Shown here: positions 1-50,671 of the stretch, in pieces | Layout of the letters: each line of letters begins with the position of its first letter | Numbering within the stretch: position 1 is the stretch's first letter | DNA from: Gracilinema caldarium | GTDB lineage: Bacteria > Spirochaetota > Spirochaetia > Treponematales > Breznakiellaceae | Length of the DNA stretch: 50,671 nucleotides | Reading direction: 5' to 3' | Assembly: GCF_029265695.1 (NCBI RefSeq) | Contig: NZ_JAJUHW010000020.1 | Location: forward strand, 1 to 50,671 | Program-made: the position numbers and the translations under genes | The notes under the pieces: generated by a model | Told to the model about the DNA's origin: nothing | Seen by the model: only the letters and a program-made list of their open reading frames with translations | Database searches by the model: none

Positions 1-1
1 T

Positions 2-994
2 CATAATGTTACAGACCCTACACGAAGCCTGGTTGACGCCGCAGTAGATGCGGGAATTCAACAAACGAGCCGCTGGGTTTTTACGGTAGATCTGGTCCTT
101 GAAGCCCAGCGCCTTTCATGGCGTATGGCAGTCTATGACGCTGAGCGTAAAAGTCTCCGTTTTAGCGAAATATATGCTGCTTATCCGGGACTGTCGGTTC
201 TACCTGCCTTGGATGAAGCTGTAGCGAGGCTTTTACAGGGCTGGAAACAGGCTATTGCACAGGATGCGGAAGTCCGAGACCTTACGGAACGATCGCAGGT
301 GTTCAAAGGCAAGCAAAATAGTGTGGAGGTCTGGTACGGCTCCCATGGGGAGGGAATTCTTGCAGGTACCCTACGTTCTGGTACTCTGGAAGCCCTGTAT
401 CTGCCCTTCCCTGAAAAAAGCTCCCTCTATGTAGAGGTATATAAGGATGGATACTGGCCAAAAAGCCTGGTTCTGCCCCAAGGGGTTACGGATCAGCCGG
501 TACAGCTGCCAAATCTCCAGAAAAAAGCAGTCCATGCCTGGGGGCTGGGTACGGGGCTTGGCAAGCTCCTCGGGGCGACCTATCTGTATCGTTTTTACCC
601 CCTGCCAGACCGGCTCTATTTCAGGTTCGACAATGCCCTCTGGGCAGGTTATGCGTTTTTACCGGGCGCAATTCCGATTTTTCATGATGAAGTTCGCTTT
701 GGCCTCGGACTCTATTTGCAGCACCGTAATGACAGCCCCCTCCGTGCCAGTATCGGCGCTGGCGCTTCAGGTATATTTTCGGTTATCCCGCCCCTGGAGG
801 GTGCTCAGGCTCGTTCCGCCCTGGATATTCTCTTGGATCCCCTCTGGGTAAGCCTAGAGTGGCACTTTCCAACCTGGGCAATTATCTATGAATACCGCCT
901 TCCCTATGCAACTGGGTCTGGATTTATAAACCAGGGCTGGTTAAGCGCCGGTGAAGTGGGACCCTTTATATCTGTGGGGGTGCTGATAAAATGA
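2..994 (+). CDS. Exported outer-membrane barrel-like protein, 5' end outside window
   Basis: The reading frame is open from base 2, so the gene starts upstream; the ATG at 125 is internal and 41 further sense codons precede it. I do not recognise a named family. The middle has a short beta-sandwich-like stretch ending in VYKDGYWPKS, which resembles the end of a PEGA-type domain. The C-terminal half alternates aromatic and polar residues (YLYRFYPL, YLQHRND, EWHFPTWAII) and ends GVLIK, as in small outer-membrane barrels. The stop overlaps the next start as ATGA. The following pair of genes (2053-4373) has the same order and the same overlap, so this is probably the first half of a duplicated module. 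Cell-surface location is inferred; substrate or partner unknown. Confidence 0.6.
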   Translation, partial: HNVTDPTRSLVDAAVDAGIQQTSRWVFTVDLVLEAQRLSWRMAVYDAERKSLRFSEIYAAYPGLSVLPALDEAVARLLQGWKQAIAQDAEVRDLTERSQVFKGKQNSVEVWYGSHGEGILAGTLRSGTLEALYLPFPEKSSLYVEVYKDGYWPKSLVLPQGVTDQPVQLPNLQKKAVHAWGLGTGLGKLLGATYLYRFYPLPDRLYFRFDNALWAGYAFLPGAIPIFHDEVRFGLGLYLQHRNDSPLRASIGAGASGIFSVIPPLEGAQARSALDILLDPLWVSLEWHFPTWAIIYEYRLPYATGSGFINQGWLSAGEVGPFISVGVLIK

Positions 995-2019
995 GCACAT
1001 TGATGAACCTACGCCGTACTTCAGGTTTCCTTATCCTCTGTTGTATAGCTGCTTTCATCCTTGCTAGCTGCGCGCTCCTTATAATAGATTATTTCCCTGC
1101 CTACTTGGGCCAGGAAAAGGCCGTGGCACATTTTTCGGAAATTGTAAAAACCGCGGGGCTTTCGGAAACAACGGAGCTGCATGAGATCTATCTCTTAACC
1201 GTACCAGGGTCGGGTAAAAAGTTTGTGGTCTTAAGGGTAGGGCAGTTCATGAGTCCTGAGACCCTTATATTCTTAGATGGTACGGATCTCCGTTTTCTTC
1301 GCTCCTTTACAAATATACCGATAGGAAAGTTCCTTACGGTGGATATGGGTGGATATATAGTAACCGGGTGGAATACTCAACTGGTCCGTTTATATCCGGA
1401 TACCCTTGAACCTGAAAATACTCCTCCCAATCCAAGCCCAACTATTGATTTTGCCCAGTTCGCCTTTACCGCTGAAGTCGGTAGTGATATTACAACCTAT
1501 CTAGTAGGTATAGAGTCTGATTGTCTAAATTTAATTGTATATAACAATGATTGGTCTTCAGGTTCTTCTTATTCACAAAGTAATCTGTTTGATTCCCAAT
1601 CTATAACAAACTTTGAATACCGAGACCTCTTTTATGACGGCACTGGGGTCCAGCTCGCGGTGACCAATAAAATAACCCAGGAATCTTTTGTTATTTCATG
1701 GAGCACTCTTACAGAATTTGTCAATGCCTTTAGTAATCTACATTTTTTTGCAGAAAATGCGACCAACGTTGTTTCTGTCCCCCGGGGAGACGGACAAGCA
1801 GGCGGACTTACCAATGCTGGGTATATTCAGCTCATGTATGGATATGCAAAAAAGACAATCCTTGACCGAAGAAATACATCAACGGGACAACAAGAATTAC
1901 CTGTTTTTACCATGCCGGATAACTTTCGTGGCCGTTTTGCTTTTTTTCGGGATGCCTCAGCCTGGGTACTCTACAATCAGCGGGATGGAAAGATCCATCT
2001 GTTAAGGCCCTGGTGGTAG
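991..2019 (+). CDS. Lipoprotein of unknown function, first module
   Basis: The 342-residue product begins with a basic N-terminus, a hydrophobic stretch and the lipobox LASC, with the lipidated cysteine at residue 27, so it should be a membrane-anchored lipoprotein. The rest is beta-rich and has no motif I recognise. It mixes short hydrophobic strands with Tyr/Asn/Ser loops, which suggests a beta-propeller-like or repeat fold, but this is only an impression. It overlaps the upstream barrel-like gene by four bases (ATGA), so translation is probably coupled. The lipoprotein at 3342 has the same length (343 residues), the same position after a barrel-like gene and the same overlap, so the two are probably diverged duplicates. 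Confidence 0.7.
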   Translation: MSTLMNLRRTSGFLILCCIAAFILASCALLIIDYFPAYLGQEKAVAHFSEIVKTAGLSETTELHEIYLLTVPGSGKKFVVLRVGQFMSPETLIFLDGTDLRFLRSFTNIPIGKFLTVDMGGYIVTGWNTQLVRLYPDTLEPENTPPNPSPTIDFAQFAFTAEVGSDITTYLVGIESDCLNLIVYNNDWSSGSSYSQSNLFDSQSITNFEYRDLFYDGTGVQLAVTNKITQESFVISWSTLTEFVNAFSNLHFFAENATNVVSVPRGDGQAGGLTNAGYIQLMYGYAKKTILDRRNTSTGQQELPVFTMPDNFRGRFAFFRDASAWVLYNQRDGKIHLLRPWW

Positions 2020-2052
2020 CTTATGGGAACCACATATCGGAGGTTGCGGCAA

Positions 2053-3345
2053 ATGAATCTATGGCTTGCTCTGATAAAGGGTAGGTTTGTTCTCTTTATA
2101 GTAAGCCTTATCCTCCTTGGGAGTCTGCCCCTCTTTGCCCAGGAGCCGCAAGAAACCCAGGATGCCTCCCCGCCGCGGTCCTTTGTGGTCTTTGCCTCCA
2201 CGTCCATGGATAGCATCTGGTTCGATTCTCTCTGGTACAACCTGGGCCGTCTTTCCCGACTGCGGGAACTCTACCGCTGGGTGCCCGGTAAGAAGTCTGA
2301 GGCAGAATCCGCAGCAACCACTGACGATAGGCCCGACGTGAACTTGGCTATCGGCGAATCGGAAGTACAAGCCTGCCGCCGCTGGGCAGCCCTGCATGAC
2401 TATAGTTTTATTCTTGTTCTCCAACGAGAAGCCGATACTGGACCAGAGCTGGTTAGGATTTCCTACCGGGTGGTAGATGTTATTTCTGGACAGGAGCGGC
2501 TCTCGGGAATTCTTGAGGACCAGATCCCCAATGAACGAGACCTGCAGGAAATCTTCTGGCTTCCCCTTATGGCTGAACTAGACACCCTGGAAGCCCAGAA
2601 AAACGTGGGACTCCTTACGGTGCGGGCCCTGCCAGGAACTAAGGTTATAGGTCTTGGTTCTGATCTGCCTCTGATAGATGAAAGTGGCGAGGCTATAGTG
2701 CAGATAACGATCCCCGGTACCTACCGCTGGAAAGCCATAGTCGGCGGAATGGCAACTGCTTCAGGTATTATAAGCCTCCGGGAAAGTCCCGCGGAGCTCA
2801 ACATTTCGCAGCGGCAGTCAAGCTCTTGGACCCTCGAAGCAGGGGCCCTGATGGGCCAATTCGGTGATTTTTGGGTTTCTAAGCTTTTTGCGAAGGAACA
2901 ATACTGGTTAGGCTTCGGTCTTCAGCAGTATTGGATCGGCATTAACTATCCGAGCCCTGAGGATCCATTTCCCTATTCGCAGCCGGTTATATCTTTACCT
3001 ATGATACAGCCGGGCCTTTCTTTAGGATACCGCTTCTTTGATGATACATCTTTTTTGCGTCCCTACCTGTCCGCTCTTATAATGGCCAGGCTTAATACGA
3101 GCCTTATGATGCTTGATCCAGTAGCTCCCATGGTTATCTATGGAAACGGAGGCCTTGAGTGGCGACTATTTCGTTCCGTGGCTTTCTTTGCGGAAACCAG
3201 CACAGCCTACTATCCTCTGAGCATGGGGCGTTTCTTGGCTGCGAGCAAGGTTGGCATAAATAGAGCCCTTTCGAATTATCTTTTTGCGGAGGACTGGTTC
3301 TTGGAATTTCCGATTTTTCGGCTAGGGGTACGATATTTCTTATGA
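2053..3345 (+). CDS. Exported barrel-like protein, second module
   Basis: I take the ATG at 2053 rather than the in-frame ATG at 2023. GGAGG at 2039-2043 lies nine bases before it, and translation then begins directly with a signal peptide (MNLWLALIKGR followed by a hydrophobic core and LFAQ), giving 430 residues. A PEGA-like beta segment follows near the middle (LLTVRALPGTKVIGLG to GTYRWKAIV). The last third looks like a small outer-membrane beta-barrel with alternating residues and ends in VRYFL, a hydrophobic/aromatic C-terminus typical of barrels. The stop overlaps the next lipoprotein start by four bases. Family unknown. It probably sits in the outer membrane and works with the lipoprotein encoded next to it. 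Confidence 0.65.
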   Translation: MNLWLALIKGRFVLFIVSLILLGSLPLFAQEPQETQDASPPRSFVVFASTSMDSIWFDSLWYNLGRLSRLRELYRWVPGKKSEAESAATTDDRPDVNLAIGESEVQACRRWAALHDYSFILVLQREADTGPELVRISYRVVDVISGQERLSGILEDQIPNERDLQEIFWLPLMAELDTLEAQKNVGLLTVRALPGTKVIGLGSDLPLIDESGEAIVQITIPGTYRWKAIVGGMATASGIISLRESPAELNISQRQSSSWTLEAGALMGQFGDFWVSKLFAKEQYWLGFGLQQYWIGINYPSPEDPFPYSQPVISLPMIQPGLSLGYRFFDDTSFLRPYLSALIMARLNTSLMMLDPVAPMVIYGNGGLEWRLFRSVAFFAETSTAYYPLSMGRFLAASKVGINRALSNYLFAEDWFLEFPIFRLGVRYFL

Positions 3346-4373
3346 AACAGATACGGTTTTTTGGTGACACACCACTGAAGTATGCCTTGCTGCTCCTTGG
3401 GCTCACGAGCCTAGCCCTTGCGTCCTGCTGGCACCCACCCTTTAACCCCGATATTTCTGCTTCGGTCATAACAAGCCAAAAACTGGGGACCCCTGTCTGG
3501 GAAGTCCGAACCCGGCTCCCCTCATATATCACGAGGGCTTACTATGTGCCATCGAGAACTAACTATGAACAGGGATTATGGATAGGCTATGATAACGACA
3601 GATTGAGCCTTAGCCAATTTTATTACAATTTTAGCAAAGCGTTAATAGATCACTATATGGAAATTACGCTTCCCTCAGATGCGGGGAAAAAAATTATTCC
3701 CTCCATTGGAGCTCCGAGCGTTTTTTTCATGAGTTTTTCTCTTTTGGATAAGTGGCTCATCTATAATACGAATAATTATTTTGTTTCTTCACTTGAATAT
3801 CCAGGCTTTTTAGGTACAGGTTTTCGTTATGAAACTGATACTATGGATATATTATTTATTGCCCAGTTAGTGTCTGATCAAATAAAATTATATAAATATG
3901 GTGTAGCTGGATATGTGTCATCATTTGATTTTGGAGAATTGAATACTTATCTTATCCTTCCCCCCGAGCTGCCTTTCACGGTAACCTTGGCTGTTCCGAC
4001 TTCTTCTGGGGCTCTGTACCTCTCTGGCACAAAATCCGATGGGTCAGCTGTTACCTGGTTTTGGCCTGGACTGTCAGACACACCGTACATCCTCCCCATA
4101 GACAAGCCTCTTACAGGGGTTCTGTCAGACGGGAGGCTTATTGCCGATTCGGGAGATCGGCTCTATGTCTACAGCCCTGATGGCTCTTCATCTTTTGTTA
4201 TTTCTACTGGAGCGCTCCACTTTTCCTATGAACGGTACGACAGCGCTCAGTCGCGCTGGATTTCGGTTTTTACACGAACCGTTGAAACTCCGGTTCCCCA
4301 CAGCACCGATTCTGACTACCTTATTTCTATTTACGAGATACCAACAAGCCGGCTTTCAGAATTGGCCCGATAG
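3342..4373 (+). CDS. Lipoprotein of unknown function, second module
   Basis: The 343-residue product has a signal sequence ending in the lipobox LASC, with the cysteine at residue 29. The mature part is beta-rich with several FYYNF and YDSAQSRW-like segments and no catalytic motif I can name. It overlaps the preceding barrel-like gene as ATGA. It has almost exactly the length of the lipoprotein at 991 and the same place in the module. That supports duplication, but I see little residue-level identity, so any duplication is old. It is the last gene of the plus-strand cluster; the next gene is convergent. Confidence 0.7.
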   Translation: MKQIRFFGDTPLKYALLLLGLTSLALASCWHPPFNPDISASVITSQKLGTPVWEVRTRLPSYITRAYYVPSRTNYEQGLWIGYDNDRLSLSQFYYNFSKALIDHYMEITLPSDAGKKIIPSIGAPSVFFMSFSLLDKWLIYNTNNYFVSSLEYPGFLGTGFRYETDTMDILFIAQLVSDQIKLYKYGVAGYVSSFDFGELNTYLILPPELPFTVTLAVPTSSGALYLSGTKSDGSAVTWFWPGLSDTPYILPIDKPLTGVLSDGRLIADSGDRLYVYSPDGSSSFVISTGALHFSYERYDSAQSRWISVFTRTVETPVPHSTDSDYLISIYEIPTSRLSELAR

Positions 4374-4384
4374 TGAGTTCCCGG

Positions 4385-4444
4385 TTGTGTAGCGGCGGTC
4401 GCTTGTACAGCGGCCCTTTAAAAAGCCATCGCTTGTGGGGCGGC
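4385..4444. repeat. Three short degenerate direct repeats
   Basis: The convergent gap holds three copies of TTGTnnnGCGGC, at 4385-4396, 4403-4414 and 4433-4444. The second and third copies are also preceded by TCGC. Steps are 18 and 30 bases, so this is not a clean tandem array. No good terminator hairpin with a T-run is visible. Confidence 0.35.
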
Positions 4445-4452
4445 TGCTCAGC

Positions 4453-5163
4453 TCACTTTTCATCCCGAAAAATTGTTTCGCCCTTTACAAGCCAAGAAAA
4501 ACCAAAGGCCCAGAGGGCTATGGTTTCGAGTATAAGAACGGGGGCATAGAGACGCAGCACTGTTTTTTGCAGAAATGTAAGATAGAAGACTATTCCTAAA
4601 AGGCTTGCCACAATCAGGATGCCGCAGATCCGGTACATAATGTTGCGTTTTAGTTTTTGTGGCCCTGGCTTTTTATCTCCCGTTTTGGTAAAGAGAAAAT
4701 AGGCGTTATAAGCTAATAGGATGAAGAAAAGTAGAGCCCAGAGCAGATGCAAAGTTCCAGACAGCTCAGGTTCTAACTGGAAAACACCGAGGAGAGCCGA
4801 CTCAGATACATCGGCAGGACTTCCTCCAGCATGTGAAATCGCTGCGGATGTTGTCTTCGGAACGATCGTCGGAAACAGGGCTACGCCGATGGCAAAAAGG
4901 CCTGAAAAGTTAGTAACAAGATTATCTTCCTTGTCATACCCATGGTAGCTTATTAAAAAGAGACCTACCATAAAAAGGATTCCTACAAAAAGGTCCCGCA
5001 TGTTGGTGTGGTAATAAGCGCTAATAGAACCCTGGATACCCCCACCGGGCTGCAGGAATCCCCCTGTAATGAGGGCCAGTGGTAAGGCCATGCCAAGTAT
5101 ACCGATAAGGCGTCGAAGCGTTTTATAGGAAATTAATATACTTTTGTTCCGTTTTGGTGGCAT
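4453..5163 (-). CDS. Six-helix integral membrane protein of unknown function
   Basis: I choose the ATG at 5163 over the longer frame to 5223. AAGGAG lies eight bases upstream of 5163, and the longer version would overlap the preceding gene by 32 bases. The 236-residue protein has six likely membrane helices: after the basic N-terminus MPPKRNK, around RDLFVGILFMVG, around FSGLFAIGVALFP, around LLWALLFFILLAY, around CGILIVASLLGIV and near the C-terminus. A conserved-looking loop YYHTNMRD lies between helices 1 and 2, and the Asp/His residues there could form a site. It lies 28 bases downstream of the coiled-coil gene on the same strand and is probably cotranscribed. It resembles DUF998-like hydrophobic proteins, but I am not sure of the family. 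Confidence 0.65.
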   Translation of the reverse strand: MPPKRNKSILISYKTLRRLIGILGMALPLALITGGFLQPGGGIQGSISAYYHTNMRDLFVGILFMVGLFLISYHGYDKEDNLVTNFSGLFAIGVALFPTIVPKTTSAAISHAGGSPADVSESALLGVFQLEPELSGTLHLLWALLFFILLAYNAYFLFTKTGDKKPGPQKLKRNIMYRICGILIVASLLGIVFYLTFLQKTVLRLYAPVLILETIALWAFGFSWLVKGETIFRDEK

Positions 5164-5191
5164 AAAAGTGGCTCCTTCTCTATAAGCGCTA

Positions 5192-7549
5192 TTACCGCAG
5201 TCCTCGTTGCAGGGCGTCCACAAAGGCTAGCATTGCCTGGTCGTCCTTGTATCGGAATTTAAGGTCCTGGAAATACCTGCTGCGGCTTGTTTCGTCCTTT
5301 AGCTTAAATGCCGTATCGGCAATCGTCATGGCATTGTACAAACTTTCTTTCTGACCTGCTTCCACAAAGGCTTTTTCATACCGAGCAATCCGATCCCGCA
5401 GGGTGGGGAATACTTTTTTTACCGCAGGGCTGGTTAAAAAGGTTTCTAATTGTGATCGGGCGGCAAGGATTGATCCTGCGCCGGTCTGGGTAAGCAATTG
5501 ATCTTCTTCCGCCTGGTATGTTTTGTATGCCTGAGAGAGTGTGTCATATTCCTTTGCAACCTGAGTGAGCTGTTCGTTTTCTGTTCGTAGTTTGGTAAGA
5601 TCCTGTTCAAGGCCAGTGGTATTGCCGGTACCAGCTTCCGAGCTGGCTACAGCAGATGCCGTACCTGCTTGGTTGGCCATCGCTTTTGACCGTTGTCGTT
5701 CCTCTTCCAAAAGCCGCTCCAATTCGGCTATTTTGTTATCCCGTTCCGGTATGGTCTGGCTGCTTCCGCTTTGGAGACTTTTTACCTCAGCGAGGCTCTT
5801 TTCAAGATCTATAGTAAGTTGAGCAATTTTTGCTTCCAGCTCTTGTACCTTTTGTTGCGTCTCTGTGTTACTCCGTTCTGCATCCCGAGTCATATTAATG
5901 AGTGCTGTTTCGATTCCTTCTAGGGCAGAGGCGGTTTGTTCTGCATTGGGATGTTTTTTTAACAAACTTGCATAGGTTCGGATCGCCGCATTCCAGTTTT
6001 GCTGGTCTAGCTCAGTTTTTCCCTTGCGGATCAGATTCTTTGCTTCAGCCGTATCCTTTGCTGCAAGATTTGCCCTGTTTTGTTCCACAGCCAGTGCAGA
6101 AATTCCTTCGGTTAGTTGGAGGCTTTCCTCGGGGGATAGCCCTAACGCCCGGAGGCTTTCCCCATAGGCAAGGGCTGCAGCGTTAAAGTCTTTAGATATC
6201 CGAGCTGATGTTGCTCGGCTTAAGGCAGCCAGAGCGGTTTTTACGGATTGTTCCCGGTCGCTCATGGTACGGTTCACAAAATAGTTATGAGCTTCGGTAA
6301 TTTCTGGTATACGGCTCAGTGCTTTTTGATACGCTGCTGCTGCTTCGTCGGCATTATTGTTTTGCAGCGCTGTACGGCCTTCCTGAACCGCAGAACGTAT
6401 GGCTGCAAGTGCTTCTGCTTGGGCTAACAGAACATTGGTGTCTATGCTGCTCCGTTCTACCTCGAGCCGGGCAAGCTGACCCATTACGTCCAAAGCAAAA
6501 AGGTCTCCAGCCCGCCGTTTCTGGATCGATGGGAGGCTTGTAATTGCTGGATCATTTAAGAGCGATTTAAAGCTGTTAATCGCTCTTAACCCCTCATCAA
6601 AACGGCGGTTTTGGAAGGCAGTTTGGATTGATTGATATAGTCCCGCAATTTGGTCCTCCGCAGCGGCAGCTGCGCGACGCTGTTCATCTATCCTCGCTAA
6701 TTCTTTTTTTGCTTCTTCCAGGCTTGCACTTGCTTGAGCTGCGGTAGAAGCTAATTCCTGATTTTTTTGTTCTAGGCTGCTGCGGAGCTGCTGTTCCCGT
6801 TGGCGAGCTTCTTCCTGTATTTTCTGCCGTTCCGCATTCAGGGCTGATATGTTGCTGGAATATTCCTGCCGCAGTTTAGCATAGGATGCTTCCGCCGCAA
6901 TGCGTTCCTGTTCCAATTGTTTCTGGTATTCTTCGAGCTTTTGCTTGTAGTAGGCTAAGCGTTCGATTTCGAATTTTTTAAGCCGTTCTTGGATGGCCGC
7001 TTCAGATAGCCCTTGTTTTAAGAGCCGTTCCCGTTCCTGCTCAACTTCTTTGCGGAGGAGTTCTTTAAATTCCGCTTCTTTTTGTGCAAGCCGCTCCTGG
7101 AAGCTCGCTTTAAGATTCGCCTGTTCTTTTTCAAGGCTCGCCAAGCGCGCTTGGAATTCGGCTATTTCTTTTTCTTTCTGGGCAAGCTGCCCTTCAGCTT
7201 CTTTTTTTATTTCCTGGATGAGTTTTCCTTCCGCACTGTTCAAGACAGTACCGGACCGCTGGATTTCTGTAGTTCGCTGGGAAAAAAACTGGGAAAGTCC
7301 ATAAAGAGCAAAAGCAGTAGCGCAGATAACAATAATGTTGACCGCTAAAGGAAATAATAGGCCATGTTTTTGAGCTTTTACTGCAAATGCAGAGGAATCA
7401 AAGGTGCGCCGGTTCTGCCGAGTAATTTTATCAATCTGTGATATAATTTCCGCCCGATCCTCTGGACTGATTCCAGTAGTGGTATCGGTAGTATTTGCAT
7501 GTTCATGCAGCCTTTCTTCTGCCTTTTTAAGTAAACCAGAATGATTCAT
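5192..7549 (-). CDS. Large membrane-anchored coiled-coil protein
   Basis: The 785-residue product has a short polar N-terminus, one membrane helix at about residues 63-88 (LLFPLAVNIIVICATAFALY) and then a long Glu/Lys/Gln-rich coiled coil over about 105-300. A helical region follows with repeated NRRFDEGLRAIN / NNADEAAAAYQ / DFNAAALAYGESL-type segments that look like TPR-like repeats. A second coiled coil lies around 565-680, and a helical C-terminal domain ends the protein. No enzyme motif is visible. With one N-terminal anchor and a long rod it probably acts as a scaffold; which side of the membrane it faces is unclear. It lies between an RqcH-type gene (23 bases upstream) and a membrane protein gene (28 bases downstream), probably in one operon. 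Confidence 0.7.
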   Translation of the reverse strand: MNHSGLLKKAEERLHEHANTTDTTTGISPEDRAEIISQIDKITRQNRRTFDSSAFAVKAQKHGLLFPLAVNIIVICATAFALYGLSQFFSQRTTEIQRSGTVLNSAEGKLIQEIKKEAEGQLAQKEKEIAEFQARLASLEKEQANLKASFQERLAQKEAEFKELLRKEVEQERERLLKQGLSEAAIQERLKKFEIERLAYYKQKLEEYQKQLEQERIAAEASYAKLRQEYSSNISALNAERQKIQEEARQREQQLRSSLEQKNQELASTAAQASASLEEAKKELARIDEQRRAAAAAEDQIAGLYQSIQTAFQNRRFDEGLRAINSFKSLLNDPAITSLPSIQKRRAGDLFALDVMGQLARLEVERSSIDTNVLLAQAEALAAIRSAVQEGRTALQNNNADEAAAAYQKALSRIPEITEAHNYFVNRTMSDREQSVKTALAALSRATSARISKDFNAAALAYGESLRALGLSPEESLQLTEGISALAVEQNRANLAAKDTAEAKNLIRKGKTELDQQNWNAAIRTYASLLKKHPNAEQTASALEGIETALINMTRDAERSNTETQQKVQELEAKIAQLTIDLEKSLAEVKSLQSGSSQTIPERDNKIAELERLLEEERQRSKAMANQAGTASAVASSEAGTGNTTGLEQDLTKLRTENEQLTQVAKEYDTLSQAYKTYQAEEDQLLTQTGAGSILAARSQLETFLTSPAVKKVFPTLRDRIARYEKAFVEAGQKESLYNAMTIADTAFKLKDETSRSRYFQDLKFRYKDDQAMLAFVDALQRGLR

Positions 7550-7572
7550 GGCAAGCCTATCCTTATATCTTC

Positions 7573-9048
7573 CTATTGGCTATCGTTTCGACACTGCTCT
7601 AATTCTTTTAATCGGCGGTCTTCTAGCACTATATGAAGGTTTTTTTCTTGGGTTGGTATAACGAGCCCCTTGGGGCCATTTTTTGCCCTGCGAAGGAATT
7701 TGACCGGTGTATAAAACAGGTCCCCTTCACCGTTGTTGCGTCCCTTTGAATAAAAGAGAGCTAGGTTTCCCGCGTCGAGCAGTATATCAAGAGGAACAGT
7801 TTTTCCTGCCCGTGCTTTAATGAATACATAGGATCCGGGATAGTCCCGGGCATGGAGCCACAAATCTGATCCTTTAACATAATGCCGTAACAAATCATCG
7901 TTTTCTGCTGCATCCCGTCCGACAATAAGCATCCAGCCCTTGCGGAGAAAGGTGAGCCCGGGGCGTTTTTTATCTTCCGGTTTGATTACCTGGCGTTGTT
8001 TAAAAAGGATCCGATGGAGCCGTAATGGATTCTGTTCTAATAACAGAGCGGCGAGTTCCTGTTCAAGCCGCTTTTGTTCTGCCTCGCCTCGTTCAATTTC
8101 CTCAGAAACTTCTGATAGTCCCGATTTTGCTTTCCGGTATTGTTCGTAGTACGCTTCCGCATTAGCCTGGGGACTCTTGTGCGGATCCAGTTTGATGCGT
8201 ACCTGTTCGTTGTTATAAAAATTAAGACCCTCGAACCAGCTGTCACCGGTTCTTATCTGGTGAAGATTTGCCATCAATATATCACCGTATTCTTTTAATG
8301 TTTCTCCCTGTTCGTAGGTTGCCCGTTTTTCTCGCAGCCGCTCCAAAGATGCGGCAAGACGGCCCAAACGACCTTCGTAGAGTTTTTTTGTCTGCTCCCT
8401 GAGGGCTTCTAGCGAAAGGGAGCTGCCCTGTTCAGCATAGTAAGCATCGATGTGTTCATTAAAAGAACCTGGGCCTTCAAAGGAGCGGATTTCGAAATTT
8501 CGTTTGGGACGAATCGCTGCCGATGCATCTTCAATCTGATCTGGCATCTCAGGGGTGCCCTGTGGTGTTCCCTGCGCTGCTTGCTGTGTTGCTTCGGGCA
8601 TGTATGAGCCGCCACTGATTTCCCCCCGCTTGGGGCTACGGCGCATAACATCCAGAATTTTGCCATCCGCATCGGTTACGATAACATTTGCTGCATTTGA
8701 CCAGAGCCGTAGGTATATCCGGTACAAAAGATCTCCCCGGCGTACCAAGATGCGCACAATGCGATCTTCTCCCAATTGGACTGCTTCGGTTATCCAGCCA
8801 TTTACGATACGGGACTTAAAAAACTCTGCAAAACGCAGTGGTTTTTCCGGCTTTGGAACTGCGCGATAGGTTGCATGCAGCCTACATGCTCCTGGTGTTA
8901 ATGCTACAAGAAGGGTAGTTGCCTTTCCTTCTTTATAGAGCTGGAGTGCGAGCACATCAAAGGCGCTTTGAATGACTCCCTGAATTTGAGAGCCTTCCAA
9001 GGAAAGTTCAGAGAGAATAAGATTTATTTCTTTCCAATTAAGGGACAT
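7573..9048 (-). CDS. rqcH: NFACT/RqcH-family ribosome quality control protein
   Basis: In bacteria with characterised RqcH, this family binds stalled 50S subunits and drives alanine tailing of the nascent chain. I choose the ATG at 9048, with GGAG just upstream, over the ATG at 9072; the product has 491 residues. The N-terminal NFACT-N part contains the EDRIVRI segment with Asp95-Arg96, matching the DR pair needed for tailing in Bacillus RqcH. A coiled coil lies around KSGLSEVSEEIERGEAEQKRL. The C-terminal NFACT-R domain has WLHARDYPGSYVFIK and YSKGRNNGEGDLFYTP. It is shorter than Bacillus RqcH (about 570 residues), so the middle HhH region may be reduced. It heads a minus-strand operon with the coiled-coil gene. 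Family firm; tailing activity inferred. Confidence 0.8.
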   Translation of the reverse strand: MSLNWKEINLILSELSLEGSQIQGVIQSAFDVLALQLYKEGKATTLLVALTPGACRLHATYRAVPKPEKPLRFAEFFKSRIVNGWITEAVQLGEDRIVRILVRRGDLLYRIYLRLWSNAANVIVTDADGKILDVMRRSPKRGEISGGSYMPEATQQAAQGTPQGTPEMPDQIEDASAAIRPKRNFEIRSFEGPGSFNEHIDAYYAEQGSSLSLEALREQTKKLYEGRLGRLAASLERLREKRATYEQGETLKEYGDILMANLHQIRTGDSWFEGLNFYNNEQVRIKLDPHKSPQANAEAYYEQYRKAKSGLSEVSEEIERGEAEQKRLEQELAALLLEQNPLRLHRILFKQRQVIKPEDKKRPGLTFLRKGWMLIVGRDAAENDDLLRHYVKGSDLWLHARDYPGSYVFIKARAGKTVPLDILLDAGNLALFYSKGRNNGEGDLFYTPVKFLRRAKNGPKGLVIPTQEKNLHIVLEDRRLKELEQCRNDSQ

Positions 9049-9178
9049 AAATTCTCCATTATTAGTGTACACTTTTGTAAAACCTTACTGCAAGATGAGC
9101 GAATGCGAACACTGCTTATATCCCTATAAATCCCTCTTGTGTCTACCGATTTTTATGTTTCTATGCTATGTTGTTTCT

Positions 9179-9781
9179 ATGGATATAAAAAGTGCGATGC
9201 TCAGGCTCCTGAGGTCCCCTTTAGGCCTTCTTGTTATGAGCTTAAACCTTTTAGGTGCAGTGTTAGCTATTCTTTTATTTCATTTCCCCCTGGTGGTAGT
9301 TGTACCTGTCTTTCTCATTATTGCTCTGGTGGATATCATTATGCTTTTACAGACCGAGCCAGGAGCTCGATCGGTAATTGCGGAGCAGGATCGGGAACGG
9401 GCCGAACGGGACGCCCGTATTTTAGGAGGTGTAGCGGCTGCGCGCAAACGACTGGGTCTCCTTCGTTTGGATCCAGGGCCAGTTAAGGATGCAGTAGACA
9501 GACTAGTATACGCGGCGGGACTCTATCTGGAAGCTACTATCAAGGGATCGGATCGAGATCCTGTTGTGGAAGATGCCATCCTGGGAGCTATTGAAACTGT
9601 GGATACATACTTGCATCAGGTGGATATGATAAAAAATGAATCTATGTTTACATTCAATAAAAAAGATGTCCCGGCAGAAACGGCCTATCAGGACTCTCGA
9701 ATCGAGACACTTGCATCCCATACAGGTACAATCATAGAGCAAGCGGTAGAAGCAGTATTCCGCCGGTTGGAAAACCTATAG
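9179..9781 (+). CDS. Two-helix membrane protein of unknown function
   Basis: The likely start is ATG 9179 (MDIKSAMLRLL), giving 200 residues. The longer frame from 9065 begins inside the divergent promoter region and adds a Cys-rich segment that does not look native. No SD site precedes 9179. Two close membrane helices follow (LGLLVMSLNLLGAVLAIL and FPLVVVVPVFLIIALV). The rest is a charged helical cytoplasmic domain: DRERAERDARILGG, then about 100 residues with no recognised motif. It lies 84 bases before the DUF2207-like gene on the same strand and could open the radical SAM operon. Function unknown. Confidence 0.55.
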   Translation: MDIKSAMLRLLRSPLGLLVMSLNLLGAVLAILLFHFPLVVVVPVFLIIALVDIIMLLQTEPGARSVIAEQDRERAERDARILGGVAAARKRLGLLRLDPGPVKDAVDRLVYAAGLYLEATIKGSDRDPVVEDAILGAIETVDTYLHQVDMIKNESMFTFNKKDVPAETAYQDSRIETLASHTGTIIEQAVEAVFRRLENL

Positions 9782-9865
9782 TAAGTTACTGCTGTATTTA
9801 TTTGAATTAGAATCAATAGGTATGTCAGAACAATCTGCAACCAATTGCAAAGGAGGGTTATTCGA

Positions 9866-11593
9866 GTGAAGAAAAATAAAACACGTTTACTTGTTGTATC
9901 ACTATTGATCGCGATGTTTTCCGCAATTCATGCACCGCAGCTCCATGCGCTCGAAGCAGACCTTGTATCTGCAGAAATATATATAACCCTTCATACCGAC
10001 GGTAAGGCGGTTATTCAGCATGCTCTTGAATGGCAGGTTGCGTCCGGCACCATGGGGGGCTTTTATTTTCAGGGAGAAGCAGCCCCCTTTGCATGGGATC
10101 AGGAGCGTTGTTGGGCCGATACGGCTGATGGCAAACGTATTCCGTTAGATATCCGCAAGGCCGGTGACAAGTGGGACGTTTTGCTGACCGATGCGCAGCG
10201 TTTTTCTGGAACAAGCCACTGGGTACTGACCTATGGTGCAGATCTCGCTGCAGCTGGTATGCTCGATACTACCAATAGCAGTGACCGTGGAGATCTTATC
10301 GTATTCCATTGGGCGCCACCTGTTTGGGACGAACCATTGGAACACCGAACAATAACTATCATTTTACCTATTCTAGTATCCCAAGGGGCTCGAGGCGATA
10401 GCAGAGCTTCTGAACTCGAAGCTCTTGGATTTGCTACCGAAGCCTTTGTAAACGCTAAAAATAAGATCGACTGGTATGCCCTTCCAGGAAACGATGGAAA
10501 ATACTATCTTGCACTACGTTTTCATGAAGAGCCAGTGCAGGCTGGTGGCACCAATGAGATACAATGGTATTTATCAGAACCTAAAATAGCTGCCTATTTT
10601 GAGCCATTTTTGGCAGCTCGAACGAGTTCCAGTTCCACTCCTTCCAGCCAGAAAAAAGAAGACTGGTCTTCTGCCGACCAGAGAACAGCCGGCAAAGCGC
10701 TCGTCACCCCCGATTCCCATCCACTGCTATTTATCTTTCTCTCAGGTGGACTTGTTGCCCTGGGAGCCTTTCTCTTTCGGAAAAAAGTCCAGGGTTTTCC
10801 CCGAGCTGTGGCGAAAGCGGAAGGGATAGCCTGGGCGGGGGATTCGTGGATGCCACCTCGACTTGTAGAAGGAACCTATTCCGTTCCGGGAAAGGTGGCA
10901 GAAAACCTGCATCCGCTCGAAGTAGCCATGCTTCTTGAGCTTACACTTCCGCAGATAATAGCCATTATGATTCAGACCTTGGAAACACAGGGAATTATTA
11001 AATTAATTCAGGAAGCACCCCTTAAGATCCAGATCCTGAAAGGTCCCTCAGAGCTTGGGGCTGCTGGAGCACCAGAAGACAATTATGGAGAGCTCTTTCT
11101 CAGATCCTTCGATACCGAGGGCTGGGTCTTGTCAGGTCTATTGGCCGACTTCTTTGAGGCTGTCATTAAGGGACTCCAAGAAAAGGTGTGGGACTGCGAT
11201 ATCGAAGCAACTAAGGCCTACTACCGTAAAAAAATGGAAGCATCGGATGAATCTGTTATTACAGGAACCTCCATGCTTCAATCTCAAAGTAGCATGGGTG
11301 CTACATATTATCCCTACTGGCATTCATACTATTATCTTCATCATCATCCTGATCATTTTAGGTCCTATGGGCTTCCTCAAGAATTTTCCGGAACCTATGC
11401 GGCTTTTATGGCTTCCAGTTCTTGTTTCTCTGGTTGTTATTCACCTAAGAATCTTTCAGGAACCGCAGGGGCCTGCTATTCTGCTTGTCATAATGCCTGT
11501 CATTCAGCGTGTCATCAGGCATGCCATTCCGCTTGTCATAGCGCTTGCCATTCAGCTTGCCACAGCGCGTGTGTTTCAGGGGGCGCTCATTGA
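9866..11593 (+). CDS. DUF2207-like membrane protein with Cys/His repeat tail, probable radical SAM substrate
   Basis: Start is GTG 9866, nine bases after GGAGG (9852-9856); the ATG at 9845 lies before that SD. The 575-residue product has a signal peptide to about residue 28 (QLHA), an extracytoplasmic beta-rich domain like the N-part of DUF2207 proteins, and one membrane helix at about 287-306. After that comes FRKKVQG; the positive charge puts the C-terminal half in the cytoplasm. That half holds a winged-helix-like segment (HPLEVAMLLELTLPQIIAIMI), a Tyr/His-rich stretch, and a tail with nine cysteines every fourth residue (Cys537 to Cys569), mostly CHSA units. The next gene is a radical SAM/SPASM enzyme overlapping by four bases, which suggests the tail is its substrate. 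Domain calls moderate; substrate role inferred. Confidence 0.75.
   Translation: MKKNKTRLLVVSLLIAMFSAIHAPQLHALEADLVSAEIYITLHTDGKAVIQHALEWQVASGTMGGFYFQGEAAPFAWDQERCWADTADGKRIPLDIRKAGDKWDVLLTDAQRFSGTSHWVLTYGADLAAAGMLDTTNSSDRGDLIVFHWAPPVWDEPLEHRTITIILPILVSQGARGDSRASELEALGFATEAFVNAKNKIDWYALPGNDGKYYLALRFHEEPVQAGGTNEIQWYLSEPKIAAYFEPFLAARTSSSSTPSSQKKEDWSSADQRTAGKALVTPDSHPLLFIFLSGGLVALGAFLFRKKVQGFPRAVAKAEGIAWAGDSWMPPRLVEGTYSVPGKVAENLHPLEVAMLLELTLPQIIAIMIQTLETQGIIKLIQEAPLKIQILKGPSELGAAGAPEDNYGELFLRSFDTEGWVLSGLLADFFEAVIKGLQEKVWDCDIEATKAYYRKKMEASDESVITGTSMLQSQSSMGATYYPYWHSYYYLHHHPDHFRSYGLPQEFSGTYAAFMASSSCFSGCYSPKNLSGTAGACYSACHNACHSACHQACHSACHSACHSACHSACVSGGAH
11474..11572 (+). repeat. 12-bp coding tandem repeat, Cys-His-Ser-Ala tail
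   Basis: Eight and a quarter in-frame units of 12 bases encode CYSA, CHNA, CHSA, CHQA, four CHSA and a last Cys. Codons vary between copies (TGC/TGT, GCT/GCC/GCG, TCA/TCC/AGC), so the array is not a fresh slippage product. The period of four residues is kept exactly while the second and third residues vary slightly. Confidence 0.9.
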
Positions 11594-12969
11594 AAGCCTT
11601 TGTTACCCGTGCCCCGGCATCCTCTCGCCTTACATGGATAGACGAATTTTGGAACCGGGCAGGCTCATATATTTTTTGCCGTGATCTGGATCAGGTATTA
11701 ATTTTGCCCCCTAACCGGGTGTATCGGACCAATGAAACGGGTATTCGGCTCCTGACATTTCTGAAACAGGGGCGTTCTATTCAGGATATTGATTTCCCTT
11801 CAGAACAGGCACGGGAAGATACGGCCCGGTTTTTCGGAGATTTAGCAGCCTTATATCGGGGCGACCGGCCGGAAAATGGAACCGTATCTACCCAAACCTA
11901 TGATTTTTCGTTTACCCGGCTGCCGATATTAGCAGAACTCGCTCTGACTTACCGATGTAACAATGCGTGCCGCTTCTGCTATGCAGGCTGTGGTGCCGAT
12001 ACCGCTTCCGCTGACCATAGTGGTGCTTGCTCGGTAGAAGCAAAATATCCTGAAAGCACCACGGCACAATATAAACGTATTATCGATATATTCGCTGATG
12101 AAGCTCAGGTTCCCTTTTTTTCCTTTACCGGTGGAGAGCCCACCCTTCGCCATGATCTGGAAGAATTGATTTCTTATGCCCGCTCAAGACAGCTTGTAAC
12201 AAACCTGGTGACCAATGGCACGCTTATTACAGAAAAACGAGCCCAGACTCTAAAAGCTGCCGGGCTTGGCAGCGCTCAGGTATCGGTGGAAGGTCCTACG
12301 GCGGATGTGCATGACAGCCTCGTGGGGCGCCAAAGTAGCTTTAAAGCAACACTGCGGGGCATTGCAGCTCTACAGCAGGCAGGTATACCCACCCAAACCA
12401 ATACGACCATCACGAGGGACAACATCGATCTTATACCCCTCATGCCCGCCTTCCTTGCCACACTTGGTATAGAGCGCTTTGCTATGAATCTCTACATACC
12501 AACCATACCAGGTCCCGAAGCGGACCGGCTCTTTGTGGCCTATGAGGAAATAGGAGCCTTGGTAGACCAGGTGATAAAAGAAGCTCGCCGACTCGGTATG
12601 ACTTTTTTCTGGTACAGTCCCACCCCATTCTGCTCATATAACCCTATTGCTCGAGGTCAAGGAAATAAAAGCTGCGCTGCCCTGGATGGTCTTCTTTCAG
12701 TGGCTCCCGACGGTTCTGTACTTCCCTGTTCAAGCTGGGATGAGCCCATGGGCAACGTGCTTGAACAATCCTTTAAAGAGATTTGGTTTGGCTCAAAAAG
12801 CGCTTTTTTTAAGGAAAAACATTTTGCTCCCCAGCTCTGCAAAAAATGCCCATCCTTTGTTGCCTGCCAGGGTGCCTGTCCCCTCTACTGGCGCTATACA
12901 AAAACCTGTCCGCCGGGTTTGGAACAACTAACGCAGGCGGCTCAGTCTGTCGAAAGGAGTGACTTATGA
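11590..12969 (+). CDS. Radical SAM/SPASM peptide-modifying enzyme with PqqD-like N-terminus
   Basis: The likely start is TTG 11590, six bases after AGGGGG (11578-11583) and overlapping the stop of the previous gene as TTGA; the in-frame ATG 11545 lies inside the repeat tail and has no SD. The product has 459 residues. Residues about 20-90 (LDQVLILPPNRVYRTNETG and onward) look like the PqqD/RRE fold that binds peptide substrates. The SAM cluster motif CNNACRFC gives Cys123, 127 and 130; SFTGGEPTLR follows. The C-terminal SPASM domain fits the family pattern: Cys362, Cys380 (GX4C), Cys417, 420, 426, 430 and 440, enough for auxiliary clusters. Such enzymes make crosslinks or thioethers in peptides. 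The obvious local substrate is the Cys/His tail encoded just upstream. Family firm; reaction unknown. Confidence 0.88.
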   Translation: MKAFVTRAPASSRLTWIDEFWNRAGSYIFCRDLDQVLILPPNRVYRTNETGIRLLTFLKQGRSIQDIDFPSEQAREDTARFFGDLAALYRGDRPENGTVSTQTYDFSFTRLPILAELALTYRCNNACRFCYAGCGADTASADHSGACSVEAKYPESTTAQYKRIIDIFADEAQVPFFSFTGGEPTLRHDLEELISYARSRQLVTNLVTNGTLITEKRAQTLKAAGLGSAQVSVEGPTADVHDSLVGRQSSFKATLRGIAALQQAGIPTQTNTTITRDNIDLIPLMPAFLATLGIERFAMNLYIPTIPGPEADRLFVAYEEIGALVDQVIKEARRLGMTFFWYSPTPFCSYNPIARGQGNKSCAALDGLLSVAPDGSVLPCSSWDEPMGNVLEQSFKEIWFGSKSAFFKEKHFAPQLCKKCPSFVACQGACPLYWRYTKTCPPGLEQLTQAAQSVERSDL

Positions 12970-13862
12970 TTCCGGTTTCTGTTCCCTATCGAATTTCGGG
13001 TCTGTCTACCGACTCCCGCCTTATTGTGTATTCTATCGTAGCAGTCCTTGGCATACTGATACAGGTTTTTGTTCCCCAGTACAGGACCGCAGGAATTTTT
13101 ATGATGCTTTTGCCGCTTCCTTTGCTCAGCGCCCGTCCCTGGACTAATAAACCAAAGGATTTAGGAGAAGAGGATTGGCAGGCGGTTACCGATGCGGAAG
13201 TGGATCGGATTGCTGAAAACTTTAAGAATGCCCGGAAAATCCGCATCCCCCTCTGGTACCGTCCCGGTTTCGGCATACCCTTTACGATCATCCTGACGGT
13301 TCTCTCCTTTGTGTTTGACCTTGAACGCACTATCCCTGGCATCCTTTGTATGGACGCCCTTATTCTTCTCTGGCCCGCCCTCTATTTTCTCAAAATTAAG
13401 ATTTGGATTCCCCGCCAATTTGAACTGATTATGACCGCCATTCAGGCGGCTCGGACTGTTTCGCTGCCTGCTGGTATTCACTGTACACCCTATCTCCGAT
13501 TTGACCGTGACAGGGAAGGCCTGCTCATTCCGGAAGACTGCAGGCTCATGTATGAAATCCGCAACAAGCCGGCAGACCTAGTAGGTGTTCAGGTCCAGGT
13601 AGTCGTCAATAATGGACCGAACGGCGAAGTTCCTTATATGTATGCGGTCGTGCTGACCCACGGCCAGGGACAGACCTGGAAGAAAATTATCAGCATGGGG
13701 CTGGACCGAAAATTTGTGGTGGAGCCGGGAGGCGATGAAGACTATGGTACCGTTGTCATCAGGCAAAAAACCGATGACGGCGGCTACCATACCACTAAGG
13801 ATGACTGCAGAACCTTGATCTATTGGGTAATTCAAATTTTGGAAAAATTAGCATCACATTAA
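12966..13862 (+). CDS. Membrane protein of unknown function in the radical SAM operon
   Basis: The ATG at 12966 overlaps the radical SAM stop (ATGA) and has GAAAGGAG upstream. The 298-residue product has two N-terminal membrane segments (SRLIVYSIVAVLGILIQVFV and IFMMLLPLPLL), a charged helical loop of about 40 residues, two more segments (FTIILTVLSFVF and LCMDALILLWPALYFL), and a soluble C-terminal domain of about 150 residues. That domain has a central stretch VGVQVQVVVNNGPNG and VVLTHGQGQTWKKI, with no catalytic motif I can name. Tight coupling to the radical SAM gene suggests it belongs to the same system, perhaps as a partner of the tailed membrane protein. The function is not known. Confidence 0.7.
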   Translation: MIPVSVPYRISGLSTDSRLIVYSIVAVLGILIQVFVPQYRTAGIFMMLLPLPLLSARPWTNKPKDLGEEDWQAVTDAEVDRIAENFKNARKIRIPLWYRPGFGIPFTIILTVLSFVFDLERTIPGILCMDALILLWPALYFLKIKIWIPRQFELIMTAIQAARTVSLPAGIHCTPYLRFDRDREGLLIPEDCRLMYEIRNKPADLVGVQVQVVVNNGPNGEVPYMYAVVLTHGQGQTWKKIISMGLDRKFVVEPGGDEDYGTVVIRQKTDDGGYHTTKDDCRTLIYWVIQILEKLASH

Positions 13863-13876
13863 ATTAGGAGATATTT

Positions 13877-14899
13877 ATGCCCTTGACTTTTGATATGCCC
13901 CTGGATGCCCTGCAAAGCTACCAGGGCGTTAACCCGCGGCCCTCTGACTTTGACCAATACTGGTCAGCCGCTCTTAAGGAACTGGAACATACTGACCCAG
14001 ATGTCAAGATTGTACCTGCCGACCACAGGGCTCCCTCTGGAGGGGGAGATGAACCAGACTTTGCGGCCTACTACGACCTCTATTTTACCGGAGTGGGGGG
14101 AAGCCGTATCTATGCCAAATTGATAAAACCCCTGGGCAGTACCGCTCGGAGGCGAAGCGGCGGGAATGGTAAGGGCCCCGCAATCATTCAATTCCATGGT
14201 TATGCGGGCAGCAGCGGTGACTGGCAGTCCCGGCTCGGTCTTGCGGCGGCGGGTTTTACCGTCGCTGCTATGGACTGCCGCGGTCAGGGCGGCCGCTCAG
14301 AGGATCGCAGCCCTGTCAGCGGGAATACCCTTAACGGCCACATCATCCGGGGCTTAAGCGAAGCCCTCGCGGGGCGTCCCGAACAACTTTTGTACCGGGC
14401 CATATTTCTTGATACGGTGCGGCTTGCTCAAATCGTCATGAACCTTGACTGGGTAGATCCGGATCGGGTTGGCGTAACGGGCTGGAGCCAGGGCGGGGCC
14501 CTTACCTATGCCTGCGCGGCTTTGGAGCCACGCATTGTCCGTGCAGCTCCGGTTTATCCCTTCCTATCCGACTATAAACGGGTGTGGGAAATAGACCTCG
14601 CCAAAGACGCCTATGCGGAACTTCGCGATTATTTCCGCCGTTTCGATCCGCTCCACGAACAGGAAACGCAGATCTTTACCGCCTTGGGTTATATTGATAT
14701 CCAGCACCTGGCTCACCGTATTCAAGCGGAGGTTTTGCAGGGGATAGGCCTCATGGATACCGTTTGTCCCCCTTCCACCCAGTTTGCAGCCTACAATAAA
14801 GTAAGAAGCAAAAAGAGGTATATCCTGTACCCCGATTTTGGGCATGAAGATTTGCCAGGCCTCCATGACCACATCCTGGACTTTATGTGCGGCCTGTAA
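13877..14899 (+). CDS. CE7-type acetyl xylan esterase / cephalosporin-C deacetylase family hydrolase
   Basis: The 340-residue protein matches the AXE1/CE7 alpha/beta-hydrolase family at normal length. These enzymes remove acetyl groups from xylo-oligosaccharides and similar small esters. It begins MPLTFDMPLDALQSYQG and RPSDFDQYW, typical of CE7. The nucleophile Ser204 is in GWSQGG, Asp294 in LMDTVCPPST and His323 in DFGHEDLPG; RGQGGRSED lies between. No signal peptide, so cytoplasmic. It starts 14 bases after the membrane protein gene with AGGAG upstream and is probably read from the same transcript, although its role differs from the radical SAM genes. It may serve with the GH43 system at 42 kb, but is not linked to it here. 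Confidence 0.88.
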   Translation: MPLTFDMPLDALQSYQGVNPRPSDFDQYWSAALKELEHTDPDVKIVPADHRAPSGGGDEPDFAAYYDLYFTGVGGSRIYAKLIKPLGSTARRRSGGNGKGPAIIQFHGYAGSSGDWQSRLGLAAAGFTVAAMDCRGQGGRSEDRSPVSGNTLNGHIIRGLSEALAGRPEQLLYRAIFLDTVRLAQIVMNLDWVDPDRVGVTGWSQGGALTYACAALEPRIVRAAPVYPFLSDYKRVWEIDLAKDAYAELRDYFRRFDPLHEQETQIFTALGYIDIQHLAHRIQAEVLQGIGLMDTVCPPSTQFAAYNKVRSKKRYILYPDFGHEDLPGLHDHILDFMCGL

Positions 14900-14924
14900 G
14901 GGCCGGTAAACAGATAACCTTTCA

Positions 14925-15428
14925 TCAACCCTGGTGGATTCTGGTCGCTGCTACCAGTTCCGCCAGGGCTACAATCTTGTCTACAAGGCAGACGAGGAGG
15001 CATTCTGCATAGACGGGCGGAATAGGCGTCAGGGGAAACATGTGCCTGCTGATGCAATCTTCCTCAATGGGGGTGAGTCTTCCAAAATCCTGCCGGGCAT
15101 TTTCGAGGGCTTCCTTGGGGTGTTCAAAGCCATGGAGCTTGCCGCTCCGAGGCCGGGCGCTTCGCCAATCGTAAAAAAAGTAGTCGTGGAGCAGGGCCCC
15201 TCGAACCAGTTCCCTGAGATGCTTCCGCAGCCCCAGGGCATGGGCAATCTGAAATGAATGGAAGGCTACTGACACCACATGGTCTGCAATACTTGCATCA
15301 TGATGAATAATGTCCCTGAGCTTCTGAAAATTACGGCTAAAGAATACAGGCTCTGCCAATTTGTAAAAAAGCGGGTTTCTACCCATAAGCCTGTCAGCCT
15401 TTGCTCGGCGGTATGTTAGATTTGACAT
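14925..15428 (-). CDS. HD-domain phosphohydrolase-like protein
   Basis: The 167-residue protein is a compact HD-superfamily domain. Candidate metal ligands are His50 (ADHVVSVAFH), the pair His81-Asp82 (LLHDYFF), His129 (SRHMFP) and Asp150 (LVDKI). HD proteins hydrolyse phosphate esters of nucleotides or related compounds; the substrate cannot be read from the sequence. It is divergent from the GH3 lipoprotein gene. An AATATA block (15435-15440, TATATT on its strand) lies so close upstream that the transcript may start at or near the ATG. There is no SD site. It lies 25 bases from the convergent CE7 gene. Confidence 0.78.
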   Translation of the reverse strand: MSNLTYRRAKADRLMGRNPLFYKLAEPVFFSRNFQKLRDIIHHDASIADHVVSVAFHSFQIAHALGLRKHLRELVRGALLHDYFFYDWRSARPRSGKLHGFEHPKEALENARQDFGRLTPIEEDCISRHMFPLTPIPPVYAECLLVCLVDKIVALAELVAATRIHQG

Positions 15429-15493
15429 ACTATAAATATACTAAAAATCAGATATTCAACCAGGATATGCTGTGCAGATAGCATCAAAATCGG

Positions 15494-15499
15494 TATAAT
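15494..15499 (+). promoter_or_regulatory. -10 element of the GH3 lipoprotein gene
   Basis: A perfect TATAAT lies 18 bases before the ATG at 15518. Only a weak -35 is seen (TGTGCA at 15471-15476, 17-base spacer). No SD lies between it and the start, so the leader would be about 12 bases long. Confidence 0.4.
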
Positions 15500-15517
15500 C
15501 CAAAACAATAAACAATT

Positions 15518-16933
15518 ATGAAAGAAAACACCCTAGTAGCTCCTCTTTTGAGCTTGGCTCATGTAAAATCCTTGTTAATCGCCGCAATTATTGTGATGAA
15601 TCTTTTTGTTTTTGCTGCCTGTAAAAGACCTGAGCACCGTAATATTGATGAACTCAAGTCGCGGCAGAAACAATATTGGGAAACCGCTTCCCGCATTGCC
15701 CATTCCCTGTCTTCCGAAGCGCTTGCTGCCCAGGTCCTTATGACCGGGGTGGCTGGAAAGGAAGTACTGAGCTCGGATATGAAAAAATTGCTGCATGAAA
15801 TACCGGTAGGGGCGATTATGCTCTTTAGATACAATATCGCTGACTCGCCCGCTGCGGTTCATAGTTTTATTTCAGAGTGTACCGAAAATGCCGCCCTGCA
15901 GCTTCCTGTGGATGCTGCAAACAAGGAAGTCCCTGCGGTAAACAGGCTTCTGCCCTTTGTAGCTATTGATCACGAAGGGGGCGATGTGTACCGGCTCGGA
16001 CAAGTCGCTACCCGCCTGCCTCCGGCAGATCGCTATCTTCGGAACACTTCCCAGACGGCCCTGCCTGAATCTGCCTGGCTTGAAATTCGCCAGGCCGCTT
16101 ATCTATCCGGCCGGGAACTACGGGCCCTGGGCATTACCATGAACCTGGCCCCGGTGGCAGAACCCTTAGCCCCAGAAAACGCTGCGTTTTTAAAAAACCG
16201 CAGTTTCGCTTCCGATCCCAAAGCGGCCGCATCGGCGGCGGCGGCCTTTATACAGGGCATGGGTGAGGCCGGTGTTACCTCTGTGGTCAAACATTTTCCC
16301 GCCAGCGCCGCCGCCGATCCCCACCACGGCCGATCCGTCCTCGATGTGGACAAAAAACGCCTCGATTACCTGGTTTCTCCCTTCAGCGCCTTACTAAAAA
16401 CAGGAAGCCCCATATTGGGACAAAACAGTCTATATCCTGCTAGCTTGCTCAGTCTTCCCATCGGAGCTGGGGCTGTCATGGTGGCCCATACGATTATTCC
16501 CTCTGTCCAGGCGAATATTCCTGCAAGTTTGTCATCTTCTGTTATGCAGGACTGGATAAAAAAAGAGCTTGGTTTTCAGGGAATTGTTATAGCCGACGAC
16601 TTTACTATGAAGGCTATAACATCCCTCGGCTTTACTCCTGAAACGGCAATGATAGAATCTCTGAGGAGCGGAGCTGATATGATCATGGTGTGGCCCCGGG
16701 ATCTGGGACGCTTTCATCGACACTTGGTTCAAGAGGCCAAAACGGATACACTGTTTCGAGAGCGGCTTATCGATGCAGCGGGCCGTATTATTTACCAAAA
16801 ACTAATTTACTCTCTTGTCCAGGGGCATCCGGATGGCCAAGATGGTTTAACTGCAGAACCTTTTAATGAAGAAGGTTACGGCTGTATGAGAAAGGCTACC
16901 GAACAATTTTTACGGGAAAGGAATTTGCGATGA
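15518..16933 (+). CDS. Family GH3 glycosidase lipoprotein, NagZ-like
   Basis: The 471-residue protein has a hydrophobic N-terminus ending in the lipobox FAAC with Cys35, so it should be anchored in a membrane outside the cytoplasm. The rest is a GH3 barrel: FVAIDHEGGDVYRLG, GITMNLAPVAE, then KHFP with a following Asp-Pro-His, and VIADDFTMKAI carrying the nucleophile Asp. NagZ-type enzymes have KHFPGHG and DSH with a catalytic Asp-His pair. Here GHG is ASA while Asp and His are kept, so catalysis is possible but the loop is unusual. The likely substrate is a beta-GlcNAc or other beta-glycoside. Its stop overlaps the RluA-type gene by four bases. Family firm; substrate uncertain. Confidence 0.85.
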   Translation: MKENTLVAPLLSLAHVKSLLIAAIIVMNLFVFAACKRPEHRNIDELKSRQKQYWETASRIAHSLSSEALAAQVLMTGVAGKEVLSSDMKKLLHEIPVGAIMLFRYNIADSPAAVHSFISECTENAALQLPVDAANKEVPAVNRLLPFVAIDHEGGDVYRLGQVATRLPPADRYLRNTSQTALPESAWLEIRQAAYLSGRELRALGITMNLAPVAEPLAPENAAFLKNRSFASDPKAAASAAAAFIQGMGEAGVTSVVKHFPASAAADPHHGRSVLDVDKKRLDYLVSPFSALLKTGSPILGQNSLYPASLLSLPIGAGAVMVAHTIIPSVQANIPASLSSSVMQDWIKKELGFQGIVIADDFTMKAITSLGFTPETAMIESLRSGADMIMVWPRDLGRFHRHLVQEAKTDTLFRERLIDAAGRIIYQKLIYSLVQGHPDGQDGLTAEPFNEEGYGCMRKATEQFLRERNLR

Positions 16934-17667
16934 ATGAACAGATTGTGTTGCTCTACGAAAGTGATGCTTGTATTGTAGTGAATAAACGGTGCGGAGAAGC
17001 CATGGAAGGAGCTTCCGGTTCTGTTTTAGATCTTCCAGCCCTGCTTGCAAAGACCTACGGTACTGCTTGTAACCGGGATGGAAAACCCTTTGCGCCCACG
17101 GCGGTCCACCGGCTCGATGTGCCTGTCACGGGGTGTGCCCTTTTTGCCCGCAATCCCCAGGCTCTTGCCTTCCTTAACGAAGTCTTTGCTCAGGGACTGG
17201 CGCGCAAAGTCTATTGGGCTATAGTTGAAAAACCGGAAAACTCGAGCATAGCAATTTCGCAACAGGGCGAACTGGTTCACTGGATCGCCGTAGACAGTAA
17301 GCACAATAAAAGTTATGCCCATACGGAAGAAGCTCCTGACCGTAAACAGGCAGTTCTTCGCTACCGGCTGGTAGGAGAGGGTGAGCATTACCTATTTATG
17401 GAAATTGAACTTATTACCGGCCGGCACCATCAGATTAGAGCCCAGCTTGCATCGGTAGGACTTCATATCAAGGGTGACCTAAAATATGGAAGCCGCCGGA
17501 GCGAAAAAAACGGTGGCATCCGGCTCCATGCCCGTTCCCTTGCCTTTCCTGATCCCCTTTCAGGCGAAACCAATCCTGCAAAAAGGCCTTATATTCAGGT
17601 TGTAGCCCCCATTATAGAGCCTGACCGGCTCTGGCAGGATTTTGAAAAGGCATCCCTTGCTTTTTAG
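16930..17667 (+). CDS. RluA-family pseudouridine synthase
   Basis: The 245-residue protein carries the family active-site motif HRLDVPVTG with catalytic Asp63, and GRHHQIRAQLA and GDLKYG further on. The enzymes convert uridine to pseudouridine in rRNA or tRNA. There is no S4 domain in front: the protein starts directly with the catalytic fold (VLLYESDACIVVNKRCG), like RluA/RluC-type short forms or TruC. The target base cannot be assigned. It overlaps the GH3 lipoprotein gene (ATGA, AAGGAA just upstream), an odd partner functionally, so coupling is probably only for expression. Confidence 0.85.
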   Translation: MNEQIVLLYESDACIVVNKRCGEAMEGASGSVLDLPALLAKTYGTACNRDGKPFAPTAVHRLDVPVTGCALFARNPQALAFLNEVFAQGLARKVYWAIVEKPENSSIAISQQGELVHWIAVDSKHNKSYAHTEEAPDRKQAVLRYRLVGEGEHYLFMEIELITGRHHQIRAQLASVGLHIKGDLKYGSRRSEKNGGIRLHARSLAFPDPLSGETNPAKRPYIQVVAPIIEPDRLWQDFEKASLAF

Positions 17668-17759
17668 CCTGAGGCCTCTTATTTTAATTATTATAAATTA
17701 AGAATGGTTTTTGGTTTAACTAAAATTGGCTGCTTTTGTAAGTGGCTGCAGAGGGGAAC

Positions 17760-20351
17760 ATGAAAAAGGCAAAGGGCGAGAATTTTCATCAATCTAATCT
17801 TATAGTTGTTGAGGTGGGAGCCTCTGCAGGGGGATTGGAAGCTCTGCAAGATTTTTTTAAGAATATGCCGGTTAACACCGGTATGGCCTTTGTTGTTATT
17901 CAACACCTGTCCCCGGATTACAAAAGTTTAATGGATGAACTGCTTGCCCGCGAAACATCTATTCCTATTCAAATTGCCGAAGATGGTATGGATGTCCTGC
18001 CTGACCATATTTACCTGATTCCGCCCCGTAAAAATCTTTCAATTTTTCATGACAAATTATATTTGGAAAACCAGGAACCGAAAAAGCGTTTGAATTTGCC
18101 GGTGGATATCTTTTTCCGTTCTCTAGCTTTGGATAAGGGAAAAAATGCAATTGGTATAATATTATCAGGCACAGGCAGCGATGGAACACTCGGGACCAGG
18201 GCTATTAAAGAAGCGGGCGGCATGATTATGGTCCAGGACGAAGAAAGTGCAAAATTCGATGGTATGCCGCGGAGCTGTATTGCCACAGGCCTCGTTGATT
18301 ATATACTGCCCCCTGCAAAAATGCCCGAAGCCCTGGTCAATTATATCAAACATCCCTTGGTGAGGGAGAAAAAGAGCCTGGAAGGGGACCTGCAGGATAA
18401 TCTCGACACGCTGACCAAAATCATACTTATTCTAAGAAATTTCGGCGGCATCGATTTTTCATTTTACAAGGATACAACCATACTCCGCCGGCTTGAACGG
18501 CGGCTCAGTATAAACCGTCATCAGACCCTGGAAGAATACCTGGAGTTTTTAAAAGATTCGGATAAAGAAAAGGAAACATTACAGCGGGAACTTCTTATTG
18601 GGGTAACCCGTTTTTTCCGGGATGTGGAAGCCTTCGAAGCCCTGAGAACTAAGGTCTTCCCTTCATGGAAAGGAAAAACATCCATTAGAATTTGGTCTGC
18701 TGGTTGTTCAACCGGGGAAGAAGTATATTCCCTTGCAATTTTATTGATCGAATATATGGAGCAGCAGGGCCTTTCGATGGATATTAAAATCTTTGCCACC
18801 GATGTGGACCGGAATTCTATAGAATATGCGGGGAAGGGATTTTATCCCGACAGTGTAGTTGCCGATTTGGAACCAACTCTGCTCACCAAGTACTTTTTAA
18901 GAAAGGACAATGGTTACCAAATCAATGACTCGATCCGCAAAATGATTGTATTTGCGACCCATAATCTGCTTAAGGATTCACCTTTCAGCAGGATAGATCT
19001 TATCGTATGCAGAAATCTGTTTATCTATATACGACCGGAAATACAAACCAAACTGCTGAGCATGTTCTATTACAGTCTTAATACGGATGGCTACCTGTTT
19101 CTAGGGACCAGCGAAACCTTGGGGGAAATGTCCGAAGCCTTTGAATACATAGACACCAAATGGAAAATATTCCGAATTAAATCCAATTACAAAGAACAAT
19201 ATGGCAAAATAGTTCCCCTTCTGAAAAGCGGACTCATTGAACAGCCCAACACGTTTCCAACAAAAGTAATTGCCGAAGAAGGTATCAGAATAGAAAAGAT
19301 TTTGGATCGTACCCTTTCGCTTTTTTTGCCCCCCAGTGTTATCGTCGATCAATCATTTAACATCATTCATACCATAAACGATATTAATCCCTATATTAAA
19401 ATTAAACCGGGGCGCTTTTCTCAGAACCTCTTTGATAACCTTCCTGCTGATATGTCTCTTTTTGTCAGCTCTCTTTTAAGGAAACTCAAACATGAAAACG
19501 AAAGCATAGCTACAGAAACTGTGTTTGATCTTAAAGGATTTGAGGAAAAACAAATTCTTTTAACGGGAAAGAAAATCGAAACCGAACGTGCAAACTATTA
19601 TATTATAAGTTTCTCAGAAAATGCTAAAACGATAGCCGCTCCAAAGGCAGTGCTTCCGAAGTCTCATTCCCAAAAGGAATATCAGGATCGGGTCTCGGAG
19701 CTGGAAAAAGAATTACAGTTTACCAAAGAAAGTCTTCAAGCTACAGTTGAAGAACTGGAGACATCTAACGAAGAATTGCAATCAAGCAATGAAGAGCTGA
19801 TAGCCAGCAATGAAGAATTGCAGAGTACTAACGAAGAATTGCAATCGGTTAACGAAGAGCTCTATACGGTAAATACCGAATATCAGGTTAAGATAGAGGA
19901 ACTAACACGGCTCAATAACGACATTAACAATCTTCTTAAAAATACAGAAATCGGTGCTATTTATCTGGACCGAAATCTGTGTATCCGTAAAATTACTCCT
20001 GTAATATCTAAGCTGACTCCTCTCATGGCTTCGGATCTTGGAAGGCCTATCTATCATCTTTCGCTTGGACCGGGCCTTGAGAATTTGTTTCAGGATATTC
20101 AGGATGTGGTGGATTCCCTGCAGCCACGGGATCGGGAAATTGAACTTGAAGGTTCCGGAACATATCTCGTGCGCATCCGGCCCTATCGGACGGACTATAA
20201 TGCGGTCGACGGTGTATTGATTATTTTTGTCGATATATCTGATTTGAAAAAACAGCATAAATTAACGCAGACCCTGAGCCAGCGTCTTGAAAATGCTTGG
20301 GAATATGGCATGGTGGGAATGGGATGTAGAAACCGGCATTGTAGACTATGA
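17760..20351 (+). CDS. CheB-CheR-PAS fusion protein, C-terminus lost by frameshift
   Basis: I use ATG 17760 after GAGGGG; a GTG at 17742 is in frame but has no SD. The CheB methylesterase domain (about 1-190) has Ser22 in GASAGG, His49 in IQHLSPD and Asp141 in GTGSDGTLG. The CheR methyltransferase domain (about 205-480) has the SAM loop [17 protein letters not shown] and NLFIYI. Next is a coiled coil of repeated TSNEELQS-type units, then one PAS domain. The frame then runs into 20 aberrant residues and stops at 20351. The next two PAS domains continue in another frame from 20287. One extra A in the AAAA run at 20290-20293 would explain this. Such fusions methylate and demethylate receptors and feed histidine kinases like the one downstream. 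Confidence 0.85.
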
Positions 20352-21030
20352 TGAACGCAAAGCCACCATGATTGGCTATACGGCAAAGGAATTTCCAAAA
20401 GAAATCTATGCGATTTGTTCCTATATTCATTCCGATGACTACAACGCTACCATGGAATCGATGCGGAATTATCTAGAGGGAAAAAGCCAAGAATGGAACA
20501 GCTTGTATCGCATAAGGCGAAAAGACGGTACTTATGCATGGTATTATGATCGTGGAATCATTATTGAAAGAACTTCAGATGGAAAGCCGAAACGGCTTAT
20601 GGGAACGGTTATAGATTTCAGCCGAATACGTGATTTGGAAACCGAATTGGTTAAAAGACAGGAACTGCTTGAAACCATTCTTGATAAAATTCCGGTCGCA
20701 GCCACCATGGTTTCTTCCGATGGGCACATCACCTATGCAAACGAAAAGGCAGAAGAACTTTTCGGAATCACCAAAGAAGAGATAGAACGCCGAACCTATA
20801 ATGATTCCCAATGGAAAATTACGGACCTGCAGGGGAACCCATTAAATGCTGAGGATCTGCCCTTTGCGCTGGTTAAGAAAAATCTTAAATCTATAAGGGA
20901 TTTTCAACATTATATTGAAATCCCAGGAAAAATTAAAAAATTGTTACACATCGACGGAACGCCTATCATTGCAGCCAATGGTTCCTTTGAAGGCGCTATA
21001 TTTGTGATCAGAACGGATGCAGAAGAGTAA
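20287..21030 (+). pseudogene. Displaced C-terminal PAS domains of the CheB-CheR protein
   Basis: This frame carries the natural continuation of the CheB-CheR gene: a PAS domain opening [14 protein letters not shown], with its PAC part (YRIRRKDGTYAWYYDRG), then a second PAS (ETILDKIPVAATMVSSDG). It overlaps the upstream frame by 65 bases. The in-frame start codons TTG 20287 and ATG 20293 have no SD, so independent translation is doubtful. The opening [10 protein letters not shown] closely parallels [10 protein letters not shown] in the adjacent histidine kinase, showing where the two reading frames should join (RLE then LGNMAWW). It is either a real frameshift mutation or a sequencing error. 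Confidence 0.75.
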
Positions 21031-21035
21031 GAACT

Positions 21036-21197
21036 ATGGGTGATGAAAAAATAGAGGACCTAAAAAAACGCATTGCTCAGGTGTTGCGCCATAAAAAGGG
21101 ATCAGGCGTAGATTATTCAAATTTATCGGTGGAAGAGCTCATCCAGCAAATAAATGTTTATTATCAGGAACTTGAATTTCAAAATGAAGAACTCTAA
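21036..21197 (+). pseudogene. N-terminal segment of hybrid histidine kinase, ended by in-frame TAA
   Basis: ATG 21036 starts five bases after the previous stop and gives 53 residues: a helical lead with VDYSNLSVEELIQQ and YYQELEFQNEEL, typical of the linker before PAS domains in these kinases. It stops at TAA 21195-21197. The same frame continues without break as [19 protein letters not shown] into the kinase at 21249, so the TAA is a nonsense change (one substitution from CAA, AAA or GAA). Confidence 0.7.
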
Positions 21198-21248
21198 CGG
21201 GTTTCCCGAAATCTGGAAAATGTAAAAACCGAATACGAAGATCTCTTC

Positions 21249-23573
21249 ATGAATGCACCTGTTGGCTATGTGCTGTATGATGAAAACTTCACCATTCTTT
21301 CTATGAATAATCTCTTTAGCACCCTATTGCCGCAGCGTTCTCATAAGGCCCTTCGCTTCGATGCGCTCCTTTCTGCAGACAGCCAGGATGTGTTTTACTT
21401 TCATATCAGAGCCTTGCTGAAAGGGCAAGAGCCCCAAAAATGTCGGATCCAGATACGGCAGGATAATCAGCTGCGGACCTTCATGATGGAAAGCACTATA
21501 AATGATAAGGATGGCAAGAAGGTATTCCGCAGTGCCCTGGTGGATATCAGTCAGGAAGTTGCACTGGAAAACCAGTTGAGACAAGTAAGTCTTTTGTTAG
21601 AAGAAAAGAATCAGGAACTTCAGCAGTATCACGATCGGCTGGAAGGGGTTATGCTGGCTGGTAACCTTGCATGGTGGCAAATGGATGTTCCTACCGGCAA
21701 GGTTACCTTTAATGAAAATAAAACAAAAATGTTAGGATATGAGGCTGCAGCATTTACCCATTATTCCCATTTTACCAACCTCGTACACCCGGAAGACTAT
21801 GAAGGTATCATGCAGTCTATGCGGGACTATTTGGCGGGTAAGCGAGAAACCTATGGCGGACTTTATCGGATTAGGGCAAAGGATGGCTCATATAAATGGT
21901 TTCAGGATATTGGAGTCGCCAATGTATGGGATTCAGAGGGCCAGCCCCTTTCACTGAGCGGAGTAGTTTTTGATGTATCAGCATTAAAAAAGGCCACAGA
22001 AGAAGCTGAGCGGGCGAGCAAAGTAAAGTCCGAATTTCTTGCCAACATGAGCCATGAAATACGTACGCCCTTAAATGCGGTTATTGGTTTTACTGACCTT
22101 TTACGGGACGCAAACCTTACCGCCGAACAGAGGGAATACTTGGAAAATGCTAACAATGCAGCCCATACACTGCTGGAAATCATTAATGACATCCTTGATT
22201 TTTCAAAGATTGAGGCAGGAAAAATTGAGCTCGATGAGGTGAGCTGGGATTTAGAAGAATTATTGCGTCAGACAATAAAGATGTTTAAAATCCAGGCGGA
22301 TAAAAAAGGTATAGATCTTAACATGGAATTGCTGAATCCGCTCCCTGCACGGGTGATTATAGATCCGGTCCGCTGCAAACAGATTCTCGTAAACCTATTG
22401 AGTAATGCAGTTAAATTTACCGAACAAGGATCGGTAACATTAGCGGTTGCCATGGAGCCACTCCCCACAAAACACCATGGGCAAAAGGTGGCTCGTTTTA
22501 CCTTTCAGGTTCGTGATACGGGGATCGGTATATCCGATGATCAAAAGGATAAGCTTTTTAAGGCTTTTAGTCAGGGCGATACTTCAATTACCCGCCGCTT
22601 CGGCGGTACTGGGCTGGGGCTTGTTATTTCGAGCAACCTGGTAAAAAAAATGGGCGGGAATCTGGAGTTTACCAGCAAAGCAGGCAAAGGCAGCTCCTTT
22701 TATTTCACTATTGTAAAGCCCTACGAATCAGATGAAGCCTCTGAAAAATTAAACAAAGAGACATTGCTGAACGCTCAATATAATCCTGATCATTCCTTTA
22801 AAATTCTCATCGTAGAGGATGTCATTCTGAACCGCAAACTTGTCGAAGTTCTCGTTCATCGATTATTGCCTAAAGCTGAAATACTGGAGGCTTCGAACGG
22901 TCAAGAAGCCGTTGAAATCTGTAAACAGACTTCTCTTGATGCAATCCTCATGGATATTCAAATGCCCATCCTGGATGGATACCGCGCAACAAAAATCATT
23001 CGGGATTTAGAAAAAAATTCGGAAATACCAATAGGACAAGGCAGTCATATACCCATCATCGCCCTCAGCGCAGGTGTCATGGAAGATGAAATAAAACAGG
23101 GCTTTGAATCGGGTATGGATTATTATGTTACCAAACCCATCGATGAGAAACAATTACGGTCAGCCCTCCTTAAGGCCCTTGGAATTACGATTGATATCAA
23201 GCCAAAAGATGCTGCTGAGAATAAAGTATCTTTAGAACCACAAAGTCATTTTGATAAATCAGAGCTCATGAAACGCTTAGGCGGAGAATTGGAACTTTAT
23301 TCTCAGATGCTTGCCATGAGCATGGTTCAGTTTGCCGAATACCAGTCAGAGCTGTCCAAACTGCTGGAAAATGGAGATTTTTCTAAGTTGCGAGAGTTGG
23401 CCCATAAATATAAGGGGGCTGCATGGACCATGGCTTTTAACCAGCTGGCTGAAATTCTTGTAAAAATAGAAAGGGAACAACACAACGATAGCGTCCTCTT
23501 AGGGGAATTGTTATTACAGGCGGAAAAAGAATTAGCTACGGTTGCTTCTATTATCCGTGAAGAAGCTCAATAA
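21249..23573 (+). CDS. Hybrid histidine kinase with PAS, receiver and HPt domains
   Basis: The 774-residue open frame (in-frame ATG 21249; natural N-terminus at 21036) has a PAS domain at the start ([11 protein letters not shown]). A second PAS/PAC follows ([23 protein letters not shown]). Next is HisKA with the phospho-His in [19 protein letters not shown], then HATPase motifs [16 protein letters not shown] and GGTGLGL. The receiver domain has ILIVEDV and the phospho-Asp in [12 protein letters not shown]. The HPt domain has its His in [10 protein letters not shown]. It has no membrane segment, so it is a cytoplasmic sensor. It pairs with the CheB-CheR-PAS protein upstream. ATG 21249 has no clear SD, so activity after the nonsense change is doubtful. 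Convergent with the U32 gene after 12 bases. Confidence 0.82.
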
Positions 23574-23585
23574 TAATGAGATATC

Positions 23586-24824
23586 TCAAGAATTGCGCGT
23601 TTTCCAGAGATAAACCTTGTCCCCTTCCCGGACTCGTTCCTGGCAGGACAGGGTGCAAATTTCACCCTTGCGGGCCTCCGGGACCATAATATCATTGACT
23701 CGAATTTCGTTGGCCTCTAGGTAAACTACTCCGGTTGTGGGACCGGAAATAAGAATAGTATTTCCCTGAGCAATGTGCCCCGTTCGCAGCTCTATCTCCG
23801 CAACCTGAGCCCGGGGATAATAGTTTACGCATGTTCCGACAAACTCCTTGGTCCATTCCGACTTAGACCCATAGGAATCCGCCCAGACTGCCATTTTTTG
23901 GCCCAGGTAGTGTCCATCCCAAAAGCCTCGATTGAATACCGCTGCCAGGCGCCGGTCCCAGTCGGCGATCCGTTCCCGGCTATAGGTGCCATCAAAAACT
24001 GCATCCACCGCTTCCCGGTAACAGCGTACCACCGTATCCACATATTCGGCCGACCGGGCCCGGCCCTCGATTTTCAGTACCTCTATTCCCGCCTCGATAA
24101 TCTGGTCTACAAAACCGATTGTTTTTAAATCCGCCGCCGACATGAGGTAGCCGTTGTCTACCTCAATTTCCTGCTCGGTCTCCCGGTCTTTAAGAATATA
24201 GGTTCTGCGGCAGCTCTGGAGGCAGGCTCCACGGTTAGCAGAGGATCCCATAAGATGCAGGCTCAGGTAGCACTTGCCCGAATAGGCCATACAAACCGCT
24301 CCATGGACAAAGGCTTCGAGCCGCACCGGTTTGCCCGATGGCCCCCGGATATTACGCTCATCAACCTGTCTCCGTATTTCCCGTATTTGGTCGAGTGTAA
24401 GCTCCCGCGCAAGGACCATCACATCGGCGAAGCTGCTGTAAAATTGAACTGCTTCTATATTGGTTATATTTGCCTGGGTAGAAAGGTGGATTGGTATACC
24501 GCTATTTCGTGCTGCGGTAATAACTGCCAAATCGCTGGCTATAATGCCGTCTATACCTGCTTTCTGGGCCGCTGCTACAGTCTTATGTACCTCGGGGATT
24601 TCAGCATTAAAAATAACCGCATTCAGTGTGAGATAAGCTTTTGCTCTATATTGATGTACGAGCTCTGCGACTTCCTGCAGGTTTTCTATGGTAAAGGCCG
24701 TGCTTGTAAGGGCACGCATATCAAGTTTGCCAATGCCAAAATACACCGAATTGGCTCCTGCCTTGAGGGCTGCAATAAGGCTTTCCCAGGATCCCGCAGG
24801 GGCCATAATTTCGACTGTGTTCAT
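23586..24824 (-). CDS. trhP: U32-family protein, TrhP/YegQ-like tRNA hydroxylation factor
   Basis: The 412-residue protein is a peptidase-U32 family member: MAPAGSWESLIAALKAGANSVYFG at the start, STQANITN in the barrel, and the family Cys cluster (CMAYSGKCYLS, NRGACLQSC) followed by DLKTIGFVDQIIEAGIEVLKIEGRARS. Characterised members of this subgroup (TrhP in Escherichia coli and Bacillus) hydroxylate U34 of certain tRNAs using prephenate, with an iron-sulfur cluster on those cysteines; others are RlhA (23S rRNA) or UbiU/V. Length and motifs fit the TrhP type best. It starts 17 bases after the tmRNA 3' end with GAGGAAA close to the ATG, and is probably made from the ssrA transcript. Family firm; exact target inferred. 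Confidence 0.8.
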   Translation of the reverse strand: MNTVEIMAPAGSWESLIAALKAGANSVYFGIGKLDMRALTSTAFTIENLQEVAELVHQYRAKAYLTLNAVIFNAEIPEVHKTVAAAQKAGIDGIIASDLAVITAARNSGIPIHLSTQANITNIEAVQFYSSFADVMVLARELTLDQIREIRRQVDERNIRGPSGKPVRLEAFVHGAVCMAYSGKCYLSLHLMGSSANRGACLQSCRRTYILKDRETEQEIEVDNGYLMSAADLKTIGFVDQIIEAGIEVLKIEGRARSAEYVDTVVRCYREAVDAVFDGTYSRERIADWDRRLAAVFNRGFWDGHYLGQKMAVWADSYGSKSEWTKEFVGTCVNYYPRAQVAEIELRTGHIAQGNTILISGPTTGVVYLEANEIRVNDIMVPEARKGEICTLSCQERVREGDKVYLWKTRNS

Positions 24825-24841
24825 TTTCCTCGATCTTTTAT

Positions 24842-25189
24842 TGGAGGTGGCGGGAATCGAACCCGCGTCCTAATACGCGTTGCGTAAACATCTACAGGTT
24901 TAGCCGTGCATCATGATTGTCGGGACCCGCTTAGCTACACGGCGTGCGGCGGATCCGTAGCCCGGTTATTCTCGTCTTCTTCCGTTCGGGCCCAGAAGTT
25001 GACCAGCCTTGGTTGCGACGGAAAGCCAGTCCCTCAAGGCGGCGGGACTGGGTTCCGCGTTCCGCTGTTTATGCAGCGAGAGCGTAACTGTCGTTGTCGG
25101 CAGTTAATTTTTTTGCCGAATGTTAGGAGGTCGGCACTCCACCTGCAGCCTACGCCCCGAACCGTACCAGTCGAAACCGGTGCACCCCC
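24842..25189 (-). ncRNA. ssrA: tmRNA
   Basis: The RNA reads from 25189 down to 24842. The 5' end GGGGGTGCACCGGTTTCGAC is the usual tmRNA opening. The 3' end ACGCGGGTTCGATTCCCGC then CACCTCC forms the T-arm and acceptor, and GGGGGTG pairs with CACCTCC (one G-U). The discriminator is A at 24842. CCA is not encoded (the next bases are A-T-A). The tag frame is at 25069-25101. Its role is to rescue stalled ribosomes with SmpB and tag the peptides for proteolysis. Confidence 0.95.
25069..25101 (-). other. tmRNA tag reading frame
   Basis: GCC GAC AAC GAC AGT TAC GCT CTC GCT GCA then TAA encodes the tag ADNDSYALAA, with the usual ALAA degradation signal. The resume codon is taken as GCC at 25099-25101. 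The tag is short (10 residues). Confidence 0.85.
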
Positions 25190-25208
25190 GAAACGTTTGC
25201 CAAAATCC

Positions 25209-25237
25209 AATATACGCTAAATACAAAAAATGGTCAA
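25209..25237 (-). promoter_or_regulatory. ssrA promoter
   Basis: On the minus strand TTGACC (25232-25237), a 17-base spacer and TATATT (25209-25214) form a near-consensus sigma-70 promoter. Transcription should start around 25202, leaving a short 5' leader to be trimmed from the tmRNA precursor. Confidence 0.75.
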
Positions 25238-25269
25238 TTCAAAGGGCCTCTTAATTTAGGCTCCGATAA

Positions 25270-25298
25270 TTGACCGAACTAAAAAGCTAGGGTACTCT
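25270..25298 (+). promoter_or_regulatory. Promoter facing the 25305 gene
   Basis: TTGACC (25270-25275), a 17-base spacer and TACTCT (25293-25298). The expected start point, seven bases on, is the A of the ATG at 25305, so the mRNA may be leaderless. The -10 is weak. Confidence 0.4.
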
Positions 25299-25304
25299 GA
25301 TTTT

Positions 25305-26315
25305 ATGATTTCCGGACATATAGAGGAAGATATAAAAGATTTAGTTGCCTCTCAGATGAGCTTGAATGAAGATGAACGGGCTCTTGTCCAGGAAACTTTA
25401 CAGCTCTTACAGAATGAACATCCAGAGGATGCGGAGCTTGCGCGCCGCCGTTTCCAGGATTTGGAATTGCTCGGTAAGGCAATTTCCCGGTTCCCTTCGG
25501 TCATGGAATCCCAACTTATCCGCGGTGTCGAACGGAATGGGAAAACCCTCGTGGCCTCCCTTTCCCAGTTCTCCCGCTCAAGCCGTATTTTGCATACCCC
25601 GAGCCGTGTAGTAGCATCCCGCAGTTATTTGGTAGCTAAATCCCATGCATTTTCCCTGTTATGCATCCTCTTGGAGCATAACCACCCGCTCAATGGAGCC
25701 CTAAAGTCGGTGGTGTTTAAAATATCCTGCGCCCTTATGGCCGAGGATGTGTATCTGGCTTGTCTTGAAAATCCTATTTTTACTATCGAAAAAAAGGTAA
25801 GAATTGCCAGTGACTTGGTGCATCTCTGGGAACATGGTATAGATCCCCGCTCAGTACAGCATGTTCCATCTTTGCAGGCCCTGTGGACTGCCCGGGATGC
25901 CAGTCCCCCTACCTTCGGGACATTGGATGGTTCATCTGAACTGGTGCGTCTTTCCATGGATCTGGATGATGAATGGCAGGATTTTTTATTGCATAATCTA
26001 CACAACGAAGAAACAAAGGCTGCTTTGGAAGAATTTTTATTCGGCCTGTCTTTCGAAGAAATTCAGCAGCTGAGGAATAGGCTTGTAAAATACGGAATAT
26101 GCGCCATAGATTATCCTGAAGTCCGCTCATACCTCGGGGGGGAACCTGCCTATGGCGATTATGCGGGACTTTCTCATCATGGGGATCCCCGGGCGATTTA
26201 TGACTTTTATGCAGAACGACGGGACGCTGCACAATACCGGAGGCGTTCAAAAGCGCCCGGTCCTCACCGAACACTGGAAGAATTGTACCTCATGTACCGG
26301 ATGTTCCAGGAATAA
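25305..26315 (+). CDS. Conserved hypothetical helical cytoplasmic protein
   Basis: The 336-residue product has no signal peptide or membrane segment and no family I recognise. The N-terminus is acidic and helical (EEDIKDLVASQMSLNEDERALVQE). The middle has LEHNHPLNGALKSVVFKISCALMAEDVYLACL, and the C-terminus ends in RRRSKAPGPHRTLEELYLMYRMF, a basic helix. It starts at an ATG with no SD, directly after a candidate promoter, divergent from ssrA. It converges with the ACT-domain gene after only five bases. Codon use and length look like a real gene. Confidence 0.7.
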   Translation: MISGHIEEDIKDLVASQMSLNEDERALVQETLQLLQNEHPEDAELARRRFQDLELLGKAISRFPSVMESQLIRGVERNGKTLVASLSQFSRSSRILHTPSRVVASRSYLVAKSHAFSLLCILLEHNHPLNGALKSVVFKISCALMAEDVYLACLENPIFTIEKKVRIASDLVHLWEHGIDPRSVQHVPSLQALWTARDASPPTFGTLDGSSELVRLSMDLDDEWQDFLLHNLHNEETKAALEEFLFGLSFEEIQQLRNRLVKYGICAIDYPEVRSYLGGEPAYGDYAGLSHHGDPRAIYDFYAERRDAAQYRRRSKAPGPHRTLEELYLMYRMFQE

Positions 26316-26320
26316 AGGGT

Positions 26321-26848
26321 TTACACCGCGGGGGATAGCCGCAGGTCCAGATTGTAGTTCATTTCCAGTTCTTCCAATTCTTTTTTCAACAGCATAATAG
26401 AGACATCGGCGGGAATAAGAAGCTGGGCTTTTATGATAAATAGGGGAGCTCCCGTCATCGGTGCACTCTCAGTGTTTGTCTCCAGGTCTGTGATATTAAT
26501 ACCGTATTTTCGTAACAGTTTGGAAACCCCATGAACGATTCCTGGTGTGTCAAGGGAAGATGACTCAAGAATATAGGGGAGGGCTCTGCTTGTTTGTTGA
26601 GAGCCTGAAGTATAGCGCATCTGCAGGGATAGCTGTAACCGGTCTTCCAGAAGGTTTTTGTCCTCTATCAATTTTTTTAGCCGTTCTTCGGGACCGGAAA
26701 TGAGCACCAAAATAGCAAAATCCCCGCCTAAGAGGGACATTCTGCTTTCTTCTATATTGCAGGAACGGTCAAGGATCTCCTTGGAAAGATCATCTACAAT
26801 GCCTATGCGGTCTTTGCCAACGGCGGTTAACAAAAGCTGCTGTTTCAT
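26321..26848 (-). CDS. Double ACT-domain regulator, GcvR-like
   Basis: The 175-residue protein consists of two ACT domains. The first opens LLLTAVGKDRIGIVDDLSKEI and the second LESSSLDTPGIVHGVSKLLRKYGINITDLET. This is the layout of GcvR, which represses glycine cleavage genes by binding GcvA, and of related small ACT proteins that sense amino acids. No DNA-binding domain is present, so it would act through a partner. GGAGTAATAT precedes the ATG. The chemoreceptor gene ends nine bases upstream on the same strand. The regulatory target is not visible here. Confidence 0.8.
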   Translation of the reverse strand: MKQQLLLTAVGKDRIGIVDDLSKEILDRSCNIEESRMSLLGGDFAILVLISGPEERLKKLIEDKNLLEDRLQLSLQMRYTSGSQQTSRALPYILESSSLDTPGIVHGVSKLLRKYGINITDLETNTESAPMTGAPLFIIKAQLLIPADVSIMLLKKELEELEMNYNLDLRLSPAV

Positions 26849-26857
26849 ATATTACTC

Positions 26858-28789
26858 CTATAGGGTTTCCGGGGCTCGCTTTACATCTACACCCCGTTCA
26901 TCAATACCTGAGTCTGATTCTATACATTCAGCGCTTGTAACCGTCTTGAATTGGGCCAATGCATTTTCAAGCTCGGCCGCACCTTCTCGGCTCTGCTGGC
27001 TGATTTCTTCCAGATGTATGATACTTCCCAATATTTCACGGGAGCCTTGATCTATTTCCGTAATACCCGAAAGTGTCTGGTCAGAAATCACCTTAATATT
27101 TTCCATGGCATCCAGTATAGCATGATGCTGCTGATACATTTTTTTGGTGCCTTCGTTATAACCCTTAATAGACTTTATCGAGGTCTGGATAGCCTGTCCT
27201 ACCTGGAGACTTCTCCGGTTGGTTTCTTCAGAACTGGAAACAAGAGAATCCAGCTGTTTTACAAAATCAGTTGCATTAGAGCTAATGCTTTCCAGAGACT
27301 GGGCCGAATTGCTGCTCGCTTCCAGGGCCTGGTTTATTTTAATCATAATTGATGAAAGGGCATCCTCTATCCGCTGTGCATTGTCCTGGGTTGACTCGGC
27401 CAGTTTTCTAATTTCATCGGCTACCACCGCGAAGCCTGCACCAGCAGCTCCTGCGTGAGCGCTTTCTATGGCAGCATTCATAGAAAGAATGTTGGTCTGT
27501 TCTGAAATCTGATCTATAAGCTCGATAATTTCAGAAATATTTTCCACGTCCCGGCTTACCGATTTAATAATATCGTTGGTGGATTGAACCTTTTCTGCGC
27601 CCTCTGTTACAAGCTGCCGCAAATGTTCAGCCCCCTGGGACTGTGTAGAAAGCTCCTGGGTAACCCTGCTGACCTGGTTTATGGCAAGTTCCAGTTCTTC
27701 TCCGGCATTTTCCATGGCATGGGTTTGGTTTTCTGTTTCGTTCTTAAAGTTTTCTAGATATTTACCAATATCTTCCAAAGCCTCCGATGCCTGGTCTATG
27801 GCTGAATCTAAAACAACAAATTGGTTTTTTATGCTCTCAATATTTTTGTTTATTTGGTTTATCGATGCGGCCGATTCCGCACTGCCTGCAGAGAGGGCTT
27901 CTTTAAGGTTTGTTACCTTTGCGGCTGCCACTTTTATAGCTCCAAACAACCCCCCAACCGATTCAATCACATCCTTGAGGTGAAGGGAAATCATGCCAAT
28001 TTCATCTTTCCCGAGGTTCGGCGGAATGGAAGTGAAGTCCCGTTCGGCTAATTTTCTTAAAGCCCCTTCAATTGTTTGGGTCCTGCGGGCAATACGCCGA
28101 GCAAAAGAAATCGTAAAGACAAGAGAAGCTATAACCGAAAGGGTAAAAAGAATGAGGGTGAGCAGCAGGGTAAGGCGTATAGACTGGGAGACGCTTTTAT
28201 TGACCGTACTGTCAAGTTTTTTCAGGATATTTTTAAAGCCCTCGTTAGCCAAGGCAATGGTTCTTAAGTTCCGTTTAAAATTATCATAATAGTAGCCTGC
28301 CTGATAATCAAACTGATTGCTTTTAATAAGACGATCTACTTCTGCCTGGATGCCATCATTACCGCTTCTTGCAATAATGGGATATTTTTCTATGGTGTAT
28401 TTTTTTAAGTCTTCCAGGGAAACTCGCACACTTTCCAAATTGGTAAGTGTAAAATTCCACAGGCTTACCGTATTGTCCCGCTGTGTTATAGCATCTTTGC
28501 CAAGACGCTCTACCCGTTTGTCCTTTACAAAGGAATCGAGCATGGTGTTAAAAAGATCGATGTTGGAAAAAAGCCGTTCTTCCTGTTTATCCAGAGTTTC
28601 CGGGGTCGTTAAAAACTGGTAGGACGCAACCAGTATTTGATCCCATTGGTAGATAAGGTTAGTGGTTTGTTTAGAAACCTGCATGTAACCATAAATGGTA
28701 TAGGCCTGATAGCCCACATAACCTACAAGGGCTGTCATGAGCAGCAATATGAGTCCAATACCGGAAAGCAGTTTTGCAAAAATTTTCAT
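26858..28789 (-). CDS. Methyl-accepting chemotaxis protein
   Basis: The 643-residue receptor has a first membrane helix at about residues 8-30, a periplasmic helical sensor domain to about 195 (with [11 protein letters not shown] and [14 protein letters not shown]), a second helix ([22 protein letters not shown]), a HAMP region ending near KDVIESVGG, and the conserved signalling hairpin. The hairpin contains [19 protein letters not shown] and [17 protein letters not shown], which contact CheA and CheW. The sensor domain gives no ligand clue. AAGGAT lies ten bases upstream of the ATG. It is followed by the ACT gene, and the spacing suggests cotranscription by chance rather than shared function. 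Confidence 0.92.
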
Positions 28790-28825
28790 CGCATCATTAT
28801 CCTTTACAGGGCCCCTTGTTATCTC

Positions 28826-29317
28826 CTATTGATTTTCGTAGGTTTCGGTTTCTGTATTAATATATTCCAGGGCGATGCCCGCTTTTTCGAACATGTCTTC
28901 TGAGTCCTTTGCATCGTGGTATTTCTTTTGGCACACAACCCGTTTGATACCGCAGTTGATAATAAGCATCGTACAGGTCCGGCAGGGAGTCATTTTGCAA
29001 TAGAGGGTTGCACCTTCTATAGCGATTCCCCGCTTTGCGGCTTGACAAATGGCGTTTTGTTCCGCATGGACGGTCCTCACACAATGGGTTGTAATAGTTC
29101 CATCCTCATGGACCATTTTTTTTAATTGATGGCCAACCTCGTCGCAGTGGGGTAGTCCCGCAGGTGCGCCCACATAGCCGGTCACGAGCAGTTGGTTGTT
29201 CTTTGCAATAACACATCCCGAACGGCCCCTGTCACAGGTGGCTCGTTTGGCAATGGCATTGCAGACTTCCATGAAATATTCATCCCAGCTGGGCCGTTTA
29301 TAATTCGATTCTGCCAT
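28826..29317 (-). CDS. comEB: dCMP deaminase, ComEB-like
   Basis: The 163-residue protein belongs to the deoxycytidylate deaminase family, which turns dCMP into dUMP for thymidylate synthesis. It is zinc-dependent: His84 and Glu86 in TVHAEQNAI, Cys112 and Cys115 in TPCRTC. An N-terminal extra-zinc type segment is present (CDRGRSG, HCDEVGHQL). The opening RPSWDEYFMEVCNAIAKRATC is typical of the ComEB/dCD form. It lies 36 bases upstream of the chemoreceptor gene. AGAGGG is about 12 bases before the ATG. It is divergent from the PfkB kinase gene. Confidence 0.92.
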   Translation of the reverse strand: MAESNYKRPSWDEYFMEVCNAIAKRATCDRGRSGCVIAKNNQLLVTGYVGAPAGLPHCDEVGHQLKKMVHEDGTITTHCVRTVHAEQNAICQAAKRGIAIEGATLYCKMTPCRTCTMLIINCGIKRVVCQKKYHDAKDSEDMFEKAGIALEYINTETETYENQ

Positions 29318-29393
29318 AAAATAAAGAACCCTCTCTTATTCCATTGTATCATGTTTGATTTTTATGTAAAGTATGACCGAGAGGTTACCCCCT

Positions 29394-30350
29394 ATGTCTA
29401 CACCATCTTTTCTCTGTGTGTGCCTGAATCCAACACTGCAAAAAACGCTCCAATTTGCTTCCTGGCAGCGGGATCAGGTAAACCGGACTGAAACCTATTC
29501 TCTTGATGCTTCTGGAAAGGGAGTTAATGTTTGCCGTGTTCTTACTCAACTGGGGAAAAATGCGCTGCATATTACACAGCTTGGGGGACATTTGCGGGAT
29601 CTGTTCATCAACCTGTGTGAACGAGACCGGGTTCCATTAAAATGGGCCGAAAGTGGAAGTGAAATACGATTCTGCTATACCATATTGGACCAGAATGATC
29701 ACAGTGTTACTGAACTTGTGGAAGAATCGGAACCAGTTGGCCCCGGTACGGAAAAACGGGTTTTAGAGTTATATCAGAACGAGATCAAACACATGTCGGA
29801 AGCCTCTTCACGTCAGCCAACTCTGGTTATTTCCGGCACTAAGGCTCAAGGCTTTTCTAGTCAGATAATTCCACTTATGACAGAGCTGGCGGCAGCGCAG
29901 GGCTTTCGTATTATTCTGGACATTAAGGGCAAAGACTTAGAAAGCTCCCTCCCATGCAAACCATATATTATCAAGCCTAATTTATTGGAATTTTGCACGA
30001 CCTACCTACCAGAGGTTGATGTAGGAAGGGTACAGGTTGATGAACCTTACCAGGTTTCGATAAAGGCGCTGGTAATCACTCAGGCCCGTCGTCTAGCCCG
30101 TGACTATGGCTGCGCTGTCATAATTAGCCGCGGTTCAAAACCAATATGGGTTATCGAAGGGGATGAATTTTATGAAGTTCCGCTTAAAGCGGTAGTTCCG
30201 CTGAATACGACTGGTAGCGGAGATGCTTTTACCGCTGGCCTTGCCTCTGCTCTGGATGATGGCCTTTCCCTTTCTGCTGCAGTCCAGGAAGGGCTCCGAT
30301 GCGGCGCCTTGAACGCGAGCCTGTTTCGGCCAGGGGTAATCTATGAATAA
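29394..30350 (+). CDS. PfkB-family sugar kinase, 1-phosphofructokinase/tagatose-6-phosphate kinase type
   Basis: I choose ATG 29394 (MSTPSFLCVCLNPTLQ), nine bases after GAGAGG and aligned with the family's typical start, over the ATG at 29373. The 318-residue protein has the PfkB signature 1 region (ASGKGVNVCRVLTQLG) and the C-terminal signature TTGSGDAFTAGLASA with the catalytic Asp. The LNP and GKGVN pattern fits the 1-PFK/LacC subgroup, which phosphorylates hexose phosphates. The exact sugar is not determined. It is a single gene here; the MATE operon follows after a candidate operator that overlaps its stop codon. Confidence 0.85.
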   Translation: MSTPSFLCVCLNPTLQKTLQFASWQRDQVNRTETYSLDASGKGVNVCRVLTQLGKNALHITQLGGHLRDLFINLCERDRVPLKWAESGSEIRFCYTILDQNDHSVTELVEESEPVGPGTEKRVLELYQNEIKHMSEASSRQPTLVISGTKAQGFSSQIIPLMTELAAAQGFRIILDIKGKDLESSLPCKPYIIKPNLLEFCTTYLPEVDVGRVQVDEPYQVSIKALVITQARRLARDYGCAVIISRGSKPIWVIEGDEFYEVPLKAVVPLNTTGSGDAFTAGLASALDDGLSLSAAVQEGLRCGALNASLFRPGVIYE

Positions 30351-30363
30351 TTGAGCCTCAATT
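30349..30363. promoter_or_regulatory. Dyad, candidate MarR operator
   Basis: AATTGAG-C-CTCAATT is a perfect 7+7 inverted repeat. It overlaps the -35 TTGACA at 30362-30367 and lies just before the MATE-MarR operon. MarR proteins usually bind short AT-rich dyads over their own promoters, so self-regulation is likely but inferred. Confidence 0.45.
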
Positions 30364-30391
30364 GACAGGTAAAATCATTTTATGATAAAAA
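30362..30391 (+). promoter_or_regulatory. Promoter of the MATE-marR operon
   Basis: Perfect -35 TTGACA (30362-30367) with an 18-base spacer to TAAAAA (30386-30391); GATAAA at 16 bases is an alternative. The start point would fall within a few bases of the ATG at 30402 and there is no SD. Confidence 0.4.
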
Positions 30392-30401
30392 TATTTTACT
30401 T

Positions 30402-31769
30402 ATGAAAGACTTAACCAAGGGTAATGAAACTACCCAAATCATTTTTTTCGCCCTGCCTATGCTCGTGGGAAACATATTCCAGCAATTTTACAACATGGTC
30501 GACAGCTGGGTTGTGGGCCAGTTTGTAGGAACCACCGCCCTCGCTGCGGTGGGTGCTTCTTTTCCCATACTCTTTTTAATGGTGGCCCTCGTCATGGGCT
30601 TTGGTATGGGCGCTAATGTACTGATTGCCCAATACTATGGCGCAAAGGATATGAAAAAGGTCCGCTCTGTCATTGACACTACCTATATTGTGCTCTTCTG
30701 GATGGGTATAGGTCTTACAATTATTGGTCTTGTTGGGGCGCGACCCATACTGATACTGCTGCGGGTTCCGGATGATGTGATGCCCCAGGCTCTTACCTAT
30801 CTTCGCATTATTTTCGCAGGTCTTCTTTTTACCTTTGGTTATAATGGCGTCGGGTCAATTCTGCGAGGACTCGGAGATTCCATGACTCCCCTGTATATGC
30901 TGATTGCTGCAACGCTCCTCAATGTGGTGCTTGATCTTGTTTCGGTTTTGGTGCTGCATATGGGTGTTGCCGGCGTAGCCTGGGCAACCATTATCGCTCA
31001 GGGAGTATCCTTTATAGGCTCCCTTATTTACCTCAACAGGACCCATGAATTTCTTAGGACTGATTTCCGTCATTTAGAGTTTGATAAAGACCTTTTCGCG
31101 CTGAGTCTTAAAATCGGGCTGCCTTCGGGTATACAGCAAGCCTTGGTTGCCATGGGTATGATGTTTATGACTGCGGTAGTCAACGGTTTCGGTTCCATCG
31201 TCATGGCAGGATTCTCTGCTGCCAGCCGTATCGACTCTTTTGTGGGTATGCCCTCAATGAATATTAGTATGGCCCTTTCTACCTTTGTAGGTCAGAATTT
31301 AGGGGCAGGGAAGCCCGATCGGGTTAAAAAAGGATACCGGGCAGCCCTGCTCATTTCCATGAGCATCACCCTCCTTCTTATGGTGGTATTATTGTTGTTT
31401 GGCAAGGTCCTGGTTGCAATTTTTACCTCCGATGGGGCAGTCATTGATGTAGGTGCCCGTTATCTTACGGTAATCGCTCCCTTCTATATAGCATTTACCA
31501 TGATGTTTATTACGAACGGGGTCATCCGCGGGGCTGGGGAAACAATAGTCCCCATGTTATCTACCCTTTTTGCCATGTGGCTGGTGCGGGTTCCCAGCGC
31601 GGTGCTGTTTTCGTCCCTGTGGGGTGAAATTGGCATATGGTGGGCTATGCCGACCGGCTGGCTGTTCGGTATGCTGATTGCCTATTCCTATTATAAGACA
31701 GGCCGCTGGAAAAATAAGGTGGTTGTGAAATCCAGGCCCAGCCAGCCGGTCCAGGAAGCTGCTGAATGA
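30402..31769 (+). CDS. MATE-family multidrug efflux transporter
   Basis: The 455-residue protein has twelve likely membrane helices and the MATE layout: two six-helix halves with an N-terminal FYNMVDSWVVGQFVGTTALAAVGASFP and the matching segment in the second half (VMAGFSAASRIDSFVGMP, ALSTFVGQNLGAGKPDR). MATE carriers export cationic drugs or metabolites in exchange for sodium or protons. Its stop overlaps the start of a MarR regulator (ATGA), a common pairing where the regulator senses the exported compound. No SD precedes its ATG. Confidence 0.92.
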   Translation: MKDLTKGNETTQIIFFALPMLVGNIFQQFYNMVDSWVVGQFVGTTALAAVGASFPILFLMVALVMGFGMGANVLIAQYYGAKDMKKVRSVIDTTYIVLFWMGIGLTIIGLVGARPILILLRVPDDVMPQALTYLRIIFAGLLFTFGYNGVGSILRGLGDSMTPLYMLIAATLLNVVLDLVSVLVLHMGVAGVAWATIIAQGVSFIGSLIYLNRTHEFLRTDFRHLEFDKDLFALSLKIGLPSGIQQALVAMGMMFMTAVVNGFGSIVMAGFSAASRIDSFVGMPSMNISMALSTFVGQNLGAGKPDRVKKGYRAALLISMSITLLLMVVLLLFGKVLVAIFTSDGAVIDVGARYLTVIAPFYIAFTMMFITNGVIRGAGETIVPMLSTLFAMWLVRVPSAVLFSSLWGEIGIWWAMPTGWLFGMLIAYSYYKTGRWKNKVVVKSRPSQPVQEAAE

Positions 31770-32245
31770 ACGCAGAAGGCCCCTCTTCCTCAAGACAGAA
31801 TGAAATGAAGCTTGCCCGGCAGTTTTTTAGTTTTGCTTTAAATCTGAAGCGATTCTTTAGGTCCCTATCCAGCCGGGCCGACCGGAGCTTTTCCGAGGAG
31901 CGGCACCGTTCTCTGTTGTGTCTTCTCAAAATGGGGGAGGCTGGGCTTTCAGATTTAAGTGAGAGGCTTTCTATTTCGGCCTCCAGCCTGTGTATTATGC
32001 TCGGAAAACTTGAAGAAGAAGGTCTTGTGGAACGACACCGGAGTAAACAAGACCGGCGGCAGGTTCGTTACAGCTGCACAGAAAAGGGCCGGGAGCGCCT
32101 TATGACCGCAGAACATGCGGCATTGGAACAGCTGGCCCATCACTTAGAAAGATTATCGGAAGAGGATAAAAAACGCTTGCTTATAGCCATGAGCGAAATG
32201 GATGCAGTCCTTTCATCTTTGAGTGATACCCCGTTCGAGCAATAA
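31766..32245 (+). CDS. MarR-family transcriptional regulator
   Basis: The 159-residue protein has a winged helix-turn-helix: helix-turn-helix LSDLSERLSISASSLCIMLGKLEEEGLVERH and wing SKQDRRQVRYSCTEKG, flanked by dimerising helices. It is translated from an ATGA overlap with the MATE gene, so it probably controls the efflux pump through the dyad at 30349. Its 3' end overlaps the convergent CYTH gene by 33 bases. Confidence 0.88.
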   Translation: MNAEGPSSSRQNEMKLARQFFSFALNLKRFFRSLSSRADRSFSEERHRSLLCLLKMGEAGLSDLSERLSISASSLCIMLGKLEEEGLVERHRSKQDRRQVRYSCTEKGRERLMTAEHAALEQLAHHLERLSEEDKKRLLIAMSEMDAVLSSLSDTPFEQ

Positions 32246-32788
32246 CTCGGTATAATAGCGGCTTTCTATGTTGGTCTCTGGAATCCCGATTTTTTCAAGA
32301 CAATTGAGCAGGCTTTTTCGGGCATGCTCAAGGGTCTGCGGATCTGGACTTTCTGCAAGTATTTCCAGTTCTGCAAACCATCCCAGGTTTTGCACCAGAG
32401 ATAGTTCAATGGTTATATTTTGCCAGCGCCATGCCTCGCCTTCCTTGTGTTTCCTGATCCAGGGGGCAAAGCCAAGAAACTGCAAGAAAGATTCAAAGTC
32501 AGAGGCGCTGGATACTGAAAATTCAAGCTCATCGTTTATTTCCACCCCTTCCTGGACTTCCTTTCTTTTAAGTGTCACCAATACCTGACCATTTTCCTGT
32601 CGAATCCGCACTCCAGAACCGAGGCTCCCTCGTTTTTGTTCCCGTGGATCCGATGATATATCTGCCAAAGGGAGCCAATAGGAATCCTCTTTTACATAGG
32701 AACCAAGAGGTTCTGCAAAGGTTTCTATTATGTCTTTTACTTGCTTAGGGTCATTTACCCAGGCTTTTAACTCAATTTCTGTTGCCAT
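32213..32788 (-). CDS. CYTH-domain protein, class IV adenylate cyclase/thiamine triphosphatase type
   Basis: The 191-residue protein has the CYTH signature ExExK at Glu4, Glu6 and Lys8 (ATEIELKAW), basic strand RIRQENGQVLVTLKRK, and the acidic strand ELEFSV and WFAELEILA. CYTH enzymes act on triphosphates with metal in a tunnel fold. Members are CyaB-type adenylate cyclases, thiamine triphosphatases and inorganic triphosphatases, and the choice cannot be made here. It starts nine bases after the methyltransferase stop and lacks a clear SD, so it depends on readthrough coupling. The convergent 33-base overlap with MarR could cause transcriptional interference. Confidence 0.85.
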   Translation of the reverse strand: MATEIELKAWVNDPKQVKDIIETFAEPLGSYVKEDSYWLPLADISSDPREQKRGSLGSGVRIRQENGQVLVTLKRKEVQEGVEINDELEFSVSSASDFESFLQFLGFAPWIRKHKEGEAWRWQNITIELSLVQNLGWFAELEILAESPDPQTLEHARKSLLNCLEKIGIPETNIESRYYTELLLERGITQR

Positions 32789-32797
32789 AGCTTTAGA

Positions 32798-33817
32798 CTA
32801 AATCGGAACGAGGATATACACAAGGGCCTTTTGGCCAGAAACAAGGACAGGATAATACTCAGTGATACGAAATGGTATGCTTGTTTTCTCTATAATCGCT
32901 GGCAGGGGAATATGGGAACCCAGAAGTAGCACCATCTTGCCTGTTTTGGCAAGAACCCGCGCTGCTTCGTCAAGGAACTTTTCAAATAATTCGTACAAAG
33001 ATGCCGCATTAAGGTTTTCATATAGTCCCCAGGGAGGATCGCTTACGATCCGCGTTATAAAGGCATCTTGGAAAATGTCGAGTTTGGCCGCATCCAATAG
33101 TTTAGGAAATATGGTTTTTCGCCGCTTTTCCCACCGCTTATTTTTAAGTTGCGCTTTAAAACTGGCAACCTTTTCAGCATCCTTGTCCCCAGCAAAGATC
33201 AAACCATAGGGCCCCACCTGGGCCCGTGCAAATGGAATAGCGCCGGATCCCATAAAGGGGTCCAAGAAAATATCATCCCTTTGAGGATCCGACAACTCTA
33301 TGAGGAGCCGGCATAAATAGGGTGGCAACGTCCCTGCTGGTAGAGGCTCTTCCCGGTGGTCCTTTTCTTGCAAGACGAAAAAGCATTGCTTGTTTTTCCG
33401 GACATGGAGGTGAAACTCCAGCTCTGGACGTTCCGAATTGGGCTTTCCGCTGAGACGGTTTACCATTTCCTTCTCCACTTGCCGATGCAGATGCGGTATA
33501 ACAGGAGCGGGCTTACCTTCAATAAAGGTTCTAATAACAAAGCGCTTCTTGGCAAGCCTGTCTGACAAGGCTTCAAAGGTGCCAAGGTTTTTCCGGTCCA
33601 AGATAATTTGATAGGCCGATGCAAGGTTCTCTGTTTTTTCCCAAGCGATCAGGATGTACTGGTTTTTGAGATAGGGTAACTTAACAGGGACGGTTTGGGT
33701 ACGAAAGGCTATAACGCTTTCATCGCTGAAAAGAATAGTTGCTCTTTCGAGATCCCGAAGTAAAAGACGTTTTACAAGTTCAGTAAAACCTGCGGGGAAG
33801 GTACCTAAATAATCCAT
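32798..33817 (-). CDS. UPF0020/THUMP-type RNA methyltransferase
   Basis: I choose ATG 33817 (MDYLGTFPAGFTELV), after GGGAG, giving 339 residues. The longer frame from 33994 would run across the divergent LysM gene start. The C-terminal Rossmann fold has motif I DPFMGSGAIPFA and the catalytic SDPPWG, as in UPF0020 and Trm11/RlmL-type guanine-N2 methyltransferases. The N-terminal 150 residues fit a degenerate THUMP-like RNA-binding region. Target RNA not determined. It is probably in one transcript with the CYTH gene. Confidence 0.78.
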   Translation of the reverse strand: MDYLGTFPAGFTELVKRLLLRDLERATILFSDESVIAFRTQTVPVKLPYLKNQYILIAWEKTENLASAYQIILDRKNLGTFEALSDRLAKKRFVIRTFIEGKPAPVIPHLHRQVEKEMVNRLSGKPNSERPELEFHLHVRKNKQCFFVLQEKDHREEPLPAGTLPPYLCRLLIELSDPQRDDIFLDPFMGSGAIPFARAQVGPYGLIFAGDKDAEKVASFKAQLKNKRWEKRRKTIFPKLLDAAKLDIFQDAFITRIVSDPPWGLYENLNAASLYELFEKFLDEAARVLAKTGKMVLLLGSHIPLPAIIEKTSIPFRITEYYPVLVSGQKALVYILVPI

Positions 33818-33872
33818 AGACTCCCTGATGAATGCTGTAGAAATTCTATTGCTCCGCCGATATTCTAAGGGC

Positions 33873-34733
33873 ATGAACATCCGAAATTCTGTTATACTAC
33901 TGTTGGTACTTTTTGTCTTCTCTCTAATCTGCAGGCCTCTGGTTTGGGCTGAAACGGTACATACCGTAAAAAAAGGAGAAACCCTGTACTCCATTGCACG
34001 GCAATACGGTGTTCCCTATCAAGCTGTGCTGGAATTAAATAAAATAGCGGATCCATCAAAAATCTATGTTGGACAAAAAATAAGTATTCCCGATAAAGGC
34101 AGTACAGCAAGTGAAAATGCTGCCACCGTAACATCATCTACCAGCCAGACATATCGGGTAAAACGGGGAGATACCCTTTTTAATATTTCCCGTACCTTCT
34201 CTGTTACGGTGGATGCAATCCGCAAAGCAAACAATTTAACCGAGTCGTCGGTACTTAAGGAAGGTATGGTTCTTACCATACCCGGAAAAGCACAACCTGC
34301 AACGGTATCCCAGAGCGATTCAAAACCAGGGGCAGATACAACCGAGGTTCGGTCCGTAAAAGAAGCTCCCCTTTCTGCTAAAACCCAGTGGCCGGTAACG
34401 GCAAAAAGCGTATCCTATTTAACCGGTAAATTATTTGGAGTAGTCATTACCGCTGAGACTGATGAACAGGTCCGCAGTCTCTCCTCGGGGACAGTTGTTT
34501 CCGCCGGGCCTTATCGCGGTTTCGGCAAGGTAGCCATAATCCAAGCGGCCAACGGGTATCTTTATGTGTATGGAGGATGCGATATGCTAACTGTTAAAGA
34601 AGGGGATGCCATAAAACCAGGCACTATTCTCGGCCGTATCGGCATTGATTCCATTTCTAAGCAGCCGCAACTCTATTTCTTGGTTTATAAAGACAATAAA
34701 CCTATCGATCCGCTGGTAGCTCCCCGGGGCTAG
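33873..34733 (+). CDS. LysM protein with degenerate LytM (M23) domain
   Basis: I choose ATG 33873, where a signal peptide begins (MNIRNSVILLLVLF to VWA); the upstream ATG 33828 adds a charged segment. The 286-residue protein has LysM repeats at about 29-73 and 94-137, which bind peptidoglycan. The C-terminal LytM/M23-type domain, from about residue 195, shows none of the zinc ligands: the usual YAHL is YVYGGC and HLHF is QLYF. It is therefore like NlpD/EnvC, which activate other hydrolases rather than cut murein. It faces away from the methyltransferase gene. No strong promoter is visible. Confidence 0.82.
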   Translation: MNIRNSVILLLVLFVFSLICRPLVWAETVHTVKKGETLYSIARQYGVPYQAVLELNKIADPSKIYVGQKISIPDKGSTASENAATVTSSTSQTYRVKRGDTLFNISRTFSVTVDAIRKANNLTESSVLKEGMVLTIPGKAQPATVSQSDSKPGADTTEVRSVKEAPLSAKTQWPVTAKSVSYLTGKLFGVVITAETDEQVRSLSSGTVVSAGPYRGFGKVAIIQAANGYLYVYGGCDMLTVKEGDAIKPGTILGRIGIDSISKQPQLYFLVYKDNKPIDPLVAPRG

Positions 34734-34776
34734 AGAAGAAAGAGCCTCATTCTTAACTGTTTATTAACAAAAAAAA

Positions 34777-34805
34777 TTGGAAATTATTCCGATAATTGTT
34801 ATATT
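34777..34805 (+). promoter_or_regulatory. Promoter of the sigma factor gene
   Basis: TTGGAA (34777-34782), exactly 17 bases, TATATT (34800-34805). The region around is very AT-rich. The start point near 34812 gives an 80-base leader to GTG 34892. Confidence 0.6.
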
Positions 34806-34891
34806 AATTTGGGTAGGCTAACATTTTTTGTTCAAATTGCAAGAACAAAGTGAATTTTTTGCCAGAAAACGGAAACAAAGGGTGGTATATT

Positions 34892-35941
34892 GTGTCTGAA
34901 ATGTACACTGAAATGGAACCTATTAAAAGTCAAGCCATTATAAAAGGTCACCCGGAAACAGCAAAGAAAAAAGCTAAAAAGAAGGTATTAAATCAGTTTG
35001 CAAAACCTAAAAAAACCGCAAAAACACAAAAGGAGACCGATCCGCTTGCGGTGTATTTAAAGCAAATTTCCCGGTTTCCCTTACTCTCCAGCGAAGAAGA
35101 ACAGGCTATCGGGGAAAAGATAGTTCATCTCAGAGAAGAAATAGCAAATCTGGAACGGCAATATCAAGCGAATCTCCAAGACCCTGATTATAAAAAAGAA
35201 CGGGCACGGCTTGAAAACGCTCTTATGTATTATAAAAACAAAATGATTAATTCGAACCTGAGACTGGTTGTGTCTATTGCTAAAAATTACCAGCACCGGG
35301 GGCTTTCCTTACTCGATCTTATAGATGAAGGAAATATAGGCCTTATCGAAGCGGTTGAACGGTTTGATTATACCCGAAAATGCCGATTTTCCACATATGG
35401 AACCTGGTGGATCAGGCAGGCAATAATAAAGAGCCTGGCTGACAAGGGTCGGGTAATACGCATTCCTATCCATATGCTGAATACTATTAAAAAATGTTAT
35501 TTTGTGGCAAAACAGCTCACACAAGATTTGGGCCGGGATCCAAGTGATGAAGAGTTATCCGAATATCTGGGGGTTCCTGTTTCCAAGGTTAAGGAAATTG
35601 TTAAATTATCCCAGGAAACTACCAGCCTCGATACCACCGTCGATGACGATAATGTAACCAGGCTTTCGGACCTTATCAAAGACGAAACCCTGGAAGACCC
35701 CTTTGACATGGTGTTCTCTATGGCCCTGCAGGAAACCCTTGATAATGTGCTTTCCCATCTATCGGAACGGGAAGTAAAAATCATACAGCTCCGCTTTGGC
35801 CTCACCGGTGAAGGACCGCTTACTCTGGAAGAAACAGGAAAACTTCTAGGAATTACCCGGGAACGGGTGCGGCAAATTCAGGAAAAGGCTATTTTTAAAT
35901 TAAGGAACCTTAAACAGCTCAATGAATTTACTGACCAGTAG
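34892..35941 (+). CDS. Sigma-70 family RNA polymerase sigma factor, group 1/2
   Basis: I choose GTG 34892, nine bases after AAAGGG, giving 349 residues. The GTG at 34850 has no SD. After a basic Lys-rich N-terminus come region 1.2 ([21 protein letters not shown]), region 2 ([27 protein letters not shown] and [13 protein letters not shown]), region 3, and region 4 with the helix-turn-helix [24 protein letters not shown]. It lacks the long region 1.1 and non-conserved insert of a primary sigma factor, so RpoS/RpoD-like group 2 is more likely. It ends 14 bases inside the convergent exonuclease gene. Confidence 0.88.
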
Positions 35942-36626
35942 GAATACTCAGAATCAGTTGTGCGCATTTTAAGAACACTTCCATGCATACCCGGGCATCA
36001 TCCTCGGCCCGGTGTGCTTCCAGTGCTTTTATTTGCAAGTATTCTGCCAGGTCCTGCAATTTGTAAGAATAACGGCCAGGGATAAGTTCCTTTGCCATCA
36101 TTCGTGTATCCACAACCCGGTTCGGCAGCGCAGGGTAGGGGGGCTTCCATAAGAGCCTTTCTTCATCAATCTGCGATTTTTGTCCTGGCTCTTCTTCTTC
36201 GAGTAATGATGGCTGATCGAATGCTTTTTTTTCTCGGTCTTCCGCAGCGTTCCAAAGCCTTGCTAAGGCGGCATTGATAAATGATAGATCAAAGGGGGCG
36301 TTGTGGGCTACCAGAATTCCTGAACCGATAAAACTGAGAAAATCAGGAAGCACCTCCTCTATGGGAGGCTGCTTACTGAGCATGTCATCGGTAATGCCGT
36401 TTACCCGGGACGCTTCTAGAGGCATTGGCATGCCGGGATTGATTAAGACAGAAAACCTTCCTATGGGGCCAAGGCTGTCAAATTTTACAGCACCGATCTC
36501 CACGATTCTGTCGGTTTTTGGTTCTAGTCCCGTAGTTTCTGTATCAAAGGCTATAAAGGTTGCACGGTCCGCTTCAGCTGCGGGATCCCCAAAGAGGAGA
36601 TCCCTGACCCAGTCGTAGGTGCCCAT
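35928..36626 (-). CDS. DEDDh 3'-5' exonuclease, DnaQ-like, with acidic insertion
   Basis: The 232-residue protein has all three exonuclease motifs: Asp28 and Glu30 in FDTETTG, Asp113 in HNAPFD, and His205 with Asp210 in HRAEDDA. It resembles the proofreading subunit of DNA polymerase III and RNase T-like enzymes. An odd acidic stretch of about 45 residues ([10 protein letters not shown] to [10 protein letters not shown]) lies between motifs II and III and is not in typical family members. It starts by TAATG overlap with the phosphohexomutase stop, so translation is coupled. The substrate (DNA or RNA) is not clear. Confidence 0.85.
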
Positions 36627-38395
36627 TAGTTACCAATGACCGCCCGAAGGTCCTTCTCTATGGCTGCCAGTTTCTCTGCAACAACCTTTTTAGCCGCTTC
36701 GAGCCCTTCTTTTCCTACTTCTGCACAGCAGGTTGCGTAGAATTTAATTTTTGGCTCCGTACCGCTCGGACGGGCACTCACTATGGTGCCATCTTCCAAG
36801 AAAAACTGGAGTACATTGCTTTTAGGAAGGTCTACCGGATCGGTTTTCCCCGGCTGTCCTGGATATTTCCAAACCGACTCCTGAACGTCCCGCACCTTGC
36901 TCACCCTAATGCCCCCCAGCGTTAAGGGCGGGTTTTTCCGGTACTCAGCCATGATGCCTGCCATAATTGACGGTCCCTGGGGGCCCTGGAAATATTTGGA
37001 GATTCCAATTTCCTGCCAATAACCGTGCTGAAGGTATAATTCGTTCAGACGGTCAAGAAGGCTTTTGCCCTTGCTCCGCCAATAAAGGGTCATTTCGGCC
37101 GTCAGGGCCGCGGCGGAGACTCCGTCCTTATCGCGTACTTCCGGTTCAATAAGGAAACCATAGCTTTCTTCGGTACCGAATACGACTGTGTAACCCCGGC
37201 CGTCGGTCTCGGTTTTGCGCCATACATCGGCAATCCATTTAAAGCCCGTAAGGCATTCAAAACATTCAGCCCCGTAGCTGTTGGCAACTCGTTTCTGCAT
37301 ACCCGTGGTAACAATGGAGTTGATCATAGCGGGTTTTGCTGGCAGTTTTCCCTGTTCTTTAAGGGAAAGGAAAATATAATCTGCCAGCAGTGTCCCAAGC
37401 TGATTTCCTGTAACAAGTACAAAATTTCCCTTAGTATCGGGGACTGCAATACCGAGCCGGTCCGCGTCAGGATCGGTGGCCATAACCACATCGGCTTTGA
37501 CCTTAGTTCCCAGGTCAAGAGCCATTTTCAGGGCCGCCGATTCTTCAGGATTTGGATATGCAACGGTGGGGAAGTTGCCGTTCGGCTCCCGTTGTTCGGG
37601 GACAGTAACGACTTCGAGTCCAAGGCTCCCCAAGACGCCCTCTACATGCCGGGATCCTGTACCATGAAGGGGGGTGTAAACAATCTTAACTTCCCGAGCT
37701 TTTTCTTTAATAAGCTGCGGACGGAAGAGGTGGCTCTTTACCATTGCCGCATAGGGTTCATCAATCTCTTTGTCTATGATTTTAAGAAGCCCCTTCTTAA
37801 TTGCCTCTTCACGGCCCATTTCTGTTATATTGGTAACCTTGTTTACTTCATCGATAATACCCACATCGTGGGGCTCTATAACCTGGGATCCATCGTTCCA
37901 ATACGCTTTGTATCCATTATACTGGGGCGGATTGTGACTTGCGGTGACCACAACCCCCGTATCGCAATGCAAGGTGCGGATCGCAAAAGAAAGCTCAGGC
38001 GTGGGTCTGAGGGAAGAAAATAGATAGGTAGTAATTTCATTCGCAGCTAAAATGAGGGCGGTAGCTTCAGCAAATTCTGGCGAATAGCGGCGGCTGTCGT
38101 AGGCAATAACCGCAGAAAGCTTCCCTTGGGCTGCTTTTTCAGGGAGCGCTTTTTTAAGGTAATTGGCCAGGCCCTGGGTTGCCATCTTTACAACCAGGGT
38201 ATTCATACGATTGTAACCTCCGCCTATGACACCCCGGAGACCTCCAGTTCCAAATTCGAGGTTTCGGTAAAAGCGGTCTTCCAGTTCCTTCCAATCCTGG
38301 GCTTTAAGGAGTTCTTCGACCTCGGCCCTGAAATGGTCATCCTTTTCTTTTTCTATATAAGAACGTGCTCGTGCAATTATTTCTTGTTGATCCAT
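36626..38395 (-). CDS. Phosphoglucomutase/phosphomannomutase
   Basis: The 589-residue protein is an alpha-D-phosphohexomutase. Phosphoserine 153 is in VVTASHNPPQYNGYK. The metal loop DPDADR is near residue 310, the sugar-binding loop is GTEESYGF, and the phosphate loop is RPSGTEPKIKFY. It interconverts hexose 1- and 6-phosphates, feeding glycolysis or polysaccharide synthesis. Length near 580 fits the bacterial PgcA type. GGAGG precedes its ATG. Upstream is a large dyad (38416-38444). The exonuclease gene follows in the same transcript. Confidence 0.92.
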   Translation of the reverse strand: MDQQEIIARARSYIEKEKDDHFRAEVEELLKAQDWKELEDRFYRNLEFGTGGLRGVIGGGYNRMNTLVVKMATQGLANYLKKALPEKAAQGKLSAVIAYDSRRYSPEFAEATALILAANEITTYLFSSLRPTPELSFAIRTLHCDTGVVVTASHNPPQYNGYKAYWNDGSQVIEPHDVGIIDEVNKVTNITEMGREEAIKKGLLKIIDKEIDEPYAAMVKSHLFRPQLIKEKAREVKIVYTPLHGTGSRHVEGVLGSLGLEVVTVPEQREPNGNFPTVAYPNPEESAALKMALDLGTKVKADVVMATDPDADRLGIAVPDTKGNFVLVTGNQLGTLLADYIFLSLKEQGKLPAKPAMINSIVTTGMQKRVANSYGAECFECLTGFKWIADVWRKTETDGRGYTVVFGTEESYGFLIEPEVRDKDGVSAAALTAEMTLYWRSKGKSLLDRLNELYLQHGYWQEIGISKYFQGPQGPSIMAGIMAEYRKNPPLTLGGIRVSKVRDVQESVWKYPGQPGKTDPVDLPKSNVLQFFLEDGTIVSARPSGTEPKIKFYATCCAEVGKEGLEAAKKVVAEKLAAIEKDLRAVIGN

Positions 38396-38415
38396 GCTAG
38401 CTTTCCTCCAATAAT

Positions 38416-38444
38416 AATTTCAAAAGTAAACGACTTTTGAAATT
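38416..38444. promoter_or_regulatory. 29-base perfect dyad upstream of the phosphohexomutase
   Basis: AATTTCAAAAGT, five bases, then ACTTTTGAAATT: a 12+12 inverted repeat 21 bases before the ATG of the minus-strand gene. It overlaps a possible minus-strand promoter (TTGAAC, 17 bases, TACTTT). It has no T-run on either side that would make it a clean terminator, so an operator or leader hairpin is more likely. The regulator is not known. Confidence 0.55.
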
Positions 38445-38603
38445 GGTTCAAGTATAAAAGGATTGATTGATGAACGGCAAGCCCTGGCAGTTTGTTAAGG
38501 TTCAAGGTGAGATCAATAAAAGAGCTCGTGAAATGGTTGGGAGCTTTACTTAAAAAAAGAATAAAAAAAGGAACTGAAGTGACATTAAAAACAGATTTGT
38601 CTA

Positions 38604-38633
38604 TTGAACAACAACCGATATTTTTGGTACGAT
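38604..38633 (+). promoter_or_regulatory. Candidate promoter of oadGAB
   Basis: TTGAAC (38604-38609), 18 bases, TACGAT (38628-38633), followed by TTTGGAGG before the ATG at 38666. Both hexamers match four of six consensus bases. Confidence 0.4.
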
Positions 38634-38665
38634 AACGCTGAATATTCAACGAATTTGGAGGCCCT

Positions 38666-38920
38666 ATGACAATAATTGAGATGTTCGAGCAGAGTGGTGT
38701 ATTGACCCTCCTCGGCATGGGTGTAGTCTTTGGCTTTCTGATTATCCTTGTCCTTTTTATGGATCTGGTCGCAAAGATAATTCATGCGCTCGGATGGGAT
38801 AAAGATGCTCAGGAAGGGCAATCGGTTCAGTCTGGTTCTGTTACGGCAGCAACCGGGAATTCTGCAGTTGTTGCAGCAATTGGTGCTGCGGTCAATGAAT
38901 ATCGCAAAACAGATAAGTAA
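38666..38920 (+). CDS. oadG: Oxaloacetate decarboxylase gamma subunit
   Basis: The 84-residue protein has one N-terminal membrane helix (LLGMGVVFGFLIILVLFMDLVAKI) and a short polar C-terminal tail ending NEYRKTDK. This is the classic OadG layout, which holds the alpha and beta subunits together in the membrane. GGAGG lies seven bases before the ATG. oadA follows 17 bases downstream, so the gene order is G-A-B. Small size limits certainty, but the neighbours are diagnostic. Confidence 0.85.
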   Translation: MTIIEMFEQSGVLTLLGMGVVFGFLIILVLFMDLVAKIIHALGWDKDAQEGQSVQSGSVTAATGNSAVVAAIGAAVNEYRKTDK

Positions 38921-38937
38921 CTTGAAAGGAGCTTTTA

Positions 38938-40716
38938 ATGGCTAAGGTACAATTAACCGATCTGGTGCTTCGTGACGCGCACCAATCTTTACTTGCAACC
39001 CGCATGACTACTGCGGATATGCTTCCCATTTGCCCACAGCTCGATAAGGTTGGATACTTCGCTTTGGAAGCATGGGGAGGGGCAACCTTTGATTCCTGTA
39101 TTCGCTTTTTAAACGAGGATCCTTGGGAACGGCTTCGGCAACTGAAGAAATCTCTTCCCAATACCAAAATTATGATGCTGCTCCGGGGCCAGAACCTTCT
39201 TGGTTACCGGCATTATGCGGATGACGTGGTTACCAAATTTGTAGAGGCTGCTGCTAAAAATGGTGTCGATGTATTCCGGATTTTCGATGCGGTCAATGAT
39301 CCTCGTAACTTTAAAGCCGCTACAGAGGCTGCAAAAAAAACAGGTAAGCATGTTCAGGCTGCAATTTCTTATGCAACCACTCCCTTCCATACCATTCAGT
39401 CCTATGTAGATCTAGCTAAAGAACTTGCCGCTGAAGGTGCAGATTCTCTCTGTATAAAAGATATGGCGGGTCTTCTTAAGCCCTACGATGCCTATGAGCT
39501 TGTCAAGGCAATTAAGAAAGCCGTAGATCTTCCTATTGAAATCCATTCTCACTCCACAACGGGTATGTCAGTTGCTACCTTAGCAAAGGCAGCAGAAGCT
39601 GGTGCTGAAATTATGGATACGGTAATTTCATCCCTTGCAATGGGAACCAGCCACAGCCCCACTGAAACTATGGTAGAAATATTTAAGGGGACTCCCTACG
39701 ATACCGGGCTGGATACCAATCTGCTGTTAGAGATTGCTGCGTATTTCCGGGATGTCCGGAAAAATTATAAGAAATTTGAATCCAGCTTCCTCGGTGCCGA
39801 TACACGGATCCTCGTATCCCAGGTGCCAGGCGGTATGCTCTCCAACCTGGAAAGTCAGCTGAAAGAACAGGGCGCTTCTGATAAGATTGACGAGGTGCTC
39901 AAGGAAATCGCGGTAGTACAGAAAGATTTTGGTTATCCACCCCTTGTTACTCCCACAAGCCAGATTGTTGGAACCCAGGCGGTCTTTAACGTCCTCTTTG
40001 GTCGCTACAACAAACTCACCGGCGAATCCATGGACCTCCTCGTGGGCAAGTACGGAAAGTGCCCCGCACCGAAGAATCCTGAAGTGGTTAAAAAGGCCCT
40101 CGAAGCTCTTAAAATGGAAAAGGAAATTACTCACCGGCCTGCGGACGATATTCCGAACGAGTTTTCCAAACTGGAAGAGGAAACCAAAAAACTCCTTGGT
40201 ACCGACAAGGTCGCTGTTGAGGATGTTCTTACCTATGCTATGTTCCCCAAGGTTGCTCCCGATTTCTTTAAGAAGCGGGATCAGGGACCGGTTAAGTTTA
40301 CCGCTGAACCGGAAGCCCCCAAGGCTGCTACCACTGCAGGTGCCGCATCAGCCGCAGGCTCTCAGGCTGCAAAATATGTGGTAAACGTGAACGGCGCTGA
40401 TTATACCGTTGTGGTTCGCCCCGAAGGCACCATGGCCATCGCTCCAGCAGGTGGTGCTGCTCCCGCTCAAGCCGCTTCTGCAGCTCCTGCCGCTGCTCCC
40501 TCTGGTGGTCATGTGATAGAAGCACCGGTGGCTGGTACAATCATTAAGTACTCGGTGAATGAAGGCTCCTCGGTTTCTGTAGGTCAGACTGTTATGATTA
40601 TTGAGTCCATGAAAATGGAACTTGAAATCAAAGCTACTGGATCTGGGTCTATTCATTACCTGGTTTCTCCTGGAACTCAGGTTGCTGCCCATCAGCCTGT
40701 TGCCGAATTAAAATAG
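38938..40716 (+). CDS. oadA: Oxaloacetate decarboxylase alpha subunit, biotin protein
   Basis: The 592-residue protein has the carboxyltransferase barrel: TDLVLRDAHQSLLATRM at the start, FRIFDAVNDPRN, CIKDMAGLLKPY and IEIHSHSTTGMSVATL, which includes the metal-binding His pair. An Ala/Pro-rich linker (about 455-525) leads to the biotinyl domain with Lys559 in IIESMKMELE. It transfers the carboxyl of oxaloacetate to biotin and is the cytoplasmic part of a sodium-pumping complex. It sits between oadG and oadB. The 0-150 barrel is complete. Confidence 0.95.
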   Translation: MAKVQLTDLVLRDAHQSLLATRMTTADMLPICPQLDKVGYFALEAWGGATFDSCIRFLNEDPWERLRQLKKSLPNTKIMMLLRGQNLLGYRHYADDVVTKFVEAAAKNGVDVFRIFDAVNDPRNFKAATEAAKKTGKHVQAAISYATTPFHTIQSYVDLAKELAAEGADSLCIKDMAGLLKPYDAYELVKAIKKAVDLPIEIHSHSTTGMSVATLAKAAEAGAEIMDTVISSLAMGTSHSPTETMVEIFKGTPYDTGLDTNLLLEIAAYFRDVRKNYKKFESSFLGADTRILVSQVPGGMLSNLESQLKEQGASDKIDEVLKEIAVVQKDFGYPPLVTPTSQIVGTQAVFNVLFGRYNKLTGESMDLLVGKYGKCPAPKNPEVVKKALEALKMEKEITHRPADDIPNEFSKLEEETKKLLGTDKVAVEDVLTYAMFPKVAPDFFKKRDQGPVKFTAEPEAPKAATTAGAASAAGSQAAKYVVNVNGADYTVVVRPEGTMAIAPAGGAAPAQAASAAPAAAPSGGHVIEAPVAGTIIKYSVNEGSSVSVGQTVMIIESMKMELEIKATGSGSIHYLVSPGTQVAAHQPVAELK

Positions 40717-40728
40717 GGGTATAACCAA

Positions 40729-42117
40729 ATGTTAAACATGAATAAAAACCCGAAACGGGTAACTTTGATTGTACTCGCTATGATTACGGTTGCCTTTGTA
40801 TTTTCTTTTATGGGAACCGTATTGGCTCAGACCACAGATACAACAGTCCCTGCTCAAGGCTATGCTTCTGGGATCAATCCTGATGGTATTATTAAGGGGA
40901 GCGAAAATATTCCCCGTATTTCCATTGCTTCTTTCGCAAAAAATATTTTGGAAACCACTGGAATATATGCGTTTTTTGTGGATGCCAAAGTAAAAGCAAC
41001 TCCTGCGGGTGAAACAATTACCGTATTTGGCTGGCAGGAACTGCTCATGATTATCGTAGGTTTTGTCATCATTTACCTCGGTGCTGCCAAAGGGTTTGAA
41101 CCACTTTTGCTAATTCCTATCGGTTTTGGTACCGTGTTCGTTAATATTCCCTTTGGCGGTATGGGTGATGCTCCCCACGGGTTCCTAAATATCATTTATG
41201 AAGCCGGTGTCGGTAATGAGTTCTTCCCCCTCATCATCTTTATGGGTATCGGCGCTCTCACTGACTTTGGTCCGCTCATCGCAAACCCAAAAACCGCCTT
41301 ACTCGGAGCTGCAGCTCAGTTCGGTGTATTCGGAACATTGTTTGGAATTACCGCTTTTAATTTTATACCCGGTTTTAATTTCAACATGAAAGAAGCCTGT
41401 TCTGTAGCAATTATTGGTGGTGCAGACGGTCCTACAACAATCTATATTGCTGCAAAGCTTGCTCCTCACCTTTTGGCTACTGTTGCCGTGGCTGCCTACT
41501 CCTATATGGCTCTAGTACCGGTTATTCAACCGCCTATCATGCGGGCTCTCACTACTCCTGCGGAACGAAAAATTAAGATGAAGCAGCTTCGTCATGTATC
41601 CAAGGTCGAGAAGATGCTCTTCCCGCTGTCAGTATTCGTTCTTTCTATTCTGCTCATTCCATCCGCATCTCCCCTTATTGGTTGTCTCATGTTCGGTAAC
41701 TTTATCCGGGAAATCGGTGTGGTAGAGCGGCTTTCTAAAACGATGCAGAATGAACTACTGAACATTGTTTCAATTTTCCTTTCCTTGGGTGTCGGAAGCC
41801 AGATGACCCCTGAAAAGTTCTTGAACCCTGCATCTCTTTCTATTGTATTTATGGGGCTCCTTGCCTTTGCGATTGCTACCGCTTCAGGTATCATCGTAGC
41901 AAAGATTATGAACCTCTTCCTGAAAGAGAAAATTAATCCCCTTATCGCTTCTGCCGGTGTATCTGCCGTACCTATGGCTGCCCGTGTATCCAATAAAGTA
42001 GGTCTAGAAGAAGATCCAAGCAACTTCCTTATTATGCACGCCATGGGTCCCAACGTAGCCGGTGTTATTGGTACGGCCATTGCGGCAGGTGTTATGATCG
42101 CCGTATATGGCGGTTGA
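40729..42117 (+). CDS. oadB: Oxaloacetate decarboxylase beta subunit, sodium pump
   Basis: The 462-residue membrane protein has about eleven helices and the OadB hallmarks: [46 protein letters not shown], and the C-terminal [22 protein letters not shown] with [14 protein letters not shown]. It decarboxylates carboxybiotin and pumps sodium out. An extra leader helix and exported segment of about 90 residues ([11 protein letters not shown] and onward) precede the usual start. It ends 28 bases before the intrinsic terminator at 42146. AGGGG lies eight bases upstream of the ATG. Confidence 0.94.
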
Positions 42118-42145
42118 TGGTTTTCTGATATAATCTCTTGTGCTG

Positions 42146-42177
42146 GCGGTTCCGGTTTTCCGGAACCGCTTTTTTTT
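42146..42177 (+). terminator. Intrinsic terminator after oadB
   Basis: GCGGTTCCGG (42146-42155), loop TTTT, CCGGAACCGC (42160-42169), then eight T. Perfect ten-base stem. Confidence 0.95.
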
Positions 42178-42257
42178 GTTTAAAACCCAAACCAATTTTG
42201 AGAATCCAAGAAAGAGCTTTACGAGTTTTGAAAGAGCCTCCCTCATAAAAATTTAAG

Positions 42258-42286
42258 TTGCTAAAATCAGAAGGTAGGTTTATTAT
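42258..42286 (+). promoter_or_regulatory. Promoter of the GH43 gene
   Basis: TTGCTA (42258-42263), 17 bases, TATTAT (42281-42286). The operator starts nine bases after the -10. Confidence 0.6.
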
Positions 42287-42295
42287 AAATAACGC

Positions 42296-42317
42296 ATAAC
42301 GCAATCGATTTCGAATT
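42296..42317. promoter_or_regulatory. LacI-type operator, imperfect copy
   Basis: Left half ATAACGCAATC is identical to the perfect palindrome at 44997. The right half GATTTCGAATT keeps GATT and CG of the palindrome. The site covers the expected transcript start, so a bound regulator would block initiation. AAAGGG (SD) for the GH43 gene follows immediately. Confidence 0.7.
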
Positions 42318-42330
42318 AAAGGGTAGTAAA

Positions 42331-43917
42331 ATGAGTACTGTTCAGAATCCTGTTTTGCCCGGTTTTCATCCTGATCCTTCTATAATTTATCATGATGGCT
42401 GGTTCTATGTTGCAAACTCAACCTTTGAGTGGTTTGGTGGCGTACAGATCAGCTGCTCCCGGGATCTGGCAAACTGGGAACCGGTATGCCAAGCCCTTAC
42501 AAAAAAAAGTCAGCTTGATATGACTGGCAACCCTCCGTCAGGAGGCATTTGGGCACCCTGTCTATCCTGGTCCGATGGTCTCTTTTGGCTTATTTTCACC
42601 GATGTAAAAACTTGGAACGATGGGCCCTTCAAGGATGTACATAACTATCTGGTAACGGCCGAGCGGATAGAAGGCCCCTGGTCCGAGCCGATTTATCTTA
42701 ACAGTTCAGGTTTTGATCCATCACTATTCCATGATGAAGATGGGAAAAAATGGCTGGTTAATATGGAATGGGATTACCGTAAAAGGGGCTCTGAACAATT
42801 TTCAGGGATATTGTTGCAGGAGCTTGATCCAGTTCAGAAGAAATTAGTGGGCCCAATTTATAAGATATGGAAGGGTACAGAGATTGGTCTTGTAGAAGGT
42901 CCTCATTTATACAAAAAGGATGGTTGGTATTACCTCATGTGTGCGGAAGGGGGTACAGAGTATGAACACGCTGTAAGCGTTGCCCGGTCAAGAGCTATTA
43001 CGGGCCCTTACGAAACTCATCCTCATAACCCGCTCTGTACTTCCCGCGGAAGACCGGATCTCTATTTGCAAAAGGCCGGACATGGCAGTCTGTGTGAAGG
43101 GCCCCATGGACAATGGTATCTAGCATTTCTTGTAGGCAGGCCCTTACCCGGAAATAAACGCTGCGTTCTTGGCAGGGAAACCGCTATTGCACCGGTTGTT
43201 TGGCAGAATGATTGGCCCTATCTTGCAAATGGCACCTCTTTTCCAGATTCATCTTTCACAGTTGCTTGGACCATTGACCCCCCAAAAAAACAACATATCC
43301 ATTATGATTTTTCTTCTCAGGAATGCAAGGATCTGTTTTATAAGGATTTTATGAGCCTAAGAATACCTGCGGATGGATCGCTTTATTCTTTTTCTGAAAG
43401 ACCGGGGTATTTGCGGCTTTTTGGCAAGGAATCTCTTGTGTCTCGTCATAGCCAAGCCCTAGTAGCCCGCAGGCAAACTTCATTTTCATTCGAAGCAGAA
43501 ACCGCAATAGAATTTACATTTCATTCCTTCCAGCATATGGCAGGCCTTATATATCGTTATGATGAATCAAATTGGTATTATCTACGAACCAGCTGGGATG
43601 AAAAAAGACAGCAACATACTCTCGGTCTGCTCTTAATGGATAACGGAAAGTTCTCTATGCCTATTGTTGATGAACCTCTTATCCCATCTCATAAAGTGTA
43701 TTTAAAATTAAAAGTACAAAAATCGGACGCCCAGTGGTTTTGGTCCCTCGACGGCTCTGCATGGAATCAAATCGGAAATACCTATGATGCATCTATCCTT
43801 TCCGATGAATATGGAGGGCTAGGGTTTACCGGAGCCTTTGTTGGTATGGCATGTCAGGACCTACAGGGAAGCAGCATTTATGCTGATTTCCCATATTTCG
43901 TATATCGAGAGCTTTAA
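42331..43917 (+). CDS. GH43-family beta-xylosidase/arabinofuranosidase
   Basis: The 528-residue enzyme has the five-bladed GH43 propeller and a C-terminal jelly-roll domain as in the beta-xylosidase/arabinofuranosidase subgroup. The three acidic residues are Asp15 (GFHPDPSI), Asp129 (SGFDPSLFHDEDG) and Glu189 (LVEGPHLYK). No signal peptide, so it cuts imported oligosaccharides in the cytoplasm. It is the first gene of the regulon. Its promoter carries an operator at 42296 and the LacI gene starts 20 bases after its stop. Substrate is probably xylo- or arabino-oligosaccharides, by family and by the linked transporter. Exact specificity not determined. Confidence 0.9.
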   Translation: MSTVQNPVLPGFHPDPSIIYHDGWFYVANSTFEWFGGVQISCSRDLANWEPVCQALTKKSQLDMTGNPPSGGIWAPCLSWSDGLFWLIFTDVKTWNDGPFKDVHNYLVTAERIEGPWSEPIYLNSSGFDPSLFHDEDGKKWLVNMEWDYRKRGSEQFSGILLQELDPVQKKLVGPIYKIWKGTEIGLVEGPHLYKKDGWYYLMCAEGGTEYEHAVSVARSRAITGPYETHPHNPLCTSRGRPDLYLQKAGHGSLCEGPHGQWYLAFLVGRPLPGNKRCVLGRETAIAPVVWQNDWPYLANGTSFPDSSFTVAWTIDPPKKQHIHYDFSSQECKDLFYKDFMSLRIPADGSLYSFSERPGYLRLFGKESLVSRHSQALVARRQTSFSFEAETAIEFTFHSFQHMAGLIYRYDESNWYYLRTSWDEKRQQHTLGLLLMDNGKFSMPIVDEPLIPSHKVYLKLKVQKSDAQWFWSLDGSAWNQIGNTYDASILSDEYGGLGFTGAFVGMACQDLQGSSIYADFPYFVYREL

Positions 43918-43937
43918 GGAAAGAAAGAACCTCACCA

Positions 43938-44993
43938 ATGGTTACGATTTACGACTTAGCAAAAAAGTTAGGGCTTTCACCTCCAACAATATCAAAGGCT
44001 TTAAACGATCAGCCAGATATCAGCCAAAGGACTAAGGAAAAAGTAAGAAAGCTGGCAGAAGAACTGGGGTATACACCTAATTCATCAGCCAGAGGTCTTA
44101 TCACAAAAAAGAATTGGCTTATTGGAATGATCTATGAGGAGGAGCATCTTGGACTTGATGTAGAACATCCTCTTTTTGCCGGTATAATGAATTCGTTTAA
44201 GGCAAGAATTGAACGGGCTGGTTATGAACTTTTAATAATTTCTAGAGTTTTAGGCAATAAAAAGCTCTCGTATCTTGAACATTGCAGATATCGTCAGGTT
44301 GATGGTATACTCATTCTTAACAGCACCATTGATAATCCTGAGGTCTTACATGTAATTCACAGTGAATTCCCTATAGTATCGGCGAATATTGTTTACCCTC
44401 ATGTTTGTACTGTAACATCGGATAACAAAGAGCCTTCTATGCAAGCGGTTCGCTATCTATACTCTTTAGGACACCGTCGGATTGCATTTATTGCAGGCCC
44501 CTCAGAATATTCATCATCTCCTGCGATAGAACGTCTGGAAGGTTATATCCTGGGTTTACATGATATTGGTTTGGAATATGATCCTGAATTGGTAGTGTAC
44601 GGCCATCATTGGAATGTGGAATCGGGCTACAATGCAATGAAAGATTTGCATCAAAGGAAAATCCATTATACCGCTATCTATTGCGCAGCAGATGTCCTAG
44701 CCCTTGGGGTGATGAAGTACTGTCAAGAAAGTGATATTTGCATTCCAGATGATCTATCGCTTATAGGTTTTGATGACTCCCAATGGGCATCCTACAGCCA
44801 TCCACCTCTAACGACATTCCGGCAGAATAGGCATGCGATCGGAGAGTTTGCGGCTGAAGCCTTGCTAAAGAAAATAAACGGAGAGGATGTGGATGAGCGA
44901 ATATGTGTGCCGGTTGGTTTTATAGAGCGACAAACTTGTAAAAAAATTGATGAATTTTATTTGACAAGATTTGGGAAAGGGTCTACTATGTAA
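43938..44993 (+). CDS. LacI-family transcriptional regulator
   Basis: The 351-residue protein has the N-terminal LacI helix-turn-helix (VTIYDLAKKLGLSPPTISKAL) and hinge (GYTPNSSARGL). A periplasmic-binding-like sugar domain follows (GILILNSTIDN, YSLGHRRIAFIAGPSEYSSSPAIERLEGY, LSLIGFDDSQWASYSHPPLTTF). It lies between the GH43 gene and the binding-protein gene and most probably binds the two palindromes at 42296 and 44997, switching off when sugar is present. The promoter for the downstream genes lies inside its last codons (44961-44989). The sequence of the operator, with a central CG, is typical for LacI-family sites. Confidence 0.92.
   Translation: MVTIYDLAKKLGLSPPTISKALNDQPDISQRTKEKVRKLAEELGYTPNSSARGLITKKNWLIGMIYEEEHLGLDVEHPLFAGIMNSFKARIERAGYELLIISRVLGNKKLSYLEHCRYRQVDGILILNSTIDNPEVLHVIHSEFPIVSANIVYPHVCTVTSDNKEPSMQAVRYLYSLGHRRIAFIAGPSEYSSSPAIERLEGYILGLHDIGLEYDPELVVYGHHWNVESGYNAMKDLHQRKIHYTAIYCAADVLALGVMKYCQESDICIPDDLSLIGFDDSQWASYSHPPLTTFRQNRHAIGEFAAEALLKKINGEDVDERICVPVGFIERQTCKKIDEFYLTRFGKGSTM
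44961..44989 (+). promoter_or_regulatory. Promoter of the sugar transporter operon, inside the lacI-type gene
   Basis: TTGACA (44961-44966), exactly 17 bases, TACTAT (44984-44989). It overlaps the 3' coding end of the regulator; the start point falls near 44996, next to the operator. Confidence 0.7.
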
Positions 44994-44996
44994 ATG

Positions 44997-45018
44997 ATAA
45001 CGCAATCGATTGCGTTAT
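44997..45018. promoter_or_regulatory. Perfect LacI-type operator palindrome
   Basis: ATAACGCAATC directly followed by its reverse complement GATTGCGTTAT, a perfect 22-base palindrome with central CG, eight bases after the -10. The same half-site precedes the GH43 gene. Together they define the regulon of the adjacent LacI protein. Confidence 0.88.
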
Positions 45019-45048
45019 AGGGAATATAGAATTGTATAGGAGGATGAC

Positions 45049-46320
45049 ATGAAAAAGCTTCTTTTAGCTTTGGTCGCGGTTTCGCTCCTCGTTTTGGGGT
45101 GTGCGAAAGGTCAGCAGGCTGCAGGCAAAAATGAGCCCAAGTCGCTGGTGGTATGGTCTTTTACTGATGAAGTAAAGAACATGATTGACAAGTATTATGG
45201 TCCTGCTAATCCGGATGTAAAGCTTGAGTATTCGCTGACTCCGACGGATCAGTTCCCGAATAAGCTTGATCCCGTTCTCGCTTCCGGCCAAGGCGCTCCA
45301 GATGTATTTGCCCTTGAAGCTGCCTTTGTGCGAAAATATATCGAATCTGGCCTGCTTCTGGACATAACTGACGTGGCCAATGAAGTTCGTTCCAAGATGT
45401 TTGGATATCCGATCGAAGTAGGAACCTATAATGGCAAGGTATACGGTCTTTCCTGGCAGGTTACCCCCGGTGCAATGTTCTATCGCCGCAGCCTGGCAAA
45501 GAAATATCTTGGTACTGACGATCCCGCCGAAGTTCAGAAATACTTTACTGATCTTAACAAATTCCTTGAGACCGCTGCGCTTCTGAAAGACAAATCTAAG
45601 GGCAGCTGTGTTGTCGTATCCTCTACCGGTGATATGTTCATGCCCTATAAAGGCGCACGGAAGCAACCCTGGGTTGTGGACGGCAAATTGGTAATTGATC
45701 CGGCCATGGAATCCTATATGGAAATGGCCAAAACTCTTAAAGATAAGGGTTACGAAGGCCGGGTTGGACAGTGGTCAGAAGGATGGTTCGCCGGTATGAA
45801 GGGCGATCTGAAGAACGAAAAGGGACAGGCTATCGAAGTCTTCTCCTACTTCCTGCCTACTTGGGGTCTCCATTATGTTTTAAAGACCAATGCTCCTAAT
45901 ACCTCCGGTGACTGGGCTATGATCCAGGGCCCTGCATCCTATTTCTGGGGCGGCACCTGGATTGCAGCTTACAAGGGAACCAAGTCTCCGAACCTTGCAA
46001 AAGAATTTATTAAATATCTTGCCACGAGCGATGAATTCCTGACCAAATGGGCAAAGGATACTGGCGATATGGTATCTAACAAGAATGTGGTTAATGCAAT
46101 TAAAGATACCTATTCCGAAGCTTTCCTTGGCGGCCAGAATCACTATGCTGAATTTGCCAAAATGGCTCAGAATATTGATGGTAAGCTGATTCAGGGTACT
46201 GATCAGGCAATCGAAGGCCTCTTTAACGAAGCGGTTACTGCTTATGTAAATGGCGAGAAGACAAAAGATAAGGCTCTTGCTGACTTTAAAGAGCAGGTAA
46301 AGTCTACTCTGGGTTTCTAA
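45049..46320 (+). CDS. ABC transporter sugar-binding lipoprotein
   Basis: The 423-residue protein has the lipobox LVLGC with Cys18 and the fold of family 1 solute-binding proteins (SLVVWSFTDEVKNMIDKYY, SGQGAPDVFALEAAFV, GLSWQVTPGAMFYRRSLAKKYLG, GGTWIAAYKGTKSPNLAKEFIKYLA). It captures oligosaccharide outside the membrane and hands it to the permeases encoded next. AGGAGG lies five bases before the ATG, a strong site. A hairpin terminator follows the stop, so this gene is probably expressed more than the permeases, as such proteins need to be. Sugar assumed to match the GH43 enzyme. Confidence 0.9.
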   Translation: MKKLLLALVAVSLLVLGCAKGQQAAGKNEPKSLVVWSFTDEVKNMIDKYYGPANPDVKLEYSLTPTDQFPNKLDPVLASGQGAPDVFALEAAFVRKYIESGLLLDITDVANEVRSKMFGYPIEVGTYNGKVYGLSWQVTPGAMFYRRSLAKKYLGTDDPAEVQKYFTDLNKFLETAALLKDKSKGSCVVVSSTGDMFMPYKGARKQPWVVDGKLVIDPAMESYMEMAKTLKDKGYEGRVGQWSEGWFAGMKGDLKNEKGQAIEVFSYFLPTWGLHYVLKTNAPNTSGDWAMIQGPASYFWGGTWIAAYKGTKSPNLAKEFIKYLATSDEFLTKWAKDTGDMVSNKNVVNAIKDTYSEAFLGGQNHYAEFAKMAQNIDGKLIQGTDQAIEGLFNEAVTAYVNGEKTKDKALADFKEQVKSTLGF

Positions 46321-46334
46321 TATAAAAGCTGTAT

Positions 46335-46369
46335 AAGGGATGTCTGGTCGAGACTAGACATCCCTTTTT
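46335..46369 (+). terminator. Hairpin with T-run between binding protein and permease genes
   Basis: AAGGGATGTCT (46335-46345) pairs with AGACATCCCTT (46356-46366), and inner GTC/GAC extends it, followed by TTTTT. It is a likely partial terminator or mRNA stabiliser that lowers expression of the permeases. Confidence 0.8.
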
Positions 46370-46394
46370 ACTTTTATTTCGATGGGGGGTTGCT

Positions 46395-47348
46395 GTGAGA
46401 AGGTCATCGGGAATAGAACGACGTTTAAGTATTTATGGGTATTTGTTTGTCATACCCTTTTTGTTAACCTATGCAGCATTTCAGTTTTGGCCTACTCTAT
46501 ATACAATTATATTAAGTTTTAGCGATCTAAAAGGCCTGCGTTCAGATTTTATGTTGATCGGCTTAGAAAACTATAAAAAATTAATTGCCGATAAATATTT
46601 TTGGGAAGCAATTCAAAATACCGCAATTGTTTGGTTCTTTAATTTCGTCCCCCAATTAGGAATTGCGCTGTTATTTGCGCTTTGGTTTACCGATGACACG
46701 TTACGCATCAAATATAAGGGTGTGTTCCGGACCATTTTTTATCTCCCGAACCTTTTAAGCGCTGCCTCAGTAGCAATGTTGTATCGAAGTCTTTTCGGAT
46801 ATCCCATTGGACCCGTTAATGCTGTCTTAACTAAATTAGGATTTTGGGCTACGCGCATTGGAGAGAATGGAGAAGTGATTCATGAGGCTTTTAACTTTTT
46901 CAGAAGTGTTCCAATGACTCGCGCAATTGTTTCATATATTCAATGGTGGTTATGGACTGGCCAAACTTTAATATTGCTGATTGCCGGTATCGTTGGCATT
47001 AGTCCTTCTATCTTTGAGTCTGCAATGATTGATGGTGCAAACAAGACCCAACGGGCATGGTATATTACCCTTCCTTTACTCAGGCCTATGATGCTGTATT
47101 TACTAATTACATCGATGATTGGTGGTATGCAAATGTTTGAGATCCCCTTCCTGCTTACAGATATGAGGGGCGGTCCAGATTATAAAATACGGACAATGAT
47201 GGTTTATTTTTACAATAACGCATTCCAGGGCGGTAATAATTATGCCTACGGGGCTGCGATTTCGGTAGGTATTTTCATAATTACAGTCATATTGGCTATC
47301 ATTATCTACTTTATGATGAAAGAACGGCAGTCAAAGGTAACGGGGTAA
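46395..47348 (+). CDS. ABC sugar transporter permease, MalF/UgpA type
   Basis: The GTG start (46395) has GGGGGG eight bases upstream. The 317-residue protein has about six membrane helices and the conserved EAA-type loop PSIFESAMIDGANKTQRAWYITLPLL, which contacts the ATPase. The N-terminus (IYGYLFVIPFLLTYAAFQFWPTLYTI) is usual for the first permease of CUT1 sugar transporters. It pairs with the permease at 47353. No ATPase gene is in this window, so a shared MsmK/UgpC-type ATPase elsewhere is probable. Confidence 0.92.
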   Translation: MRRSSGIERRLSIYGYLFVIPFLLTYAAFQFWPTLYTIILSFSDLKGLRSDFMLIGLENYKKLIADKYFWEAIQNTAIVWFFNFVPQLGIALLFALWFTDDTLRIKYKGVFRTIFYLPNLLSAASVAMLYRSLFGYPIGPVNAVLTKLGFWATRIGENGEVIHEAFNFFRSVPMTRAIVSYIQWWLWTGQTLILLIAGIVGISPSIFESAMIDGANKTQRAWYITLPLLRPMMLYLLITSMIGGMQMFEIPFLLTDMRGGPDYKIRTMMVYFYNNAFQGGNNYAYGAAISVGIFIITVILAIIIYFMMKERQSKVTG

Positions 47349-47352
47349 GGTT

Positions 47353-48198
47353 ATGAAAAAAAATTATAGACTTTCTGCAAGTTTGAGCAGATTTGGTGTT
47401 TATCTTTTCATGCTGGTGATTACGATTCTTGTTGTTGTCCCCATATACCTTATGTTAATAAATGCAACCAGGAGCAATGCCCAGATAAACGAAGGTATAT
47501 CTTTTATACCTGGCAACAATACGATCAACAACTGGAAAAATTTAACAAACAGAAATTTCCAGATTACGCAGGGCTTTGGTAACAGTCTCTTTCTCGCTAT
47601 TACCAGCACATTAATCGTGGTTTATTTCTCGGCGCTTACTGCATATGCTCTCCATGTATACAAATTTAAGCTGAAAAACTTTATGTGGGCCCTGATTTTG
47701 TTCACCATGATGCTGCCTGGTTCTCTGTCATTTATTGGGTTCTACCAGTTTGTCGCAAGGTTAAAACTTTTGAATAGCTATGTTCCGCTCATTATTCCCG
47801 GAATAGCAGCTCCTGCGGTTGTGTTTTTCATTAAACAATATTTTTCATCAACCCTGTCATTTGAATTGATAGATGCGGCTCGTATAGACGGGGCGGGGGA
47901 ATTTTACACATTTAATCTAGTTATATTACCAGTCATACAGCCAGCCCTTGCAACCCAGGCGATATTCAGTTTTATCGGATCTTGGAACAACTTCATGACC
48001 CCCTTTATTTTGATCTCAGATCCTAAAAAGTATACCTTGCCAATGCTTGTCCAAATGCTTCGTGGCGATATATACAGAACGGAGTACGGTTCTATATATC
48101 TTGGTATCGCAATTTCACTTATACCAATTATAATTTTCTATTCATTTGCATCACAGTTTATTATTGCCGGTATTTCGATGGGCAGCTTGAAGGAATAA
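47353..48198 (+). CDS. ABC sugar transporter permease, MalG/UgpE type
   Basis: The 281-residue protein has about six membrane helices and the loop FELIDAARIDGAGEFYTFNLVILP, as in the second permease of CUT1 transporters. It starts five bases after the first permease stop with AAGG upstream. It is the last gene of the operon and is followed by a terminator. It forms the channel with the preceding permease. Confidence 0.92.
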   Translation: MKKNYRLSASLSRFGVYLFMLVITILVVVPIYLMLINATRSNAQINEGISFIPGNNTINNWKNLTNRNFQITQGFGNSLFLAITSTLIVVYFSALTAYALHVYKFKLKNFMWALILFTMMLPGSLSFIGFYQFVARLKLLNSYVPLIIPGIAAPAVVFFIKQYFSSTLSFELIDAARIDGAGEFYTFNLVILPVIQPALATQAIFSFIGSWNNFMTPFILISDPKKYTLPMLVQMLRGDIYRTEYGSIYLGIAISLIPIIIFYSFASQFIIAGISMGSLKE

Positions 48199-48207
48199 AC
48201 AAAAAAA

Positions 48208-48241
48208 AAGGGGATGTCCAATAGGTTTAGGACATCCCCTT
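48208..48241. terminator. Bidirectional intrinsic terminator
   Basis: AAGGGGATGTCC (48208-48219) pairs with GGACATCCCCTT (48230-48241). The plus side has a weak T/A tail, while the minus side has a strong T-run (nine A on the plus strand). It can end both the transporter operon and the minus-strand lipoprotein genes. The stem core resembles the hairpin at 46335. Confidence 0.85.
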
Positions 48242-48312
48242 AATTAATTTAAAATCTATTTATTTAGTTATTAAGCTTGTTAATATAGTTTTGAGCGTAG
48301 CATTAAAAAATA

Positions 48313-48810
48313 TTAGCTTGTAAAATCTTGCTGTTTAATAATTTTGCCTGAATTTTTTTCTGTAAGGATAAGAGTATTTGATCCTTTTAATCCAGATCCT
48401 TTTTTATATTCAAGCACATATTCAGTATTTTCGTCTAAAGCTGGACATACAAAGTCAACAAGTTTATCAGTGCTTCTCGATGCAGCAATTGCTGATGTAG
48501 CTAAGAGAACAATTAAATTGCCAGAATTTTGACCCTGCTGAGAATACACTGCATGTACTTTTAGTGTAATTTCTTTTCCAGCAGGAACTTCAATTGGATT
48601 CCAGTATGTATTCTTTTCAGCTTCGGGGATCTTTATTTCTTCAATAGAAAATATTGATACACTAGGATTTCCTCTAATAAGAAAAACTGTTGCTTTGCTT
48701 TGGTTTTCCTCTGGGTATGAATAGGTCTTTGCAGTAATGGTAGTACAACTAACAGATAAAAATGATAAAACGATTAAAATAAATCCTGTAGAAAAGAGCT
48801 TTCTCCTAAA
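48313..48810 (-). pseudogene. Lipoprotein reading frame lacking a start codon
   Basis: On the minus strand the frame RRKLFSTGFILIVLSFLSVSC reads as a signal peptide with lipobox LSVSC, followed by about 140 residues with ENQSKATVFLIRGNPSVSIF and VPAGKEITLKVHAVYSQQG. It is a beta-rich lipoprotein of unknown function. AGGAGG (48812-48817) stands where an SD should, but the codon that should be ATG (48808-48810) reads TTT, and no ATG, GTG or TTG lies in frame between this point and the upstream stop at 48898-48900. The first usable start is GTG 48549, inside the mature part. Either the start was lost or a base is wrong. AT-rich like its neighbours. Confidence 0.6.
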
Positions 48811-48890
48811 TCCTCCTAAAACGATTTGGTTTAAAAGTAAGTTTAAAATAAATATTGAATTGCCACACTCAATACAAATTAATATTTTAT

Positions 48891-49634
48891 TTAATTTTTA
48901 TTTAACTTAATTCTTACCCTGTATGAATTAGAACCATATAAACTGTAATAAGTACCAGGATTTGCAACAATTCTAATACGGTCGTTTTTATTAACAGGAT
49001 AGTCGTTTGTATTTATTAAAATATAATCGTTTGTACCTTGCTTTACATAAATATTGATTTTTCCAAAAGAATTATTAATAATTGAATAATTTAATATTCC
49101 ATCAGACAGTATATCAAAATAAGTGTATTTTGTTGATGATGCAATGCTAAACGCACTTGATAAAAAGAACTCTTTATCAACTTCTAATCCCGGATTAGTA
49201 TTATCTTCTGTTAAAGGTAAGTTTTTTGGTGTAAATGTTACATCTATTTCTGATCTTATGTTTTGATATTCGACATACGCTCTTACCCTATAAGGTTTAA
49301 TTTCAGATATAAATAAAGGATTTGTACGGCTAATTTCTCCTGTTTTGAAATATAGGAAATTACTTGAATTTTCAGTTGGTGGAGTTTCGTCTAGTGTGTA
49401 ATAAATACGCATTAAACTCAAATCATCATAGCTGAAACTAGAATCGATTCTGAAAGGTATTAAATTATAACCATTTTCAAACAAATCTAAATTGTTTATA
49501 GTTCCTTTTTAAATACCAGCAACTGTCAGGTTAATATAATCAGCGGGAGTTGTTAATACATCACTAGTATCTGTAATACTACATGAAGATACGAATAAAA
49601 AAATTAAAATAACAAATATAGATACCCTTTTCAT
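48891..49634 (-). pseudogene. Lipoprotein gene with an in-frame TAA
   Basis: ATG 49634, after AAGGAG, begins a signal peptide (MKRVSIFVILIFLFVSSC, lipobox VSSC, Cys18). The frame stops at TAA 49509-49511 (codon 42) and then continues open without shift for another 205 codons to 48891. After the stop the sequence reads KGTINNLDLFENGYNLIPF and goes on as beta-rich domain repeats (YYTLDETPP, YRVRAYVEYQN, YDYPV-like strands). It looks like a surface or periplasmic lipoprotein with Ig-like or chitobiase-like domains. The TTG at 49484 may allow a cytoplasmic fragment, but no SD is visible. Function unknown. Confidence 0.6.
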
Positions 49635-49673
49635 TTAAATTACTCCTTGAATGAATTATTTAACATTTTAAAA

Positions 49674-50537
49674 TCATTCACAAACTTCAAAATAATGATT
49701 TAATATTACTTCACCTTTTCTTATTTTAAATACAAATGTCTTATTTGAATTATATAAAGGTTTATTTATTTTATAATAACAATATTTACCTTTATCATCG
49801 ATAATAAAAACAATTAATTATCCATTCTTGTCATATTGAAAAACAGTTATATATTGTTTGTTTGGTAAATATCGTAAATCGCTGTATTCCCAATCAATAT
49901 TATCTACAATTCCATAATTAAAAGAATTTGTGTGATTTAGTTTGAAATAAGTACCATCTGTAGAAATAAAAATAATATCGTTTCTGCCTTTATCATCGGA
50001 TCCTTCAATATTAATATTTAATATTGGGCTTTCTTTTGTTGTGAAACTAAAAAGAACTATACTGTCTATAGATATTGGACCATGCGAAATTGCTGCTGAC
50101 GGGAATTCATTGTTATTTGCAAAGATGATTTTATCTGATGCTTTTATATCTCCGCCCATAGAAAAGGCCCATTTTTTTCTAATATCAATAAATCCTCTAG
50201 CATCGTATATTACATTATAATTATTTAAAACAAATGTATTAAAATCCTTAAAATTAATATTACGCAGCATTTCTATAAATGAGCTTTTTAGAGGTTGATT
50301 CTTTGTAGTAAAAATAGATTTGTTTTCAGATTGATTGGTGTTTTTTCCATTTAAATAAACATTTATTAATAGTTGGTTGTATTCACCAGGTATTTGAAGA
50401 CCTCCTGATGCATGGTATACTTCGTTCCTAACTTTTAAAAGTATATCAGTTAGACTTAAACCTTTCTCTAGTAAAAAATTAGTTAATATGGGAGTAAATA
50501 GTCCATCTAACGCTACGGTTTCTATACTGAGCCTTTT
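49674..50537 (-). pseudogene. Caspase-like protease remnant, 5' end removed by an IS
   Basis: The first residues (ALDGLFTPILTNFLLEKGLS, then VRNEVYHASGGLQIPGEYNQL) match the C-terminal end of caspase-fold (C14) domains, where GLFT, a helix and EVYxAS-GxQIPxE recur. The catalytic His and Cys would lie upstream, beyond the IS end at 50538. The downstream 150 residues form a beta-rich region (DIIFISTDGTYFKLNH, YLPNKQYITVFQYDKNG). The frame hits TAA at 49818-49820 and then continues open to TGA at 49674-49676 (IIDDKGKYCYYKINKPL), so a second lesion is likely. AT-rich; no start codon of its own. Confidence 0.6.
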
Positions 50538-50671
50538 TGTCAACACACATTTTGCAGTACATTAAGGTGTATTATACCGCTTGTTCTGCCAGATCAATGA
50601 TCTGGAATGACTGATACATTTGATCAGGGGTCTGGTAATCAAGCCCCTGATGAAACCGCTCTTTATTGTAA
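50538..50671 (-). mobile_element. Right end of an IS3-like insertion sequence
   Basis: The window ends in the 3' end of a transposase gene. After its stop, the minus strand continues to a likely terminal repeat TGTACTGCAAAATGTGTG then TTGACA; read from outside it begins TGTCAACAC. I place the end at 50538, where the caspase frame takes over, but the exact terminus and any target duplication cannot be proved from one end. Confidence 0.6.
50572..50671 (-). CDS. Transposase, IS3-type integrase core, C-terminal end only
   Basis: The last 33 codons read YNKERFHQGLDYQTPDQMYQ and end in DLAEQAV. YN-x-R-x-HqgL and TPxxxY are typical of the end of rve-type integrase cores of IS3-family transposases. 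The catalytic DDE residues lie outside the window. Confidence 0.8.
   Translation of the reverse strand, partial: YNKERFHQGLDYQTPDQMYQSFQIIDLAEQAV

Follow-up and report, generated by a model that had tools for sequence, protein, structure and literature searches.

The locus and its genes

The locus lies on the forward strand of a 50,671-nucleotide stretch of Gracilinema caldarium DNA, the whole of which is called the window here. As the first-pass annotation had described, it holds three genes with overlapping starts and stops. Upstream of these is a gene for a 200-residue membrane protein, P0004 (9179..9781), an accessory component that is kept in same-order relatives.

The first of the three genes (9866..11593) starts with a GTG about nine bases past the ribosome-binding site AGGAGGG (9851..9857). 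It codes for P0001, a membrane protein of 575 amino acids that had no match in Pfam or NCBIfam and is the putative substrate of the system discussed below. The protein is laid out as a signal peptide, an ectodomain, one transmembrane segment with five Lys/Arg residues behind it, a cytoplasmic domain, and a Cys tail. The ectodomain (residues 29-255, 9950..10630) is modeled by AlphaFold as an extracytoplasmic beta sandwich with a pLDDT of about 90. By structure comparison the model resembles Ost1/ribophorin and the N-domain of M1 aminopeptidases (Z 15.8, rmsd 3.0, 186 residues), a likeness of the predicted fold that is taken to indicate no function. Since the transmembrane segment predicted at residues 286-304 (10721..10777) is the only one and is followed by the basic residues, the C-terminal part of the protein is predicted to be cytoplasmic. 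Its winged-helix-like domain (residues 320-470, 10823..11275) is homologous to that of an Asgard protein with a Cys-Ala tail (hhalign probability 97.9%, E 3.8e-13).

The end of the protein is its most distinctive part. The tail (11468..11590) reads CYSACHNACHSACHQACHSACHSACHSACHSAC, which bears out the earlier report of nine cysteines at an exact spacing of four residues, and it closes with CVSGGAH. Just upstream sits a CFSGC pair, and the Tyr/His-rich stretch ahead of the Cys-His-Ser-Ala (CHSA) repeat is conserved in character. The pre-tail segment (11351..11467), which includes GLPQEFSGTYAAFMASSSCFSGCYSP, is kept in the main spirochaete group, with 61% identity within the spirochaetes, and may be the segment by which the tail protein is recognized.

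The second gene (11590..12969) codes for the enzyme, identified from Pfam profiles and alignment. Its most likely start is the TTG at 11590, which forms a TTGA overlap with the stop of the first gene; homologues begin at the equivalent overlap. The radical SAM and SPASM domains that had been proposed for it both pass their Pfam cut-offs (88.2 vs 29.5 bits and 43.5 vs 21.5 bits), and the CX3CX2C motif is invariant among the aligned relatives. The SPASM domain has seven further conserved cysteines; the eighth is not conserved and is missing in most relatives, which means that the full eight-Cys motif is not present. The PqqD-like, RRE-type domain proposed for the N-terminus (11695..11847) falls below the Pfam cut-off in the window's own enzyme (18.8 vs 23.4 bits), but three relatives exceed it (L018, L124, and L113, with 30.9, 27.1, and 24.1 bits).

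The third gene (12966..13862), whose ATG overlaps the enzyme gene as ATGA, codes for P0003, a membrane protein of 298 amino acids that adjoins the enzyme in most spirochaete loci. It belongs to no known family or fold, and a fold search of the PDB gave no match with E < 0.001. Although it had been counted as part of the system, P0003 is best regarded as an accessory: neither the Asgard loci nor those of spirochaete family f34 have it. The profile of P0004 likewise had no match in the Asgard or f34 loci.

A tail and an enzyme that travel together

A search of genome contigs with the enzyme recovered 15 spirochaete (or spirochaete-like) loci and 7 from Thorarchaeota. The spirochaete loci keep the gene order P0004, tail protein, enzyme, P0003. 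The Thorarchaeota tail protein is about 28% identical and is encoded divergently near the enzyme, with the same CHSA repeats. An apparent fusion of substrate and enzyme in two loci (L008 and L014) was dismissed, because the L008 sequence contains an NN gap and the tail repeats of both loci lie in another frame. The fused reading frame in L014 is probably an assembly fault.

The extent of the partnership was surveyed in 345 spirochaete and 148 Asgard genomes. Among the spirochaetes, a DNA pattern for the tail and a profile for the enzyme each picked out 18 genomes; these are one and the same set, and in all of them the two genes adjoin. This agrees with the earlier view of a large membrane protein whose fixed Cys-repeat tail is tied to a single enzyme. 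A profile of the membrane protein found the same 18 genomes and one weak, partial match in a genome that is 69% complete. The reversed tail pattern, used as a control, occurred in none of the 345, so the tail is not due to chance. The sample includes 12 further genomes from the window's own family, and all parts are absent from every one (12/12); the distribution is therefore patchy.

In the Asgard genomes, where CHSA-clade enzymes were counted at E below 1e-140, the tail is found in 26, the enzyme in 24, and both in 23 (Fisher p 1e-22, a value that overstates independence since the genomes are related). Contig ends or a broken gene account for all of the mismatches but one. In G346 (locus L019, about 1500-3800), the thorarchaeal tail-protein gene is interrupted after its first part, beside a tyrosine recombinase reading frame; in G441 the enzyme gene is cut by the contig end; in G447 the contig is only 5 kb long; and the enzyme of G483 is a truncated copy from the first (CHSA) clade. 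The unexplained exception is G474, which carries the tail protein on a 2.58-Mb contig and has no enzyme of the family. The tail protein of G474 (L119, 8853-11195) has an extra N-terminal extension with multiple transmembrane segments and one altered repeat (CHAAC). The pattern that had been named in advance as speaking against the system, namely enzyme homologues that always occur without a Cys-repeat protein, was not seen: the tail accompanies the enzyme in 18 of 18 spirochaete and 23 of 24 Asgard genomes.

The tail itself is held far more tightly than the protein that carries it. Spirochaete tails are 92% identical to one another and 86% to those of Thorarchaeota, a distance over which identity elsewhere in the protein is 11-33%. 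Across 22 spirochaete members, mean identity is 93% over the final 40 residues, third codon positions agree at 52%, and single serine sites of the tail use both TCN and AGY codons. Because the codons vary freely while the residues stay, it is the protein sequence of the tail, and not a DNA repeat, that is under selection. An origin of the tail by low-complexity slippage was rejected on the same grounds.

A second tail code in Asgard archaea

A sister clade of the enzyme in Asgard archaea (clade 2, E 1e-68 to 1e-98) adjoins a remote homologue of the tail protein, with the tail CACACACACACAGGGR. The partner has the same membrane-protein architecture and the homologous cytoplasmic domain already mentioned, and its tail, made of Cys-Ala (CA) repeats without His or Ser, reads GGGGCACACACACACAGGGR or nearly so. 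The Cys-His-Ser-Ala composition that the first-pass annotation had pointed out is thus not required for the pairing. The second code was found at loci L111-L117, L122, L147, and L148. Its pattern, CACACA-GGG, occurs in 26 Asgard genomes, 25 of which have the clade-2 enzyme, mostly immediately downstream of the tail gene, and none of the 148 Asgard genomes has both tail patterns. At most of the loci checked in this branch, the enzyme gene is followed by a gene for a class I SAM methyltransferase.

In the enzyme tree, the main spirochaete, f34 spirochaete, and Thorarchaeota CHSA groups stand apart from the Cys-Ala clade, with some weak deep nodes. That the type of tail tracks the clade of enzyme argues strongly that the two are enzyme and substrate. 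All that the two codes have in common is Cys and, ahead of most Cys, Ala: an Ala stands before 389 of the 448 Cys in the CHSA-type stretches of tail and before 47 of the 61 in the CA tails.

The clade-2 enzyme occurs without a recognized Cys tail in six Asgard genomes. Unlinked CxCxC tails in such enzyme-only genomes look like chance, as a reversed control gives as many. At five loci (L118, L123, L138, L139, and L142), the clade-2 enzyme has no recognizable Cys-tail gene nearby, and a conserved gene of 235-258 amino acids, possibly a methyltransferase, lies downstream.

Comparison with known systems

The system appears to be undescribed, as had been supposed. Neither the tail protein nor the pair matched a named family among curated profiles, and the open-access literature yielded no paper on this pair, on CHSA repeats, on DUF2207 with a radical SAM enzyme, or on PqqD/radical SAM proteins in Asgard archaea. 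For the enzyme, none of the named radical SAM maturase families in NCBIfam exceeded its cut-off; the best was heme b synthase (130.4 vs 500 bits), and next in line were a pseudo-SAM family and NirJ2 and, after these, AhbC and PqqE, none of them anywhere near its cut-off. The closest solved structures by sequence are SkfB, PqqE, BlsE, Tes, SuiB, and CteB, the last being structure 5wgg.

The enzyme shares with SkfB, CteB, and PqqE (with its PqqD) a radical SAM core, a SPASM domain, and a PqqD-like recognition domain. It differs from SPASM peptide maturases in having seven conserved SPASM cysteines rather than eight, and while the known substrates of those enzymes are short peptides that carry leaders, the partner here is the fixed tail of a 575-residue membrane protein. 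The His-Xaa-Ser (Hxs) systems, in which HxsB and HxsC work with HxsA, resemble this one in joining a radical SAM enzyme to a repeat-bearing partner; here, however, the locus has one radical SAM gene and the repeats are of Cys. The resemblance noted in the first-pass annotation does not extend to membership, as no Hxs model came near its cut-off (HxsC4, 72.7 vs 500 bits). In the ACGX system, the target is a small peptide with Ala-Cys-containing repeats. The likeness covers both the radical SAM/SPASM enzyme and the Ala-Cys repeats of its target, but the window's enzyme scores 84.5 bits against the TIGR04340 cut-off of 400.

Large membrane proteins with low-complexity tails offer the other line of comparison. 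MNIO (DUF692) enzymes have been predicted to act on some TIGR04222 membrane proteins, namely subsets that have cysteines at the C-terminus (Antoine et al. 2025, PMC12452194). The predicted arrangement is similar, with a large membrane protein whose low-complexity C-terminal tail, often containing Cys, is found beside a RiPP-type modifying enzyme (PMC12452194). The enzyme there is an MNIO, whereas here it is a radical SAM protein. TIGR04222 tails are Ser/Gly-rich with scattered Cys and predicted to be periplasmic, while the present tail is near-invariant and predicted to be cytoplasmic. The association with MNIO is also loose (a third of the genomes lack one) and mostly found in Actinomycetota, in contrast to the near-exclusive pairing described here. 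TIGR04222 had been put forward as the first comparison; neither the tail protein nor the genome matched it at the NCBIfam cut-off of 43 bits (a distant relative reached 13.6 bits), and it serves better as an analogy than as a lead. The DUF2207 proteins (PF09972/PF20990) match P0001 in domain architecture, with a signal, a beta-rich ectodomain, a transmembrane segment, a cytoplasmic winged-helix-like domain, and a low-complexity tail; the family description has neither a Cys tail nor an enzyme partner. At the Pfam gathering score, DUF2207 had no match in P0001 or the genome, and relatives scored below threshold (20.4 vs 24.4 and 14.8 vs 33 bits).

A proposed modification system

The best overall explanation, and one held with considerable confidence, is that a PqqD/SPASM enzyme modifies the fixed Cys tail of its partner. 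Together the membrane protein and the radical SAM/SPASM enzyme would form a two-gene protein-modification system, in which the PqqD-like N-terminus of the enzyme would recognize the cytoplasmic part of the membrane protein. The enzyme probably acts on the tail, and it would do so in the cytoplasm, with the tail still attached to the membrane protein. The chemistry is a more tentative matter. A series of sactionine-type thioether cross-links, from Cys sulfur to a neighboring alpha carbon, is the most likely form it would take, at somewhat less than an even chance. Ala is a known sactionine acceptor, and it is the best candidate acceptor here because the Ala-Cys unit is common to the CHSA and CA tails. 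The stapled tail would then report on, or serve, the envelope domain outside. Counting against this explanation are G474 without an enzyme, the six clade-2 genomes without a recognized tail, the sub-threshold PqqD domain in the window's enzyme, the kinship among the genomes, which keeps the co-occurrence p-values from being independent, and the His of the CHSA tail, which would fit a metal-binding strip equally well.

The closest competitor keeps the main claim and changes only the chemistry. The enzyme could epimerize, decarboxylate, or oxidize the tail, or join its residues by a C-C or Cys-His linkage; the modified tail might also bind metal, and in the Cys-Ala branch the methyltransferase would supply a second step. 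This is about as probable as the thioethers. SPASM enzymes are versatile and catalyze many reactions, a methyltransferase does follow the enzyme in the Cys-Ala branch, and the absence of the eighth SPASM Cys could mean an auxiliary cluster unlike that of the known thioether formers. Even so, Cys, with Ala before it, is the sole feature common to both tails, which favors chemistry on Cys.

Two further readings would remove the tail from the enzyme's reach. The tail could be a Cys/His strip that binds a metal or cluster and is not covalently modified, with the enzyme making or loading something else in the same pathway. The CHSA repeat does offer Cys and His at regular spacing behind a Tyr/His-rich stretch of conserved character, and its His would suit metal binding as well as cross-linking. 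This reading is nevertheless unlikely, given that sister tails without His or Ser still pair with the sister enzyme, that the enzyme has a PqqD-like domain typical of peptide recognition, and that a shared pathway usually leads to a much looser pairing than this one. Less probable still, to the point of being improbable, is ordinary operon linkage between a DUF2207-like envelope protein and a cofactor-biosynthesis enzyme of the PqqE/AhbD kind. The ranking of heme b synthase, the pseudo-SAM family, NirJ2, AhbC, and PqqE among the curated scores fits such an enzyme, although all are far below cut-off, and the matching of tail type to enzyme clade speaks against it. Hitch-hiking in an operon cannot explain the pairing, because the Thorarchaeota genes are separated and divergent and yet co-occur.

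Modification of the tail by the enzyme thus remains the preferred reading. As a candidate enzyme and substrate the pair is real and well supported, it appears to be undescribed, and it represents a variation on the radical SAM maturation of proteins and peptides. A bolder proposal, whose chances we put just short of even, is that these proteins are trans-domain membrane sensors or redox relays. The SPASM enzyme would turn the cytoplasmic tail into a polycysteine rod, thioether-stapled or otherwise radical-modified, and the tail codes, of which there are two or more (CHSA and CA), would each have a different enzyme clade as reader; the modification would be permanent and not part of a natural-product pathway. 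If the modification is real, radical SAM/SPASM chemistry would operate on the fixed tail of an integral membrane protein in Bacteria as well as Asgard archaea, each tail code having its own matching enzyme. DUF2207/TIGR04222-type proteins, with their puzzling low-complexity tails, could then have dedicated modifying enzymes, and the pair would be a small, directly testable enzyme-substrate system of a new sort.

Other observations

A role in anti-phage defense was considered and set aside, the only similarity being to the viperin superfamily by way of the radical SAM core. Plasmid carriage was likewise dropped: plasmid matches were all below 60% identity, and the best is annotated as PqqE. In spirochaete family f34, a 421-residue coiled-coil protein with a zinc-ribbon-like motif comes after the enzyme (L124 5275-7070, L126 3824-5622, and L127 5205-6470); in L124 and L126, the two sequences read, next comes a membrane protein of about 178 residues that ends in a zinc-ribbon-like motif. 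Elsewhere in the window, positions 19770-19844 hold a 21-bp tandem repeat of 3.6 copies within an open reading frame.
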